From positions 2,000,001-2,064,000 of the forward strand of contig NC_019748.1 of the NCBI RefSeq assembly GCF_000317575.1: a stretch of 64,000 nt of DNA. Direction: 5' to 3'. The notes under the pieces were generated by a model. That model saw nothing but the letters and a program-made list of their open reading frames with translations. It searched no databases and had not been told where the DNA came from. This DNA comes from Stanieria cyanosphaera PCC 7437 (GTDB lineage: Bacteria; Cyanobacteriota; Cyanobacteriia; Cyanobacteriales; Xenococcaceae). The position numbers and the translations under genes are program-made. Within the stretch, counting starts at the first letter, position 1, and each line of letters starts with the position of its first letter. Shown one piece after another: positions 1 to 64,000 of the stretch.

Positions 1-1421
1 AAGTCTTTTTCTTTAACTCTTTCAGCAATTACCGCACCGTTTTGACCAGCGTTTTCAGCAATTCTTTTTAGAGGTGCAGTTAAAGCACGAGCAACGATTA
101 AAGCACCTGTTAGAGCTTCGTTAGAAAGGTTGCTATTAGCCCAAGTTTCGAGTTCAGGAGCGAGGTGAGCTAAAGTAGTACCACCACCAGGAACAATACC
201 TTCTTCTACGGCTGCTTTAGTTGCGTTGATTGCGTCTTCTAAACGAAGTTTGCGGTCTTTCATTTCGGTTTCAGTAGCAGCACCTACTTTGACGACAGCT
301 ACACCACCAGCTAATTTAGCTAGGCGTTCTTGAAGTTTTTCTTTGTCGTAGGAAGATTCGGTTTCGTCGATTTGACGGCGAATTTGTTCGCAACGAGCTT
401 TAACAGCTTGTTCGTTACCTTCAGCAACAATGGTGGTGTTGTCTTTAGTAATGGTGATACGACGAGCTTTACCAAGCATATCTACTTTGGTATTTTCTAA
501 TTTTAAGCCCGCATCTTCAGAGATTAATTGACCACCAGTTAGAACAGCGATATCTTCAAGCATTTGCTTACGGCGATCGCCAAAACCAGGAGCTTTTACT
601 GCTGCTACGTTGAGTACGCCACGAAGACGGTTAACAACTAAAGTAGCTAAAGCTTCTTTTTCGATGTCTTCAGCAATAATCATCAAGGGTTTGCCTTGAC
701 GAGCTACTTGTTCTAAAACTGGAACTAAGTCTTGTACTAAAGTGATTTTTTTATCAGTGATCAAGATAAAAGGATCATCGAGAACCGCTTCCATGCGTTC
801 GGTATCAGTGACAAAGTAAGGAGAGGTATAACCTTTGTCAAAGCGCATCCCTTCAGTGATTTCTAATTCGGTAGTCATAGACTTACCTTCTTCAAGGGAA
901 ATCACGCCTTCTTTACCTACTTTATCCATCGCTTGAGCGATCATGCTACCTACTTCGTCGTCGTTACCAGCAGAGATAGCACCAACTTGAGCGATCGCTT
1001 TGGAATCTTCAATTTGCTTGGCGTGTTGAGCAATTTTGTCGACTAAATATTCTGTAGCTTTATCAATTCCGCGTTTGAGAGCGATAGGATTAGCACCGGC
1101 AGCAACGTTGCGTAAGCCTTCTTTGACAATCGCATGAGCGAGAACTGTAGCAGTAGTAGTACCGTCACCTGCCACATCATTAGTTTTGGAAGCAGCTTGA
1201 CGAATTAAAGATACTCCAGTATTTTCAATGTGATCTTCTAATTCGATTTCTTTGGCGATTGTTACCCCATCATTAACGATTTGGGGTGCGCCAAATTTCT
1301 TTTCTAATACTACGTTACGTCCTTTAGGGCCAAGAGTAACTGCAACGGATTCTGCTAAAATATCAATTCCTCGTTCTAAGGCACGGCGTGCTTCGTCGTT
1401 GTAGATAATTGATTTAGCCAT
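1..1421 (-). CDS. groEL: Chaperonin GroEL, 60 kDa subunit (3' end outside window)
   Basis: ATP-dependent chaperonin ring subunit that folds cytosolic proteins together with GroES. The reading frame starts with [18 protein letters not shown] and stays open to the window edge, giving about 473 residues; the C-terminal 70 or so are missing. The nucleotide-binding signature [16 protein letters not shown] is clear near residue 85, and the last visible residues ([11 protein letters not shown]) match the family. It lies 94 bases downstream of groES on the same strand, so it is the groESL-operon copy (cyanobacteria often carry a second, solitary groEL). Expression should follow the CIRCE operator upstream of groES. 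Confidence 0.97.
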
Positions 1422-1491
1422 AGGTTTATCTGTTCTTCCTTGAAACTAATATTGTGAACTTGAAAGTAACTTAAATGTTGATGAGATGATT

Positions 1492-1513
1492 GTCAGTTAT
1501 TACTAACTCTGAC
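1492..1513 (-). other. Hairpin in the groES-groEL spacer
   Basis: GTCA-GTTA, loop TTAC, TAAC-TC-TGAC form a small stem-loop just after the groES stop codon. There is no T-run, so it looks like an mRNA processing or stability element and not a terminator. Its function is inferred from position only. Confidence 0.35.
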
Positions 1514-1515
1514 TA

Positions 1516-1827
1516 CTAAGCAACAGATGCTAGAATATCTTTTTCAGATAAAAGAACGTAATCTTCTCCGCCAAGTTTGATATCAGTTCCAGCATATTTG
1601 GAGTAGAGAACTTTATCTCCTACTTTGACTTCCAAAGGTACATTACCGCCATCATCATTGCGTTTACCAGGCCCAACAGCAACTACTTCACCTACTTGAG
1701 GTTTTTCTTTGGCAGTGTCTGGTAAAAGGATACCACCAGAAGTTTTCTCTTCAGAAGCACTGACTTTGACAAATACGCGATCGCCTAAAGGTTTAACTGT
1801 TGAAACATTAATTGAAATAGCTGCCAT
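1516..1827 (-). CDS. groES: Co-chaperonin GroES, 10 kDa subunit
   Basis: Heptameric lid of the GroEL folding chamber. The 103-residue product has the family length and the conserved core [10 protein letters not shown], the mobile loop ([18 protein letters not shown]), GEVVAVGPG, and [13 protein letters not shown]. The ATG start is supported by a strong GGAGGA Shine-Dalgarno sequence eight bases upstream. First gene of the groES-groEL operon; a CIRCE operator sits about 46-72 bases upstream of the start codon, so heat-shock control by HrcA is expected. Confidence 0.98.
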
Positions 1828-1872
1828 AGACTAATCCTCCAGATATATTTGAGAAGAGAGCTTTCTTTTAAG

Positions 1873-1899
1873 TTAGCACTCTCACCTTCCGAGTGCTAA
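1873..1899 (-). promoter_or_regulatory. CIRCE operator (HrcA binding site)
   Basis: Perfect inverted repeat TTAGCACTC, nine-base spacer, GAGTGCTAA, identical to the CIRCE consensus. It lies directly upstream of groES. HrcA is known to repress groESL through this element; hrcA itself is not in the window. Confidence 0.96.
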
Positions 1900-2245
1900 T
1901 TTAGCTAAATAAGGTAGGAGATGGCAACTGTTTGGATAGTGCGGTTTACCGTACAATCTTGTGACGTTGATTTAAATGTAGATAGCAGTGGCAAAAGAAA
2001 TGAATAAGGGCGATCTCGTGTCTTGCTGTACTTGCAGTGACGCAAATTTTTCTGACAATGATTGACCGTTGATTGTTAACAAATGTTTTTAAATTACAAA
2101 GAAATGCAAAGCAACTACATTTTTTTGTCTTAAATATCAATTTTCAAAATTGATTTTTATATTTTCTTTAGTTTGTTTAAGCTAGTAGTTATATTATTTT
2201 TATAATTAGGGTTGGCAATAATATTCTATTTAGTAAGAAAATATC
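1900..2245. other. Intergenic region upstream of groES and the next plus-strand gene
   Basis: About 350 AT-rich bases between the CIRCE element and the divergently read gene at 2246. It should contain the groESL promoter and the promoter of the plus-strand gene. I see no RNA gene or convincing small gene; the only open frame here (minus strand, 64 codons) has no coding character. Confidence 0.5.
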
Positions 2246-3019
2246 ATGCCTATCATTTATTTATTAATTGTTCTTTTTTGCCTATTTATACTAATTAAAT
2301 ATTGGTATATTTTTGTTTCGTTGATAGCGGGAATTATCGGCTTATATTTAGCAACCAAATTAATTTCATATATTTTACTTCAGCAAAAAATAACTAAAAT
2401 CCAAAATAGCGATGTAGTTTCGATCCCATCTCAAACTCTTTACAGCATTCCAATTGATATTGTTAAAATTCCTGGTGAGCCAAAAAAATCAGTACAGTGG
2501 ATAGTCAAATCTATTCGCCCCGAACTGAATGATGGCATTCTTAATTTTGTAAAATTAGAACATGAAATTAATAAAACAAAATTAATTAAACAAGAAAATC
2601 CCAAAGATACTAATTTTCAAACTATCAAAAAAATCTCTTCACTCACCAAAGAAATTTTTAACAAAATAAATCCTCAAATTACTGAATTAAACAATAAAAA
2701 AAATGAATTAAAAAGATTAGAAAACTTGGTATTGACTTCTAATATTTATCAATCAAAAGCTCAACTTTATTCAAGAGCAGGAGTGCAAGTACAACAACTA
2801 ATTCAAACCACAGAAGATTTAAAACATGAATATTCACAAGTGATCCGAGAAGAGTTAATCAATGCAGAATTATGTAGATTTGATCCAGAAAGCATCTCAC
2901 ATTTTCTAGAAGAGAAAATAGTTTTACAAGCAAAATACGAAGCAATTAGAACTCAATGTCAAGATCTAAAAAATGAAATAGAAGCTTACACAAACTTAAC
3001 CAAACAAAGCTCTGTTTAA
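2246..3019 (+). CDS. Hypothetical membrane-anchored coiled-coil protein
   Basis: I do not recognise the family. The 257-residue product begins with one or two hydrophobic segments (roughly residues 2-50, MPIIYLLIVLFCLFILIKYW onward) and continues with a soluble, charged, Lys/Glu/Asn-rich region predicted to be helical or coiled coil (about 90-255). This would be an inner-membrane anchor with a long cytoplasmic helical domain. Base composition is very AT-rich. It stands alone: divergent from groES and convergent with the decayed PIN gene. No clear Shine-Dalgarno sequence precedes the ATG. Confidence 0.6.
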   Translation: MPIIYLLIVLFCLFILIKYWYIFVSLIAGIIGLYLATKLISYILLQQKITKIQNSDVVSIPSQTLYSIPIDIVKIPGEPKKSVQWIVKSIRPELNDGILNFVKLEHEINKTKLIKQENPKDTNFQTIKKISSLTKEIFNKINPQITELNNKKNELKRLENLVLTSNIYQSKAQLYSRAGVQVQQLIQTTEDLKHEYSQVIREELINAELCRFDPESISHFLEEKIVLQAKYEAIRTQCQDLKNEIEAYTNLTKQSSV

Positions 3020-3052
3020 AAAAATTAAAATCAGCCGTTTTCAGTTGAAGTT

Positions 3053-3433
3053 TTAAAAAGTAAGTGTTATTTTTCTAATGATCAGTAGAGCGATCGCAAA
3101 AACCTTATCTTGCCATTGTTTTGCTTCAGTAAAATAACTTAAATGCTTGACATTAGTAGTAGCTACTGCAATATATCTACCAGGATATTTTTCAGTTAGT
3201 AGTTGCCATTGGGTGCAGATAATTATATCAACGTCGAGACTTTTTTCATCTGCTGTAGGGATTTCTTGAGTTGTAGCTGTTGCCCATAATTCAGCTGCTT
3301 TTGACAACACTTCAGAAGTTAAAGGTAGGAAGGTTACAATATTTTTCAGTTCGTCTAAACTTTCAATACTATTAATATTTGATTTTTTCTGAGACTCCAA
3401 AATAAAGCTTCTTCTAACTTCATAGTCACAGAT
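3053..3433 (-). pseudogene. PIN-domain (VapC-like) toxin remnant, N-terminus lost
   Basis: The frame retains the C-terminal two thirds of a PIN-domain RNase toxin: DYEVRR, SIESLDELKNI, LPLTSEVLSKAAELWA, the acidic motif IPTADEKSLDVDIIICTQ and ATTNVKHLSYF. The N-terminal strand with the first catalytic Asp (typically LLDTNI) is absent. Homologous sequence can be read without a start codon back to about 3433 and then stops matching. An artificial TTG start at 3400 would yield 115 residues, but an intact toxin has about 140-150. No antitoxin is adjacent. It is probably a dead remnant of a toxin-antitoxin module. Confidence 0.75.
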
Positions 3434-3539
3434 AGTTGTCTGAAAAGTATAAAATGTCGTCCTGAACGCAGTGAAGGATCAGCGCAGCGATTGCGAAGCG
3501 AAACATCTCAGCGCATCAGCCAGAAAGATAGATTCTTGA

Positions 3540-3580
3540 GGGGCTGTCGCTGGAATTTACTTCCAGCGTTTAAACGCCCC
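3540..3580. repeat. Imperfect palindrome / repeat-derived spacer
   Basis: Inner perfect arms CGCTGGAA (3548-3555) and TTCCAGCG (3561-3568) around TTTAC, with outer arms GGGGC (3540-3544) and GCCCC (3576-3580). The preceding bases (3462-3520) resemble REP-like spacer DNA (CCTGAACGCAGTGAAGGATC, GCGAAGCGAAAC). It looks like a small dispersed non-autonomous repeat inserted between the PIN remnant and the next gene. Confidence 0.5.
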
Positions 3581-3678
3581 GTCGTTCCGTTTCACTCCAC
3601 TTCATTATGACAAATGAGACTTTTCAGATCTCCTCTGAGGGTTTCAAACTCATTAACATAAAAAGGAGTTTATAAATA

Positions 3679-5661
3679 TTGAAAATATTTGGCTTGTTTC
3701 AATTAAATTTAAAAGTATTTATCATCAAATTTTTATTACTTTTATCTTGTTGCTGGCTAATTATAGGATTAGGAAATTTAGAGCATAATTTAGCTTGGGC
3801 TGAAACTAAAACTTTATTAACCTTAGAAATTTTGCAATCTCGGATTGAACAGCCAATTCAAAAAGAAGGAATAGATACAATTGATTTAAGTAATTTTATT
3901 ATTGATTTAAGTAATAAAAATCCCGAATTTAATCAACAATTTTATCAACAACTCCAAACTAAATTAATTCGTAGCAACAAACCCATTGTTTTAGATTTTA
4001 GTCAAACACTTATTAAAGGGAAATTTGAGGCTAAAGATTTAGGTATTTCAACTCGTTTAGCTGAAGGAGCTTTATCATCTTTATTAAATCCCTTGGAACA
4101 AGAAACTATCAAAGAATATAGTCAGCTATCTCTTCAACCAGGAGAACAAATTCCAACAGTTAATATAATTAGAAGTGGATTAAAGTTTCAGCAAACTGAA
4201 TTTACAGATCAAGTAGATTTTAATAATAGTTTTTGTTTACAAAAAATTATTGCTACAGAAGCAAAATTTAGACAAGAATCTAATTGGATTAATAGTATTT
4301 TTGTTCGAGAAATAGATTTTAGTAATACTCGTTTTCAGAAGGAAGCAAATTTTAGTTATAGTAATTTTGGTAGTAAGGTAAAATTTGTAGGTGGACAATT
4401 TTTAGCTCAGGCAAACTTTAATAATAGTTATTTTCAAAATAAGCTTGATTTTCAGTCGGCAAGTTTTGAACAGTTATTAGATTTTAATAATAGTAATTTT
4501 GAGGGATTAGTTAATTTAAGTAAGAGCGATTTTAAACAAAGAGTTATTTTTATTAAAAGTAGATTTCAAGAATCTCTCTTAATGATTAATAGTATTTTTG
4601 AAGGGATGGTTGATTTTCGGGATACTTTTTTTAAAAAGCCAATTGATTTACAAGATTCAATTATTTTAGAACAAATTAATTTAAGTAATGCAGTTTTTGC
4701 TCCTCAGACAAAAATTAATGTGGCTGGGTTAGGTTTTGATTCTGATGTTGCCAAAATTATTGGAGAGACTGGAATAATTGGGAAAATTATTAATGTGCCA
4801 ATTTTAGAAGGTAATGAAATTATTTTACGCAATTTAATTAGAAACTTTCGGAGATTAGAACAAATACCTGACGCTAATCAACTTGAATATCAAAGAGAAA
4901 AACTTAGACTGAAACAATTAGGTAGTCAAATTATTGCTGTTAGTTGGCAAACTATTTTTAGTTTAAGTTGGCTTGGCAAAATTTTGGCTTGGTTGGGATT
5001 AAGTTTGGTTTTATTGTTAGGAAATTATGGCACAAACTTTAGTTTAGTGTTTGCCGTCGGGTTAATTGCGATCGCATTTTTTAGTTTATTATTTTGGTTT
5101 GTTGATCGCTATCGTCGTCGTGTACCCAAACCAATTGTACCGAACCGCTATGAAACTATTTGTATTGTAAGTAGTTATTGGGCATTAACTTTATTTGGCA
5201 TCATTGGAATTTTTCAAGCTACCGACCGACCTTGGTTAACTTTAGCTTGTTTAGCCATAATTCTATTACCAATTCCTGCTCTTTTATTAATTCGTCTTTA
5301 TTCTCAAGGACGCTATCACAATCTACTTGACCTTACTTATTTTGTCGAAGACGGTTCAATGCGTCAATTTCGGTTAATGTTGGGACGTTTACCAATCATA
5401 CCAAGATTTCCCTTTTTTCGCGATCGCTATGAACCTATTTTATGGGAGAGAAAATGGAATTGGCTTAATTATTACGATTTGAGTTTAAATAATTTATTAA
5501 AATTTGGTTTTAATGATATTCGCTTACGCGATCGCGATTTGCCAGGTATTGTTGCGACTTTAGTATGGTATCAGTGGGCGTTAGGAGTACTGTATATCAT
5601 TTTGTTGTTGTGGACTCTTTCACGAACCATTCCAGGATTAAATTTATTAATTTATTTTTAA
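3679..5661 (+). CDS. Pentapeptide-repeat membrane protein
   Basis: The 660-residue product has an N-terminal hydrophobic segment (about 8-35) like a signal peptide or anchor, a region of degenerate pentapeptide repeats of the (A/L)(D/N)FxxSxF type from about residue 165 to 345 (for example FNNSYFQNKLDFQSASF), and a C-terminal half with about five hydrophobic helices (roughly 425-475, 495-545, 630-655). Pentapeptide repeats fold as a right-handed beta helix; the fusion to a membrane domain suggests an envelope protein, but no function is known. The TTG start at 3679 is favoured by an AAGGAG sequence 12 bases upstream; no ATG precedes the signal segment. Confidence 0.7.
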   Translation: MKIFGLFQLNLKVFIIKFLLLLSCCWLIIGLGNLEHNLAWAETKTLLTLEILQSRIEQPIQKEGIDTIDLSNFIIDLSNKNPEFNQQFYQQLQTKLIRSNKPIVLDFSQTLIKGKFEAKDLGISTRLAEGALSSLLNPLEQETIKEYSQLSLQPGEQIPTVNIIRSGLKFQQTEFTDQVDFNNSFCLQKIIATEAKFRQESNWINSIFVREIDFSNTRFQKEANFSYSNFGSKVKFVGGQFLAQANFNNSYFQNKLDFQSASFEQLLDFNNSNFEGLVNLSKSDFKQRVIFIKSRFQESLLMINSIFEGMVDFRDTFFKKPIDLQDSIILEQINLSNAVFAPQTKINVAGLGFDSDVAKIIGETGIIGKIINVPILEGNEIILRNLIRNFRRLEQIPDANQLEYQREKLRLKQLGSQIIAVSWQTIFSLSWLGKILAWLGLSLVLLLGNYGTNFSLVFAVGLIAIAFFSLLFWFVDRYRRRVPKPIVPNRYETICIVSSYWALTLFGIIGIFQATDRPWLTLACLAIILLPIPALLLIRLYSQGRYHNLLDLTYFVEDGSMRQFRLMLGRLPIIPRFPFFRDRYEPILWERKWNWLNYYDLSLNNLLKFGFNDIRLRDRDLPGIVATLVWYQWALGVLYIILLLWTLSRTIPGLNLLIYF

Positions 5662-5678
5662 TAGTCATTGATCATTGG

Positions 5679-5708
5679 CGTAGAGACGTAACATGTTACG
5701 TCTCTACG
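5679..5708. repeat. Perfect 30-bp dispersed palindrome
   Basis: CGTAGAGACGTAACA followed by its exact reverse complement. It lies 18 bases after the pentapeptide gene and may act as a transcription end. Related palindromes occur at 50853-50882 and 52857-52886, and a half copy near 31400, so it is a member of a dispersed family of the GTAGAGACGT type. Confidence 0.8.
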
Positions 5709-5831
5709 GGTTGTAATTACCGAACGCATCTATACGGTAACCCTTGCCTCTTAGTCTATCTAGAGTAGTATTAAGTAATTTTACAATTATGAAAAGATAC
5801 AAATAACTTTGAATATATAAATCGTCTAAAA

Positions 5832-7712
5832 ATGAGTGTTAAAAATAAACCTCCCGGCTCGCGGTCGCGCTTAATTTCTAATATTCTGTTTTTAATAGCA
5901 GGGTTATTTTTATTTGTTAATCTCTTTTTTCCGCAACTGTTTGGTAATCAGATTCCTCAAGTTCCCTATAGCTTGTTTATCGATCAAGTAAACGACGGCA
6001 ATGTAGCAAGGGTATCGGTTGGACAGAATGAGATTATCTACGAAGTCAAAGGAGAAAATGACCAACAACCCCAAATTTTCCGCACTAACCCAATCTTTGA
6101 TTTAGAACTACCACAACGTTTAGAGAGTAAAGGAGTAGAATTTGCTGCTGCACCTCCACCGAAGAATAATTGGTTAGGTAGTATTTTAAGTTGGGTAATT
6201 CCTCCCATTATTTTTGTAGCTATCTGGCAATTTTTCCTTAGTCGTAGTGCTGGTGGTGGCGCACAAGGCGCACTATCTTTTACTAAAAGTCGGGCAAAAG
6301 TCTATGTTGAAGGCGACTCAACCAAAGTTACTTTTGACGATGTAGCTGGCGTAGAAGAAGCTAAAGTTGAATTAACCGAAATTGTCGAATTTCTCAAAAC
6401 ACCAGAACGTTATAAAGCTATTGGCGCAAGAATTCCTAAAGGGGTGTTGTTAGTAGGGCCTCCAGGAACAGGTAAAACTCTACTTGCTAAAGCTGTTGCA
6501 GGAGAAGCTGGCGTACCTTTCTTTAGTATTTCTGGTTCAGAATTTGTCGAATTATTTGTCGGTGCTGGTGCAGCTAGAGTTAGAGATTTATTTGAACAGG
6601 CAAAACAAAAAGCTCCCTGTATTATCTTTATAGATGAGTTAGATGCGATCGGTAAATCTCGTGCTGGTAGTGGTGGTTTTGTTGGTGGTAATGATGAAAG
6701 GGAACAAACCCTCAACCAACTTCTAAGCGAAATGGATGGTTTTGCTGCTGGAGATGCCACAGTGATTGTTTTAGCTGCCACTAACCGTCCCGAAACTCTC
6801 GATCCTGCTTTGTTACGTCCAGGAAGATTTGACCGTCAAGTTTTGGTAGATCGTCCTGATTTAGCTGGTCGTCAGAAGATCTTAGAAATTTATGCAGCTA
6901 AAATTAGATTAGATGTCGATGTCGATCTTCGTCAAATTGCTACTCGTACTCCTGGTTTTGCTGGTGCAGACTTAGCTAACTTAGTTAATGAAGCTGCTTT
7001 ACTTGCTGCCAGAAATAAACGAGAAACAGTAACTCAGGCAGACTTTAACGAAGCAATTGAAAGAGTAGTTGCTGGTTTAGAAAAGAAAAGCCGAGTTCTT
7101 AATGAGAAAGAGAAGAAAATCGTTGCTTATCATGAAGTTGGTCACGCCTTAGTTGGTGCAGTTATGCCTGGTGGTGGTAAAGTCGCTAAAATCTCCATCG
7201 TTCCCCGTGGGATGGCAGCTTTGGGTTATACCTTACAAATGCCTACCGAAGACCGTTTCTTAATGTCTGAATCAGAATTACGCGATCAAATTGCAACCCT
7301 TCTCGGTGGACGAGCAGCAGAAGAGGTCGTTTTTGGTAGCATTACCACAGGTGCATCAAACGATTTGCAAAGAGCTACTGATTTAGCCGAAAGAATGGTT
7401 ACTACTTACGGCATGAGTAAGATTTTAGGGCCTCTAGCTTATGAAAAAGGACAGCAAAACAACTTCCTCGGTGATGGTATGATGAATCCACGTCGCATGG
7501 TAAGTGATGACACTGCCAAAGCGATCGATGAAGAAGTTAAAGAAATAGTCGAAACTGCTCATCAACAAGCTTTAGACATTCTTAACCAAAATCGTAATTT
7601 ACTTGAACAAATTGCTCAACAAATCCTGGAAGTGGAAGTGATTGAAGGAGAAAAACTACAAAGTTTACTTCAACAAGCACAATTACCAGAAAAACAAATG
7701 GCTCAAGTTTAA
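5832..7712 (+). CDS. ftsH: ATP-dependent zinc metalloprotease FtsH
   Basis: Membrane-bound AAA+ protease that degrades damaged or unassembled membrane proteins, including photosystem subunits in cyanobacteria. The 626 residues show TM helix 1 (about 15-35), a periplasmic/lumenal domain, TM helix 2 (about 117-137), Walker A GPPGTGKT (209-216), Walker B IIFIDELDAI (264-273), the second region of homology ending RPGRFDRQ, and the zinc-binding HEVGH (434-438). All catalytic residues are present. Cyanobacteria carry about four paralogues; the KSRAGSGGF insert after Walker B and the GQQNNFLGDG stretch suggest the FtsH1/FtsH4-like group and not FtsH2/FtsH3, but I cannot assign the number. It is transcribed alone. 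Confidence 0.96.
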   Translation: MSVKNKPPGSRSRLISNILFLIAGLFLFVNLFFPQLFGNQIPQVPYSLFIDQVNDGNVARVSVGQNEIIYEVKGENDQQPQIFRTNPIFDLELPQRLESKGVEFAAAPPPKNNWLGSILSWVIPPIIFVAIWQFFLSRSAGGGAQGALSFTKSRAKVYVEGDSTKVTFDDVAGVEEAKVELTEIVEFLKTPERYKAIGARIPKGVLLVGPPGTGKTLLAKAVAGEAGVPFFSISGSEFVELFVGAGAARVRDLFEQAKQKAPCIIFIDELDAIGKSRAGSGGFVGGNDEREQTLNQLLSEMDGFAAGDATVIVLAATNRPETLDPALLRPGRFDRQVLVDRPDLAGRQKILEIYAAKIRLDVDVDLRQIATRTPGFAGADLANLVNEAALLAARNKRETVTQADFNEAIERVVAGLEKKSRVLNEKEKKIVAYHEVGHALVGAVMPGGGKVAKISIVPRGMAALGYTLQMPTEDRFLMSESELRDQIATLLGGRAAEEVVFGSITTGASNDLQRATDLAERMVTTYGMSKILGPLAYEKGQQNNFLGDGMMNPRRMVSDDTAKAIDEEVKEIVETAHQQALDILNQNRNLLEQIAQQILEVEVIEGEKLQSLLQQAQLPEKQMAQV

Positions 7713-7729
7713 TTTTTTTGTTAAAAGTT

Positions 7730-7762
7730 AAGGGAGTAGAGGCACTAAATCCTTGCTCCCTT
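7730..7762 (+). terminator. Likely terminator of ftsH
   Basis: AAGGGAG (7730-7736) pairs with CTCCCTT (7756-7762) across a 19-base loop, 17 bases after the ftsH stop codon. The T-tract after it is weak, so factor-independent termination is only plausible. Confidence 0.45.
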
Positions 7763-7868
7763 TATGCTTATCTTACTTTGATCTAATCCTATTGCCATAA
7801 ATGATTATAGAACCTGTATGCCTCTTTGAAAGGGTATCTTAGAAAATCTGTAGCGCGAGGAGCATTTT

Positions 7869-8285
7869 TTGAAGAAGTACTATCTTACCCCTGCAACTTT
7901 GCCAAATTGGAGTAACTACTTCTCTCAAGTGGCTGTAGTTGAAAAGAATGGTATCAAAATGATTTACATAGCTGGACAAGTTGGAGTTGACAATCAAAAG
8001 AATCTAGTTGGCAACGGTAAATTACGAGACCAAGTGGAACAAACATTTAGAAATCTTCAAACAGCGTTAGAAAGTGTTGAGGCGACAATCGCAGATATTA
8101 TTAAAATGAATATTTATGTGGTTAATTATCAGCCTGAAGATGCAGAGATAATTGGTGAGGTGCTACAGCAATACTTCAGTATGGGTCAACTTCCAGCAAT
8201 GTCTCTGATTGGCGTACAAGCCCTAGCTGAGGAGAAATTTCTCGTAGAAGTCGATGCTGAAGCTGTGGTAAACGGTGATGGATAG
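7869..8285 (+). CDS. RidA/YjgF family protein
   Basis: The 138 residues match the RidA (YjgF/YER057c/UK114) fold: IYIAGQVGVD, the helix LRDQVEQTFRNLQTALESVEA, the strand VVNYQPED and the terminal VEVDAEAVV. Canonical RidA proteins are trimeric imine/enamine deaminases that use an Arg in a P-x-R-S/T motif; here the corresponding stretch reads GQLPAMSLIGV, so the Arg is replaced by Met. Deaminase activity is therefore doubtful and a ligand-binding role is possible. The start is a TTG with a GAGGAG about 10 bases upstream. It lies between ftsH and an attC-like site, which begins 37 bases after its stop codon, the arrangement expected of an integron cassette. Confidence 0.85.
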   Translation: MKKYYLTPATLPNWSNYFSQVAVVEKNGIKMIYIAGQVGVDNQKNLVGNGKLRDQVEQTFRNLQTALESVEATIADIIKMNIYVVNYQPEDAEIIGEVLQQYFSMGQLPAMSLIGVQALAEEKFLVEVDAEAVVNGDG

Positions 8286-8322
8286 ATGTAGGAAGTTTTA
8301 AACATGTTTGTAGAGGCAGCAG

Positions 8323-8402
8323 GCTAACAAGTGCGTTGCAGCGGAATGATGTCTTTTGTGCTTGGTTCAATGCTAATTGCATCCCCTGAACGCAGTCGTT
8401 AA
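8323..8402. other. attC-like recombination site (integron cassette end), possibly decayed
   Basis: The left arm TAACAAGTGCGTTGCAGCGG (8325-8344) is imperfectly complementary to the right arm CCCCTGAACGCAGTCGTTA (8383-8401). The outer boxes GGCTAAC and GTTAAG flank an unpaired three-base spacer, an inner TGCGTT/AACGCA stem and a one-base bulge; this is the architecture of attC (R''/L''/L'/R'). The 38-base apex carries a small ATGC/GCAT hairpin. No integron integrase gene is in the window. The last base of the R' box deviates from GTTRRRY, so activity is uncertain. Confidence 0.5.
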
Positions 8403-8575
8403 GAAAAAAATGTAACTAAATGTACCCATATCAAGCAATTTGTCAAAGTCTTGCTAGAAAGCGATCGCCAAAAATTTTTCAACCAGTTCAAAAGCGCGAT
8501 CGCATTGTTCATATCCCTTGATCAATTTGAGACAATAATAATCAAGATGACTAAATCAGTATCAGTTTTGAAATT

Positions 8576-8746
8576 ATGCCAACATTAGAAGAAATTAAAC
8601 AAATGATCTTTCAGTTACCGATACAAGAACAAATAATACTAATGGAAGATTTAGAAGAAAAACTAGAAACTCTACAAATAATGCAACTAGCCGAAACTGG
8701 TTTTACAGAATGGAATGACGAGGAAGAAGATATCTATGATGTCTAA
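8576..8746 (+). CDS. Small acidic antitoxin of a MazF/PemK-type pair
   Basis: A 56-residue frame starting MPTLEEIKQMIFQLPIQEQI and ending EEEDIYDV. It is short, helical and very acidic at the C-terminus. Its last bases overlap the start of the MazF-like gene by 8-11 bases, the usual antitoxin-toxin arrangement with translational coupling. The family resembles small cyanobacterial antitoxin-like proteins with a LExLxxxI repeat and no obvious DNA-binding domain. The role is inferred from size, charge and position. Confidence 0.75.
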   Translation: MPTLEEIKQMIFQLPIQEQIILMEDLEEKLETLQIMQLAETGFTEWNDEEEDIYDV

Positions 8747-9086
8747 GCCTCAACCTGGAGAAATATGGTTAGTCCGATTTCCATTTAGCGATCTAACTTC
8801 TGCTAAACTAAGACCCGCACTTATCCTCGCAGTTCATCGAGAAGAAGTAATTATTTTGGGTATATTTTCTAAAATTCCTGCTGGTGTTTTGCACAATAGC
8901 TGGGTATTGATTCAAGATAGCGATGCTCAATTTTTACAAACAGGCTTAAAGAAAACATCGTTGATTAGAGCCGATAAAATAGCTACAGTCAGTATATCGG
9001 TATTTAAAAGAAAATTAGGCTACTTATCAATAGACTTATTAGTTAAAGTGCAAAAAGCTTTAAAAAATGTCTTGAATCTTGCTTAA
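8736..9086 (+). CDS. MazF/PemK-type endoribonuclease toxin
   Basis: The product is 116 residues from the ATG at 8736 (an alternative ATG is at 8739). It shows the PemK/MazF signature: PQPGEIWLVRFPFSD, KLRPALILAV and later KTSLIRADKIATV. MazF-family toxins cleave mRNA and are neutralised by the antitoxin encoded just upstream. The start is chosen because it overlaps the antitoxin stop at 8746; an in-frame upstream extension to 8715 would lie inside the antitoxin gene and adds seven residues with no family support. Length is normal, so the toxin is probably intact. Confidence 0.88.
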   Translation: MMSKPQPGEIWLVRFPFSDLTSAKLRPALILAVHREEVIILGIFSKIPAGVLHNSWVLIQDSDAQFLQTGLKKTSLIRADKIATVSISVFKRKLGYLSIDLLVKVQKALKNVLNLA

Positions 9087-9162
9087 GAGTTCTTTTAATA
9101 ATCTTTGATATGTAGCTTGTAAAGTAGATACATAGTGCGATCGCATTTATCAATTAATGTTC

Positions 9163-9323
9163 TTATTCTTCCTCAAGTAAATCGGCTCGCAGATCGTCTA
9201 AAGTTCCTCGTTTAGCTTGTCCTGTTTCAATTGCTTTCAAAGTTTGAGTCGCATTGTAAGCAATTTCTGTTCTTTTCTTCTCAATCCGTCGTTAAGTTGT
9301 TGAATAGATACAGTCTCACTCAT
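9163..9323 (-). pseudogene. Frameshifted small gene, antitoxin-like
   Basis: An ATG at 9323 begins MSETVSIQQLND; a one-base frameshift then moves the coding sense to RRIEKKRTEIAYNATQTL and on to the end GTLDDLRADLLEEE at the stop 9163. The 161-base span is not a multiple of three, and joining both frames gives a plausible 53-residue acidic protein. It may be a dead partner of another toxin-antitoxin module or simply a decayed small gene. The family is not identified. Confidence 0.5.
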
Positions 9324-9550
9324 AAATAATAGTTTTTATGCCTAAGTATAGAAGCTCGATTTTTATTGTAGTGCGATTAAAGCTCTAATCATTGGAATCG
9401 TATTTTAAACAAAACAGTCTTGATCGCATAAAGTTTGTCAAGATGTTAAAAGCGCGATCGCTGTTGTCTAAACAATTTAAATCAACCAAAACTTTAGCTT
9501 TTTTAGATGATGATAATTGATCTGACAAAAAAAAACTGAACCAGGTTTAG

Positions 9551-9567
9551 GGTGGGCCATGCCCACC
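9551..9567 (-). terminator. Hairpin after the CHAT gene (dispersed GGTGGGC repeat)
   Basis: GGTGGGC-CAT-GCCCACC is a perfect 7-bp stem with a 3-base loop, 12 bases downstream of the CHAT gene stop on the minus strand. A long T-run on that strand begins about 20 bases further on. Similar GGTGGGC..GCCCACC hairpins are common dispersed repeats in cyanobacteria, so it may be repeat-derived. Confidence 0.5.
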
Positions 9568-9578
9568 TTAATTATTTT

Positions 9579-12302
9579 CTATAACCAATTTCCTACCAGG
9601 ACAAAAGGAGCCCAATAGTAAGGATGACGATATTGAGAGTCGGGAGTTTGTAATAAAGTAAGTTGAGCTTGGCGTAATGCTTGAGCTTTATTAATTTGAG
9701 TGTTACTAGCTAAGTTTTGATAAAAGTAACCCATCAATTCGGATGTCGCATCGTCATTAGCACCCCAAAGAGTTGCTAAAGTACTCCGTGCGCCAGCGCG
9801 AACAGCCACACCAGCTAATCCCAACACCGCTTGATTATCACCTTCTGCTGTATTACAAGCACTAAGAACCAGTAATTCAATTGGTTTAGTTCTTCTCAGG
9901 CTACCTACTTTGAGTAAATTATCTAATTGTTTGACATTGATTAGTTTATTGCCTGTAGGATCGCCACTGACGATAAAAGTTTGGTCAGAAGTAGAACTAA
10001 ATTGACCATGAGTAGCAAGGTGAACTACGGGAAAATCCGATTGTTGTAGTCTTTGTTGAAGACTAGCTTGAGTAAATTGATTATTCAGGAGAATTTCTGA
10101 GTCTTTGAAGATAGTTTTAATGACTTTTAACTCTTCTTCTACTTTAGGAATAGGAGGAAGTTCTAGTTCTGGTAATCCTTGAGTTACCCCAGCAGCTAAG
10201 ACTTTAATCGGTTGTCTGGCAAGGGGTTGAGGATTAGTTAGCTGTAAGCCGGAACTAAGAGCAACATTGTAATCTTTTTCAATCAGATAGGTTTTTTGTT
10301 CTCTGTCATAAAGCATTGCCATCGGAATGTTCCGCAAAGAACCATCTAAAACAAATACTAAGGTTTTAACTTTGTGTTTGGTTAAATCTGGCTCGATGGG
10401 TCGAATTAACCAATCATAGATTGTTTCAGCTAGAGGTAAAATATCTTGATTGAGGGATGTTTGTAGGTTTGTTTCAATCTGTTGTAATTGTCCTCTTTGT
10501 TCTGTTGTTCCTCTGGTACTTCTGACTTGTTCAGCAACTCCTGGATCTCGAAAAGCATTGTTGCGTAATTGCTTGATTGTTCTTTGAACTTCTTGTTTGG
10601 AAATATCGGTATAGTAACGTCGTAAATCTTGTCCAGGAATTGTAGCAATTACTTCTAAACGTTGATCCAAAATAATTGGATAAATAACGGCTGCTTGCTG
10701 GTCAACCTGATCGATAATAACTGGTTCTTCAGCAACTTCAGAACAAGGATCACGGAAGAAGTTATCTAGTTCTACAATTTGAAGTGATTCTAAGACATCC
10801 CGAGCTTTGTTGAGTTCTGCTTGCGTAGGTTCTTCTTTTAACAAAATACTCACAAATTCACGAAAAATAGGCTCTACAGGAGTAGTAGCTAAATCAGTCC
10901 GCAAAGCTTTAATTGTATTAAAGGAGGCTTCGTAAGCTGCGATCGCACCTGGACGATCATTTTCTTGGTTAAGAATTCTACCTAGTTGTCTTTGCCAACG
11001 ATAGGCAATTTCGGGATAATCTGTGGTAGGAACGAGTTGAATGGCTTGTTCAGTTAATCTTTTGGCTTCCGAGTATTGTTGCTGTTTTTCGTAAAGTTGA
11101 CCTAAATAACCCAACGCTTCTGCTTCTGCGGAGTTGTTCTTAATTTGACGTGCATCTTTAGCTGCTACAGCAAGTATTTGAGCCGTATTAGCATCAACTA
11201 TTCCTTGGCGAATTAAACTTTGAGCGTAGTTAATTCGAGAAAAAATACCAATGCGACTGGCAGGTAAGTTACTAACTTTGGGTTGTAGTTGTTGACTTAA
11301 AGCAACAATCTGGGGTTGTAGTTGATTGGCTAACTGATATTGAAGTTGTACTGCACCAGTTCTAACTTGGTTTAAGAAACTGGCATCAGTAATACCTAAT
11401 TCATCAAGATTATTTTGTAGTTCTGTGGTAGCTGTTTGCCAAAATTCCCAAGAATCGATTAGTAAACTCAAATGATTTAATTCGGCTCGAAGTCCATTGA
11501 AATCAGAATTTTCAACTGTAGCTGCTTGTTGATAATAATTGAGTGCTGGTTGATAAGGCTTTAGTGCAGCAGTAGCCGAACCTCCCTGGTTAGATACTAC
11601 ATCAAGCGCAACAGTTTGGGGAGGAAAGCGATTTTGGTTTTGTTCAGCGATCGCTCTAGCTGTGTTGCCTAAACTTAGTAAAGCAGCAGTGGTTTCTACA
11701 GGGGAATCAACCGCTTTGGCAGTATCTAAACTAAAATTAAGAACTGATTCTGCTACATGACCATAACCAGTTTCACGTAAATAGTCACCTAAACGCAATA
11801 ATCCTGTCGCTTTATTGAGAGAATCGGGTTGTTCAATAATTGGTTTCAGGATGGTTTTAACTTGTTGTTGGGGTTGGGAGTCTTGCTCGACGTTGGCTAC
11901 TAAATTCTGTTCGATTGATTGAGCCTTTTGTTGCAATTGAAGACAATTAAACTGCTCTACAGCAAAAGCCTCTAAAACAGTCTGACAAGATTGGGGATAA
12001 AGTCCTAAAGCTTGTTGAGCAGTAGCAGTATTAATCAAACTTTCTGTTTTACCTTCCAGATTTCCAGCAGTAGCATAAAGCTCGGCAGCTTCCTGCCAAT
12101 TTGCGATCGCTTGATCTAATTTTCCTGCTTCATAAAAGGTTCTGCCTTGTTGAGCCAGATTTGCTGGTTGAGCAGCAATAACTTTTCCTTCTAGAGAAAG
12201 GACAGGTAGACACAAAGTAGTAATCAGTCCCAAACCTGCTAATAAAATAATTCTTAGGTGTCGCTTTAAAACACGAGACAGTATCTCTATACGAATCTTC
12301 AT
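9579..12302 (-). CDS. Secreted TPR-CHAT domain protein (putative caspase-like peptidase)
   Basis: The 907 residues comprise an N-terminal signal peptide or anchor (about 15-45), TPR-like helical repeats (about 47-130, 170-215 and 355-460), and a C-terminal CHAT domain (about 600-907). The catalytic pair of the caspase/CHAT clan is visible: His in HLATHG near residue 765 and Cys in VLSACNT near 816. The start codon is 30 bases after the stop of the TpsB gene, so the two are probably co-transcribed. This suggests that the CHAT protein acts in the periplasm or at the surface, perhaps processing an exported TpsA substrate; that is inference. Substrate and activation are unknown. Confidence 0.9.
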   Translation of the reverse strand: MKIRIEILSRVLKRHLRIILLAGLGLITTLCLPVLSLEGKVIAAQPANLAQQGRTFYEAGKLDQAIANWQEAAELYATAGNLEGKTESLINTATAQQALGLYPQSCQTVLEAFAVEQFNCLQLQQKAQSIEQNLVANVEQDSQPQQQVKTILKPIIEQPDSLNKATGLLRLGDYLRETGYGHVAESVLNFSLDTAKAVDSPVETTAALLSLGNTARAIAEQNQNRFPPQTVALDVVSNQGGSATAALKPYQPALNYYQQAATVENSDFNGLRAELNHLSLLIDSWEFWQTATTELQNNLDELGITDASFLNQVRTGAVQLQYQLANQLQPQIVALSQQLQPKVSNLPASRIGIFSRINYAQSLIRQGIVDANTAQILAVAAKDARQIKNNSAEAEALGYLGQLYEKQQQYSEAKRLTEQAIQLVPTTDYPEIAYRWQRQLGRILNQENDRPGAIAAYEASFNTIKALRTDLATTPVEPIFREFVSILLKEEPTQAELNKARDVLESLQIVELDNFFRDPCSEVAEEPVIIDQVDQQAAVIYPIILDQRLEVIATIPGQDLRRYYTDISKQEVQRTIKQLRNNAFRDPGVAEQVRSTRGTTEQRGQLQQIETNLQTSLNQDILPLAETIYDWLIRPIEPDLTKHKVKTLVFVLDGSLRNIPMAMLYDREQKTYLIEKDYNVALSSGLQLTNPQPLARQPIKVLAAGVTQGLPELELPPIPKVEEELKVIKTIFKDSEILLNNQFTQASLQQRLQQSDFPVVHLATHGQFSSTSDQTFIVSGDPTGNKLINVKQLDNLLKVGSLRRTKPIELLVLSACNTAEGDNQAVLGLAGVAVRAGARSTLATLWGANDDATSELMGYFYQNLASNTQINKAQALRQAQLTLLQTPDSQYRHPYYWAPFVLVGNWL

Positions 12303-12332
12303 TGTCTTGCCCTAATTGAATGGGTAAATTGA

Positions 12333-14114
12333 TTAAAAAGGTAAATATTCTAAAGAAAAATAAATTCCGTCTTCCTGTAAGGTTCGGTCTTGATCTTCCA
12401 CTTCTACTAAAGGAATACCCCAATCTAAACGAGCATTCAAGCGATCGCTCAGGGATAGTTGCAAACCTAAACCCAAAGAAAAGAGGGTATCTTCGTCTTG
12501 TTGGTTGTTATCATCTGATTTGTTCCAAGTTGTACCAAAATCCAGAAAAGGAATTACTGCAACCGAACTAGTATTTTCATTCCAGCGTAAAACGGGAATT
12601 CTAACTTCTGCGGAAGCAAAAATGCCACTATCTCCTAGTAAAGCATCCTGACGATAACCCCGTGCGCTTTCTGCACCACCCAAACTAAACTGTTCTAAAG
12701 GAACAAGTTGACTCGTTGAAAGTTGAAGATCCGAACGCAACAACAGATTAATATTAGATTCAGCATCGAGTTGACGTAACCATTGAGCTTGACCCCGCCA
12801 AGCAAAAAACTTGCTATCTGGTGCATTCTCATTAATCGTTGAATCAAACAAATCCAAACCCACACTAAATTGCGACCGCGCTGCTAAAACTTCTCTACGA
12901 GTACGTCTAGTCCAATCTTGGAAAAATCGCACTGCCGATACTGTCGTTTCCCCGTCGTCATTAGCTCCCACTGACAGAGGAAAAGGATCATTTAATAAAG
13001 TAGTTTTATTTGCTTGACGAGAAAGTTCTACTCCCACCGCTAACTCTTGAGTAGAATCAGCATTAGCAGTTAAAAGAATTGGTTGCCGAAAAGTCAATTG
13101 ATATTGATCGGTTTCCGAATCAATATCAAGCTCATCAAAAGGTGGTTCAACAATCTCACTTTCAACAAAACGATAGCGAAAACCAACTGTACCGTTCAGA
13201 GAATTAATCGGAACTGTATACCCTGCTTCATAATCATCCGAACCATCAGTATTTTTATAAACAAAACTAGCGCGATCGCCTTCTCCAGCAAAGTTATTAT
13301 GATTAAGGGCAATTCCCCGTTGAAAACTTCCGACACTAGGAGTACGACTATTATTAACAAATAATTCTGGTTTAAACGCAGGTGCTTGATTAACTTCTAC
13401 TTCCAAATTCCAGCGATCGCGCCTTGCCCCGACAGATAGTTCTGCTGTTAAATTTTCTACTAAAGGATCTAACTGTAATAGTTGTAGTGACTCTTGCAGT
13501 TTATTAATATTTAAAGGAGTTTTTCCACCACGAGCAACTCGACTGCGAACATACTCTTCACTCAATCTACCGTTAACTTTAACCGCAATATCTTCCAGTC
13601 TTCCCTCAATAATTTGAACCTTAATGACACCATCTTGAATATCTTGTTGGGGAACAACTGCACCTGAATTGATATAACCTTGACTGTTATAAAATCTAGT
13701 TAAAATTGTTTCTACTTGAAGCAACTCAGCAAAAGTAATCGGACGATTAGTATATTGCTTAATTAATTCTTGTAACTCTTCCTCGTCAAAAACTGTACTT
13801 CCTTCAATTTGAAACTGTTTGACTTCAACTGTGCCTGATAAATCCCCTGGTTGTTGTCCTGGTGGAGTTGCTGGCGGTTGTTCTAACAGATCTTCTAAAG
13901 GTGGTAGCGGTTTTAACTGTGGTGATTCTGGTTGAGTTGGTTCAATCGGAGTAAAAGGTGGAATGTTTGGTCGAGGTGATGCATCAGGAGGTAATGATTG
14001 AGCCTCAACTGGTAGATTGCTTCCTAAGACTAACATTATTGGAAAAGCGACTACCGAAGGTAGCAGCGAAGCGATCGATGTTTTTTGAAATAAATAGTGC
14101 CAAAAGCTGTTCAT
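12333..14114 (-). CDS. Two-partner secretion outer-membrane transporter TpsB (ShlB/FhaC/HecB family)
   Basis: Omp85-superfamily pore that exports a TpsA exoprotein. The 593 residues show a signal segment (about 10-38), a Pro-rich linker (39-95), two POTRA-like domains (about 95-170, KQFQIEGSTVFDEEEL, and 175-250) and a C-terminal beta barrel. The barrel holds the lid-loop motif ARGYRQD near residue 490 and ends in Phe, as outer-membrane proteins do. It is the first gene of an apparent operon with the CHAT gene. The only TpsA-like gene in the window is at 57-61 kb; whether it is the partner cannot be told from sequence. Confidence 0.93.
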   Translation of the reverse strand: MNSFWHYLFQKTSIASLLPSVVAFPIMLVLGSNLPVEAQSLPPDASPRPNIPPFTPIEPTQPESPQLKPLPPLEDLLEQPPATPPGQQPGDLSGTVEVKQFQIEGSTVFDEEELQELIKQYTNRPITFAELLQVETILTRFYNSQGYINSGAVVPQQDIQDGVIKVQIIEGRLEDIAVKVNGRLSEEYVRSRVARGGKTPLNINKLQESLQLLQLDPLVENLTAELSVGARRDRWNLEVEVNQAPAFKPELFVNNSRTPSVGSFQRGIALNHNNFAGEGDRASFVYKNTDGSDDYEAGYTVPINSLNGTVGFRYRFVESEIVEPPFDELDIDSETDQYQLTFRQPILLTANADSTQELAVGVELSRQANKTTLLNDPFPLSVGANDDGETTVSAVRFFQDWTRRTRREVLAARSQFSVGLDLFDSTINENAPDSKFFAWRGQAQWLRQLDAESNINLLLRSDLQLSTSQLVPLEQFSLGGAESARGYRQDALLGDSGIFASAEVRIPVLRWNENTSSVAVIPFLDFGTTWNKSDDNNQQDEDTLFSLGLGLQLSLSDRLNARLDWGIPLVEVEDQDRTLQEDGIYFSLEYLPF

Positions 14115-14445
14115 TTTAAGTGATTATTATTAGATTGCTTTGCCTAGCTGGCTTTATTTGGTTAATTTTGTTTTTCCCAGAATAGGATAAGTACAAACTC
14201 TTAGACAAGTTACTCAAATTTTTTTCGTATAAATACAGTTATTTTGATTGGAATTAGCAATCCTTTGAACTAAACATCAGAAATATTGTGGTTAAATTAT
14301 CTGTTATTACTTTCCAGATTTTCCGTATTTTTATGCAAAATAAAGCTATAAGCAACATTTCTTTATACATACTGTTAATTAGTTGTAATATTATCCATTT
14401 AACGCTCAAAACAATATTAATTAAGGCTTTTAAATTCAATACCAA
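14115..14445. other. Intergenic region upstream of the TpsB-CHAT operon
   Basis: AT-rich DNA between the TpsB start and the glgB terminator. It should hold the promoter for TpsB-CHAT. The short opposing open frames here lack coding character. Confidence 0.4.
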
Positions 14446-14492
14446 CCAAAAAAAATGGGCATTCCCATCATTGTTAGAGGAGAATACCCATT
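14446..14492 (-). terminator. Rho-independent terminator of glgB
   Basis: On the minus strand AATGGGTATTC pairs with GAATGCCCATT (one mismatch) across an 18-19 base loop, followed by a run of eight or more T. It lies about 130 bases downstream of the glgB stop codon. Confidence 0.75.
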
Positions 14493-14619
14493 GAGCTACT
14501 AATCTTACTAGTCTAAGAGGTTGTCTGATCGATCTAATTTGCTACCTAAAAGTCCGCGCTCATCTCTCAAGTTGCGAAAACAAATAATAAAAGAGTCGAT
14601 CAAACTTTTTAAATATCTT

Positions 14620-16914
14620 CTAAGCTTTGTTCACAGCAGCATTTGTTAGAGAGCGATCGATTTTGAAAATTAATACGCCTAAAGGTGGTAAACATAAATC
14701 AAGAGAATAAGGCAAATTGTGGAAAGACCATTCTTCAGTCCACTTACCGCCTAAATTTCCCATGTTGCTACCGCCGTATTTCTTGGCATCGCTGTTAAAG
14801 ACTTCTGTATAAAAACCAGCCTCTGGTACACCAATGCGATAGTGACTATGAGGTTGAGGAGTAAAATTACACATCACTACTAAAAAGTCATTGGGGTCTT
14901 TACTACGACGAATAAAAGAAACCACACTATGACGATTATCGCTACAATCAATCCACTCAAAACCAGGTTCTTCAAAATCTCTGGTATAAAGGGCTGGTTG
15001 ATCTTTATAAACTTGATTTAGTTCGCTAAAAAATTGTTTGAGTTGAACATGGCGGTCATATTGCAACAAATGCCATTCTAAATCTCCCCAAACATTCCAC
15101 TCACTCCACTGGGCAAATTCCATACTCATAAACATGGTCTTTTTGCCTGGATGAGTAAACATAAAGGAAAATAAACAGCGAACGTTAGCAAATTTTTGCC
15201 ATTCGTCCCCTGGCATTTTACCAATTATGTTGCTTTTACCGTGAACAACTTCATCGTGGGAAAGTGCCAACATATAGTTTTCGCTGTGGTGATACCACAT
15301 ACTAAAGGTAATGTTGTTTTGGTGGAATTGACGAAACCAAGGATCCATCGAAAAGTAATCCAACATATCGTGCATCCAACCCATATTCCACTTGAGGTTG
15401 AAGCCTAAACCACCCGTGTATGTCGGCCAAGAAACCATCGGCCAAGCAGTAGATTCTTCAGCAATGGAGAGAACTCCAGGGAAATAGCTAAAGAGTAGAC
15501 TATTAACTTGACGTAGAAAGTCGGCTGCTTCAATATTTTCTCTGCCACCGTATTGATTGGTAACCCATTCCCCTTCTTTGCGACAGTAATCGAGATATAA
15601 CATCGATGCTACAGCATCAACCCTGATGCCATCAATATGATATTTATCGAACCAGAAGAGGGCATTGGCAACCAGGAAATTTCTGACTTCGTTACGGCTG
15701 TAGTTGAAGACTAAGGTTCCCCATTCTTTGTGTTCGCCTTTACGGGGATCAGCGTGTTCGTAGAGATGAGTACCATCAAAGAAAGCTAAACCATGTCCGT
15801 CTTTGGGAAAGTGTCCAGGTACCCAATCGACAATTACCCCAATTCCGTTTTGGTGGCATTGATCGATAAAGTACATTAAATCTTCTGGATTTCCATAACG
15901 AGAAGTAGGGGCATAATAACCAGTTACTTGATAACCCCAAGAACCATCAAAGGGATGTTCGGCAATAGGTAATAACTCGATGTGAGTATAACCTAGTTCT
16001 TTAACATAGGGAATAAGTTGTTCTGCTAATTCGTAATAACTGAGAAATCTTGCGTCTGGTTTCCAGTCTGAAACTTGAACTGGTTCAACTTCTCCTGAAA
16101 GTAGTTTAGTTTTTTCTGAGGAAGAAGCGTGTAACCAAGAACCGATATGAAGTTCGTAGACAGAAACAGGTTGAGTGAGAGGATCGCTATGACGACGTTG
16201 ATCCAGCCACTCATCATCATTCCATTGATAATTATTTAAATCGGCAACTACAGAAGCTGTTTTTGGTCTAACTTCTTGTTGGAAACCATAAGGGTCGGAT
16301 TTTTCATAAATATGTCCTTCCCAGTTTTTAATTTCGTATTTATATGTAGTTCCTATTCCTAATTCGGGGATAAATAATTCCCAAATTCCATTGCCTCGTT
16401 TACGCATTTGGTGTTCTCTGCCATCCCATTTGTTAAAATCGCCAAGAACCGAGACGTTACGGGCATTAGGCGCCCAGACAACAAAAGAAACTCCTTTGAC
16501 TCCATCAATAACGGCTGGATGCGCGCCCATTTTTTCGTAGATACGATGATGATTGCCTTCGGCAAACAAATGGATATCAAAATCAGTTATTTGGGGTGAA
16601 CGAAAAGCGTAAGGATCGTAAATGACTCTTTCGCGATCGCCTTCTTTAATTTTTAATTGATAGTTAGTTAATTGAGCATTTTCAATCGTACAAATAAAAA
16701 AGTTGGGATGATGCAAACTATGCATCGGATATTGTGTCCTTTCTTCTGGAAAAATTACCCAGGCTGCACTAGCTTTGGGAAGATAGGCACGAATAACCCA
16801 ACTGTTGATTTTGCCGTTTTGATCTAATGGATGACAACCTAAAATTTCAAAAGGGTCGTGATGCAGATTATGAACGATTTGATTGACTTGTTCAGGAGCT
16901 ATAGTTGAAGACAT
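14620..16914 (-). CDS. glgB: 1,4-alpha-glucan branching enzyme
   Basis: Introduces alpha-1,6 branches into glycogen, the carbon store of cyanobacteria. The 764-residue length is normal. There is an N-terminal glucan-binding region, a CBM48 domain (about 140-210), and a GH13 catalytic barrel with nucleophile Asp433 (DGIRVDAV), acid/base Glu486 (SIAEES) and the third Asp in [10 protein letters not shown]. The sequence [18 protein letters not shown] is typical of the family. It is transcribed alone, with its own terminator; no other glg gene is nearby. Confidence 0.98.
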
Positions 16915-17095
16915 TAAACTACCAGTTATCGAGCAACGTAAAATAGAGAACTTTGTCAGTTTTTTATTTTTGTTAAATATTTTTATATAACTTTAACTAT
17001 TTTTTACACCTTAAATTCAATTAATCTTGATTTTTTGGCTTCAATTTTAGTTTTGGCAATATAGTTAATCGAGAACGGTAGTATTGTTTTGATGA

Positions 17096-17389
17096 TTAGA
17101 AAGGAAAAAAAGTTTTAAACAATTTGCGGATTTGAAGTAAAAAAATTAGTTGGCGAAGCTCTGGGTTTAATTCTTGTGCAAAAGGGATTTGCGCTATTTC
17201 TATTTGCAGTTGAGCATATTCGGCAGCCGTTAATGGTTCACCTGTAATTGGCGATCGCGCTTCTAAGATTATTTCGGTTCGTAAAATTTCTTCGGGCAAA
17301 TCTTCTGGTGGTGGTAAAGTCAAACCAGTTTGTGATACAAGAGTAATTAAAGCAGTTAAGCTGACATACCAAATTCGATTTTTCATCAA
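17096..17389 (-). CDS. Small secreted hypothetical protein
   Basis: The 97-residue product has a signal-peptide-like N-terminus (about 5-24) followed by LPPPEDLPEEILRTEIILEARSP in two parts, a GEPLTAAEYAQLQ helix and a basic hydrophobic tail. The LPPPED-EVLRTEI-RSP-G-PLTAAEY pattern recurs in small cyanobacterial hypothetical proteins. Probably periplasmic; function unknown. It may be co-transcribed with glgB (180-base gap), but the gap makes separate transcription as likely. Confidence 0.7.
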   Translation of the reverse strand: MMKNRIWYVSLTALITLVSQTGLTLPPPEDLPEEILRTEIILEARSPITGEPLTAAEYAQLQIEIAQIPFAQELNPELRQLIFLLQIRKLFKTFFPF

Positions 17390-17818
17390 AGCCTTCTAGT
17401 TTCCAAAGTTGAAATTTTAAACTTAATCTCCTTTCACAATTGCATTTTGAGCTACCGTAAGAAATTATATCAGGTTCGCTTATAGTTCGGTTGCTATACT
17501 AACGCCTAAAAGTAACAAAAATTGCCATCAGAAATATTTTTGATGGCATCGATGCTAGTTTGGTAATTCAAGGTTGTGGTTAAGTGTAAATTTTTGCTAT
17601 TACAATGTACGCTTTTTAGATGAATAGACTACAAAGTTAATTAAACTAAACTTTTCCCTATTCCCTCGAAGAATTAATCTGGTTTACTTAATTGAAAACT
17701 GCCGTAATTTGAAGCAAAAAAAGAAAACATAATTTTTATATGGGGGGAATTACAATTCCCCCTTATGATATGTATTGCCTACCTTTTTAGTAGGGGCAAA
17801 TCGCTCCTACTTTTCTTT
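17390..17818. other. Intergenic region with two hairpins
   Basis: No gene seen. GGGGGAATT/AATTCCCCC (17743-17762) is a perfect but tightly looped inverted repeat. AGTAGGGGC-AAATC-GCTCCTACT (17789-17811, one G-T pair) is followed on the plus strand by a T-rich tail (17811-17820), the orientation of a plus-strand terminator, although no plus-strand gene precedes it. See the finding on a possible small RNA. Confidence 0.45.
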
Positions 17819-19048
17819 TTAATAAAAAACTAAACCCAAAATTCCTGCGATTGGAATAATGAAAACTACATCTACACGTAATCTCAAAATTGCTACAATT
17901 GCGCCTACAAAGATTGCTAAACTAAGCCAGTGAATTTGTGCCGTTTGTCCAACTACAAAAGCAGCAATGAAAATCATGCCAATTACGGCTGGACGAATTC
18001 CTTTTAAAGCAGCTTGAATCACTACAGAATTTTTGATCGTTTCTAATACATCCGAAAGAGTAACCATCAATAAAGCTGGTGGAAAAAAGATGCCTACGGT
18101 TGCCACAGTAGCTCCTAAAAATCCCTTGACTACATAACCAATAAAAGCTGCACTGATTAAAATCGGTCCCGGGGTAATTTGTCCCATTGCAATCGCATTA
18201 CTAAATTCTGTTTGAGTTACCCATTGATAATTATTGACTACGATTTCTTGAATCATAGGAATAAAAACATAACCACCGCCAAAAAGCATCAAACTCATTC
18301 CAGAAAAAGTAATAAATAACTTGGCTAAACTTGTTTCTCCTAAAGGTAAAGGTATTAAAGATAATGCCAGCAGTCCTAATAAAATAATTAAAGGAATTGC
18401 TATTTTTTGCCAAGATAATTTTTGACTAGGAAAAATAATTGATTCTTGTGGTAATTTTTTCGCTACCTGACGACGAAAACAAAACCAGCCGATTAATCCT
18501 GAAGCCAAAACAACAACTAAAGTTATATAAAATCCGCCAATTATTTGTAATAATAAAGCTGCTACAACCGCGATCGCAATTTCTCGCCAACCTTTAATGG
18601 CTTTTTTACTCATGTTAATTGCAGCACACAAAATAATTGCTGTTACTGCGGGAATAAAACCAGCAAAAGCTTTATTGACTGCGGGAATTTCTCCTGCTTG
18701 TAAATAAACAATCGTTAAACCTAAAATTAAAACAAAGGAAGGTAATAAAACTGCGGTAGAAGCAATTAATGCACCTATACCACCTTTAATACGATACCCA
18801 ACATAAGCAACTACATTAGCAGCGACAGGACCAGGAAGACAACTAGCTAAAGAAATTCCATCTAACATATCTTCATGGGTAAGAAGTTTATGTCTTCCCA
18901 CAATAATATTTTCAACGACGGAAATTAAAGCCATCAAACCACCAAAGGCTGTACTTCCAATTTTGAGAAATGTCCAAAATAAATAAGAAGAAGATATAGA
19001 TTCAGATTGCCTAGATTCGTAGTAGTTTAGATTTACTTTGTCAATCAT
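17819..19048 (-). CDS. chrA: Chromate transporter, CHR family
   Basis: Inner-membrane permease of the chromate ion transporter family. The 409 residues consist of two homologous halves of about six helices each. The N-terminal half has FLKIGSTAFGG and SLASCLPGPVAANV; the C-terminal half has LFGGGYVFIPMI and IAMGQITPGPILI. Both halves keep the GG and PGP motifs of long-chain ChrA. In many cyanobacteria ChrA-like proteins stand alone, as here, so physiological substrate (chromate or sulfate-like anions) is uncertain. Confidence 0.93.
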   Translation of the reverse strand: MIDKVNLNYYESRQSESISSSYLFWTFLKIGSTAFGGLMALISVVENIIVGRHKLLTHEDMLDGISLASCLPGPVAANVVAYVGYRIKGGIGALIASTAVLLPSFVLILGLTIVYLQAGEIPAVNKAFAGFIPAVTAIILCAAINMSKKAIKGWREIAIAVVAALLLQIIGGFYITLVVVLASGLIGWFCFRRQVAKKLPQESIIFPSQKLSWQKIAIPLIILLGLLALSLIPLPLGETSLAKLFITFSGMSLMLFGGGYVFIPMIQEIVVNNYQWVTQTEFSNAIAMGQITPGPILISAAFIGYVVKGFLGATVATVGIFFPPALLMVTLSDVLETIKNSVVIQAALKGIRPAVIGMIFIAAFVVGQTAQIHWLSLAIFVGAIVAILRLRVDVVFIIPIAGILGLVFY

Positions 19049-19294
19049 TGTCTTGAGCTTTAATTGTTAAGATAAGATACTTCTCGTTAAATTTGCTCTG
19101 GTAATATTAGTTATAAATACTGGAAAATATAGCTTTTTTATAATTATAAAATACCGTCAATTTTGTTTTTTTGTTGATAATTAATTGTTGATTGATGAGC
19201 GGTAATTGTTTTATGGCTATTATGACAATTTAAGCCTTGCTATATTTTTTTTACTCATAAAAAACCAGAACTATAAAATTTGTTTTCAAGTGAA

Positions 19295-19336
19295 GAGAAT
19301 TAGGTGATTCGTTCACCAAACCTTTTCCTAATTCTC
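19295..19336 (-). terminator. Inverted repeat after the sulfotransferase gene
   Basis: GAGAATTAGG and CCTAATTCTC form perfect 10-bp arms around an inner GGTGA..TCACC. The structure begins 28 bases after the sulfotransferase stop codon on the minus strand. No strong T-run follows. Confidence 0.5.
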
Positions 19337-19363
19337 AACTCTTAATGATGAAACAATTAGTAA

Positions 19364-20374
19364 CTAAGCTGCTACTACATTACGAATCTGAATTTCTTGT
19401 AATAAATTGGCTTGTACATCTCTTCTTTTGAGATCTTCAGGATCTATTTGTTGAAGAATGTCTTCTTTCAAATTTTGGTTGATTTGATTGAAGTTTTTAA
19501 TTGCTTGTTTAGTGAATTCAATTGCTTCTCCTTGAGCAATTTTGACTCGTTCATAACCTAAAGCATCCAGTACATCACCTGCGACTAATTCAAAAATCAT
19601 TATTTCTTCATCAGTAGCGTGCTTGAGAAACTTTTTGGTGTTGTCTTTAATGACTGGTTTAGTTACATTACCCCACAAAGCACTAGAAGCAGCAGCATTG
19701 GAAGCTTCACTCGATTCGTGGAAATCAAGCATTGCGGGAGTATATTCTACTTGTAAAAAACCACACAACCCTTGAAGAGTAGTTTCAGGATCGCTAGTAA
19801 GATTTTCATAGCTAACACTATAAAACTGATCTGTACTCAAGCGATCGCGCATTTGAATCGCTAAACGTTGTGCTTTTGCCCAATTTTGAGCAATATTAAA
19901 AATATGTTTTTCTCCGACTACTGCTTTTTGAAAAGATAAAGCGACATCTCTGCCATCGCGATGCAAGTATATATACTTAGCATCAGGAAGATAAGCATTA
20001 ATTTCTGGTAAATACATCACGTTAGCTAAACTTTTGCAACACCATTGCTTTGCACCCCAAGTTTCGGCTAGAATATCGTATACCGCACAAAAAACTGCTA
20101 CTAAAGAACGCTCTCTACAGCGACGAGCTACATCTGCTCTATCTAAATGTACTCCCTCCCAAGGTACCGGGTTTAACTCTACCAAACGGCAAACATCATC
20201 TACTAACAATTGAAATGATTCAATGTGTTCTAAGTTTCCATACATAGAAAGTAGAGGCATCAGACGTTGTAAAATATGCGGAGGATGGGGGGCTGCAATC
20301 TCAGAAACTTGATTTAGCATTAAGCGTAGTAAGTTAGAACCAGATCTTTGAGTGCCAATCATTAAAAATCCCAT
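19364..20374 (-). CDS. Sulfotransferase family protein
   Basis: Likely transfers a sulfuryl group from PAPS to an unknown acceptor (polysaccharide, lipid or metabolite). The 336 residues start MGFLMIGTQRSGSNLLRLML, which contains the 5'-phosphosulfate loop (TQRSGSN, about 7-13). The 3'-phosphate-binding motif YLHRDGRDVALSFQ lies near residue 137. The C-terminal 70 residues are a helical tail. It stands alone between chrA and the STAND gene, so the acceptor cannot be guessed from neighbours. Confidence 0.88.
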   Translation of the reverse strand: MGFLMIGTQRSGSNLLRLMLNQVSEIAAPHPPHILQRLMPLLSMYGNLEHIESFQLLVDDVCRLVELNPVPWEGVHLDRADVARRCRERSLVAVFCAVYDILAETWGAKQWCCKSLANVMYLPEINAYLPDAKYIYLHRDGRDVALSFQKAVVGEKHIFNIAQNWAKAQRLAIQMRDRLSTDQFYSVSYENLTSDPETTLQGLCGFLQVEYTPAMLDFHESSEASNAAASSALWGNVTKPVIKDNTKKFLKHATDEEIMIFELVAGDVLDALGYERVKIAQGEAIEFTKQAIKNFNQINQNLKEDILQQIDPEDLKRRDVQANLLQEIQIRNVVAA

Positions 20375-21034
20375 AGTCTTTAAATACTCCTTCTCAAAAA
20401 ATTAGTTGCGGAAAGTTAGGTACAACCTTTTTGGTGTTGCCCGTATCAGAGATTAAATAATCTTTTCTAAAACAATCAAACTGGTTCACGTTCTTGGTTT
20501 AATAGTTTTAGAGAAAGATATTGTTTCAATCAATATTTTTCTTGACAATAAAATGAATCCAACTAACCTATTGGTTTGATTTGGTTATATTCTGTTGAAT
20601 AAGACAAGCTCTTTGGCGATCCTTGTCATAGTTTACTGTTGGCATTTGCATATTTCATCTAGGTGATAATACAGTGCCAAACTTTAAGGACAATCAGTGA
20701 AATTAGTTGTTTTTTGTGAAAGGTTTAATTGCTTTATGGGATACAGCTTACTATTGCCGAACAATTTTTAATAGTGATTTTAAGGAAGTTAAGCAAAAAG
20801 ATATGCATAAATACAGAATAAATACTGGTTATTTTTTATATTTTGTCAAATTTATAACATTTATACTTAAGTAGAAGTCAGGCGTCTAAAAATTTTTATT
20901 GATCTTGAGAAATCTTTTTTTAAAGACTTTTAACTTAATTAATCAAGCAAACCATTGTTGAGTAATGATTCAAAAAAAAATAATAATTAGCAAAAATTTA
21001 CCAAGAAAAATGAATAAACTCAGTATAACTACCG
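20375..21034. other. Long intergenic region between divergent genes
   Basis: About 660 AT-rich bases between the sulfotransferase (minus) and the STAND gene (plus). It must contain both promoters. I see no tRNA, no small gene with coding character and no strong hairpin. Confidence 0.4.
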
Positions 21035-24000
21035 ATGACCAAACTAAAACAAAAACGAAATCGTGGTGTTATTCTTACACCTGAAGGATTGTCCAAGCTT
21101 CAAGAAGCAAGAGTCCAGTTGGAATATCAGGAAAATTTTGGCGACAGGTACACCTATGAAAAAATCAGTGAGTTAACTTATTTAGACCTCAACACAATCA
21201 AGAAAATATTAGTTGGTAAAGAAGGAGTTGACAAGCGATCGCTTGAAAAATGTTTTTTAGCTTTTAAGTTAAAACTAACCGAAGGAGATTTTACCAAACC
21301 TAATCTTAATAAACGTCAAGATTGGAATGAGGCAGTTTCGGTTGAACATTTTTTTGGACGCACCTCTGAACTCGCTACCTTAGAAAACTGGTTGCTCAAA
21401 GACCGCTGCCGATTAATTGCCATCATAGGCATGGGCGGAATTGGAAAAACAACCTTATCAATCAAATGTGCCGAACAAATTGAGGGAAAATTTGATTGCG
21501 TGGTCTGGAAATCTCTTCGAGATGCTCCACCCGTTGAAGAAATTTTAGCAAACTTAATCGAATTTATCTCTGAAGGTCAGGAAACTAAAGTTAATTTACC
21601 CGAAAGAGTAGGTGAGAGGATCACAAGATTAATCGATTATTTTCGTTCGCTCCGCTGTCTGGTTCTACTCGATAATGCCGAATCAGTTATGGATAGTGGT
21701 AATCGAGTAGGAAAATATCGCTACGGATATGAAGGATATGGCGAACTTTTCAGAAGAGTAGCAGAAACAAATCATCTTAGCTGTTTGATGCTGACGACGC
21801 GAGAAAAGCCCAAAGAAGTAGCTATCTTGGCAGGAGAAAAACTGACAGTTCGTTCTTTACAATTAAAAGGTTTAAGCAAAGCAGAAGGGCAAGAAATTAT
21901 TAAAGTCAAGGGACTTTCAGGTTCAGAATTAGAATTAAATCTTCTCAGCGATCGCTATGCAGGTAATCCTCTAGCGTTAAAAGTAGTAGCTACAACAATT
22001 CAAGACTTGTTTGATGGCAATATTGCTCAATTTTTAAGTCAAGAAAACACTGTTTTCGGCGATGTTCGCGATATTTTAGACCAACAGTTTGAGCGATTAT
22101 CAGATTTAGAAAAAAAGATTCTTTACTGGCTCGCGATCGCACGTGAACCGGTCTCCTTAGCTCAATTGCAAGAAGATTTTGTCTTACAAGTATCACCAAT
22201 CAAATTACTAGAAGCATTTGAGTCTTTATGGAGACGTTCTTTAATTGAAAAAAACACTGCTGGTTTTACACAGCAACCTGTAGTGATGGAATATGTAACT
22301 AGTCGATTGATTGAGGGAGTCTGTGAAGAAATAGTTATCAATAAACCTAGGCTGATGCTGGATCACGCCTTAATCAAAGCAACTGCGAAAGATTATATTA
22401 GAGAAAATCAAATTCGCCTGATTCTTCAGCCGATTATACACGAGCTTTTGGCTGTTTTTAGAAATAAAGGAGATATTGAAACGCAGTTAACCGAAATTTT
22501 GGTGACGCTGCGAGGAAAATCATCCTTAGAACAAGGGTATACAGCAGGAAATATTATTAATCTATTTTGTCAGATGGAGACTGACTTAACTGGTTATGAT
22601 TTTTCTTTATTGTGTGTTTGGCAAGCAGATTTACGTCAGGCGCGATTACATCAGGTTAATTTTCAATCTGCAGATTTATCTAAGTCAGTTTTTGCCGAAA
22701 ACTTTGGGGGAATTTGGTCAGTAGCTTTTAGTCCTGATGGACAGTATTTGGCTGCAGGAGATACAAAAGGAGATATTATCTTACGACGAATAACAGATGG
22801 TCAGCCGATTCTAAGTTTTAAAGGTCATCATAGTTGGGTCGTTTCTCTTGCTTTTAGCCCCGACGGTAATACTTTAGCTAGCGGAAGTTGTGATTGTACA
22901 GCAAAATTATGGGATGTTAATACTGGTGAATGTCTTCATACTCTAGACGAACACGAACAAGAAGTATGGTCGGTTGCCTTTGGTCCCGATGGTACAATCT
23001 TAGCTAGTGGTTGTGATGATCATCAAACAAGACTATGGAGTGTTAGTACAGGTAAATGTCTCAAAGTCTTTCAGGGTCATTTAGGTGAAGTACTCTCGGT
23101 AGCTTTTAGCTTAGATGGACAAATGCTCATCAGCGGTAGTCACGATAACACGATCAAACTGTGGGACATTAATACCCAGAAGTGCAAACAGGTTTTTCAA
23201 GGGCATGAAGATGGAGTGCGTTCTGTTAGTTTGAGTCCCGATGGTCAAATGCTTGCTAGTAGCAGTAATGACCGAACAGTAAGATTATGGGATCTTAATA
23301 CAGGAGAATGCCTCAAAATTTTTCGAGGTCACGCTAATGCAGTGTTTGCTGTTACTTTTTGTCCGCAAGGAAATCTTCTTGCCAGTAGCAGTATTGGACA
23401 GAAAGTGAGGTTGTGGAATATTGAGACAGGAGAATGTCTTAAAGTTTTTCGGGGTCATTCTAATGTGGTCAATTCCGTTACTTTTAATCCTCAAGGTAAT
23501 ATTTTAGCTAGTGGCAGTTATGATCAAACAGTAAAGTTATGGGATATAAATACTTATCAATGCTTCAAAACTTGGCAGGGATATAGCAATCAAGCACTTT
23601 CAGTTACTTTTAGTCTAGATGGTCAAACCTTAGTCAGTGGTGGTCATGATCAAAGGATAAGGTTATGGGATATTAATACTGGAAAAGTTGTCAAAACCTT
23701 GCACGATCACACTAATTGGGTTTTTAGTGTTGCCTTCAGTCCCCTTGGTAAGAATAAAGAGATTTTGGCAAGTGGTAGTGCGGACAAAACCGTAAAACTC
23801 TGGGATCTCAGCACCGGAAAAGTAATCAAAACTTTGTACGGACACGAAGCTGCAATACGGTCAATTGCTTTTAGCCCGTTCACCTCTAAAAAGGGGAGCG
23901 AAGGATGGCTCTTAGCTAGTGGTAGTGAAGATCGAACCATTAGGCTATGGGATGTTAATAATGGTCAGATTTTGAAAACTTTACGCGGACATCAAGCGGA

Positions 24001-24607
24001 AATCTGGTCAATTGCTTTCAATCTCGACGGTCAAATCTTAGCTAGCGCTTCTTTTGATAAAACGGTTAAGTTATGGGATATCTATACTGGTGAGTGTCTG
24101 ACAACCTTAAACGGACATGAGAGTTGGGTTTGGTCAATTGCTTTTAGCCCAGATAACAAAAGTTTAGCTACTACTAGCGCAGATCAAACCATAAGATTTT
24201 GGAATGTAGCATCTGGCGAATGCCAAAGAATTTGGCGACGAGATGAGATAGGAAATTCACAATTAGTTGCTTTTAGTCCTAATGGTCAAATCATAGCTAG
24301 TTGTAATCAAGACCACAAGATTAGATTGTGGCAGCTTAATACTGAAAAATGCTTTAAGGCTTTAGCTGGTCATACTGCTTTAATCAACTCAATTGCTTTT
24401 AGTCCTGATGGTCATACCCTAGTCAGTAGTAGCGAAGATGAAACAATTAAACTTTGGGATTTAAAAAGTGGTGAATGTCTTAAAACTTTAAAATCTAAAA
24501 ATCCATACGAAGAAATGAATATTCAGGGGGTTACTGGTTTAAGCAAACTAGCTATTGAAACACTAAAAATTTTAGGAGCTACTAATAGTGAATTTGAGAT
24601 AACCTGA
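21035..24607 (+). CDS. STAND NTPase with NB-ARC-type domain and 14 WD40 repeats
   Basis: The 1190 residues are built as: a short helical N-terminal domain (1-95); an NB-ARC/NACHT-like ATPase with Walker A IGMGGIGKTT (131-140) and Walker B-like CLVLLDNAES; a winged-helix and arm region to about 520; a brief pentapeptide-like stretch (ADLRQARLHQVNFQSADLS); then fourteen WD40 repeats from about 565 to 1165, enough for two seven-bladed propellers. STAND proteins are signalling switches where the repeats sense a ligand and ATP drives oligomerisation; some act in phage defence. No catalytic effector domain is recognisable at the N-terminus. It is transcribed alone, and no ribosome site is obvious before the ATG. 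Confidence 0.93.
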   Translation: MTKLKQKRNRGVILTPEGLSKLQEARVQLEYQENFGDRYTYEKISELTYLDLNTIKKILVGKEGVDKRSLEKCFLAFKLKLTEGDFTKPNLNKRQDWNEAVSVEHFFGRTSELATLENWLLKDRCRLIAIIGMGGIGKTTLSIKCAEQIEGKFDCVVWKSLRDAPPVEEILANLIEFISEGQETKVNLPERVGERITRLIDYFRSLRCLVLLDNAESVMDSGNRVGKYRYGYEGYGELFRRVAETNHLSCLMLTTREKPKEVAILAGEKLTVRSLQLKGLSKAEGQEIIKVKGLSGSELELNLLSDRYAGNPLALKVVATTIQDLFDGNIAQFLSQENTVFGDVRDILDQQFERLSDLEKKILYWLAIAREPVSLAQLQEDFVLQVSPIKLLEAFESLWRRSLIEKNTAGFTQQPVVMEYVTSRLIEGVCEEIVINKPRLMLDHALIKATAKDYIRENQIRLILQPIIHELLAVFRNKGDIETQLTEILVTLRGKSSLEQGYTAGNIINLFCQMETDLTGYDFSLLCVWQADLRQARLHQVNFQSADLSKSVFAENFGGIWSVAFSPDGQYLAAGDTKGDIILRRITDGQPILSFKGHHSWVVSLAFSPDGNTLASGSCDCTAKLWDVNTGECLHTLDEHEQEVWSVAFGPDGTILASGCDDHQTRLWSVSTGKCLKVFQGHLGEVLSVAFSLDGQMLISGSHDNTIKLWDINTQKCKQVFQGHEDGVRSVSLSPDGQMLASSSNDRTVRLWDLNTGECLKIFRGHANAVFAVTFCPQGNLLASSSIGQKVRLWNIETGECLKVFRGHSNVVNSVTFNPQGNILASGSYDQTVKLWDINTYQCFKTWQGYSNQALSVTFSLDGQTLVSGGHDQRIRLWDINTGKVVKTLHDHTNWVFSVAFSPLGKNKEILASGSADKTVKLWDLSTGKVIKTLYGHEAAIRSIAFSPFTSKKGSEGWLLASGSEDRTIRLWDVNNGQILKTLRGHQAEIWSIAFNLDGQILASASFDKTVKLWDIYTGECLTTLNGHESWVWSIAFSPDNKSLATTSADQTIRFWNVASGECQRIWRRDEIGNSQLVAFSPNGQIIASCNQDHKIRLWQLNTEKCFKALAGHTALINSIAFSPDGHTLVSSSEDETIKLWDLKSGECLKTLKSKNPYEEMNIQGVTGLSKLAIETLKILGATNSEFEIT

Positions 24608-24678
24608 CACTTTAAATAAATTTTGATATACAGATTAAAAAAGCGATCGCTTTAATTGAGTTAGATAAGGTATTTAAT

Positions 24679-25440
24679 CTATTTAACAAGTTGATTCCAT
24701 TTTTCTAAATTTTTTTTTCCTTTTTGAACTAAAGGTGACCAGGCAATGAGTTGAATTAGAGATTTATTAATAATTGACCAAGGTAAACGCATCGGACGAA
24801 CAAAATCTAAGAATAAAACAACTCGAATTTCATCGGTTTTATTCCACGCTTCGTGAGGAAAAGTATCATCAAAAATTAGACTTTTTCCTTCTGTCCAATG
24901 ACGAATATCATTACCTACTCTAATCCCGCATTTTTCTTTTTGTTCAGGAACTTTTAAAGCTAGATGATAACGAATTACTCCTTTATAAGGTCCACAATGT
25001 TCGGGAATATGTTTATGAGGTAATAAAATTGAAAAAAAAGCTGTTTTCATTCCAGGAATTGTTTCAATTATTTTGGTTGTTTCTGGACATTGAATACAGT
25101 TATCCTCGACTTTGATGCCATAAGCGTACAAAAAATACGTCTTCCAAAGATTATCTTTGGTGATACTATATTGATCTTCTGAAATGTCTTGAAAGTTAGG
25201 TAATTGTTCGAGATTTTGTAAAAGTATATCTAGTTCTTGGCGAATTTTTAACCAACTATTTTCTACCTCTGCTACCCAGTCAAAATTTTCGCTTTCAAAA
25301 AAAGTGCGATCGCCAATTAAAGACGCTTTGCCTATTTGTTGTTCTAATTTCCTTAGTAATTTTTCACCTTGTTTAAGAATAATTTGTCGATATTTATTCT
25401 GCCAGTTGAAATAAATTTGATTAATATTCTGAGTCATCAT
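24679..25440 (-). CDS. Aspartyl/asparaginyl beta-hydroxylase-like protein
   Basis: Fe(II)/2-oxoglutarate-dependent oxygenase fold of the Asp/Asn hydroxylase (LpxO-like) family. The 253 residues have a helical N-terminal region and the catalytic core after about 125: MKTAFFSILLPHKHIPEHCGPYKG with the first metal His, RYHLAL, then SLIFDDTFPHEAWN with the distal His, and EIRVVLFLDFVRP with the 2-oxoglutarate-binding Arg. The residues needed for activity are therefore present. The substrate (lipid A, a peptide or a metabolite) is unknown. A lipoprotein gene ends 21 bases upstream on the same strand, so the two may form an operon. Confidence 0.87.
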   Translation of the reverse strand: MMTQNINQIYFNWQNKYRQIILKQGEKLLRKLEQQIGKASLIGDRTFFESENFDWVAEVENSWLKIRQELDILLQNLEQLPNFQDISEDQYSITKDNLWKTYFLYAYGIKVEDNCIQCPETTKIIETIPGMKTAFFSILLPHKHIPEHCGPYKGVIRYHLALKVPEQKEKCGIRVGNDIRHWTEGKSLIFDDTFPHEAWNKTDEIRVVLFLDFVRPMRLPWSIINKSLIQLIAWSPLVQKGKKNLEKWNQLVK

Positions 25441-25461
25441 TCTATCGAATAACTTTCTTTT

Positions 25462-25956
25462 TTATTGCAGAGGAATACTAGACCAAGTAGAATTTTTTTC
25501 TCGTTTTAATAATCGCCAAAGATCAGGAGTTTGCTCAACCTCCTCTTGCGATGTTACAGATAATTCTCGTTCATCTACTTGTCTTTGAAGATAAAGGTCA
25601 AACAAGTTGTTAGTTTGATTAGCTTGACGACGGGGTAGTTTTAATTTGAGGTTATATTTACCTTGCAGATGGTAAGTAGGAAGATTGGCAATATAAATTG
25701 GTTCTAATTGCTCGACACGAATATTAGTAATTTTTAAATCGGGAAGAGAAGTTTCTAGTTGTTGAGCTAAAGCTTGTTCTGTTTGAGCAATCTCAAAGGC
25801 AATCGCACTTTTGATAATCTGATTGTTTGGAGCTAACTCTTCTGGTGGAGTTCGATGACTACAACTAGAAAACAATACCGCGATCGCGCCTAGCAGTAAA
25901 ATTTTTAAAACCCAGCTTAATAAGTTTTGTCGTTGATCGATCTGCAATTGATTCAC
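25462..25956 (-). CDS. Hypothetical lipoprotein
   Basis: 164 residues with a long N-terminal region, a hydrophobic signal segment (about 13-28) and a lipobox-like LFSSC with Cys at about residue 32. The mature part (ITNIRVEQLEPIYIANLPTY, then a basic strand-rich region) resembles small cyanobacterial periplasmic proteins. I know no function. It precedes the hydroxylase-like gene with a 21-base gap and may share its transcript. Confidence 0.7.
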   Translation of the reverse strand: MNQLQIDQRQNLLSWVLKILLLGAIAVLFSSCSHRTPPEELAPNNQIIKSAIAFEIAQTEQALAQQLETSLPDLKITNIRVEQLEPIYIANLPTYHLQGKYNLKLKLPRRQANQTNNLFDLYLQRQVDERELSVTSQEEVEQTPDLWRLLKREKNSTWSSIPLQ

Positions 25957-26277
25957 GAGCTACTCAATTAACGTTCTTATAACACAATCTAGATTTTTTT
26001 TTCCGTCTTTTATTTTACTTCTTTTGAAAGAATTCACTAACTCTGGCTAATCTTGATAGTTCTGTTTTGAAGCTAATCGTCATAAAAGCTAGCAATTTTG
26101 AGCTAATAAAACTTAAGAGCGTCTCAGAAGTAAACAACTTCCAATAGACACTCTTTATACTGTTTTGTTTATTTTTAGGGTCTTTATATTGGCTGACCCC
26201 ATTTGAATATATATATAGAATCTCAGACATTTGTGTTGCAGCCAAATTTCCTAATAATTTCTTTATATTTCAAATAT
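25957..26277. other. Intergenic region
   Basis: About 320 bases between two minus-strand genes. A 76-codon open frame exists on the minus strand but lacks a ribosome site and coding character. I see no RNA gene. Confidence 0.4.
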
Positions 26278-26826
26278 TTACGATTTCTCTTCTTGTGTAA
26301 ATTTATGTTGCGTAGTAGCTAAAGATACACCAATGAATTGTGACACCCATACTTCAAAATTACGAATTGAATAGGAAGGAGCTTCCATACTTGGTCCAAG
26401 CATTGGTTCAACTAAAATAGTAAACATACCCAAACGATTACCTGCCAACACATCGGTAAAAAGGCGATCGCCTACCATCGCGACTTGTTCGACTGGTAAA
26501 TTCATTTGAGTTGCTGCTTGTCTGAGTTTTCGTCGTGAAGGTTTTTTAGCACCAGCAATATAAGGTAAATTTAAAGACTGAGCAATTCCACCGATGCGAT
26601 TTTGACTTAAATTATTGCTAACCAACCAAATTGTCGCTACTTGTCTAATTTGAGCAATCCACTGTTGTAGCAATTCAGAAACCTCTCTTTCTCTAAAAGG
26701 AACTAAAGTTTCATCTACATCTAAGATCAGTCCTTTGATTTGATATTCACACAGAAGCTCAGGAGTGATCTTAGTTACTGTATCTCCTAAAATTAAATCC
26801 GGTTGTAATAAAGCTCGTTTAATCAT
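26278..26826 (-). CDS. YqeG family HAD phosphatase
   Basis: HAD superfamily subfamily IIIA phosphatase. In 182 residues it has motif I LDVDETLV (about 35-42), motif II WLVSNN, motif III Lys in GAKKPSRRKL and motif IV MVGDRLFTDVLAGN. YqeG-type proteins include mitochondrial and plastid phosphatidylglycerophosphate phosphatases, so a role in phosphatidylglycerol synthesis, important for photosystems, is possible but not shown. It lies 292 bases from the divergent hemH. Confidence 0.9.
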   Translation of the reverse strand: MIKRALLQPDLILGDTVTKITPELLCEYQIKGLILDVDETLVPFREREVSELLQQWIAQIRQVATIWLVSNNLSQNRIGGIAQSLNLPYIAGAKKPSRRKLRQAATQMNLPVEQVAMVGDRLFTDVLAGNRLGMFTILVEPMLGPSMEAPSYSIRNFEVWVSQFIGVSLATTQHKFTQEEKS

Positions 26827-27118
26827 TTTTTGTTCAGTAATTTGACCAAAGTTAAAATACCATTGCTAAATACTCAATTCTAGCTTTTGACAGCAACAGA
26901 TATCCTTTTAAATACATTGCACAAGTTTGAGTACCTTCGACTACCAAGACAAAATTATTTTGGTCGAAATCGCTTATCCACAATAGATTAGTCAGAAATA
27001 TTGCTAGTTGTAACTGTTTTTAGTAAAGTTCTGTATACTCTGACAAAGGAAGACCGAGCGGAAGATATATTGTTAAAATTAGTAAAGAAATTGATAAATT
27101 TTAGCAACTTGTAAAACT

Positions 27119-28282
27119 ATGGGTCGTGTTGGGGTTTTATTACTCAATTTAGGCGGACCAGAAAAAATCGAAGATGTCCGTCCTTTTTTATATAATTTGT
27201 TTTCTGATCCAGAAATCATTAGGCTTCCTTGGCAAGGATTACAAAAACCTTTGGCTTGGTTAATCTCCACTTTGAGGGCAAAAAAATCTCAAGCAAACTA
27301 TTTACAAATTGGTGGCGGTTCTCCCCTGTTACAGATCACTGAAGCTCAAGCTGAAGCATTGACAGCTAAATTATCCGAGCTTGGTCAAAATGTCAAAGTT
27401 TATATTGGAATGCGTTATTGGCATCCTTTCACCGAAGAAGCGATCGCACAAATTGAAAAAGATCGGCTCGAAAAAGTGGTAATTCTACCGCTTTATCCCC
27501 AATTTTCTATTAGTACCAGTGGTTCTAGTTTCCGTGTTTTAGAAGAGATGTGGAAAACAGACCCCCATCTTCAACAAATCAAATATACTTTGATTCCTTC
27601 TTGGTATGACGCGCCTGGTTATCTTGAAGCAATGGCAGATTTGATTACTCAAGAGTTAAATCAATTTGAACATCCCGAACAAGTTCGCATCTTTTTCAGC
27701 GCACATGGTGTTCCTGTCAGCTATGTTGAAGAAGCAGGCGATCCCTATCAAAAAGAGATTGAAGAATGTACTCGTCTGATTATGCAGACTCTCAAGCGAC
27801 CTAATCAATATACTTTGGCTTATCAAAGTCGAGTAGGTCCAGTAGAATGGCTTAAACCTTACACTGAAGATGCGCTTCAAGAGTTAGGAGAACAACAAGT
27901 CAAAGATTTATTGGTAGTTCCGATTAGTTTTGTTTCCGAACACATTGAAACCTTACAAGAAATCGATATTGAATATCGTGAAGTAGCTGAAGAAGCAGGA
28001 ATAGAAAATTTCCGTAGAGTACCAGCATTAAATACTCATCCTCGTTTTATCGAATCTCTAGCTCAATTAGTGATTGACTCAGTAGATTCTAGTCCTCGCA
28101 CTTTTGCTCAAGTTACTCATCCCAAAGAAAACATGAAAATGTACCCTCAAGAAAGATGGCAATGGGGTATGACGACTGCAGCAGAAGTGTGGAATGGTCG
28201 TTTAGCAATGCTTGGGTTTCTAGCTTTATTAATAGAATTGATTAGTGGTAACGGACCTCTACATTTAGTCGGTCTATTGTAA
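27119..28282 (+). CDS. hemH: Ferrochelatase with C-terminal CAB-like domain
   Basis: Inserts Fe(II) into protoporphyrin IX, the last step of haem synthesis. The 387 residues start [15 protein letters not shown] and include [12 protein letters not shown] (catalytic His) and [16 protein letters not shown]. After the enzyme domain (to about 325) comes a linker and a single helix with the chlorophyll-binding-like motif [17 protein letters not shown] (about 358-374), as found in cyanobacterial and plastid type II ferrochelatases. The domain is known to affect dimerisation and to bind pigment. Confidence 0.97.
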
Positions 28283-28343
28283 TGGGAAAAGGTGAATGTA
28301 TCAAAGGTAAAAGGTAAAAATTTCACTAATTTTCCTTTTCCTT

Positions 28344-28916
28344 TTAATTTTTTTGAGGGGAACACTGTTTTTTGTGATGATACCAATCTCGCCAAGCTTT
28401 AGAACTACGAATAGCAAGCCACAATAGTAATAAAGCAATCAAACCTCCCTGTTGAGGCGCAGAAAAAGCTAACAATACCAAGCTTAGACAAAGAATATCT
28501 TCAAGTATTACGATGAAGATTGGTATCCCGCGTAAGCGAAAAAACCAACCCACTTGCACTAAAGTCAAAACTAACGCAAATACTGCTCCAACTACAGCAA
28601 TAATCCAAGTAGGAGTAAAATCAATCTCTGCAATTTCTACGACAGTTACAGCAGTTAAAGCTCCTACTAACGGACTAAAGATTAATTGAAATATTTGTAA
28701 AATTCTTTGTCCGAGTAATTTTTTTGAAGCAAATAATTCAAACAACGACCACGAAATTAAAATTGCTAAAATCACTCGCGGATTAATTTTGGCTACAAAC
28801 GGTAGTTTTGACCATAATTTGTCTTCGTCAAACAAGCTAATTACCAGTAAAGGTAAAGCAATTCTCATGCCTGCTGCTGCTGAAGCTGATAAAACTGCCA
28901 AAATTAAAGTAAACAT
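28344..28916 (-). CDS. DUF4126 family membrane protein
   Basis: 190 residues with about five hydrophobic helices and an N-terminus (ILAVLSASAAAGMRIALPLL) typical of DUF4126 proteins. Inner-membrane protein of unknown function. It is convergent with hemH (gap 61 bases) and divergent from the glutaredoxin gene. Confidence 0.75.
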   Translation of the reverse strand: MFTLILAVLSASAAAGMRIALPLLVISLFDEDKLWSKLPFVAKINPRVILAILISWSLFELFASKKLLGQRILQIFQLIFSPLVGALTAVTVVEIAEIDFTPTWIIAVVGAVFALVLTLVQVGWFFRLRGIPIFIVILEDILCLSLVLLAFSAPQQGGLIALLLLWLAIRSSKAWRDWYHHKKQCSPQKN

Positions 28917-29080
28917 GGTCTAAAATCTAACTGGCTTGAAAGCAACTCCAAGATAGCTGAAAAATTTTAAGGTTTGGGATCGATAGTCTTTACTTGAGCC
29001 GATTTAAACTACAAAATACTAATATTTTTGGTAACAAATAACTACTCGCTATAATTCAAACAATTACGTTGGATTTTTTT

Positions 29081-29395
29081 ATGCTCGATTTTCTTAATCC
29101 TCTTTTTGGTCGCAATCCAGAAAAAATTAAAGCTAATGTAGAAATATACACTTGGGCAACTTGTCCATTTTGTATAAGAGCAAAGATGCTACTGTGGTGG
29201 AAAGGGGTTGAATTTACTGAATACAAAATAGATGGTGATGAAGTAGCTAGAAATCAAATGGCTCAAAGAGCTAATGGGAAAAGAACAGTCCCACAAATTT
29301 TTATTAACAATCAACATATTGGTGGTTGCGATAATCTCTACGAATTAGATAGTCAAGGAAAATTAAATTCTTTATTATTTGAAGCAACTAGTTAA
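29081..29395 (+). CDS. grxC: Glutaredoxin (dithiol, GrxC type)
   Basis: Glutathione-dependent disulfide reductase. The 104 residues from the ATG include the dithiol active site ATCPFCIRAK, the cis-proline loop RTVPQIFIN and the glutathione-binding GGCDNLYEL. I choose the ATG at 29081; an in-frame TTG at 29069 adds four residues without family support. The extra N-terminal LDFLNPLFGRNPEKIK is common in cyanobacterial copies. Confidence 0.95.
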   Translation: MLDFLNPLFGRNPEKIKANVEIYTWATCPFCIRAKMLLWWKGVEFTEYKIDGDEVARNQMAQRANGKRTVPQIFINNQHIGGCDNLYELDSQGKLNSLLFEATS

Positions 29396-29431
29396 TAATT
29401 GAATTTTATTTTTTTCCTGGTTTAAATTCAG

Positions 29432-30595
29432 CTAAATATCTAATCTTTGCCAGGTTAAATTTTGTTCGGTTTCGTCCCAATGCCAACGCAATAAATTAGC
29501 AGGTTGTCCCACCGCTATTCCTGATAAACCAATTGCTTGACGAGGCGATTGGGTTGCCATTGCGATCGCTTTTTCAAGGCTACAAATTTCCCATTCAACT
29601 AAATTATTTACTCCTGCTAATAAGGGTAGGGTTGTTCCTGCTAACGTTCCATCAGCAAGTTTAGCTGTTCCAGATTTAATTTCTATTTCTCGACTGTCCC
29701 AAGGATAGATTCCATCGGGCAATCCTAGAGGTGCTAAAGCATCACTAACTAAAAAGATTCCTTGTTCATAATTACTAGCTGCTAACAAAATTTTCATCAT
29801 GCTAGAACAGACATGGTTGCCATCAGCAATTAAGCCACAAAATACTGAAGAATTAATGATTGCTTCTCCTAACAAACCAGCTTGACGATGATGTAAACTG
29901 GGCATGGCATTAAAGGCATGAGTTACCATTGATGCTCCTAATTTAAAGGCAGTTTTTGCTTGTTCGTCTGTTGCGGTTGAGTGTCCCAAGCTAATAACTA
30001 TTCCTTGAGAATGTAAATGAGCAATTGTTGTTCCACTTGAGTCTAATTCGGGAGCTAAAGTAATAACTTTGACAAGATTTTGATAACTTCCTAGAACTTG
30101 TTGTAAATTTTCAATTGTTAAGGGTAATAAGTATTCGGCTGGATGCGCTCCTCTTTTTTCATAATTTAGAAAAGGGCCTTCTAAATGAACTCCGATAATT
30201 TGGGCTGTTTTTTTACTATGAGTTTGACTATTAATAAACTTATCTATTGTTGCCAACGAGTTTTGAATTTTTTCGACTGAAGTGGTCACAATTGTGGGTA
30301 AAAATCCGTCTACTCCCTGCGACCAAAGAAAATCACAAATTTTTGAGAGTTTAGGTAAGTCTTCTGGTTGTAAATCGGGAAAGGCTAAGCCCAGCGCACC
30401 ATTAATTTGTAAATCTATTCCTCCTAAAGATAGCCAATCTCCTTGTAAATCAATAACTTGTTTATCAGCGATCGCTATGGTATGATTACTGCTAGGTTTA
30501 ATTTGATTAATTATTCCACACTCATTAATTTCTACTTGTTGCAACTCCTCAAAACCAGGCAAACAAGCATTAATAATTATTTTTCCATTTCCCAT
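29432..30595 (-). CDS. nagA: N-acetylglucosamine-6-phosphate deacetylase
   Basis: Removes acetate from GlcNAc-6-phosphate in amino-sugar recycling. The 387 residues show the amidohydrolase features GGIDLQINGA, the metal ligand Glu in HLEGPFLNYEKRGAH, the His ligands in SLGHSTA and THAFNAM, and the catalytic Asp in LVSDALAPLG. Length is normal. No nagB or PTS gene is adjacent. Its stop lies 36 bases from the convergent glutaredoxin gene. Confidence 0.94.
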   Translation of the reverse strand: MGNGKIIINACLPGFEELQQVEINECGIINQIKPSSNHTIAIADKQVIDLQGDWLSLGGIDLQINGALGLAFPDLQPEDLPKLSKICDFLWSQGVDGFLPTIVTTSVEKIQNSLATIDKFINSQTHSKKTAQIIGVHLEGPFLNYEKRGAHPAEYLLPLTIENLQQVLGSYQNLVKVITLAPELDSSGTTIAHLHSQGIVISLGHSTATDEQAKTAFKLGASMVTHAFNAMPSLHHRQAGLLGEAIINSSVFCGLIADGNHVCSSMMKILLAASNYEQGIFLVSDALAPLGLPDGIYPWDSREIEIKSGTAKLADGTLAGTTLPLLAGVNNLVEWEICSLEKAIAMATQSPRQAIGLSGIAVGQPANLLRWHWDETEQNLTWQRLDI

Positions 30596-30861
30596 TATTT
30601 TTTTTCAAAGCTAAAAAGAAACGCGCTTTTTTTTGATTAGTCAATGATAGTTTTTGCTTGACTTTATGTTATTATTTTAGATAATGGGAATAGTGACGTT
30701 TATTGATAAGTGCCAATATTTCCATTATGAAACTATCTTGTTTAAATAATACCAAAAAACAAACTCATTACCTCTCGATCTTTGAGCAAATTTTCTAAAA
30801 AAAATCTTAAAAAAAGTCATTAACAAGTTAAAATAGTTGCTTCAAGAATTAATCAAGAATC

Positions 30862-31386
30862 GTGAGTCAAACCAAGCCAGTTGTAGGGATTATTATGGGC
30901 AGTGATTCCGATTTGCCCACCATGTCAAGCGCGATCGCAGTATGTGAAGAATTTGAGATAGAATGCGAAGTTGCGATCGTTTCTGCCCATCGCACACCAG
31001 AAAGAATGGTTCATTATGCTCAAACTGCCCATCAACGAGGAATCAAAGTAATTATTGCGGGGGCAGGTGGTGCAGCACATTTACCAGGAATGGTAGCTTC
31101 TCTAACTCCTTTACCAGTAATTGGCGTACCCGTTGCCACTAAAAATTTACAAGGAGTTGATTCTCTTTATTCAATTGTCCAAATGCCAGCAGGAATTCCT
31201 GTCGCTACAGTAGCCATTGGCAACGCAAAAAATGCTGGTTTATTAGCCATTCAAATTCTCGCGACTAGCGATCCAGAATTATTAACCAAAGTACAACAAT
31301 ATCGTCAAAGTTTAACTGAAATGGTGATGGAGAAACAAGCTAAATTAGAAGAAGTAGGTTATCAAGATTATTTAAAAATCCTGTAA
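30862..31386 (+). CDS. purE: N5-carboxyaminoimidazole ribonucleotide mutase
   Basis: Converts N5-CAIR to CAIR in purine synthesis. The 174 residues have the family landmarks [13 protein letters not shown] (phosphate loop), [10 protein letters not shown] and [18 protein letters not shown]. Start is GTG, supported by the start of homology at [16 protein letters not shown]. It is transcribed alone; purK is not nearby. Confidence 0.97.
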
Positions 31387-31648
31387 AATTCGCCTTCTAT
31401 AGAGACGTAATCTAAGCTGTTGTGCATTGTCCCGACTGCATATTATAGCACTACTTTATAGGGTTAAGACACAAAAATATTGTACGCCCCCCCGTCCCCT
31501 ACGATCAATAATAATGTCCTAATGTTTTTTTGTACTGCTATATTAAATTAGAAATAGGCAATGAAAGCTTCTCCGTTTCTCCGCATCCCTATGTCACTCA
31601 TAGCCAGCAATTTAAATGATTAACAGCTTATTACATCTCTACTTTTAA

Positions 31649-32956
31649 TTATTGATTTTTTTCGCTACAAATCTGATTCAGATTGTATTGAATATCTGCC
31701 CATTGTTGAGGAAATTTATCTTTGGTATAAACTACTGAAGCTTGTTTCAAAAAAAAGATTGCCTGATCAATATTTTCTGACTTATTGCCTTTAATACGAT
31801 GACGATAAGCACCAGCTAAATTATTCTGAATCATTGCCCAATTGTATGGAAATTGCTTTAAAGTATGAACTGATAAAGCTTTTTGATAGCAACTAATTGC
31901 CTCTTCAATATTTTTTTCCCGTTCGCCTGTAGTTATACTTTGAAAAGCATTGCCCAAATTATTTTGTACCATTGCCCATTGATGAGGAAAATCTTGAGGC
32001 GTATAAATTTTTAAAGCTTCTTGAAGATGATGAATTGCTGTTAATAAATTTTCTTGTCGATTTCCATACAAACGACTGAGATAAGCATCCCCCAAATTAT
32101 TATGACTAGCAGCCCAATCTTGAGGAAAATCATCAAAATTATGAACTAATAATGCTTGTTGATAATGTGCGATCGCATTGTCAATGTTTTCAGCCCTGTC
32201 GTCTTTGAAACGATAGAGATAAGCAATACCCAAATTACGTTGAATATTTGCCCATCGGTAAGCATATTTCTCTTTAGTAAAAACTGTTAAAGCAAAATGA
32301 TAAAACGCGATCGCATTCTCGATATTTTCTATTTTATTTCCCTTGATTCTATCGCGATAAGCATTAGCTAAATTGCCATGAATAATCGCCCAATTTTCAG
32401 GAAATTGAAGTTTTTTATAGGGTTTTAAAGCAGTTTGATAACCAATAATTGCTACTTCTAAATTGTTAGCTTTGTTTCCTTTAGGAAAATCACTTAATAA
32501 ATTACAAAAATTTACAATGTCATTGGCAACACTACGAGCTTGTTCTGGTTTAACTGAATTAAAAGTTTCTGTAGCCCAATATTGTAGAATTGTTCCTAAA
32601 TTATCATCAATTTTGTCAATATTTTGTTCTAAAATCGAATAGATTAATTGAGGTGTAGCTTGTTGAGATACTTTGTGTAAAACTGCCATTAAAAATTTTA
32701 AATATTCTTGGCGATTAACTGTAGCTGAGTTAGTTTTTTCTAATTGAAGTAATTTACTAGCTAAACTAATTAATCTTTCTGCTTGGTCTAGATATTGTTT
32801 TTTTCTAAGATTTTCTCCTACAGTAATTAAGTGACTAATTAAATTTTGATTGACTAAATTTTTATGAGCGTTAAGAATTTCCATTTCTAATGCTCGTGGA
32901 CTATTAAGCAGAGTTTCAATTAGTTTTAAATATAATTGTGTCTGTGGTTGAGTCAT
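31649..32956 (-). CDS. Tetratricopeptide-repeat protein
   Basis: 435 residues without signal peptide. The N-terminal 150 residues are helical; from about residue 160 come five to six long (about 50-residue) TPR-like units of the pattern NIDNAIAHYQQAL..WA..NNLG-AY--R--G. This WAxxxxNLGxAY type is frequent in cyanobacteria and fungi and suggests a protein-protein scaffold. No effector domain is seen. The neighbouring gap of about 335 bases separates it from murJ. Confidence 0.85.
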   Translation of the reverse strand: MTQPQTQLYLKLIETLLNSPRALEMEILNAHKNLVNQNLISHLITVGENLRKKQYLDQAERLISLASKLLQLEKTNSATVNRQEYLKFLMAVLHKVSQQATPQLIYSILEQNIDKIDDNLGTILQYWATETFNSVKPEQARSVANDIVNFCNLLSDFPKGNKANNLEVAIIGYQTALKPYKKLQFPENWAIIHGNLANAYRDRIKGNKIENIENAIAFYHFALTVFTKEKYAYRWANIQRNLGIAYLYRFKDDRAENIDNAIAHYQQALLVHNFDDFPQDWAASHNNLGDAYLSRLYGNRQENLLTAIHHLQEALKIYTPQDFPHQWAMVQNNLGNAFQSITTGEREKNIEEAISCYQKALSVHTLKQFPYNWAMIQNNLAGAYRHRIKGNKSENIDQAIFFLKQASVVYTKDKFPQQWADIQYNLNQICSEKNQ

Positions 32957-33291
32957 CAGGCTGTCTGGAGATTAAGTGATGGTTAAGTATTATATTTTTT
33001 GACTATTATTTGGTATTTATAAATACTTTTAAGGAAAATATAATTTTTACAGTTTAATTGACTACATTTAATAACAGTAAATTAGAACTACTACCCAAAT
33101 TCTTACTCTAATTAGATAATAACTGATGTTTGAAGCTCGGAGTAAAATCGAAAAAAATAAATTTGATTGGTTGTGTTTATGTTATTAATTAAGCTTAAAT
33201 ATTGATTTTATTAATATTTTTATGTACAGCTTGTTAAAAATTGAATTAGCTCTAGACGAATCTTTGTCAAGAAAGATAAACTCAACAGTCA
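32957..33291. other. Intergenic region between divergent genes
   Basis: Very AT-rich, about 335 bases, presumably holding the promoters of the TPR gene and murJ. Nothing else is seen. Confidence 0.4.
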
Positions 33292-34914
33292 TTGTCTCCT
33301 TTATCTAAATATCCTGTGTCTGTAACTAAAAAATCATCTCGTTCTTTAGCTAGTATTGCTAGTATTGTTGCTATTGCTACTCTAATTAGCAAAATTGTTG
33401 GTTTAGTCCGCGAACAAATTGTTGCTGCTGCTTTTGGAGTAGGTGAAGTTGTCAATGCTTATGCCTATGCTTATGTGATACCTGGATTTCTTTTAATTTT
33501 ATTAGGTGGTATCAATGGTCCTTTTCACAGTGCGTTAGTTAGTGTTTTAGCCAAAAGAGATAAATCAGAAGCTGCGCCTTTAGTAGAAACAGTTACTACC
33601 TTAGTGACGGCAATGCTGTTAATTGTCACCGTAATTTTAGTAGTTTTTGCAGGTACTTTTATTGATTTATTAGCACCAGGGTTAGAATCAGAAGTTAGGG
33701 AAATAGCCATTTTTCAATTACGGATTATGGCACCAGTTGCGATGCTAGCAGGATTAATCGGAATTGGTTTTGGTACTCTTAACGCTGCGGATCAATATTG
33801 GCTTCCTAGTATCAGTCCCCTGTTTTCTAGCATTACAATTGTAATTGGTGTAGGGATTTTACTTTGGCAAGTAGGAGAACAACTCAACACACCTGAATAT
33901 TTCCAAATAGGTTCGTTGATCTTAGCAGGCGGAACAGTAGCTGGAGCTATTTTACAATGGTTAGCACAATTAATTGCTCAATGGCGATCGGGATTGGGTT
34001 CGTTGCGGTTGCGATTTGACTGGCGAATTCCTGGAGTAATGGATGTGTTGAAAGTAATGGCACCAGCTACTCTCTCTTCAGGAATGTTACAAATTAATGT
34101 TTATACCGACTTATATTTTGTTTCTTATCTTAGCGGTGCTGCTGCTGCGATGCGTTATGCCAACTTTATTGTTTTAACTCCTGTTGGCATTATTTCTAAT
34201 ATGATTTTAGTACCATTTTTACCAGTCTTTTCTCGGCTGGCTGCACCTGAAAATTGGCAAGAATTAAAAGTCAGAATTCGTCAGGGATTATTTTTAACTG
34301 CTTTAACGATGTTGCCTTTAACCGCAGTATTTTTATCCCTTGCTTTACCAATTGTAAGATTAATTTATCAACGCTACCAATTTAATGAAGAAGCAGCACA
34401 ATTAGTTGCACCTTTATTAATGGTTTATGGTTTGGGAATGTTTTTTTATTTAGGAAGAGATGTTTTAGTGAGGGTTTTTTATGCTTTAGGAGATGGCGAA
34501 ACACCTTTTCGAGTCAGTATTCTTAATATTTTTCTCAATGTAATTTTAGATTATTTTTTGGTAAAAAGTTTTGCTGCTCCTGGTGTAGTGATGGCAACTA
34601 TTAGCGTAAATGTTTTTTCGATGGTTATATTTCTCTCAATTTTGCATCGTCGTTTACATGGTTTACCTTTAGTTGAATGGGGATTAACTTGGTTAGGTTT
34701 AGTGTTTGCTAGTGTCTTAGCTAGTTTAGGTAGTTGGGGAGTTAGTTGGGGATTTGAGAGAGTTTTAGGAAATAATAATTTCTTGTTATTGTTATTAGAA
34801 TTGGGACTCGCTACAGCATCGGCGTTAATTATTTTTATTTTGATTGCCATGCAGTTTAAATTACCAGAATTAGAACTATTAACATCTCGAATTCGTCAGA
34901 AAATTAGACGTTAA
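33292..34914 (+). CDS. murJ: Lipid II flippase MurJ
   Basis: Flips the peptidoglycan precursor lipid II across the inner membrane. The 540 residues form about 14 hydrophobic helices of the MOP exporter superfamily, beginning ASIVAIATLISKIVGLVREQ with the conserved Arg of helix 1, followed by GGINGPFHSALVSVLAKRD and PVFSRLAAPENWQELKVRIR. The first codon is either TTG at 33292 or GTG at 33316; both are in frame and neither has a clear ribosome site. Confidence 0.95.
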   Translation: MSPLSKYPVSVTKKSSRSLASIASIVAIATLISKIVGLVREQIVAAAFGVGEVVNAYAYAYVIPGFLLILLGGINGPFHSALVSVLAKRDKSEAAPLVETVTTLVTAMLLIVTVILVVFAGTFIDLLAPGLESEVREIAIFQLRIMAPVAMLAGLIGIGFGTLNAADQYWLPSISPLFSSITIVIGVGILLWQVGEQLNTPEYFQIGSLILAGGTVAGAILQWLAQLIAQWRSGLGSLRLRFDWRIPGVMDVLKVMAPATLSSGMLQINVYTDLYFVSYLSGAAAAMRYANFIVLTPVGIISNMILVPFLPVFSRLAAPENWQELKVRIRQGLFLTALTMLPLTAVFLSLALPIVRLIYQRYQFNEEAAQLVAPLLMVYGLGMFFYLGRDVLVRVFYALGDGETPFRVSILNIFLNVILDYFLVKSFAAPGVVMATISVNVFSMVIFLSILHRRLHGLPLVEWGLTWLGLVFASVLASLGSWGVSWGFERVLGNNNFLLLLLELGLATASALIIFILIAMQFKLPELELLTSRIRQKIRR

Positions 34915-35091
34915 AGTTGATTTTTTTAATCTTTGTTTGAGCTTGATGACTTATATCAAGTAAATTAACCGCAATAAAAAAAACTACAAATCTCAATTTA
35001 GCAAAACCTATACTGTAGTTGTTTAACCAGACCTGATATTAGTATTACAATTTAAGAGGATTATGATGATGTTTAAAAAAAAATTTTCAAT

Positions 35092-35886
35092 ATGATTGCC
35101 CAAGAAACAAACTGGTTTAATCTTTTTGGACAATATGTACCAGAAAAGACTACATGGCACGCTTTAACTACAGTCTATTCTATAGAATTAGAAGTAATTC
35201 GTTCTTATAAATTTACACGAACATTTAGCACTAATGCTGATAAAAGTATAATTTATCATCACAATATTTATTATTTACCTGATAACCAGATCAAGGAACA
35301 AAGTTGGAAATTAGAGCGACAAAAATGTAATCAACCCGATGGCGTTTTCCATCCAGAAGCTGAAAACATGAGAGCAATTGGTTTTGGCAATGAAACAAGC
35401 ATTTGGATATCTAAAACATTTAGCCATAACCATAATTTTGGCTCGGAAGTTTTTTTTCAACAACAAGATTGGCGATACAGTGTTATTCCAGTGTATGAAG
35501 GGGGTAATTTATCTCGGATCGTTACGATTAAAGAAAATAAGCAACATTTTCCCACTCAAATTAATGAAGAGAAAATTACTAATTTATCAGGAAAATGGCA
35601 ATTAAAACAAATAAAAATGAAACCCGATTTAAAAACATCTAATCAAGAATTTGCTTCTCAAGAGATTCAAAATAGTGTATTTATCAAAACTAATCAAAAC
35701 TATTTTCTGCCTGAAAAAATTATTCTTAATGTGCCTTCAATCATTCCTATGAATCAAACATTTGAAATGCTTGTGGGTAAACAAATTACAGACAATTTAT
35801 ATAAACAGATTAAAGTTCAATACAATTCAAGCGGAAAATTAAGTGAATTAACTTCAGAAGTTTATCAACTAGACGCATCAAGATAA
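35092..35886 (+). CDS. DUF3598-like (lipocalin-type) hypothetical protein
   Basis: 264 residues, strand-rich, with MRAIGFGNETSIWISKTF, SEVFFQQQDWRYSVIPVYEG and a Leu/Thr strand RIVTIKE that resemble the cyanobacterial DUF3598 beta-barrel family. Function unknown. The only good ribosome site (AGAGGA, 35055-35060) precedes an ATG at 35063 in a different frame; that frame runs through an A9 tract and ends TGA overlapping this ATG (ATGA). Either the two are translationally coupled or one base is missing in the A tract. Confidence 0.6.
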   Translation: MIAQETNWFNLFGQYVPEKTTWHALTTVYSIELEVIRSYKFTRTFSTNADKSIIYHHNIYYLPDNQIKEQSWKLERQKCNQPDGVFHPEAENMRAIGFGNETSIWISKTFSHNHNFGSEVFFQQQDWRYSVIPVYEGGNLSRIVTIKENKQHFPTQINEEKITNLSGKWQLKQIKMKPDLKTSNQEFASQEIQNSVFIKTNQNYFLPEKIILNVPSIIPMNQTFEMLVGKQITDNLYKQIKVQYNSSGKLSELTSEVYQLDASR

Positions 35887-36049
35887 TTGGAGTTAGCTAT
35901 AGCATTTTTAAATATTTAATGATAATTAATAACTAGTAACCAAAGTGTAAGTAAAAAGAGCGGACTACTACTAACTTGTTTTGAAATATATAGAAATGTT
36001 TCTTTAAAAATGTTAATAGTAAAGAGTACTAACAACTAGAAACTCAGGA

Positions 36050-36712
36050 ATGCTCTCTGCAATTTTGTTTGATCTCGATGGCACTTTAGCTAATACAGAT
36101 CCGATTCATTTTTCGATCTGGCAAGAGCTATTAGCCCAATACAATATACACTGTGACCGTACTTTTTATCAAACCTATATTTCTGGTAGAACTAATGCAG
36201 AGATAATTCAAGATTTACTGCCTCAATTATCATCACAAGAAGCGATCCAACTAGCCGATTTAAAAGAAGAACGTTATCGTCACTCAGCCTCAACTTTAAC
36301 ACCAATGCCAGGGTTAAATCAAATTTTAGAATGGATGGAGCAACAACAACTCAAACAAGCAGTTGTTACTAATGCACCTCGTGAGAATGCTTATCATATG
36401 TTAACTGCACTAAATTTAACCGAGGTGTTTCCTATTGTAATTTTGGCAGAAGATGCACCACCAGGAAAACCCGATCCTGCACCTTATAATTTAGCTTTGA
36501 GTCGTTTAGGAGTTCAAGCAACTGAAGCAATTGCCTTTGAAGATTCTCCTTCGGGAATTCGTGCTGCTGTGGCTGCTGGTATTGTTACAATTGGGGTTGC
36601 TTCTACTCATGCTTCTGAACATCTAATTGAAGCAGGAGCAGTTATGACAATTGAAGACTTTACAAACCAACAACTTTGGCAAATATTAACTCACAAAATC
36701 AAATATTTGTAA
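36050..36712 (+). CDS. HAD-IA family hydrolase (beta-phosphoglucomutase-like)
   Basis: 220-residue HAD phosphatase with motif I ILFDLDGTLANTDP, motif II VVTNAPRENA, motif III Lys in PPGKPDPAPY and motif IV AFEDSPSGIRAAVAAG, plus a helical cap between motifs I and II. This is the beta-phosphoglucomutase / 2-deoxyglucose-6-phosphate phosphatase / phosphoglycolate phosphatase-like group; the exact substrate cannot be told from sequence. Transcribed alone. Confidence 0.92.
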   Translation: MLSAILFDLDGTLANTDPIHFSIWQELLAQYNIHCDRTFYQTYISGRTNAEIIQDLLPQLSSQEAIQLADLKEERYRHSASTLTPMPGLNQILEWMEQQQLKQAVVTNAPRENAYHMLTALNLTEVFPIVILAEDAPPGKPDPAPYNLALSRLGVQATEAIAFEDSPSGIRAAVAAGIVTIGVASTHASEHLIEAGAVMTIEDFTNQQLWQILTHKIKYL

Positions 36713-36821
36713 CTTTCTAAGCTTTCACGCATTTAATTTACTGGTTGAGAAGAGGCAAAAGGCAGAAGGAAAAGGAAAATATGCAGGTAGGACAATCCAC
36801 ATCAGCTTATGAGGTACATCC

Positions 36822-36964
36822 TGAGATAGTATAGTGGTTGAGCGTTGATAGTGGATTGTTGATTGTTAATTGGTAACTGACAACTGGACACTGTTAATGG
36901 TTAATTGTTCGTCCCTAATAATTAGTAATTAGTAATTAGTAACTGGTCACTGATAACTGGCGTA
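36822..36964. repeat. Low-complexity short tandem repeat tract
   Basis: Runs of related 6-8 base units such as TAATTAG repeated three times and variants of TTGATTG and AACTGG. Similar tracts lie near 40010, 44320, 46735-46785 and 49610-49650, all between genes. These match the short tandemly repeated sequences typical of cyanobacterial intergenic DNA. Confidence 0.6.
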
Positions 36965-36997
36965 CCTTACCAATATGAGAAACGCTATACCTGATTT

Positions 36998-38059
36998 TTA
37001 GGTTAATAAATCTAGTTGTCGCTTAATTTGTAATTGAATTTGCTGCAAAGAAGCTAAATTATCTCCAGAAAGAGGATTATTTTGTTTAAATTCTCTAATT
37101 TGTTGCAATTTTTGTTCCAATTTTTTAGCTAAATCTAAAGCTTGTTCTTCCCATTCTTTGATTTGTCTGCGTTGATACAACTCTAAAGCCTTGCCACGCA
37201 AAATTTGAATAGTTGCTTCTTCACCATATTCTCCTTGATGAATTCGCCAACGTATGAGCAACTTTTCTTCTTGATAATAATGTTCTAGCTCTCCCTGCTG
37301 TACTGTTGCTACTGGTATAGTAGGCAGCCCTGCAAATTTTTTAAATTCAACTAAAACCCCTTGAAATATTTTTAAATCTAGAGAATCAAAAGATAGTTTT
37401 AAAGCTCCATTTTGACTCCACAATACTCTGCCAGAATTAGCTAATCTTTCAAAATAAAGTCTGCCAATTCCTTGCTCTAAAACTCTTCCTAACAACTCCT
37501 GCCACAATACTTGTGGAGGTAAAGCAGCTAAAAATTCTACAGGAGCAGATAAGTAACGTGCTTTTATTTCTAGCGTTTGAATATTCTTGACGTGAGTAGC
37601 TGGCAATTTTGTCCGAGCAGCGTCAACTTGTTCGGTTATTTTGGGTAATTGTTCTGGAGCATCGATAAGTAAAGTTGGTCTTTCTTGAATTGGTTGTTTA
37701 GGAATAGCAACACGAGATCTCTTTTGACGAGAATGCTGAATATATGCCGAAAGAATTAATTGATGAGTATGAGCTTCAATTGGTTGCAAATGAAAACTCT
37801 CAATTTGATGACCACAAATCGAGCGAATCCCTTCTAAAAGGTTATGTTGCTCTGGATTTACCATGCCCAAAGTAAGACATTTTTGACTTAACTCAAGGGG
37901 AACAACCTTATGAGACAAACAGTAACGAACAGGTAATAAAGTATTAATTAGCTCGAAAATCCGAGCAGGATTAGTTTTAGTTGGTTGAAATTTTTGCTTA
38001 AGTCTCTGGCTCTTGGGTGGTTGCGAATTAGACTGAGCTAAGTCTTGAATGTAGGACAT
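36998..38059 (-). CDS. PilB/GspE-like protein lacking the ATPase domain
   Basis: 353 residues. The N-terminal part (FELINTLLPVRYCLSHKVVPLE, then LTLGMVNPEQHNLLEGIRSICG) resembles the GspE/PilB N1 domain. The middle part (LWQELLGRVLEQGIGRLYFE, then LIRWRIHQGEYGEEATIQIL) resembles the N2 domain, where type IV pilus ATPases read SDIHIEP and GE.VVLRIL. There is no Walker A or B motif; the C-terminus is a coiled coil (about 285-350). It could be a regulatory or structural partner of the pilus motor. This assignment rests on pattern resemblance only. Convergent neighbours are unrelated. Confidence 0.6.
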   Translation of the reverse strand: MSYIQDLAQSNSQPPKSQRLKQKFQPTKTNPARIFELINTLLPVRYCLSHKVVPLELSQKCLTLGMVNPEQHNLLEGIRSICGHQIESFHLQPIEAHTHQLILSAYIQHSRQKRSRVAIPKQPIQERPTLLIDAPEQLPKITEQVDAARTKLPATHVKNIQTLEIKARYLSAPVEFLAALPPQVLWQELLGRVLEQGIGRLYFERLANSGRVLWSQNGALKLSFDSLDLKIFQGVLVEFKKFAGLPTIPVATVQQGELEHYYQEEKLLIRWRIHQGEYGEEATIQILRGKALELYQRRQIKEWEEQALDLAKKLEQKLQQIREFKQNNPLSGDNLASLQQIQLQIKRQLDLLT

Positions 38060-38171
38060 GGCTTGCTCGAACTTGCGTATATTAACTTTGATTATATTTA
38101 AGGAAATTTACTTAATCAATAGTACTGAGATCAAAGTTGGGCTAACTTTACTGAATCATTAAATTTAGTGC

Positions 38172-39920
38172 TTACTGCAAAATTTCTTTTAATTGATGTT
38201 GTTGCCATAAAGATTGATATAAACCTGGTTGTGTTAATAAATCTTGATGAGTGCCTTGTTGTACTAATTGTCCTCGATCCATAACTAAAATTCGATCTGC
38301 GGTAGCTGCTGCGGATAATTGATGAGAAATAAAAATTACAGTTTTTTTTCTACCTTCATGAGCTAAATTGTTCAAAATTTGAGTGGCTGTTTCATTATCC
38401 ACACTTGAAAGAGCGTCATCTAAAATTAAAATTGGTGCATTGACTAACAAAGCTCTAGCTAAAGAAGTACGCTGACGTTGACCTCCAGAAAGAGTAATTC
38501 CTCTTTCTCCGACTAAAGTTTCGTATTGTTGCGGAAAATTCAAAATTTCTGGATGTATTTGCGCACTTTTGGCAGCATATTCTACTTCAGACGTTTCGCT
38601 TAAAGGTTCACCGTAACGAATATTATTTTTGATGGTGGTACTAAAGAGAAAACTTTCTTGGGGAACATAAGCGATCGCTCTACGTAAATCTTCTAGTTTT
38701 AGTTTGGTAAGATCGTAACCATCTAAAAAGAGTTGTTCTGATTCAACATTGAGTAAACGAGCAATCAAATTAGCTAGGGTAGATTTACCCGAACCAATTG
38801 AACCAACTACTGCAACAGTTTCTCCTGGTTTAATCACAAAACTGACATCCGTTACCGCAGGAATTTTACTGTCTGGATAAGTATAAGTGAGATGATTGGC
38901 TTGAATTTGTCCCTGAATCTCTTCAGGAGCGATCGCAATCGGTTGTGGAGCATTAGTAATCTGAGGTTGAGCAGTTACAATAGCTTCAATGCGGTCGATA
39001 CTTACTTCTCCTCGTTGATAAGCTGTAATGGTAAATCCAAGTAAAGCGGTGGGAAATACCAATCTTTCTACAAATAAAATTAAAGCAACCAAATCACCTA
39101 CTGTAATGATTCCCTGAGCGATCGCTCTAGTTCCCAGCCATAATAAAATCAATAAACTTATATAGGCAATACTTTCGACCAAAGGAAAGAGTAAATTTCT
39201 AGTTCTAGCCAATTTTAAATTAGCTCGTAGCAGTTTCTGATTATTGCGCCGAAAAGCTAATCTTTCTGGTTCTTCTTGAGCATAAATTTTAATTAGAGAA
39301 ATACCACTAATATCTTCTTGAATTAATTCACTGAGAGAAGAAAGTTGTTCTTGTACTTCTTGCTGCTGTCCCCTCAAGCGATCGCTAAATAATTGTACCG
39401 TAATAATCATCAGGGGATAAACCCCAATTGCCAACAAACTTAGACGCACATCAATTGCCAACATTGCTGGTAACGTCAACCCATAGGCAAACACAATATT
39501 GATCAAACTCAACACAGCAAACCCTAGCAAACGACGAATATTATCCACGTCGCTAGTAGCACGGTTCATTAAATCACCAGAAGTATTGGTAGCAAAATAA
39601 GCTGGTTCTAGTTTAAGTAAATGTTGAAAAATTCTTTGTTTAAGATCGAACTCGACTTGTCTGCCTACTCCAAAAATCAAAATGCGGGATAGTAGCCGAA
39701 TTATCCACATCAAAGAAGAAAGAACCAAAATGATCAGCACATAACGCCAAAGCTCGGCAAAATCAAATTCTCCCCTCAAGCGATCGATAATATCTCTAAT
39801 CAGTAAAGGAATATAAACCCCCACTGCATTAACGATCAAAAGTGTGACAACCCCCAAAGACACCATACGCCAGTGAGGACGCAAATAAGCCCCTAATTTC
39901 CTAAGCCTTGAGTTTGCCAT
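38172..39920 (-). CDS. ABC exporter, fused membrane and ATPase domains
   Basis: 582-residue half-transporter of the MsbA/BmrA type. Six membrane helices occupy about 15-300; the nucleotide-binding domain follows with Walker A VVGSIGSGKST (about 373-383), Q-loop YVPQESFLF, signature LSGGQRQR, Walker B ILILDDALSS and the switch His in FISHQLS. The family exports lipids, drugs or peptides; substrate unknown. It works as a homodimer or with another half transporter, none of which is adjacent. Confidence 0.94.
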   Translation of the reverse strand: MANSRLRKLGAYLRPHWRMVSLGVVTLLIVNAVGVYIPLLIRDIIDRLRGEFDFAELWRYVLIILVLSSLMWIIRLLSRILIFGVGRQVEFDLKQRIFQHLLKLEPAYFATNTSGDLMNRATSDVDNIRRLLGFAVLSLINIVFAYGLTLPAMLAIDVRLSLLAIGVYPLMIITVQLFSDRLRGQQQEVQEQLSSLSELIQEDISGISLIKIYAQEEPERLAFRRNNQKLLRANLKLARTRNLLFPLVESIAYISLLILLWLGTRAIAQGIITVGDLVALILFVERLVFPTALLGFTITAYQRGEVSIDRIEAIVTAQPQITNAPQPIAIAPEEIQGQIQANHLTYTYPDSKIPAVTDVSFVIKPGETVAVVGSIGSGKSTLANLIARLLNVESEQLFLDGYDLTKLKLEDLRRAIAYVPQESFLFSTTIKNNIRYGEPLSETSEVEYAAKSAQIHPEILNFPQQYETLVGERGITLSGGQRQRTSLARALLVNAPILILDDALSSVDNETATQILNNLAHEGRKKTVIFISHQLSAAATADRILVMDRGQLVQQGTHQDLLTQPGLYQSLWQQHQLKEILQ

Positions 39921-40032
39921 TAACTACATAAAATTATCTGTACCAACAATACATAATTATCGATGGTTCGGTGATTTTTAGCTTCTCTCTAAAGTAAGCT
40001 CTTGTTCAGTTACCAGTTACCAGAGAATAGCG

Positions 40033-40072
40033 CGTGGATGACGCGGAGGAAACCTCCGCAAGTCAAACCACG
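40033..40072. repeat. Long hairpin in a repeat-rich spacer
   Basis: Inner perfect stem GCGGAGG-AAA-CCTCCGC (40043-40059) inside outer arms CGTGG (40033-40037) and CCACG (40068-40072). The surrounding spacer (39921-40350, no gene) also has complementary stretches of the ATGATGAAT/ATTCATCAT type at 40092-40160. It looks like dispersed repeat DNA. Confidence 0.55.
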
Positions 40073-40350
40073 TAAGACGGGAACAAAAAAATGATGAATT
40101 AGGAATGATGAATGCAGAAATTATTTAATTCATAATTCATCCCTCATCATTCATAATTAGTTTTTTGTCTTCTGACTGCGGTATAGATTGCCGATAAGCG
40201 ATCGCATAAATATTTTCTTAAATTAGTCGTTAATTTATTACTGAGTTGAAACTGAAAACTATTAATTTTTACTGGCCAATATCGGCGATTCAATTCTGAT
40301 TCTTCTTGCCGATAACAATTTAAAACAAGGCAATAAAAAAGATGATAGGG

Positions 40351-40767
40351 CTAGCGATTGTATTTCAAAGCTGCATCTAAAGTTAGATCTAATTTAGGTA
40401 ATTTACGTTTAATTAGTTTTTCAATTGCAAATTTAGCTGCTTCCAGAGTATCTTGATATTCAGCTTGTAAATGTACTTTTAAACTAGGAGAATTTTTAAT
40501 TATTCTTTCAATCTGGTGCTGGAAGTTAGCAATTTCACTTTCCCAATGATTACCACATCTTTCTTTTTCTTCTAGCCAGTATTCCAATTTATAAATATGT
40601 TCGATTAGTCGTAAGAGTAAAGATTCAACCGCTCTTTTTTCACTACGACTCATATCTTCAATTTCATCAATTAAATTTTCCCAATCAACTGCTGAATACA
40701 TTTTTTTTCTTAATAATTCCACTGTTTCTTCTATCCATTCTATGTAATCAGTATCGTAAGTTGTCAT
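40351..40767 (-). CDS. DUF29 domain protein
   Basis: 138 residues with the family start TTYDTDYIEWIEETVELLR, the central DWENLIDEIEDMSRSEKRAV and LLRLIEHIYKLEYW, all hallmarks of DUF29. The fold is helical. DUF29 genes are present in many copies in cyanobacteria, often near mobile DNA. Function is not established. Confidence 0.92.
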   Translation of the reverse strand: MTTYDTDYIEWIEETVELLRKKMYSAVDWENLIDEIEDMSRSEKRAVESLLLRLIEHIYKLEYWLEEKERCGNHWESEIANFQHQIERIIKNSPSLKVHLQAEYQDTLEAAKFAIEKLIKRKLPKLDLTLDAALKYNR

Positions 40768-40890
40768 TTCTATCTCTTTATTTATAAATTTTCTATTTCT
40801 ATATTAAAAATTTCATCACATTCAAAACTTAGTTTCAATTCCTGAAAGGTTTTTAAGTAAGTTGTAACTTGACCTGTCCGAAGGATAAGA

Positions 40891-40917
40891 TAAAAAAGTC
40901 TAGGTCAACACCTAGAC
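40891..40917 (-). terminator. Rho-independent terminator of the XRE gene
   Basis: GTCTAGGT-loop of four-ACCTAGAC is a perfect 8-bp stem and is followed on the minus strand by six T. It lies about 48 bases downstream of the XRE gene stop codon. Confidence 0.85.
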
Positions 40918-40964
40918 ATTGCTTTTAATCAATTAAGAGTAGTCGCGGAATAAGCCTCTGCGAC

Positions 40965-41231
40965 TTAACTCTCATTACTAAGATTTTTAACAAATCTCTG
41001 CACTAATTCAAAGCGATCAAGTAGAGAGCAACCAAAAATAGCTTCTAATTCGAGCAATCTTTCAATTGGTATTGTGTTACGCCCTTCTCTATCGCATTCC
41101 CATTCGGAAATTCTTCCGCCAGTTAACCCTAGTTTTTCACCCAATTCTTTTTGGGACAAACCTAGAGCTTCTCTAGATTTCCGAATTTTTTCTCCAAGAC
41201 CAGTAACTTGTAAAGTAAAAACCGTTATCAT
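40965..41231 (-). CDS. XRE-family DNA-binding protein
   Basis: 88 residues with a helix-turn-helix of the Cro/CI (XRE) type: LGEKIRKSREALGLSQKELG, then EKLGLTGGRISEWECDREGR. It is a small transcription factor or an antitoxin of a HigB-type pair, but no toxin is adjacent. Unusually, the recognition helix is followed by a long loop (WECDREGRNTIP). The gene ends in a good terminator, separating it from the DUF29 gene. Confidence 0.88.
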   Translation of the reverse strand: MITVFTLQVTGLGEKIRKSREALGLSQKELGEKLGLTGGRISEWECDREGRNTIPIERLLELEAIFGCSLLDRFELVQRFVKNLSNES

Positions 41232-41622
41232 CGAAATCTCCCTTAGCTATTTCGATTTTTATTTTATCAGTATTAACTGTAAAGTACAAATTAAAAGAAA
41301 TAAATATTCAAAATTATGAAAATTATCGATAATATTGGGTTTTTAATTTTAAATTACTGATAATGCAGCAAATAAAGTTTGACACCGCCCTACTCGCTTT
41401 GCTCGTTGTCGAGCGCGAAATTTAATCAAGCATATTTAGTAGGATTGCCAGCAGGTATTTGGGATACTGCGATTTAAAAAATGAATTAATCGAGAAAAAG
41501 TTAGCGATCGCGACGGTTGTTTAAATCAACCAAAACTCCTACAGAGAACCCAGGTTACATTACAATAAAAGCCTAAACCAACAAGATTTTATTGCTAGTC
41601 CAGTTAGGAGAAAATCATCGCC
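41232..41622. other. Intergenic region upstream of leuS
   Basis: About 390 bases. It contains a short GC-richer piece at 41380-41423 (TTGACACCGCCC, then CTCGCTTTGCTCG and CGAGCG) that slightly resembles the right end of the IS200/IS605 element at 55.5 kb, and several HIP1-related sites. No gene is seen. Confidence 0.35.
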
Positions 41623-44181
41623 GTGGAATCCCGATACAACGCAACAGAAATAGAACCAAAGTGGCAAAAAACCTGGGCTGAATCTGAAACAGATAGGACT
41701 CCAGAAACCCCCAATAAATCGAAATATTATGCACTTTCGATGTTCCCCTATCCTTCGGGAAGCCTCCACATGGGACACGTGCGTAATTATGTGATTACCG
41801 ATGTAATTGCTCGCTTAAAAAGAATGCAAGGTTATCGGGTACTGCATCCGATGGGTTGGGATGCCTTTGGTTTACCCGCAGAAAATGCTGCCATAGATCG
41901 TGGTGTTCCACCAGCGCAATGGACTTACCAAAATATCGCTCAGATGCGATCGCAACTACAACAGTTAGGATTATCGATAGATTGGGAGCGAGAAGTGGCT
42001 ACTTGTTCCCCCGATTATTATCATTGGACACAGTGGTTGTTTTTGCAGTTTTTTCAAGCAGGATTAGCTTATCAAAGGGAAGCTGCGGTTAATTGGGATC
42101 CCATCGATCAAACGGTACTCGCTAACGAACAGGTAGATAGTGAAGGGCGTTCCTGGCGTTCTGGTGCGAAAGTCGAACGGAAATTATTAAAGCAGTGGTT
42201 TTTTAAAATTACCGATTATGCCGAACAATTACTTAACGATTTAGATAAGTTAACTGGGTGGCCCGATCGCGTAAAATTAATGCAGGCTAACTGGATTGGT
42301 AAATCAGTTGGGGCTTATTTGGAATTTCCGATTATTGGAATGGATGAAAAAATTGGGGTGTTTACGACTCGTCCCGATACTGTTTATGGTGTAACTTATG
42401 TCGTCCTCGCCCCCGAACATCCTTTAACTCCTCAAGTTACTACGAGCGATCGCAAAGAGGCTGTCGAAGCTTTTATTAAAGAAGTGAAGAATGAGAGTGA
42501 AATTGAAAGAACGGCAGAGGATAAACCAAAACGAGGTATCTTAACGGGTGGAAAGGCGATTAATCCTTTTAATGGGTCAGAAATTCCGATTTTAATTGCA
42601 GATTACGTACTTTATGAATACGGTACGGGCGCAGTCATGGGTGTACCTGCCCACGATACGAGGGATTTTAAATTTGCTAAGGAAAATAATTTACCGATTC
42701 AGGTTGTCATTGTTCCCGAAAAAACCAACGATCCTGGGGAATTACAAAATGCTTATATCGAACCAGGAATAATGGTTAATTCTGGACAATTCGACGGTAC
42801 ATCTTCAGAAACAGGCAAAACTAAAATCATTGAATATGCGGAAGCGAAGGGTTATGGTAAAGCGCGCATTCAATATCGTTTGAGAGATTGGTTGATTTCT
42901 CGTCAAAGATATTGGGGTTGTCCTATTCCTGTAATTCACTGTCCTAGTTGTGGTACAGTTCCCGTACCCGATGCTGATTTACCAGTTCAATTACCAGAAC
43001 AAGTAGAATTTAGTGGTAGAGGACCTTCTCCTTTAGCGAAGTTATCAGACTGGGTAAATGTACCTTGTCCTAGTTGTGGCGAACCTGCCAAACGGGAAAC
43101 TGATACGATGGATACTTTTATCGATTCTTCTTGGTATTTCCTTCGTTACAGCGATGCGAAAAATCCAGACTCAGCTTTTGCTAAAGATAAAGTCAATGAC
43201 TGGATGCCAGTCGATCAATACGTAGGTGGAATTGAACACGCCATCCTTCATTTACTCTATTCTCGCTTTTTTACTAAAGTTTTGCGCGATCGCGGTTTAC
43301 TAGATTTTGATGAACCTTTCCAACGTCTGTTAACTCAAGGCATGGTACAAGGCATCACTTATAAAAATCCTACTACAGGTAAATATATCCCCTCGGCAGA
43401 AGTTAATCCTGAAGATCCGAAAGATCCAGAAACGAGTGAAGCGTTATCTGTCTTTTACGAGAAGATGTCTAAATCTAAATACAATGGTGTTGATCCTCAA
43501 CAAGTATTAGCAAAATATGGGGCAGATACCGCAAGGATGTTTATTTTGTTTAAAGCACCACCAGAAAAAGATTTAGAATGGGATGATGCCGATGTAGAAG
43601 GACAATTCCGTTTCTTAAATCGAGTTTGGACACAGGTAACTGAATATAATTCTTCTCAAACTACTTCATCTGAGAACAAAGAACTTACTAAAGCTGAAAA
43701 AGATTTACGCAGGGCAATTCATACTGCCATCAAAGAAGTTTCTGAAGATTTGGAAGGAGAATATCAGTTTAATACGGCGGTTTCTGAATTGATGAAACTA
43801 AGTAACGCCCTTAAGGAAGCATCCTGTAAAGATTCTCCTGTCTATCATGAAGGCATTGAAGCATTAGTAATTTTACTTGCACCTTTTGCTCCTCATCTGG
43901 CAGAAGAATTATGGCAACAATTAGGACATACTGATTCAGTACATCATCAAAGTTGGTTGAAAGTCGATTCTAATGCTTTAGTAGTTGATGAAATTACTTT
44001 AGTAATCCAAATTATGGGTAAAACTCGCGGAACAATTCAAGTTCCTGCTAACTTAAATAAGGCTGAGTTAGAAACGTATGCTCTTCAATCAGAAATGGCT
44101 CAACGATATTTAGAAGGAAAAGAAGTTAAAAAAGTAATTGTTGTACCGAATAAATTAGTTAATTTTGTCGTAGCTAAATAA
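41623..44181 (+). CDS. leuS: Leucyl-tRNA synthetase
   Basis: Class I aminoacyl-tRNA synthetase. The 852 residues have the HIGH-type motif [15 protein letters not shown] (about 42-56), the editing domain with [12 protein letters not shown], the zinc-type CPSCG pairs and the KMSKS loop [10 protein letters not shown] (near 615). The GTG start is backed by AGGAG 14-18 bases upstream and by the family N-terminus [14 protein letters not shown]. Monocistronic, with its own terminator. Confidence 0.98.
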
Positions 44182-44240
44182 ATTAAATATTTTTAAAAAC
44201 CAATAATTTTACTACACTAAAAAACTTTTTATTTGGTTGG

Positions 44241-44271
44241 GGTTTGGCATAGCTAAACCTCTATTTTTTTT
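44241..44271 (+). terminator. Rho-independent terminator of leuS
   Basis: GGTTTGGC-ATA-GCTAAACC (one G-T pair) followed by CTCTA and eight T. It lies about 60 bases after the leuS stop codon. The rest of the spacer up to 44577 carries short tandem repeats but no gene. Confidence 0.8.
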
Positions 44272-44577
44272 GTTTGATTGATAGTTTTAATTATCCCGAT
44301 TTTCAGTTGAATAGAAAATATATCAGTTATCAGTTACCAATTATTAGTTACCTTTTGCCTCCTGCCTCCTGTTTTTTACTTTGCTCTTCGTTTCACGTTT
44401 CTGATGCCGAAGTGCTTTTTGCCTTTGCTGTGGTCTACCAAGTAGGAAAAATACTGTAAAATTGCTTTGCAAAAAAAACACAAAATGTTAACCTTTTTTT
44501 AATCTCCTAAATCTTTTCTTAATCTAATTTAAGTTTAAGAAATAGAACGAGATTAAACTGCTGTTAATAATGGTTAT

Positions 44578-45645
44578 ATGTTTACATTGCCAAAGCTTGT
44601 ACACCAACCCATTGTTTGGTTTAGCATTTTAATTTTAACTGCGATCGCTATAGAAATTATCTCTAAACCATTTTATTTAAGTGATAGTCCACCACAATTA
44701 GAATTTCCGTTTCTAATCAAAACTTTAATTTTATTAATCTGGAGTTTTTGCTTAGTAGCTACTGTTAGAAAAAATGTTTTTAAAACATTGGGTTACGCTC
44801 CGCCGAAATTTAAAGCTTATCAATTAGGATTAATTGGATTTACGGCAATAATTAGTTGGTTTTTTTTGGGACTATTTTTAATTAATCCTCAACAATTTTC
44901 TTTATTAGCATTAGAAGATCAAATTATTGAAAATGCTTCAGCTTTCTTGTGTTTTGCATCGGCATTTATTTTAGCGATCGCTCTAGTAAACATTTTTAGT
45001 TTACCACCAAGTCGTTCTCGTTTTTTTAAGTTAATTATGCTTGGAATTTTATCTTTAGTAATATTTGTAATTGGGATGGAAGAAGTTTCTTGGTTTCAAA
45101 GAATGTTAGCCATTAAAACTCCAGCTTCATTTTCTAATAACCTGCAACAGGAAATGAATTTACACAACTTTGCTACTAATAAGTTTGAATATATTTATTA
45201 TTTAGGAACTTTTAGTCTGTTTAGCATCGTTCCACTAATCAAACCACTTTTTCAGAAATATCAATGGTATAGTTCAATCAACCTATTGTTACCAGGTAGT
45301 TTTACTTTTCACGTTGGTGCAATTGCAGCAGCTTACAATTATGATATGTGGGATTTTCCACTAATCCAAGTTGCCTTTGGAATTGCTTTTTTTGGCATGG
45401 TTTTTTATGCCTTTGAGAAGGCTAATACAACACTCAAAATATTGCAAATTATTGTAATTGTAGTTATGGCAATGAGCCAAATTATGTTTATTTTTAAGGG
45501 AAACGCTTTCTTAAGATTATATGATGTAACTGAATATAAAGAGTTTTTTATTGCTTTAACAATGTTTGTTTATGCCATAGAAGTGTTAGCAAACGTCAGA
45601 AAACTTAATCTGAAAAAAAACGAAAATTTATGGTTTTTGAATTAA
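44578..45645 (+). CDS. Integral membrane protein, unknown function
   Basis: 355 residues with about nine hydrophobic helices. A conserved-looking segment GMEEVSWFQRMLAIKTP followed by NLHNFATNKFE sits between helices near residue 165-205; similar EE-SW-QR...NLHN motifs occur in scattered uncharacterised bacterial membrane proteins. I do not recognise a characterised family. It is convergent with thrB (63-base gap). Confidence 0.7.
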   Translation: MFTLPKLVHQPIVWFSILILTAIAIEIISKPFYLSDSPPQLEFPFLIKTLILLIWSFCLVATVRKNVFKTLGYAPPKFKAYQLGLIGFTAIISWFFLGLFLINPQQFSLLALEDQIIENASAFLCFASAFILAIALVNIFSLPPSRSRFFKLIMLGILSLVIFVIGMEEVSWFQRMLAIKTPASFSNNLQQEMNLHNFATNKFEYIYYLGTFSLFSIVPLIKPLFQKYQWYSSINLLLPGSFTFHVGAIAAAYNYDMWDFPLIQVAFGIAFFGMVFYAFEKANTTLKILQIIVIVVMAMSQIMFIFKGNAFLRLYDVTEYKEFFIALTMFVYAIEVLANVRKLNLKKNENLWFLN

Positions 45646-45708
45646 CAATTTTTTGAATGTTTTAAATGTTAACTTTGCCAACCTTGAAACTTAATGCCAT
45701 CAAAAACC

Positions 45709-46617
45709 TTAGATAACTTTTGCGCCAGTGGTATCGAGTTGCAAAATCATTACTTTGGAATTAATACCTTGCTCTTGCCAAGCTTCCATCATTGCACTAA
45801 CAACACTTCTTGCTTGTTGAGGATTAGTTAAAGCAAGCAACGTAGGACCAGCACCACTAATCACCATACCATAAGCACCAGAAGCGATCGCAGCAGCTTG
45901 AACTTGTTGATAACCGTGAATTAAACTTTGACGATAGGGTTGATGTAATTTATCTGCTAAAGCTGCGCTTAACCAATCACTACGATTTGTTTCCAAACCT
46001 CTCAATAACAAACCGAGACGAGAAATATTAAAAATAGCGTCGCTGCGACTAATTGTAGTTGGTAACACCAAACGAGCTTCTTCGGTAGACAATTCAAAAT
46101 CAGGTATCGCCACTACAGGAACAATCTCTTGATGCCAAGGAATTTCACAAATTTGCCAGTTACCAGTTTCCCCTACAGATAATTGACAATTACCCAATAA
46201 AGCAGGAACGACATTATCAGGATGTCCTTCCATTTCTATCGCTAATTCCATTACTTCTGTAGTAGATAAAGGATTACCAGCCAATTGATTTGCTCCTACT
46301 AAACCGCCTACTATCGCTGTAGCTGAACTACCTAAACCCCTAGCCAAAGGCACACCCAACTTAATTTCTATTTCTACTTTGGGGATAGGGCGATCAATTT
46401 TTTGATACAACTTAGTAAAAGATTGATAGAGTAAATTATCTTGATCTTGACTGACTCTTGCTGCTTCCTCTCCAGTGACAACAATTTTTAAATCTGTATT
46501 TGTCTCAACTGAAGTGAAAGTAAATTGGTTGTAAACAGTTAAAGCAGCACCAATACAATCAAAACCAGCACCAAGATTCGCAGTAGTAGCAGGAACAATA
46601 ACAGTAACTTGCTTCAT
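45709..46617 (-). CDS. thrB: Homoserine kinase
   Basis: Phosphorylates homoserine in threonine synthesis. The 302-residue GHMP kinase has VPATTANLGAGFDCIGAAL at the N-terminus, the ATP loop PLARGLGSSATAIVGGL (about 90-106) and the C-terminal SGAGPTLLAL. All family motifs are intact. thrA and thrC are not nearby. Confidence 0.97.
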   Translation of the reverse strand: MKQVTVIVPATTANLGAGFDCIGAALTVYNQFTFTSVETNTDLKIVVTGEEAARVSQDQDNLLYQSFTKLYQKIDRPIPKVEIEIKLGVPLARGLGSSATAIVGGLVGANQLAGNPLSTTEVMELAIEMEGHPDNVVPALLGNCQLSVGETGNWQICEIPWHQEIVPVVAIPDFELSTEEARLVLPTTISRSDAIFNISRLGLLLRGLETNRSDWLSAALADKLHQPYRQSLIHGYQQVQAAAIASGAYGMVISGAGPTLLALTNPQQARSVVSAMMEAWQEQGINSKVMILQLDTTGAKVI

Positions 46618-47000
46618 TCGACTAGGAATAACAGCGATTGATTAACAGCAATTTTTAATCCTAACACGGTCACTGTGATGGTTTAGCCTCTCGTGGTCTT
46701 TATACTAGTTACCAAAGATTAACTAAAAATTACCAATCAACTATCAGCTATCAACAATTAACTATTAACTATTAACTATCAACAAAAAACCAGAAATAAT
46801 CACTGAGCAGTAGCTAATAATCGCCCTTTAAAGATTTATAATGACAAATAGGATAATTAAGAGTTATAAGCTCTACTTATCATAAATGACTTATTAAAAC
46901 TTAATAAAAATCAAAGGAGATGCCTCTCTCTGATAGACTTTTGACTTGAGTAGGCATACCTTGATTGTAAGGAAAACATAATCGAGTAGGGAGGAAAGTC
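46618..47000. other. Intergenic region upstream of glpX
   Basis: Divergent promoter region between thrB and glpX. At 46735-46785 there is a tract of ACTATTA/ACTATCA-type tandem units. The glpX ribosome site GGAGG is at 46990-46994. No gene is seen. Confidence 0.45.
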
Positions 47001-48041
47001 TTGCTAGAAAATACCCTTGGGCTAGAAATTATTGAGGTAGTTGAACAAGCTGCGATCGCGTCAGCCAAATGGATGGGTAAAGGTGAAAAAAACACCGCCG
47101 ATCAAGTGGCAGTAGAAGCAATGCGCGAACGGATGAACAAAATCCATATGAGAGGTCGCATTGTTATCGGTGAAGGCGAACGGGATGATGCTCCCATGCT
47201 TTACATCGGCGAAGAAGTAGGTATTTGTACTCGCGAAGATGCTAAAAATTTCTGTAACCCAGATGAATTAATTGAAATTGACATTGCAGTCGATCCTTGT
47301 GAAGGAACTAACTTAGTTGCCTATGGACAACCAGGTTCGATGGCAGTATTAGCAATTTCCGAAAAAGGTGGGTTATTTGCTGCACCAGACTTTTACATGA
47401 AAAAGCTAGCTGCACCACCTGTAGCCAAGGGTCATGTTGATATTAACAAATCAGCTACCGAAAACTTGAAAATCATTTCTGATTGTATGGGAAGAGCGAT
47501 TGAAGAGTTGGTTGTAGTAGTGATGGATCGTCCTCGTCACAAAGAATTAATCCAAGAAATTCGCTCTGCTGGTGCGAGAGTAAGATTGATTAGCGATGGT
47601 GACGTTTCTGCTGCTATTTCTTGCGCTTTTTCTGGTACAAATATCCACGCTTTAATGGGAATTGGTGCTGCACCTGAAGGGGTGATTTCGGCTGCTGCGA
47701 TGCGCTGTTTAGGCGGTCACTTCCAAGGACAGTTGATTTACGATCCTGAAGTAGTAAAAACAGGTTTAATTGGCGAAAGTAAAGAAGGCAATCTTGCTAG
47801 ATTAAATGAAATGGGTATTAATAACCCAGACAAAATTTACAATGCTGAAGAATTAGCTAGTGGCGAAACAGTGTTGTTTGCTGCCTCTGGTATTACTCCA
47901 GGAACTTTGATGGAAGGAGTCCGTTTCTTCAAAGGTGGAGCAAGAACTCAGAGTTTGGTTATTTCTTCTCAATCTAAAACAGCCCGTTTTGTTGATACGG
48001 TGCATATGTTTGAACAACCAAAAAATTTACAATTAAAATAA
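47001..48041 (+). CDS. glpX: Fructose-1,6-/sedoheptulose-1,7-bisphosphatase, class II
   Basis: Bifunctional Calvin-cycle bisphosphatase of cyanobacteria. The 346 residues match the class II (GlpX) family throughout: [38 protein letters not shown] (metal site), [21 protein letters not shown] and [17 protein letters not shown]. The start is TTG, six bases after GGAGG, and homology begins at ENTLGLEI. It is transcribed alone. Confidence 0.96.
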
Positions 48042-48207
48042 GGTTGTTGTAAGTCACTAAAGGTGAAAAGTAGAAGGTAATATCTCTTTACTTATTACTT
48101 TTTCCCTTTCTCTTGGTTTAAGTTTTAAGATATTTTGTTGGCATAAATTAAATAATTAATAATCAAAAACAGCCAAAAAACATAACCAAAAACTCTTGAG
48201 AGAACAC

Positions 48208-49494
48208 ATGAATATTGTAGTTGTTGGTCTAAGTCATAAAACCGCAGCCGTAGAAATTCGCGAAAAATTGAGTATTCCAGAAGCGCAAATGCAAGAAGCG
48301 ATCGCGCATTTATCAAGCTACCCTCATATCGACGAAGTAGCGATTATTAGTACTTGTAATCGTCTGGAAATTTACGGCATTGTCAAAGAAACCGAGCAAG
48401 GTGTTAAAGAAATTACCCAATTCTTAGCAGAAAAAGGTCAAATTAGCCTGCTAGAATTACGCAGACACCTATTTACTCTATTACACGAAGATGCTTTACG
48501 CCATCTGATGCGAGTTGCATCGGGTTTAGAAAGTTTGGTATTAGGGGAAGGACAAATTCTTGCTCAAGTCAAAAATACTCACAAATTAGCTCAAAAATAT
48601 CAGGGATTAGGACGATTATTAGACCGATTGTTTAAACAAGCTATCTCTACTGGTAAAAGAGTTCGTAGTGAAACTAGCATTGGTACAGGTGCAGTTTCGA
48701 TTAGTTCGGCTGCGGTAGAATTAGCACAAATCAAAGTAGAAAACATGGCACCGCTAAAAGTAGCAATTATTGGTGCTGGAAAAATGGCCTGTCTACTAGT
48801 CAAACACCTGATAGCTAAAGGTGCAACGGAGATTGCTATTGTGAATCGTTCTCATCGTAGAGCGCAAGAGTTGGCGGATAAGTTTCCTGAAGCTAGTTTA
48901 AAACTTTACCCACTCTCAGAAATGATGAGTACGATCGCATCTTCCGATCTAGTGTTTACTAGTACTGGTGCTACCGAACCAATTTTAGACCAAGCAAAAT
49001 TAACACAACATTTACCAATCGAAAAGTCTTTAATGTTGATTGATATCTCCGTACCTCGCAACGTCGCTGCGGATGTCAATCAGATTGAACAAATTCAAGC
49101 TTATAACGTAGACGATCTTAAAGCAGTAGTCGCAGCTAATCAAGAAAGTCGTCGTAAATTAGCTCAAGAAGCAGAAGGAATCATTGAAGAAGAAGTTGAA
49201 AACTATCTACTTTGGTGGCGATCGCTAGAAACTGTTCCAACCATTAGTTGTTTACGTAGTAAAGTAGAAACAATTCGCGAACAAGAATTAGAAAAAGCTT
49301 TATCTCGTCTAGGAACGGAATTTGCCGAAAAACATCAAGAAGTAATTGAAGCTTTAACGAGAGGAATTGTTAATAAAATTCTTCATGAACCGATGGTACA
49401 GTTAAGAGCGCAGCAAGATATCGAAGCTCGTCGTCGCTGTCTACAATCGCTTCAGATGCTGTTTAATTTAGAGACAGAAGAACAATTTAGTTGA
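48208..49494 (+). CDS. hemA: Glutamyl-tRNA reductase
   Basis: First committed enzyme of tetrapyrrole synthesis; reduces Glu-tRNA to glutamate semialdehyde. The 428 residues start [20 protein letters not shown], carry the catalytic Cys50 in [23 protein letters not shown], the NADPH loop [10 protein letters not shown] and the C-terminal dimerisation helix. I use the ATG at 48208; a TTG at 48196 adds four residues with no support. A terminator follows. Confidence 0.98.
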
Positions 49495-49525
49495 ATTTTG
49501 TTTAATAAAATATTTTTTTAACAGG

Positions 49526-49561
49526 TAAACACGGAACTACAGCGAGCATGATCCGTGTTTA
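49526..49561 (+). terminator. Rho-independent terminator of hemA
   Basis: TAAACACGGA (49526-49535) is fully complementary to TCCGTGTTTA (49552-49561); a T-rich stretch follows. It starts 32 bases after the hemA stop codon. Confidence 0.8.
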
Positions 49562-49667
49562 TTTTATTATTTGTCCGTTGTCTTTTATTCTTTGTATTGA
49601 TTACTAATCAATGACTAATGACTAGTTACCAATTAACTATCAACTCTCAAAAATTAATCAATAATTA

Positions 49668-50891
49668 ATGACTAATCATCAACAACTTTCGCGCATGGAA
49701 ACGGTACAATCTCCGTTAATTCCAGTGATTGGGGAACTAATTCGTCAACATCCAGGGACAATATCTTTAGGACAAGGGGTAGTTGCTTATCCTCCTCCTC
49801 AAGCAGCAATTGCAGCTATAACAAAATTTCTAAATAATCCAGATAATCATAAATATCAAGCAGTAGAAGGAATACCACCTTTAATTAAAGCGATCGCACA
49901 TAAATTAGCTACGGAAAATCAGATCGAAATTGGACAAAATAACTGTGTTGTAGTCACTGCGGGGAGTAATATGGCATTTCTGAATGCTATTCTCGCGATT
50001 ACTGTAGCTGGTGACGAGATTATTCTGAATGCGCCTTATTATTTTAATCATGAAATGGCGATTAGAGTAGCCAATTGTATTCCTGTAATTATACCAACAG
50101 ATGTTAATTATCAATTACAACCAGAATTAATCGCTCAAGCAATTACGAGTAAAACAAAAGCAGTCGTTACAATTTCTCCTAATAATCCCACAGGTGTAGT
50201 GTATTCTGCGGACAGTTTAGCTCAAGTAAATCAACTTTGTCGCGAGGGGTTCGCTCCTGGCAGTCGCGATCGCGGTATTTATCATATTAGCGATGAAGCT
50301 TATGAATATTTTACTTATGATGGAGTTAAACATATTTCACCAGCTTCTTTTGCTGATAGTAGTAACCATACTATTTCTCTCTACAGTTTATCTAAAGCTT
50401 ATGGTTTTGCTTCCTGGCGCATTGGTTATATGGTGATTCCGAAGCATTTATTAATGTCGGTCAAAAAAGTTCAAGATACTAATTTAATTTGTCCGCCTGT
50501 TATTTCTCAGTATGCAGCTTTAGGAGCTTTAGAAGTTGGTTATAGTTATTGTCAACCTTTTATTCAAGAAATTGCTAAAGTTAGAGAGATATTTTGGAAT
50601 AAATTGCAAACTTTAAATCATATTTGTACGGTTACTCAGGCAGATGGTGCTTTTTATTTTTTTCTAAAAATTAATTCAGAAATTAATGATTTTGAATTGG
50701 TTAAAAAATTGATTTCAGATTATCAAGTTGCAGCAATTCCTGGAAGTACTTTTGGGATGGAGAGTGGTTGTTATTTAAGAATTGCTTATGGTGCTTTACA
50801 ACTCGATACTGCTAACGAAGGAATTAACAGATTAATTAAAGGATTAAATAACAGTAGAGACGTTCCATGGAAAGTCTCTACTGGTAACTGA
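49668..50891 (+). CDS. Pyridoxal-phosphate aminotransferase, class I/II
   Basis: 407 residues of the AspC fold-type I group: ISLGQGVVAYPPP, the PLP region with SPNNPTGVVYS and ISDEAYEYFTYDG, the Schiff-base Lys in SLSKAYGFASWRIGY, and the substrate Arg in YLRIAYGAL. Substrate is unknown (aspartate, alanine or aromatic amino acids are possible). The last dozen residues (SRDVPWKVSTGN) are encoded by a dispersed palindrome, so the native C-terminus was probably replaced. Its stop codon abuts the last base of the convergent ftsI. Confidence 0.93.
   Translation: MTNHQQLSRMETVQSPLIPVIGELIRQHPGTISLGQGVVAYPPPQAAIAAITKFLNNPDNHKYQAVEGIPPLIKAIAHKLATENQIEIGQNNCVVVTAGSNMAFLNAILAITVAGDEIILNAPYYFNHEMAIRVANCIPVIIPTDVNYQLQPELIAQAITSKTKAVVTISPNNPTGVVYSADSLAQVNQLCREGFAPGSRDRGIYHISDEAYEYFTYDGVKHISPASFADSSNHTISLYSLSKAYGFASWRIGYMVIPKHLLMSVKKVQDTNLICPPVISQYAALGALEVGYSYCQPFIQEIAKVREIFWNKLQTLNHICTVTQADGAFYFFLKINSEINDFELVKKLISDYQVAAIPGSTFGMESGCYLRIAYGALQLDTANEGINRLIKGLNNSRDVPWKVSTGN
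50853..50882. repeat. Dispersed palindrome inside the 3' end of the aminotransferase gene
   Basis: AGTAGAGACGTTCCA followed by TGGAAAGTCTCTACT; the arms match except for one pair. It belongs to the GTAGAGACGT family (compare 5679-5708) and encodes part of the protein C-terminus. It may also act as a terminator between the two convergent genes. Confidence 0.8.
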
Positions 50892-52745
50892 TTATTGAGC
50901 GGGTGGGATTCCTTCAATCGCGATAATAGCTTCCATGACTGATTTAACAATCGGTGCTGCTACGGTAGAACCAAAAGTATATGCACCTTTAGGCTCGTCT
51001 ACAACAGCTAAGATCGCATAACGGGGAGCTTCAACGGGAAACATGGCAACAAAGCTCGTAATTTTAGCTTTTTTGTCGTATCCTCCCTCATTAACAGCTT
51101 TTTGTGCAGTTCCTGTTTTACCAGCAATGCGATAACCTGGAAGAGAAGCAACGTAACCACTACCTTCTTTTTCTCTAACTACACTTTCCATCATCGCTAA
51201 GACAGCTTTGGTAGTTTCTGGTTTAAATACTTGTTGACTAGGATAAGTAGGTTGCCAATGCAGATAGCCTTTAACATCTGATAAGCCACGAACAAAATGA
51301 GGTGTAACTAAATTTCCCCCATTAGCGATCGCACAATGAAGTTGAATCAATTTTAAGGGTGTTAAGGAAAAACCTTGTCCAAAAGAAGTAGTAGCAGCTT
51401 CAATAGCTTTAACTTTAAATTCAATTTGGTTTTTGAGATGTCCAGGAGTATAACCAGGAATATCTAACGCTAGTTTATCTTCAATTCCTAACGCAAGAAG
51501 ATGATGATAATAATCCTCTCGATTAAGACGATTCATCATCTGAATCATACCTACATTACTTGAATGCTGAAGAATTTGGGGAATTGTCAAAATTCCTCGC
51601 GCACCATCGTCTTCATAATCGTGGTTGCGGATTACCCAGCCATCAACCTTGATTTTTCCTGTATCTTTAAAGGTATCATTGGGAGTAATGACTCCTGCAT
51701 CTAAAGCGATCGCTACATTAATCGGTTTAAAAGTTGAACCAGGTTCATACAAGTCGGTAATTGCCCAATTTTTAAACAATTCCACATTGTATTCATAATA
51801 AAGATTAGGATTATAAGTAGGCTCAGAAACCAAAGCAGCGATCGCACCATCGCGGACATCCATGACAATTACCGTTCCGCGTTTAGCTTTATATTTAAGC
51901 ATTTGCTGTTTTAAAGCATTACGTGCTGCTTGTTGAATCTTGAGATCGAGCGTTAATTGCAAACGTAAATCGTCGAATTTTAATAATTCTTCTTGAGGAT
52001 TTAAATCACCTACATAAAAGATCGAGCGATCGCCGATAAAACTTCGTTTAACAGATTTAGTAATTTCAGGACGTTGTAAAAGTTGTTGTTGAGTATATTC
52101 TATTCCTGCTTGGGGTAACGGCAAGCGATCGCGATTCATATAACCTACTACTTCCGCTACCATTTCTTCATAGGGATAAAAACGAGAATAGCGTTTTTGC
52201 AAATCTAAACCATCAATTTTTAATTTACTAATTTTTTCTTTAACCGATTCGGGAAGATCGCTTGCTAATTTAATTCCTGTTTTTCTTTGATTAAAAATTT
52301 GAACTAATTTTTCTGTAGTGTAATTAGGAAGAATTGGAGCTATTTCTTGTGCTACTTGTTCAGGAGAAATATCTTTAGAATAAACAGTAAATAAAGAAGG
52401 ATGAGCGTAAAGATCGTAAGTAATTCGATCTGTCGCTAAAACATTTTGTTGGCGATCAACTATTTGACGGCGAGGATTATAAAAACGTAATAAAGTATGC
52501 TGTTGATCGTTGGCTATTTGTTTTAAAGTTTTGCCTTTAAATGCAGGTGCTTGTTCATTAACAATAGTAGGATTTAAAATTTGTAAATAAAAAAGTCTGA
52601 CCGTTAATCCCAAAGCAGCAGAAACTAAAACTAGCCAAACTAATAAAAGTCTAATTGGCTGAAATTTTCTTTTAGATTTAACAGAAGAAACTTGAGAAGC
52701 TCTTTTTGGTTGTTGAGGTATGCTTTTAATTTTTGATTTAGTCAT
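50892..52745 (-). CDS. ftsI: Penicillin-binding protein 2/3, septal peptidoglycan transpeptidase
   Basis: Class B penicillin-binding protein for septal wall synthesis. The 617 residues have a Lys/Arg-rich cytoplasmic start, one TM helix (about 30-55), a dimerisation domain and a transpeptidase domain with S337-T-F-K340 (PGSTFKP), SSN (LQHSSNVGM) and KTG (AGKTGTAQ). The ATG at 52745 is chosen because it has GGAGGT five bases upstream; an in-frame TTG at 52763 lies before that site. The FtsL-like gene lies upstream on the same strand. Confidence 0.96.
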   Translation of the reverse strand: MTKSKIKSIPQQPKRASQVSSVKSKRKFQPIRLLLVWLVLVSAALGLTVRLFYLQILNPTIVNEQAPAFKGKTLKQIANDQQHTLLRFYNPRRQIVDRQQNVLATDRITYDLYAHPSLFTVYSKDISPEQVAQEIAPILPNYTTEKLVQIFNQRKTGIKLASDLPESVKEKISKLKIDGLDLQKRYSRFYPYEEMVAEVVGYMNRDRLPLPQAGIEYTQQQLLQRPEITKSVKRSFIGDRSIFYVGDLNPQEELLKFDDLRLQLTLDLKIQQAARNALKQQMLKYKAKRGTVIVMDVRDGAIAALVSEPTYNPNLYYEYNVELFKNWAITDLYEPGSTFKPINVAIALDAGVITPNDTFKDTGKIKVDGWVIRNHDYEDDGARGILTIPQILQHSSNVGMIQMMNRLNREDYYHHLLALGIEDKLALDIPGYTPGHLKNQIEFKVKAIEAATTSFGQGFSLTPLKLIQLHCAIANGGNLVTPHFVRGLSDVKGYLHWQPTYPSQQVFKPETTKAVLAMMESVVREKEGSGYVASLPGYRIAGKTGTAQKAVNEGGYDKKAKITSFVAMFPVEAPRYAILAVVDEPKGAYTFGSTVAAPIVKSVMEAIIAIEGIPPAQ

Positions 52746-52856
52746 TGTACCTCCGATACTCAATAAATTTTAGACAAAAAGATTTATTATAAAAATTTTT
52801 TCAAGTTTTTTTAATAGAGAATGCTTAGTCTAGCTAATTTTATAAAAAAAATAATT

Positions 52857-52886
52857 AGTAGAAACGTAAACTCTTACGCTTCTACT
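52857..52886 (-). repeat. Dispersed palindrome with terminator potential
   Basis: AGTAGAAACGTAA pairs with TTACGCTTCTACT (one mismatch) over a 4-base loop. Read on the minus strand the hairpin is followed by AATTATTTTTTTT. It lies between the FtsL-like gene and ftsI and may end transcription of the former. It is a diverged member of the GTAGAGACGT palindrome family. Confidence 0.6.
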
Positions 52887-52994
52887 TGATAATTACAGAT
52901 TTCTTTCCAGCTAAAATTTAATGTGTGCTAAGATTAAGCTCATTTTTTTTAGCTTTAATTCTTATGGATTAATTAAATTATTAACTGGTAACTG

Positions 52995-53525
52995 TTAATA
53001 CCCTGAATTAATTTCTAATGATAAATCTTTTGCTTGAACTTGTTCGATAGGATTAGATTTAACTGAAGAAGAGATAGAAGCTGGACGAACAAAAACAGCA
53101 TTATCTACTGACAACGAAACAAATTGATTATTTTTTTCTTGAGCTTGTTGAGCAATTTCATGTTTGAGAGATTCATTAATTGCAACTAGCTGACGTTCTT
53201 GACGTTGTAAAGTTTCTAAATTGTTATATTGTTTACTCCAAAGTTGAGGAATACGAACATTACTAACATAAACTGCAATGCTACTAGCTATTAATACTAA
53301 TGCCAAACCAAAAGAACTTTTTTGTAAGAATAACAAAATTTGTAATTGAACTGGCAAGATTTTTTTATTAGTTAATTTGGCAACCGAGGAATTACTGACT
53401 TGATTAGTTTTATGATGAGAAGAAGAAGGTTGTGAACGATACTTTTTACGTTGACGAGAACGTCCAGAATTAGATTGTAGGGAATAATTTTGAACTGGAA
53501 AGGTGGGTTTAGGAAGAGCGGACAT
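52995..53525 (-). CDS. FtsL-like cell-division protein (candidate)
   Basis: 176 residues with a Ser/Arg/Lys-rich cytoplasmic tail, one TM helix (about 68-88, FGLALVLIASSIAVYVSNV) and a periplasmic coiled coil (about 95-130) ending in a divergent tail. This topology, together with its place just upstream of ftsI on the same strand, is that of FtsL, a bitopic divisome protein with little sequence conservation. The gap to ftsI is about 250 bases and contains a possible terminator, so they may not be co-transcribed. The assignment is by context and topology only. Confidence 0.6.
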   Translation of the reverse strand: MSALPKPTFPVQNYSLQSNSGRSRQRKKYRSQPSSSHHKTNQVSNSSVAKLTNKKILPVQLQILLFLQKSSFGLALVLIASSIAVYVSNVRIPQLWSKQYNNLETLQRQERQLVAINESLKHEIAQQAQEKNNQFVSLSVDNAVFVRPASISSSVKSNPIEQVQAKDLSLEINSGY

Positions 53526-53687
53526 AATATTATTTACGATCCAGTAATAATTGCTTTCGGGCGAAATTATAACTTTACTTTTCCTTAAATGGCAGCAATT
53601 AATTTGATTTATTAAGATTTTATTTTTTTGCTTAATAATTTTTTTATCTTCTTTGCTATTGAGTCAGGTTATTGAAGGAAAATCTCT

Positions 53688-55355
53688 TTAACTAAAACTA
53701 TAAATAATTTGACTTTCCCACTTTCCACAAAGTTGAGAAGGTGGTTGAGTTAAAGGAAAATTTTGTCTATCTAACTTCACTTGTAAACCCATCATGGGAT
53801 CTTCCCCACTTGCAATTAAAAATTCTAAACTCTGAACTTCTTGCCAACTAGCAAGATAATCTAGAATTTTGCCGATTCCTTCTAAATAAGGATGATTGCA
53901 ATCGCGATACCAGTCAGATTTAGCAAGGTTGGATTGATCGAAACCGAGATGAAAAATTAAAGAGGGATTACTAAATAATGCGATCGCGACTGGTCGAGCT
54001 TCTTCTTGTAAGAGTAGATCAAAAGATTGAGCAAGGTGTCGAATTTTATCTAATTTTTCGTATCTAGCTGTAGCGGAGGCAATTTCTTGTTTCCAGGTAA
54101 TTGCTACAGTAATGAGATAGGTTTGTAGCAACAAATGTCCTAATTTTTTGGCTTTAGTGGCTAAATACTCAGAATTATAATCATTAGCTTCAATTAACAA
54201 AGGAACTCGGTCAACTATTTCCAAACCATATCCTTTTAAGCCAGCAATCTTACGAGGATTGTTTGTAATCAGACGAATTTTTTTGACACCCAAATCGTTG
54301 AGCATTTGCGCTCCCATGCCATAATCTCGTAAATCGGCTGGAAAACCTAATCTTTCATTCGCTTCTACCGTATCTAAGCCTAAATCCTGTAAAGTATAAG
54401 CTTTTAACTTATTAACTAAGCCAATTCCTCTTCCTTCCTGACGTAGATAAATCACGACTCCTAATTCTGCTGCTTCAATCATTTTTAAGGCAGCTTGTAG
54501 CTGCATCCGACAGTCACAACGCAGCGAACCTAAAGCATCACCAGTCAAACATTCTGAATGCACCCTCACCATGACTGGTTGTCGATCAAACTGAGCAGGG
54601 TTACCTTTAACTATGGCTAAATGTTCGGTTTCATCAAGGACATTACGATAAGCATAGATTTGAAAATCTCCAAATTGACTGGGAAATTTACAAACCGTTT
54701 CCCGATAAACAAAACGGTCGTGTTTGAGACGATAACTAATCAGATCTGCAATACTAATTAATTTAAGGTTGTGCTTGCGGGCATATTCTACTAACTGAGG
54801 TAACCGCGCCATCGAACCATCCGCATTTTGGATTTCACAAATTACCCCTGCTGGATAAAGTCCTGCTAATCTAGATAAGTCTACCGCAGCTTCCGTATGT
54901 CCAGCCCGTTTTAAAACTCCCCCTGTTTTTGCTCTCAGAGGGAAAATATGACCAGGACGAGCTAAATCCTCTGGTTTACTAGCTGGATTAATAGCTATTT
55001 GAATCGTACGCGCTCTGTCTTCAGCAGAAATTCCCGTACTTCCTCCCAGATGCTTAGCTGCATCGATACTGACAGTAAAAGCAGTTTGGTTGCTATCAGT
55101 ATTTTTAGTCACCATCAAAGGTAAATCGAGTTCATCCAATCTTTGTCCCGTCATTGCCAAACAAATCAAACCCCTAGCTTCTACTGCCATGAAGTTGATC
55201 ATATCTGGAGTAGCAAACTGTGCTGCACAAATGACATCACCTTCGTTTTCGCGATTTTCATCGTCAACTACCACAATGGCACGACCGGCTTTAATATCGG
55301 CTAAAGCTGCGTCAATGGAATCAAACGTAAAGAAATTGTTTTGAGGCGTTTCCAC
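53688..55355 (-). CDS. ribBA: Bifunctional riboflavin biosynthesis protein RibBA
   Basis: Two enzymes of flavin synthesis in one chain. Residues about 8-205 are 3,4-dihydroxy-2-butanone-4-phosphate synthase ([28 protein letters not shown]). Residues about 215-390 are GTP cyclohydrolase II ([20 protein letters not shown] zinc site, RQEGRGIGL). A C-terminal extension (390-555), usual in cyanobacterial and plant-type forms, has no known function. Start ATG at 55355. Confidence 0.97.
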
Positions 55356-55528
55356 TCTAAAAACTTGAACCGTAAGATTGTTACTTTATCTGTTCTGATT
55401 TTAGCGTGTTTGTCTCCTCTACTTCGGATTGGTATAAATATTACTTGAGAGCGGTCTGCCTTTGATCGCACAACGAGCGATCGCTATAACTAATAAACTT
55501 ACAAACGGTAAACTTTACTTTGACACTC

Positions 55529-55549
55529 CCATCGCTCCTTGGCGAGGGA
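55529..55549 (-). ncRNA. Right-end hairpin, probable 3' part of the omega RNA
   Basis: CCC-ATCGC and GCGA-GGG arms flank a short loop (one-base bulge), 37 bases after the tnpB stop. In IS200/IS605 elements the reRNA/omegaRNA ends at the right end and the next bases outside serve as guide. Here the guide would be complementary to or read from about 55501-55520 on the minus strand. Inferred from family knowledge. Confidence 0.5.
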
Positions 55550-55585
55550 TTCTTGCTTCAGTAACTCTTAACTAGACTAACTAAA

Positions 55586-56776
55586 TTAGCCCCCGCTACT
55601 AACGTCTCCACAAGCATTTTGATTCACGGGCTGTCCGACCGCTACTAGTCCTTTATTTCTTATTACTTGGGCTGCGGCTACATCTCTGTTGGTGGTGTAT
55701 CCACAAGCAGGACAATTATGAGTTCTTTCACTTAGAAGTTTCTTACCTCCCTTAGTTTCACAGTTAGGGCATATTTGAGATGTATAATTCTTATCTACTT
55801 CGAGGAAGTAGGTATCGGTTTTCCAAGCTACATATTGTAGTATTTGGAAGAACTGACCAAAGCTAGCATCTAAAGTATGTTTACGTAACATTCCTTTAGC
55901 CCAACTTTTAAAGTCAATATCTTCGACAAATATCATTCCTGCTTGTTCACATAACTTATGTGCAAGTTTAAAGTGGAAGTCTTTACGAGTAGCAGCTATT
56001 TTCTCATGTATTTTAGCTATTCTTCTGTTTAGTCTAAATCTGTTATTAGACCTTTTCTGCTTGTTTCTTAATCTTCTTTGTAGCAATTTCAGCTTACGAT
56101 GAAGACTATTAAAAAACTTAGGTCTATTAATAAGTTCCCCATCAGAAGTAGCTAAATACTTATCTAACCCAATATCAATGCCTAACGCATGACCATGAGG
56201 TATTGGATTAACAACATTAACATCTAGTTGTATTGAGAGCATTAAGTAATAACCTGTTGCTCTTCTAACAACTCGTGCTTGTTTAACTTGGAAACCTTCA
56301 GGTATTTCCCTAGACTTACGAAACTTAACCCACCCTAATTGAGGTAGTTTAATTTTATTGCCTTTTACAGGATTAGATTTAAACTGTGGAAATATAAAAG
56401 AGCGCATTCTCACAGCGTTCTTAAATCGAGGAAACCCAAAGTTTCTTTTCCTAATATCTTCCCAAGCTCTATCTAAAGTTCTTAACACCTGTTGAAGTAA
56501 TTGTGCATTAACACTTTTAAGCTCAGAATTATTCGCTCTCGCTTTTGTTAATGCTTTTGCTTGCACATGGTAATTAGGAAACTTAGTATCAGCAGGGATT
56601 ATATATTCTTTTTCTAGACTGCACGCATTAACTAAACACTTACGAAAATTAACCCAATCTTTTCTCTCAGCTAAAGCGTAATTCCAAACACTTTTACAAA
56701 TGCCTAGTGTTCTTTCTATCTCAGCTATTTGAGATTTAGTCGGTATTAATTTGTACTCATAAGTGAAGTTAAGCAT
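55586..56776 (-). CDS. tnpB: RNA-guided nuclease TnpB (IS200/IS605 OrfB)
   Basis: Compact RuvC nuclease, ancestor of Cas12. The 396 residues contain the N-terminal wedge/helical domain and all RuvC residues: Asp201 (LGIDIGLDKY), Glu285 (IFVEDIDF) and Asp365 (TNRDVAAAQ). The zinc ribbon is C336-x2-C339 and C355-x2-C358. Size and motifs are complete, so the protein is probably active. It has no tnpA partner. Confidence 0.97.
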   Translation of the reverse strand: MLNFTYEYKLIPTKSQIAEIERTLGICKSVWNYALAERKDWVNFRKCLVNACSLEKEYIIPADTKFPNYHVQAKALTKARANNSELKSVNAQLLQQVLRTLDRAWEDIRKRNFGFPRFKNAVRMRSFIFPQFKSNPVKGNKIKLPQLGWVKFRKSREIPEGFQVKQARVVRRATGYYLMLSIQLDVNVVNPIPHGHALGIDIGLDKYLATSDGELINRPKFFNSLHRKLKLLQRRLRNKQKRSNNRFRLNRRIAKIHEKIAATRKDFHFKLAHKLCEQAGMIFVEDIDFKSWAKGMLRKHTLDASFGQFFQILQYVAWKTDTYFLEVDKNYTSQICPNCETKGGKKLLSERTHNCPACGYTTNRDVAAAQVIRNKGLVAVGQPVNQNACGDVSSGG

Positions 56777-56969
56777 TAGTTTCGACCTTGTAATTATTAA
56801 TATTATAACTTATTTCTACACAATCAACAATACCATGTAGAATCTTAATGTTCGCTTTCACCTAGAGAGCGGAGCAGAGAGTCCTCCCACTCACAGAAGA
56901 TAGAAAATAATTGCAAAAACTAAAATTTTTGATATTCTCTAAGTAATATCACGGTTTAAAAGTGTCGCA

Positions 56970-59900
56970 ATGAGTATACAAAAACTTTACAAATTTTGGC
57001 TCAGAACTAGTTTAGCCTTGACAAGCTTTTATTGCCTGACTGGTACAGATTTAGCTCAAGCACAATCGATTACTCCAGATGCGACACTTCCTACACCCAC
57101 AGAAGTAACTCCAACAGCTACAGGAGTAGAAATCACTGGCGGAACAGCAAGAGATATTAATTTATTCCATAGTTTTCAGGAATTTTCTCTACTTAATGGT
57201 AACGAAGCTTTCTTTAACAATGCTAGTACCATTTCTAATATTATTACCAGAGTCACTGGTGGTCAAATTTCGACCATTGATGGTTTAATTAGAGCTAATA
57301 ACGCTAATTTATTCTTTCTCAATCCTGCTGGTATTCTCTTCGGCCCTAATGCTAGCTTGAATATCGGTGGTTCTTTTTATGGTAGTACGGCTGATAGTTT
57401 GATCTTTCCTGAAGGAGAATTTAGCGCAACCAATCCCCAAGCTCCTCCAATTTTAACGATTAATGCGCCAATTGGGTTAGGTTTTCGGGATAATCCTGGT
57501 GAGATTAATGTCAATGGAAGTTCTCTGAGTGTAGATACAGGTGAAACCCTAGCTTTACTTGGTGGTAATGTCAATGCAGAAGGAGGAATCATCGCTGCAC
57601 CTGGAGGAAGAATCGAGTTAGGGGGATTATCAACAGAAGGAACGGTAAATATTAGTGAGGATAGTGGTTTTACTTTTTCTGATGGAATAGCAAGAGCAGA
57701 TGTATCTCTTTCCAATGATGCTTTAGTCAACGTAGCTAATCAAGGAGGAGGGTTTATTAATGTTAATGCTGGTAATCTAAATTTATCAGAAAGAAGTCAA
57801 TTTCGTGGCGGAATAGCAGCAGGGTTAGATGCGACAGGTAATCCAGCAGGAAATATTAATATAAATGCGACTGGAGCAATTACCCTAAGCGGAGACAGTA
57901 GTGTACAAAATTTTATCGACGAAGATGCTATAGGAAATAGTGGTGATATTAACGTCACAGCAGATTCTTTAAGCTTAATTGAAGAGAGTTCTTTTGATGC
58001 TAGTATTTTTGGAACTGGAAATGCAGGAGCAGTAAATATTCAAGCCAATGACATTCTGCTAGATAATAGTACAATTTTCAACCAAGTAACCTCAACAGGA
58101 AATGGTAATGGTGGTGGAGTTGAGATTGATACAGCCAATTTGTTTTTGATTAATGGTGGTGCGGTTACTGCCACTACGTTTGGAAAGGGAGATGCAGGAA
58201 TAATTACTATCAATGCCGACGATACTATTTTAATTGATGGTAGAACTCCCGATGGTGAGTTTATTAGTACGATTGAAAACAATGTCAGACAGGGAGCAGA
58301 AGGAGATGGCGGTTCAATTGAAATTGTCGCCAACAAATTATTTATCGCTAACGAAGCTGAAATAGATTCAAGTACAAAAGGACAAGGAAACGCAGGAGTA
58401 GTAAATATTCAAGCCAATGACATTCTGCTAGATAATGGTGGAATTTTTAACCAAGTGGCGGAAGGTGGAGAAGGCAATGGTGGTGGAGTCGAGATTGGGA
58501 CAACTAATTTGTCTTTGATTAATGGCGGTATAATTAGTGCTAGTACTTTTGGACAAGGCAATGCAGGAGCAGTAAATGTTCAAGCCAATGACATTCTGCT
58601 AGATAATGGTGGAATTTTTAACCGAGTAGCTGAAGGTGCAGTAGGCAATGGCGGAGGAGTAGAGATTAAGACAACCAATCTGTCTTTGATTAATGGCGGT
58701 ATAATTAGTGCTAGTACTTTTGGACAGGGAGATGCAGGAGTAGTAAATATTCAAGCCAATGACATTCTGCTAGATAATGGTGAAATTCTCAACCGAGTAG
58801 AAGAAAATGCAGTAGGCAATGGTGGTGGAGTCGAGATTGGGACAACCAATTTGTCTTTGACTAATGGCGGTAGAATTAGTGCTAGTACTTTTGGACAAGG
58901 CAATGCAGGAGCGGTAAATATTCAAGCCAATGACATTTTGCTAGATAATAGTACAATTTTCAACCAAGTAATCTCAACAGCAAAAGGTAATGGTGGTGGA
59001 GTCGAGATTGGGACAACCAATTTGTCTTTGACTAATGGCGGTAGAATTAGTGCTAGTACATTCGGACAGGGAGATGCAGGAGAGGTAAATGTTCAAGCCA
59101 ATGACATTCTGCTAGATGATGGTGGAATTTTCAACCGAGTAGCTGAAGGTGCAGTAGGCAATGGCGGAGGAGTAGAGATTAAGACAACCAATCTGTCTTT
59201 GATTAATGATGGTGAAATAGATGCTAGTACTTCTGGACAGGGAGATGCAGGAGTAATTACTATTAACGCTATCGATACTATTTCTATATCTAACAGTAGT
59301 ATTTTTAATGGAGTTGAAACTGGTGCAATTGGCAATGCGGGTGGGATTGATATTACTACGGTTAATTTAAATTTAACTAATGGCGGTGAAATAGATGCTA
59401 GTACATTCGGACAGGGAGATGCCGGAGCAGTAAATATTCAAGCCAATGACATTCTGCTAAATAATGGTCGAATTCTCAACCGAGTAGAAGAAAATGCAAT
59501 AGGCAATGGTGGTGGAGTCGAGATTGGGACAACCAATTTGTCTTTGATTAATGGCGGTAGAATAGATGCCAGTACGCTTGGGAAGGGAGATGCAGGAGCA
59601 ATCACAATTCAAGCCAATGACATTTTGCTAGATAGTAGTACAATTTTCAACCAAGTAACCTCAACAGGAAATGGTAATGGTGGTGGAGTTGAGATTGATA
59701 CAACCAATCTGTTTTTGATTAATGGTGGTGCAGTTACTGCCACTACGTTTGGAAAGGGAGATGCAGGAATAATTACTATCAATGCCGACGATACTATTTT
59801 AATTGATGGTAGAACTCCCGATGGTAAGTTTATTAGTACGATTGAAAACAATGTCAGACAGGGAGCAGAAGGAGATGGCGGTTCAATTGAAATTGTCGCC

Positions 59901-61418
59901 AACAAATTATTTATCGCTAACGAAGCTGAGATAGATTCAAGTACAAAAGGACAAGGAAACGCAGGAGTAGTAAATATTCAAGCCAATGACATTCTGCTAG
60001 ATAATGGTGGAATTTTGAACCAAGTAGACGAAGGTGGAGAAGGCAATGGTGGTGGAGTCGAGATTGGGACAACCAATTTGTCTTTGATTAATGGCGGTAG
60101 AATTAGTGCTAGTACTTTTGGACAAGGCAATGCAGGTTTAATCACTATTAATGATAGCGATACTATTTTTATTGATGGAGAAAATAGTCAGGGCGATTCT
60201 AGTGGTATTTTTAATGGAGTTGGCACTAATGCAGTTGGCGATGCAGGTGGAATTAATATTACTACGGCTAATTTAAATTTAACTAATGGTGGTGTTGTTA
60301 ATGCTAGTACATTTGAACGAGGCAATGCAGGTTTAATCACTATTAATGCTAGCGATACTATTTTTATTGATGGAGAAAATAGTCAGGGCGATTCTAGTGG
60401 TATTTTTAATGGAGTTGACACTGATGCAGTTGGTAATGCAGGAGGCATCAACATTACTACGGCTAATTTAAATTTAACAAATGGCGGTGTTATTAATGTT
60501 AGTTCTTTTGGACAAGGAAATGCTGGTAGTATAGTTGTTGAAGCAAATTCTTTGACTCTTGATGCTGGAAAGATTTTTGCTGCTAACGCTCCATCACAAC
60601 CTATTACAAACAATCAAACAGGTGGTAATATTAAGCTAACAGTAGCAGATAATTTAATCTTGCGAAACAATAGTCTGATTTCTGCTAGTGCATCTGAGAA
60701 TGCTACAGGTGGTAACGTAACGATTGATGCGGGGTTTGTAGTTGCCTTTCCTAGCAATGAAAATGGTAATGATATTGTTGCTAACGCAGTACAAGGACAA
60801 GGAGGACAAGTTACCATTAATGCACAACAAATCTTTAATTTAGAAGAAAGAAAAGCAGAACCAGGAAATGGTACTAACGATATTGATGTTAGTTCAGAAG
60901 GTGGTTTAGCTGGTCAAGTTAATATTACAATCTTTAAAGATGATGTTCTTCGCAATGCTAGCGAATTGCCTAGAAATCCTGTTGAACCAGAGCAAACTGT
61001 TGCTCAAGCTTGTTCTTCTCAAGGTATAGCAGAAGGAGGAAATAGCTTTACTGTCACAGGAAAAGGTGGTGTACCTCCCGTACCTACTGAACCAATGTCT
61101 AGCGATACAATTTTACTAGGATCAGGTGAAGCTCCGGTGCAGGGAAGTCGAGGTGCAGAGGAGAGTTTATCAACTAATTCCTCTCATCATCAAAATCAGC
61201 AACCCAAGGGAATTTTAACTTCTCAGGGTTATATTGTTCCTGCACAGGGGATAGTTAAAACAGAAGATGGCAAGGTGATGTTAGTTGGTTATCCTGTCAA
61301 TAATCTTAATCAACGGACTCCTGTTCAATCTCCTAATTGTGTTGACACTCCGCGCAATAAATTGACGCGGATTCTTGGTTCACTGACAGAGCTTACCACT
61401 AACAACTTTCGTTCTTAG
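56970..61418 (+). CDS. TpsA-type filamentous haemagglutinin exoprotein
   Basis: The 1482 residues start with a signal peptide (cleavage likely after AQAQ, about residue 32). The TPS domain (about 35-260, with RVTGGQISTIDGLI and LFFLNPAGILFGPNASL) is the part recognised by TpsB. The rest is a long beta-helical repeat region. Nine copies of a QANDILL(D/N) unit alternate with NGGGVEI and GGRISASTFGQG units of about 52 residues. The C-terminal 150 residues resemble other cyanobacterial haemagglutinin-like proteins (AQACSSQGIA, ILTSQGYIVPAQGIV). Probably secreted to the surface for adhesion; the TpsB at 12-14 kb is one candidate exporter. Confidence 0.93.
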   Translation: MSIQKLYKFWLRTSLALTSFYCLTGTDLAQAQSITPDATLPTPTEVTPTATGVEITGGTARDINLFHSFQEFSLLNGNEAFFNNASTISNIITRVTGGQISTIDGLIRANNANLFFLNPAGILFGPNASLNIGGSFYGSTADSLIFPEGEFSATNPQAPPILTINAPIGLGFRDNPGEINVNGSSLSVDTGETLALLGGNVNAEGGIIAAPGGRIELGGLSTEGTVNISEDSGFTFSDGIARADVSLSNDALVNVANQGGGFINVNAGNLNLSERSQFRGGIAAGLDATGNPAGNININATGAITLSGDSSVQNFIDEDAIGNSGDINVTADSLSLIEESSFDASIFGTGNAGAVNIQANDILLDNSTIFNQVTSTGNGNGGGVEIDTANLFLINGGAVTATTFGKGDAGIITINADDTILIDGRTPDGEFISTIENNVRQGAEGDGGSIEIVANKLFIANEAEIDSSTKGQGNAGVVNIQANDILLDNGGIFNQVAEGGEGNGGGVEIGTTNLSLINGGIISASTFGQGNAGAVNVQANDILLDNGGIFNRVAEGAVGNGGGVEIKTTNLSLINGGIISASTFGQGDAGVVNIQANDILLDNGEILNRVEENAVGNGGGVEIGTTNLSLTNGGRISASTFGQGNAGAVNIQANDILLDNSTIFNQVISTAKGNGGGVEIGTTNLSLTNGGRISASTFGQGDAGEVNVQANDILLDDGGIFNRVAEGAVGNGGGVEIKTTNLSLINDGEIDASTSGQGDAGVITINAIDTISISNSSIFNGVETGAIGNAGGIDITTVNLNLTNGGEIDASTFGQGDAGAVNIQANDILLNNGRILNRVEENAIGNGGGVEIGTTNLSLINGGRIDASTLGKGDAGAITIQANDILLDSSTIFNQVTSTGNGNGGGVEIDTTNLFLINGGAVTATTFGKGDAGIITINADDTILIDGRTPDGKFISTIENNVRQGAEGDGGSIEIVANKLFIANEAEIDSSTKGQGNAGVVNIQANDILLDNGGILNQVDEGGEGNGGGVEIGTTNLSLINGGRISASTFGQGNAGLITINDSDTIFIDGENSQGDSSGIFNGVGTNAVGDAGGINITTANLNLTNGGVVNASTFERGNAGLITINASDTIFIDGENSQGDSSGIFNGVDTDAVGNAGGINITTANLNLTNGGVINVSSFGQGNAGSIVVEANSLTLDAGKIFAANAPSQPITNNQTGGNIKLTVADNLILRNNSLISASASENATGGNVTIDAGFVVAFPSNENGNDIVANAVQGQGGQVTINAQQIFNLEERKAEPGNGTNDIDVSSEGGLAGQVNITIFKDDVLRNASELPRNPVEPEQTVAQACSSQGIAEGGNSFTVTGKGGVPPVPTEPMSSDTILLGSGEAPVQGSRGAEESLSTNSSHHQNQQPKGILTSQGYIVPAQGIVKTEDGKVMLVGYPVNNLNQRTPVQSPNCVDTPRNKLTRILGSLTELTTNNFRS

Positions 61419-62036
61419 TACCAGAGGCTCTCATCTCCCCAAGCTTTACTTGCTTGCACAAGCTGTTCGGGTATGCCCTACCCTACAGTTTCCTGAAAAT
61501 GGAAAATTCTATTACCTCTGGTTTAATCCTTAAAGATTTTACCTATTAGAGGTTTACCCAATAGAACCCTATATCTTTAGTTTTCGTGGTGCAAGTGATA
61601 TCGATTAGATATCTAGGTTTTTAAAGAGGTTGATTACCTTTGCCTCTAAAACAATATTATAAAAGCCAGGAACTTTATTTTATGAAGATTTGGTGTCGAA
61701 AATGTATAGTTCACTGCCAATTTTAATTGGCAACGACCAGAGCAATCCGTGCTTTAAAAAGACACGGTTTTACGGTCAACAAGGATAAATCTTAGGTAGA
61801 GAACAAAGTAAAAAGCCAATTAGAAACAAAGCCAGAATGATCTTACTTTTCCGACCGAATTATACAGCAGCGATCTCCGCTTCGCCGAGGCGCATTGCGA
61901 TCGCAGTCTAGGGGCGGGAGTTCAATTTACTTTGTGCGGAACTTTGTTAGGGGGTCATATTTGGCACGCTTTAAAATCGAAATCTGTTGGCGAAGTTTTC
62001 AGCAATTATGGCTGGATTTATTGTGTTAGCTGATTC
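61419..62036. other. Intergenic region with a possible gene fragment
   Basis: About 620 bases. Near the end (about 61900-62033, plus strand) a frame reads GAGVQFTLCGTLLGGHIWHA and ends after NYGWIYCVS at a stop codon. It has no start codon and looks like the C-terminus of a lost membrane protein. The resemblance to GHxWHA helices of chlorophyll-binding proteins of the CP43/IsiA group is suggestive only. Upstream, AATTTTAATTGG-type AT-rich DNA shows nothing clear. Confidence 0.35.
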
Positions 62037-62195
62037 TTAATTGACTTTTCGGATCGATCCTCCATGTTGTTTTGCCATAATTTCAGCCATTGGTTCAGAA
62101 GGAAATTTTCTTGCTTTTTCTAGAACAGGTTGAAAGTTACCTGAAGAATCTAAATAGTGAGTAAATAAACCAACTTGTTTGTAAACTATCCACAT
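62037..62195 (-). CDS. Small hypothetical protein
   Basis: A 52-residue frame from the ATG at 62195 (MWIVYKQVGLFTHYLDSSGN, then a helix rich in Lys/Glu, ending HGGSIRKVN). It lies 22 bases downstream of the psaK terminator on the same strand. No Shine-Dalgarno sequence precedes it. The composition is protein-like, but I cannot name a family; a longer TTG/ATG start at 62264 overlaps the terminator. Confidence 0.45.
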   Translation of the reverse strand: MWIVYKQVGLFTHYLDSSGNFQPVLEKARKFPSEPMAEIMAKQHGGSIRKVN

Positions 62196-62217
62196 TATTG
62201 ACTGATTTAGCGATCGC

Positions 62218-62251
62218 AAAAAAAAAAATTGGGGCGAGAATGAACTCGCCC
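62218..62251 (-). terminator. Rho-independent terminator of psaK
   Basis: On the minus strand GGGCGAG-loop of six-CTCGCCC is followed by CAA and a run of 11 or more T. It lies about 55 bases after the psaK stop codon. Confidence 0.9.
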
Positions 62252-62306
62252 TTGAGCAGATCAAAAAGATAAACTTGTTAAAAATTGGGCAATTGCTATG
62301 GTTAAT

Positions 62307-62573
62307 TTAGAGAGCGCCTGCATTTGCTAGTCCAAGGATGACTCCTGCGCCCAAAACATGACCAAAACTAGTGGTAGCGAGTAAAGCTGGTACTCCCAAA
62401 CCACCGAATAATTCAGGAGAAGGTAAACTTGGACCTGAATTAGGTTTTTGAATCGTAAATTTACCAATAGCGATCGCAATAATATTACAAACAATCATCA
62501 CAATAGCTACTTTGGGATTCCAAGCTACTGTAGAAGGTACGTATGCTGCTGCTAATAAAGTTGAATAAACCAA
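62307..62573 (-). CDS. psaK: Photosystem I reaction centre subunit X (PsaK)
   Basis: Small two-helix subunit at the edge of photosystem I that binds chlorophyll and helps connect antenna. The 88 residues contain VPSTVAWNPKVAIVMIVCN, AIAIGKFTI and the C-terminal TSFGHVLGAGVILGLANAG. The start is TTG with AGGAG seven bases upstream. Cyanobacteria often have two psaK genes, one light-induced; which one this is cannot be told. Confidence 0.97.
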   Translation of the reverse strand: MVYSTLLAAAYVPSTVAWNPKVAIVMIVCNIIAIAIGKFTIQKPNSGPSLPSPELFGGLGVPALLATTSFGHVLGAGVILGLANAGAL

Positions 62574-62793
62574 ATTGATTTCTCCTGTATAGCTTTATTT
62601 TTTATGTCAAATCGAAGATAATTTTAGTCCTTTACTAGACCCTGATATTAATCCGTGTTGCAATATTTAGTAATTAAGTAAAGTTTCTTAGCAATTATTT
62701 ATATAATCAGATGCGTTTTAACAAAAATCCTTGCCAAAACCAACTTCGGTTTTAAATTTGATGGTAGTTTATGATTTAATTAAATACGAATAA

Positions 62794-63124
62794 GGGGCTG
62801 TGGCTCAGTAGGATAGAGCAAGCGCCTCCTGAATTATCGGGCATCATGAGGGAAACTTCATGAATGAATGTGGTCAAATTCAAGGAAACCTAAGTCTAGT
62901 TAAGATAAGGTAATCTTGAGCCAAGCACTATTATTCCTGGTAGTGAAGGTGCAGAGACTAGTTGTAGGTATCAAACAGGAAAATTTTATTCAGATTTCAA
63001 TGCCTACAACATAAAGGCCACCACCTAAAGGCAAACTGTCTAAGGTGAAGAGATAGTCCAGAGAGTGAGGAAACTCACACCAATCTGAAGCGCTAGGTCG
63101 CCGGTTCAAATCCGGCCAGTCCCG
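62794..63124 (+). tRNA. trnR-CCU: tRNA-Arg(CCU) interrupted by a group I intron
   Basis: Exon 1 is 62794-62830 and exon 2 is 63088-63124; joined they give a 74-base tRNA. The acceptor stem GGGGCTG pairs with CAGTCCC (one G-T), the D stem is GCTC/GAGC, the anticodon stem AGCGC/GCGCT, and the T stem GCCGG/CCGGC around TTCAAAT. The anticodon is CCT between C-T and A-A, so the intron sits directly after anticodon base 36. The CCA end is not encoded. A run of T follows. Confidence 0.95.
62831..63087 (+). ncRNA. Group I intron (IC3-like) in tRNA-Arg(CCU)
   Basis: 257 bases. The 5' exon ends in U and the intron ends in G (omega G), as group I introns require. An internal guide GGG at 62839-62841 can pair with the exon CCU (U-G at the splice site). 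P2 is CATGAGG/CTTCATG with a GAAA loop, P9 is GTGAG-GAAA-CTCAC (63065-63078). The P7 strands GAGACTAG (62954-62961) and ATAGTCC (63053-63059), and the P3 pair GTGGT/ACCAC are recognisable, close to the Azoarcus tRNA-Ile intron. No homing endonuclease is encoded. Confidence 0.93.
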
Positions 63125-63162
63125 TTTTTTTGCTGCTTGTACTCTTGATTTCAACACTAACT

Positions 63163-63723
63163 ATGTCATTAGGTAATGAACCGTCAGAAATTTTAGAACA
63201 ACTTTTGTTTTATAAAGGTCGTAAATTTAATTATGAAGTGATCAAATTACGTTTACCTAATGGAGTAGAAGGAAATTGGGAATGTATTCGTCATCCGGGG
63301 GGTGCTTTAGCTGTACCAGTTACCCGAGAAGGAAAGTTAGTTTTGGTTAGACAATATCGTTTTACTGTGCAAGGAAGATTATTAGAGTTTCCTGCTGGTA
63401 CAGTAGAAAGTTATGAAGATCCAGCAGAAACAATTAAACGAGAGATTGAAGAAGAAACTGGTTATCGTGCAGGCAGTTGGAAGTCTTTAGGAAAGTTTTC
63501 TCTTGCGCCTGGTTATTCTGATGAATATATTTATGCTTTTTTGGCACAGGATTTAGAGAAGTTAGAAATTCCACCTCAACAAGATGAGGATGAAGATATC
63601 GAAGTAGTGTTGATGAGTCCCGAAGAATTAGAAGCAGCAATTTTAGCTGGCGAACCGATTGATGCTAAATCAATTGCTAGTTTTATGATGGCACGTCCTT
63701 ATTTAAAATCAATCATAGATTAG
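63163..63723 (+). CDS. NUDIX hydrolase, ADP-ribose pyrophosphatase-like
   Basis: 186 residues from the ATG at 63163. It has the NUDIX box GTVESYEDPAETIKREIEEE followed by TGY, with all catalytic Glu residues, preceded by VRQYRF and LLEFPAG typical of ADP-ribose/sugar-nucleotide pyrophosphatases. The start at 63130 would add 11 hydrophobic residues and overlaps the tRNA terminator, so I reject it. The gene begins 38 bases after the tRNA, and may depend on readthrough or its own promoter. Confidence 0.92.
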   Translation: MSLGNEPSEILEQLLFYKGRKFNYEVIKLRLPNGVEGNWECIRHPGGALAVPVTREGKLVLVRQYRFTVQGRLLEFPAGTVESYEDPAETIKREIEEETGYRAGSWKSLGKFSLAPGYSDEYIYAFLAQDLEKLEIPPQQDEDEDIEVVLMSPEELEAAILAGEPIDAKSIASFMMARPYLKSIID

Positions 63724-63742
63724 TTTGTTTTGAACTAATTTG

Positions 63743-63925
63743 TTATTTCTTTTTAAAAGCTTTCCAAGTACCACCATAGCGGTAATTGGGATTATCGTGA
63801 CTCACTTGTTGCCAACATTGAGGACAAACTAATACCCATTCGCCTTCGGGTTGATATTTAATGCGGTAGCGGATGTCGACAAGATGATTGCAGATAGTGC
63901 AAGATTTTAATTTTTTTGAAGACAT
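63743..63925 (-). CDS. Small zinc-ribbon protein
   Basis: 60 residues from the ATG at 63925 (alternative start 63937). It has CTICNHLVDIRYRI and VLVCPQCWQQVS, two CxxC knuckles for one zinc ion, and ends NYRYGGTWKAFKKK. Proteins of this pattern recur in cyanobacteria as hypothetical proteins. The function is unknown. It is convergent with the NUDIX gene. Confidence 0.8.
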   Translation of the reverse strand: MSSKKLKSCTICNHLVDIRYRIKYQPEGEWVLVCPQCWQQVSHDNPNYRYGGTWKAFKKK

Positions 63926-64000
63926 TCTCAATAGCAACTACGACTCCAACAACAGTAGAATAGCTCATACATACCTATTGTTATCAAAAGCGATCGCATT

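What the first reader, a model, noticed from the sequence alone, without database searches (positions are those of the whole stretch)
62794..63124. tRNA-Arg(CCU) gene split by a group I intron after the anticodon
The two exons fold into a complete tRNA only when the 257-base insertion is removed. The insertion ends in G, follows a U and has P2, P9 and core elements near those of the Azoarcus tRNA-Ile intron. Among cyanobacteria the tRNA-Leu(UAA) intron is the familiar case; an intron in tRNA-Arg(CCU) is rarer, although related bacterial tRNA-Arg introns are known. Gene finders tend to miss such split tRNAs.
Basis: partly seen in the sequence, partly recalled or inferred. Interest (0 to 1): 0.75.

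Follow-up and report, generated by a model that had tools for sequence, protein, structure and literature searches.

The report
Self-splicing intron in cyanobacterial tRNA-Arg(CCU)
The only gene for one arginine tRNA in this cyanobacterium is interrupted by a self-splicing RNA of a known type, which belongs to a widespread but apparently unreported cyanobacterial family carrying an unusual extra hairpin at the place where relatives carry a gene for a DNA-cutting homing enzyme.

Summary
Confirmed. 62794-62830 and 63088-63124 are the two halves of a tRNA-Arg(CCU) gene, split after U36 by a 257-nt group I intron (62831-63087; RF00028, 93.8 bits). ARAGORN misses it by default but calls exactly this gene in intron mode. 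A related genome carries the uninterrupted 74-nt gene at 99% identity, and the window's genome has no other tRNA-Arg(CCU). In the own order about 103 of 196 genomes have a related intron, including 12 of 12 of the same family, and 118 matching stretches came from a capped scan of named cyanobacterial contigs. So it is not rare, although no paper I could search reports it at this site. It is absent from the related tRNA-Leu(UAA) introns and from the other clade of tRNA-Arg(CCU) introns. In many relatives a LAGLIDADG homing endonuclease gene sits in this hairpin's loop, its last codons forming the hairpin's 3' strand and P3. The window's intron is the endonuclease-free form, now probably immobile. 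Whether it lost the gene or never had it is not resolved.

The parts
62794..62830 (+). 5' exon of tRNA-Arg(CCU), acceptor 5' strand to U36 of the anticodon (CCU = 62828-62830)
   Evidence: ARAGORN intron mode, fold of spliced tRNA, uninterrupted homologue in G105
62831..63087 (+). group I intron, 257 nt, terminal (omega) G at 63087
   Evidence: RF00028 93.8 bits, E 3e-24; homologues with identical boundaries, all ending AATCTG
62828..62841 (+). P1: exon CCU paired with the internal guide GGG, U62830.G62839 wobble at the 5' splice site, extended by G62831-C62838 and A62832-U62837
   Evidence: fold; never varies in 27 homologues
62842..62866 (+). P2 with GAAA loop
   Evidence: 8 of 10 pairs with double changes
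62870..62875 (+). P3 5' strand (pairs with 63016-63021)
62880..62952 (+). P4-P5-P6 domain, including P6a hairpin 62926-62945
62956..62960 (+). P7 5' strand GACUA, pairs with 63054-63058 (guanosine-binding site)
62961..63010 (+). P7.1 hairpin, 11-bp stem 62961-62971/63000-63010; site of the homing endonuclease gene in related introns
   Evidence: 10 of 11 pairs with compensatory changes, 80% of cells paired; same stem flanks the endonuclease gene in relatives
63022..63047 (+). P8 hairpin
63065..63078 (+). P9 hairpin with GAAA loop
63088..63124 (+). 3' exon of tRNA-Arg(CCU), position 37 to discriminator G; no encoded CCA

Best explanation
[quoted passage not shown] The precursor folds so that the CCU anticodon pairs with the internal guide GGG (P1, with a U.G at the splice site). 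Exogenous guanosine bound in P7 attacks after U36, the freed exon then attacks after the terminal G63087, and the exons join to a normal tRNA. An added hairpin, P7.1, sits between P7 and P3. It is the site at which related introns carry a LAGLIDADG homing endonuclease gene. The window's copy lacks the gene and is inherited as a probably immobile, fixed intron. Shown: exon and intron boundaries, core fold, P7.1 with covariation, single gene copy, family distribution and endonuclease in relatives. Inferred: splicing, guanosine dependence, immobility.
For: RF00028 match over the full model. Spliced product is a canonical tRNA and exists uninterrupted in G105. ARAGORN intron mode gives the same ends. 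Structure supported by compensatory changes over 27 homologues: 94% of cells paired versus 32-41% when slid, 39 pairs with double changes. P7.1: 10 of 11 pairs with double changes. Relatives with an 832-969 nt intron hold a LAGLIDADG_2 ORF (PF03161, E 1e-33) inside the P7.1 stem. No other Arg-CCU gene among 42 ARAGORN tRNAs and by BLAST. Same-family loci keep psaK upstream.
Against: No RNA data, so splicing and self-splicing are unproven. tRNA-Arg(UCU) is present and could in principle read AGG, so the gene may not be essential. IC3 membership rests on similarity to tRNA-Leu(UAA) introns, not on a subgroup model.
Confidence: 0.93

Rival explanations
1. P7.1 in the window is the scar of a lost homing endonuclease gene: the ancestor of this intron clade was mobile, and many lineages, this one included, lost the gene and closed the loop. 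(This refines the best explanation on origin rather than replacing it.)
For: The P7.1 stem is shared by endonuclease-bearing and endonuclease-free introns of one clade and absent from the other clade and from Leu introns. The endonuclease's final codons (YNITATT-stop) remain readable in the same frame in the window (NAYNIKATT-stop). Endonuclease and intron-core distances agree (Mantel r 0.76). Two relatives have broken endonuclease frames (L036, L050).
Against: Those codons overlap P3 and P8, which are conserved for the RNA. Equal-cost parsimony gives about 7 changes with the gene absent at the root and 8 with it present, so the direction is not resolved.
Confidence: 0.5
2. P7.1 came first as a structural element and the endonuclease gene invaded its loop several times by homing.
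For: Seven gains suffice on the tree; the stem is maintained with covariation in introns without the gene.
Against: The endonucleases form one family at one position and diverge with the core, which points to shared descent of gene and intron or to joint homing rather than separate invasions.
Confidence: 0.3
3. A non-functional relic: the intron no longer splices and arginine AGG codons are read by tRNA-Arg(UCU).
For: tRNA-Arg(UCU) is present; two window ORFs hold no AGG codons.
Against: All core helices are intact, exon stems are perfect, and exons and core are conserved across about half of the order.
Confidence: 0.04

Closest known systems
[quoted passage not shown]
   Same: Core 62-66% identical to the window intron; same P3-P9 core, tRNA anticodon-loop host, no ORF
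   Different: Different tRNA and insertion site; no P7.1, P7 runs straight into P3; the window's genome has an intron-free tRNA-Leu(UAA)
Group I intron of tRNA-Arg(CCU) in alpha-proteobacteria such as Agrobacterium (from own knowledge; Reinhold-Hurek and Shub 1992 is cited in PMC5733544)
   Same: Same tRNA, same insertion region as remembered
   Different: Sequence not available here, so relationship and P7.1 not tested
Cyanobacterial tRNA-fMet intron, some with an ORF-encoded endonuclease (I-SspI; own knowledge and PMC5733544)
   Same: Cyanobacterial tRNA intron of which some members encode a homing endonuclease
   Different: Different tRNA; the tRNA-Arg relatives here encode a LAGLIDADG_2 protein, whereas I-SspI is of another family as remembered
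Azoarcus tRNA-Ile(CAU) group I intron
   Different: Not aligned here; P7.1 not expected in it (own knowledge)

Membership tests
Group I intron | Conserved catalytic core P3-P9 with P7 guanosine site | tested here: met
   RF00028 93.8 bits over model 1-253; helices with covariation
Group I intron | U at the 3' end of the 5' exon paired with G of the guide; terminal G in the intron | tested here: met
   U62830.G62839 invariant in 27 homologues; G63087 terminal in every intron extracted
Group I intron | Guanosine-dependent splicing | not testable with these tools
   needs RNA work
IC3 tRNA introns | Kinship with cyanobacterial tRNA-Leu(UAA) introns | tested here: met
   62-66% core identity; the P3-P6 part of the Leu introns was itself picked up by blastn at 78-80%
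IC3 tRNA introns | P7 joins P3 without P7.1 (as in the Leu introns compared here) | tested here: not met
   11-bp P7.1 inserted, with 10 pairs showing compensatory change; so it is filed as IC3-like, a variant
Mobile (endonuclease-encoding) group I intron | Intact homing endonuclease gene | tested here: not met
   longest open frame in the window's intron is 39 codons; present in relatives
tRNA-Arg(CCU) | Spliced product folds as a tRNA with anticodon CCU and is the only such gene | tested here: met

The most novel reading that the evidence does not exclude
An unreported, widespread cyanobacterial tRNA-Arg(CCU) intron family in which a LAGLIDADG homing endonuclease gene sits within a P7.1 hairpin, its C-terminal codons doubling as ribozyme helices, with a preserved series from mobile introns to fixed, endonuclease-free introns like the window's that keep the hairpin as a maintained ribozyme element.
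Probability: 0.45. Interest if true: 0.6.

Novelty: new variant of a known kind. Interest (0 to 1): 0.45.

Why it matters
A common cyanobacterial tRNA gene is hidden from default gene finders, so tRNA-Arg(CCU) will look missing from many genomes. The family contains introns with an intact, a broken and no endonuclease gene at one site in one host gene across many genomes. That makes the proposed homing life cycle (gain, decay, loss) testable in bacteria, and it asks whether a hairpin beside the catalytic centre has become useful to the ribozyme.

Tried and rejected
Phage or plasmid carriage: the intron was not found in phage or plasmid records beyond short core or exon matches. The endonuclease has only about 35% matches in gut phages, none in plasmids and none confirmed in viral contigs. 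A conserved downstream neighbour was tested: the NUDIX gene lies beside the tRNA only in the window's own locus, while psaK lies upstream in 20 further loci; the first NUDIX test used a wrong frame and was redone. An RNA model was not built because the alignment exceeded the column limit. The first exon search timed out, and one structure string had the wrong length. Direction of endonuclease gain or loss was tested by parsimony and is unresolved.

Full report
Observation. The stretch reads as reported. Exon 1 (62794-62830) ends in the anticodon CCU, the intron (62831-63087) begins with G and ends with G, and exon 2 (63088-63124) restores a perfect anticodon stem AGCGC/GCGCT with loop CUCCUAA. 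ARAGORN finds nothing in default mode but in intron mode returns tRNA-Arg(cct) with a 257-nt intron at position 38. The spliced 74-mer folds canonically. Rfam's group I intron model matches end to end, 93.8 bits, E 3e-24.

Only copy. The window lies in a 5.54-Mb genome of 6 contigs. RF00005 gives 43 places. ARAGORN tRNAs from them, among them Arg(UCU), Arg(CCG) and Arg(ACG), but no other Arg(CCU). BLAST with the spliced tRNA finds only the two halves in this genome. tRNA-Leu(UAA) is intron-free here.

Relatives. In 196 genomes of the same order the 331-nt gene has relatives in most. By my count of the table about 103 match beyond the exons (best E 1e-14 or lower), including all 12 genomes of the same family, the window's own among them. 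Genome G105 has the uninterrupted gene at 99% over 74 nt and many others have it at 80-93%. Every intron extracted starts after CCU and ends AATCTG.

Three forms. (A) Short introns without anything between P7 and P3, mostly Nostocales and Leptolyngbyaceae; three of this clade carry an open frame on the other strand, in one case tested an HNH gene. (B) Introns of 832-969 nt with an in-frame LAGLIDADG_2 protein (PF03161, E 1e-33; nearest solved chains I-SceI and relatives). (C) Introns like the window's with a hairpin P7.1 of the same stem but a short loop. Non-redundant counts are A 32, B 25, C 82 and 3 with the opposite-strand frame. The core tree separates A from B/C with full support (one short A-form intron, L133, falls among B/C), B and C being intermixed. 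Cyanobacterial tRNA-Leu(UAA) introns are outside all of them, at 62-66% core identity to the window, and have no P7.1.

P7.1. In the window it is 62961-62971 paired with 63000-63010. Over 27 diverse C-form genes 10 of its 11 pairs show changes on both sides and 80% of cells pair, the two innermost pairs poorly. The uninterrupted stem averages 8.2 bp in C and 7.4 bp in B against about 3 in shuffles. In B the gene lies in the loop, and its last codons (SYNITATT-stop) form the 3' strand of P7.1, the 3' strand of P3 and the start of P8. The window still reads NAYNIKATT-stop in that frame. Those bases are also constrained by the RNA, so this is compatible with a lost gene but does not prove one. 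Parsimony gives 7 changes with the gene absent at the root and 8 with it present. Endonuclease and core distances correlate at 0.76.

Mechanism. Core, P1 wobble, guide, GAAA loops and terminal G are all in place, so ordinary two-step group I splicing is the expected mechanism; this is inference from a well-studied family. Without an endonuclease the intron should be immobile; psaK conserved next to the gene in related loci fits vertical descent there.

Literature. [quoted passage not shown] A Nodularia genome paper lists only the Leu intron (PMC3610870). The tRNAscan-SE 2.0 paper states that its program was not designed to detect such introns (PMC8450103). No paper on a group I intron of tRNA-Arg(CCU) in cyanobacteria was found. 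The key older papers (Paquin 1997 and 1999, Reinhold-Hurek and Shub 1992) could not be read (for the first), so prior notice there cannot be excluded.

Noticed in passing
G000:C1:52424-52759 (L002:1501-1836): A second group I intron (82 bits) in the same genome lies in a thyX gene (PF02511) that also holds a group II intron with reverse transcriptase just upstream and probably a further intron downstream.
   Followed up: partly
G000:C1:2225452-2225579 (L110:21-148, minus): A 128-nt tRNA-like place (RF00005, 44.8 bits) with an odd, long middle part that ARAGORN does not call.
   Followed up: no
L036, L038, L163, L170, L171, L229: One group of endonuclease genes has ATA where all others have the ATG start, behind a purine-rich stretch; the start may be lost or unusual.
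   Followed up: no
L047, L204, L216: Three introns of the form without P7.1 carry an open frame on the opposite strand, in L047 an HNH endonuclease (PF13391); they lie in separate places of the tree.
   Followed up: partly
window 56970-61418: 1482-codon repeat protein with a TPS secretion domain (PF05860) upstream of the tRNA locus.
   Followed up: no
G038:C1:2026925-2027065 (L061): A partial second copy of an intron-free tRNA-Arg(CCU) gene lies directly in front of the full one.
   Followed up: no
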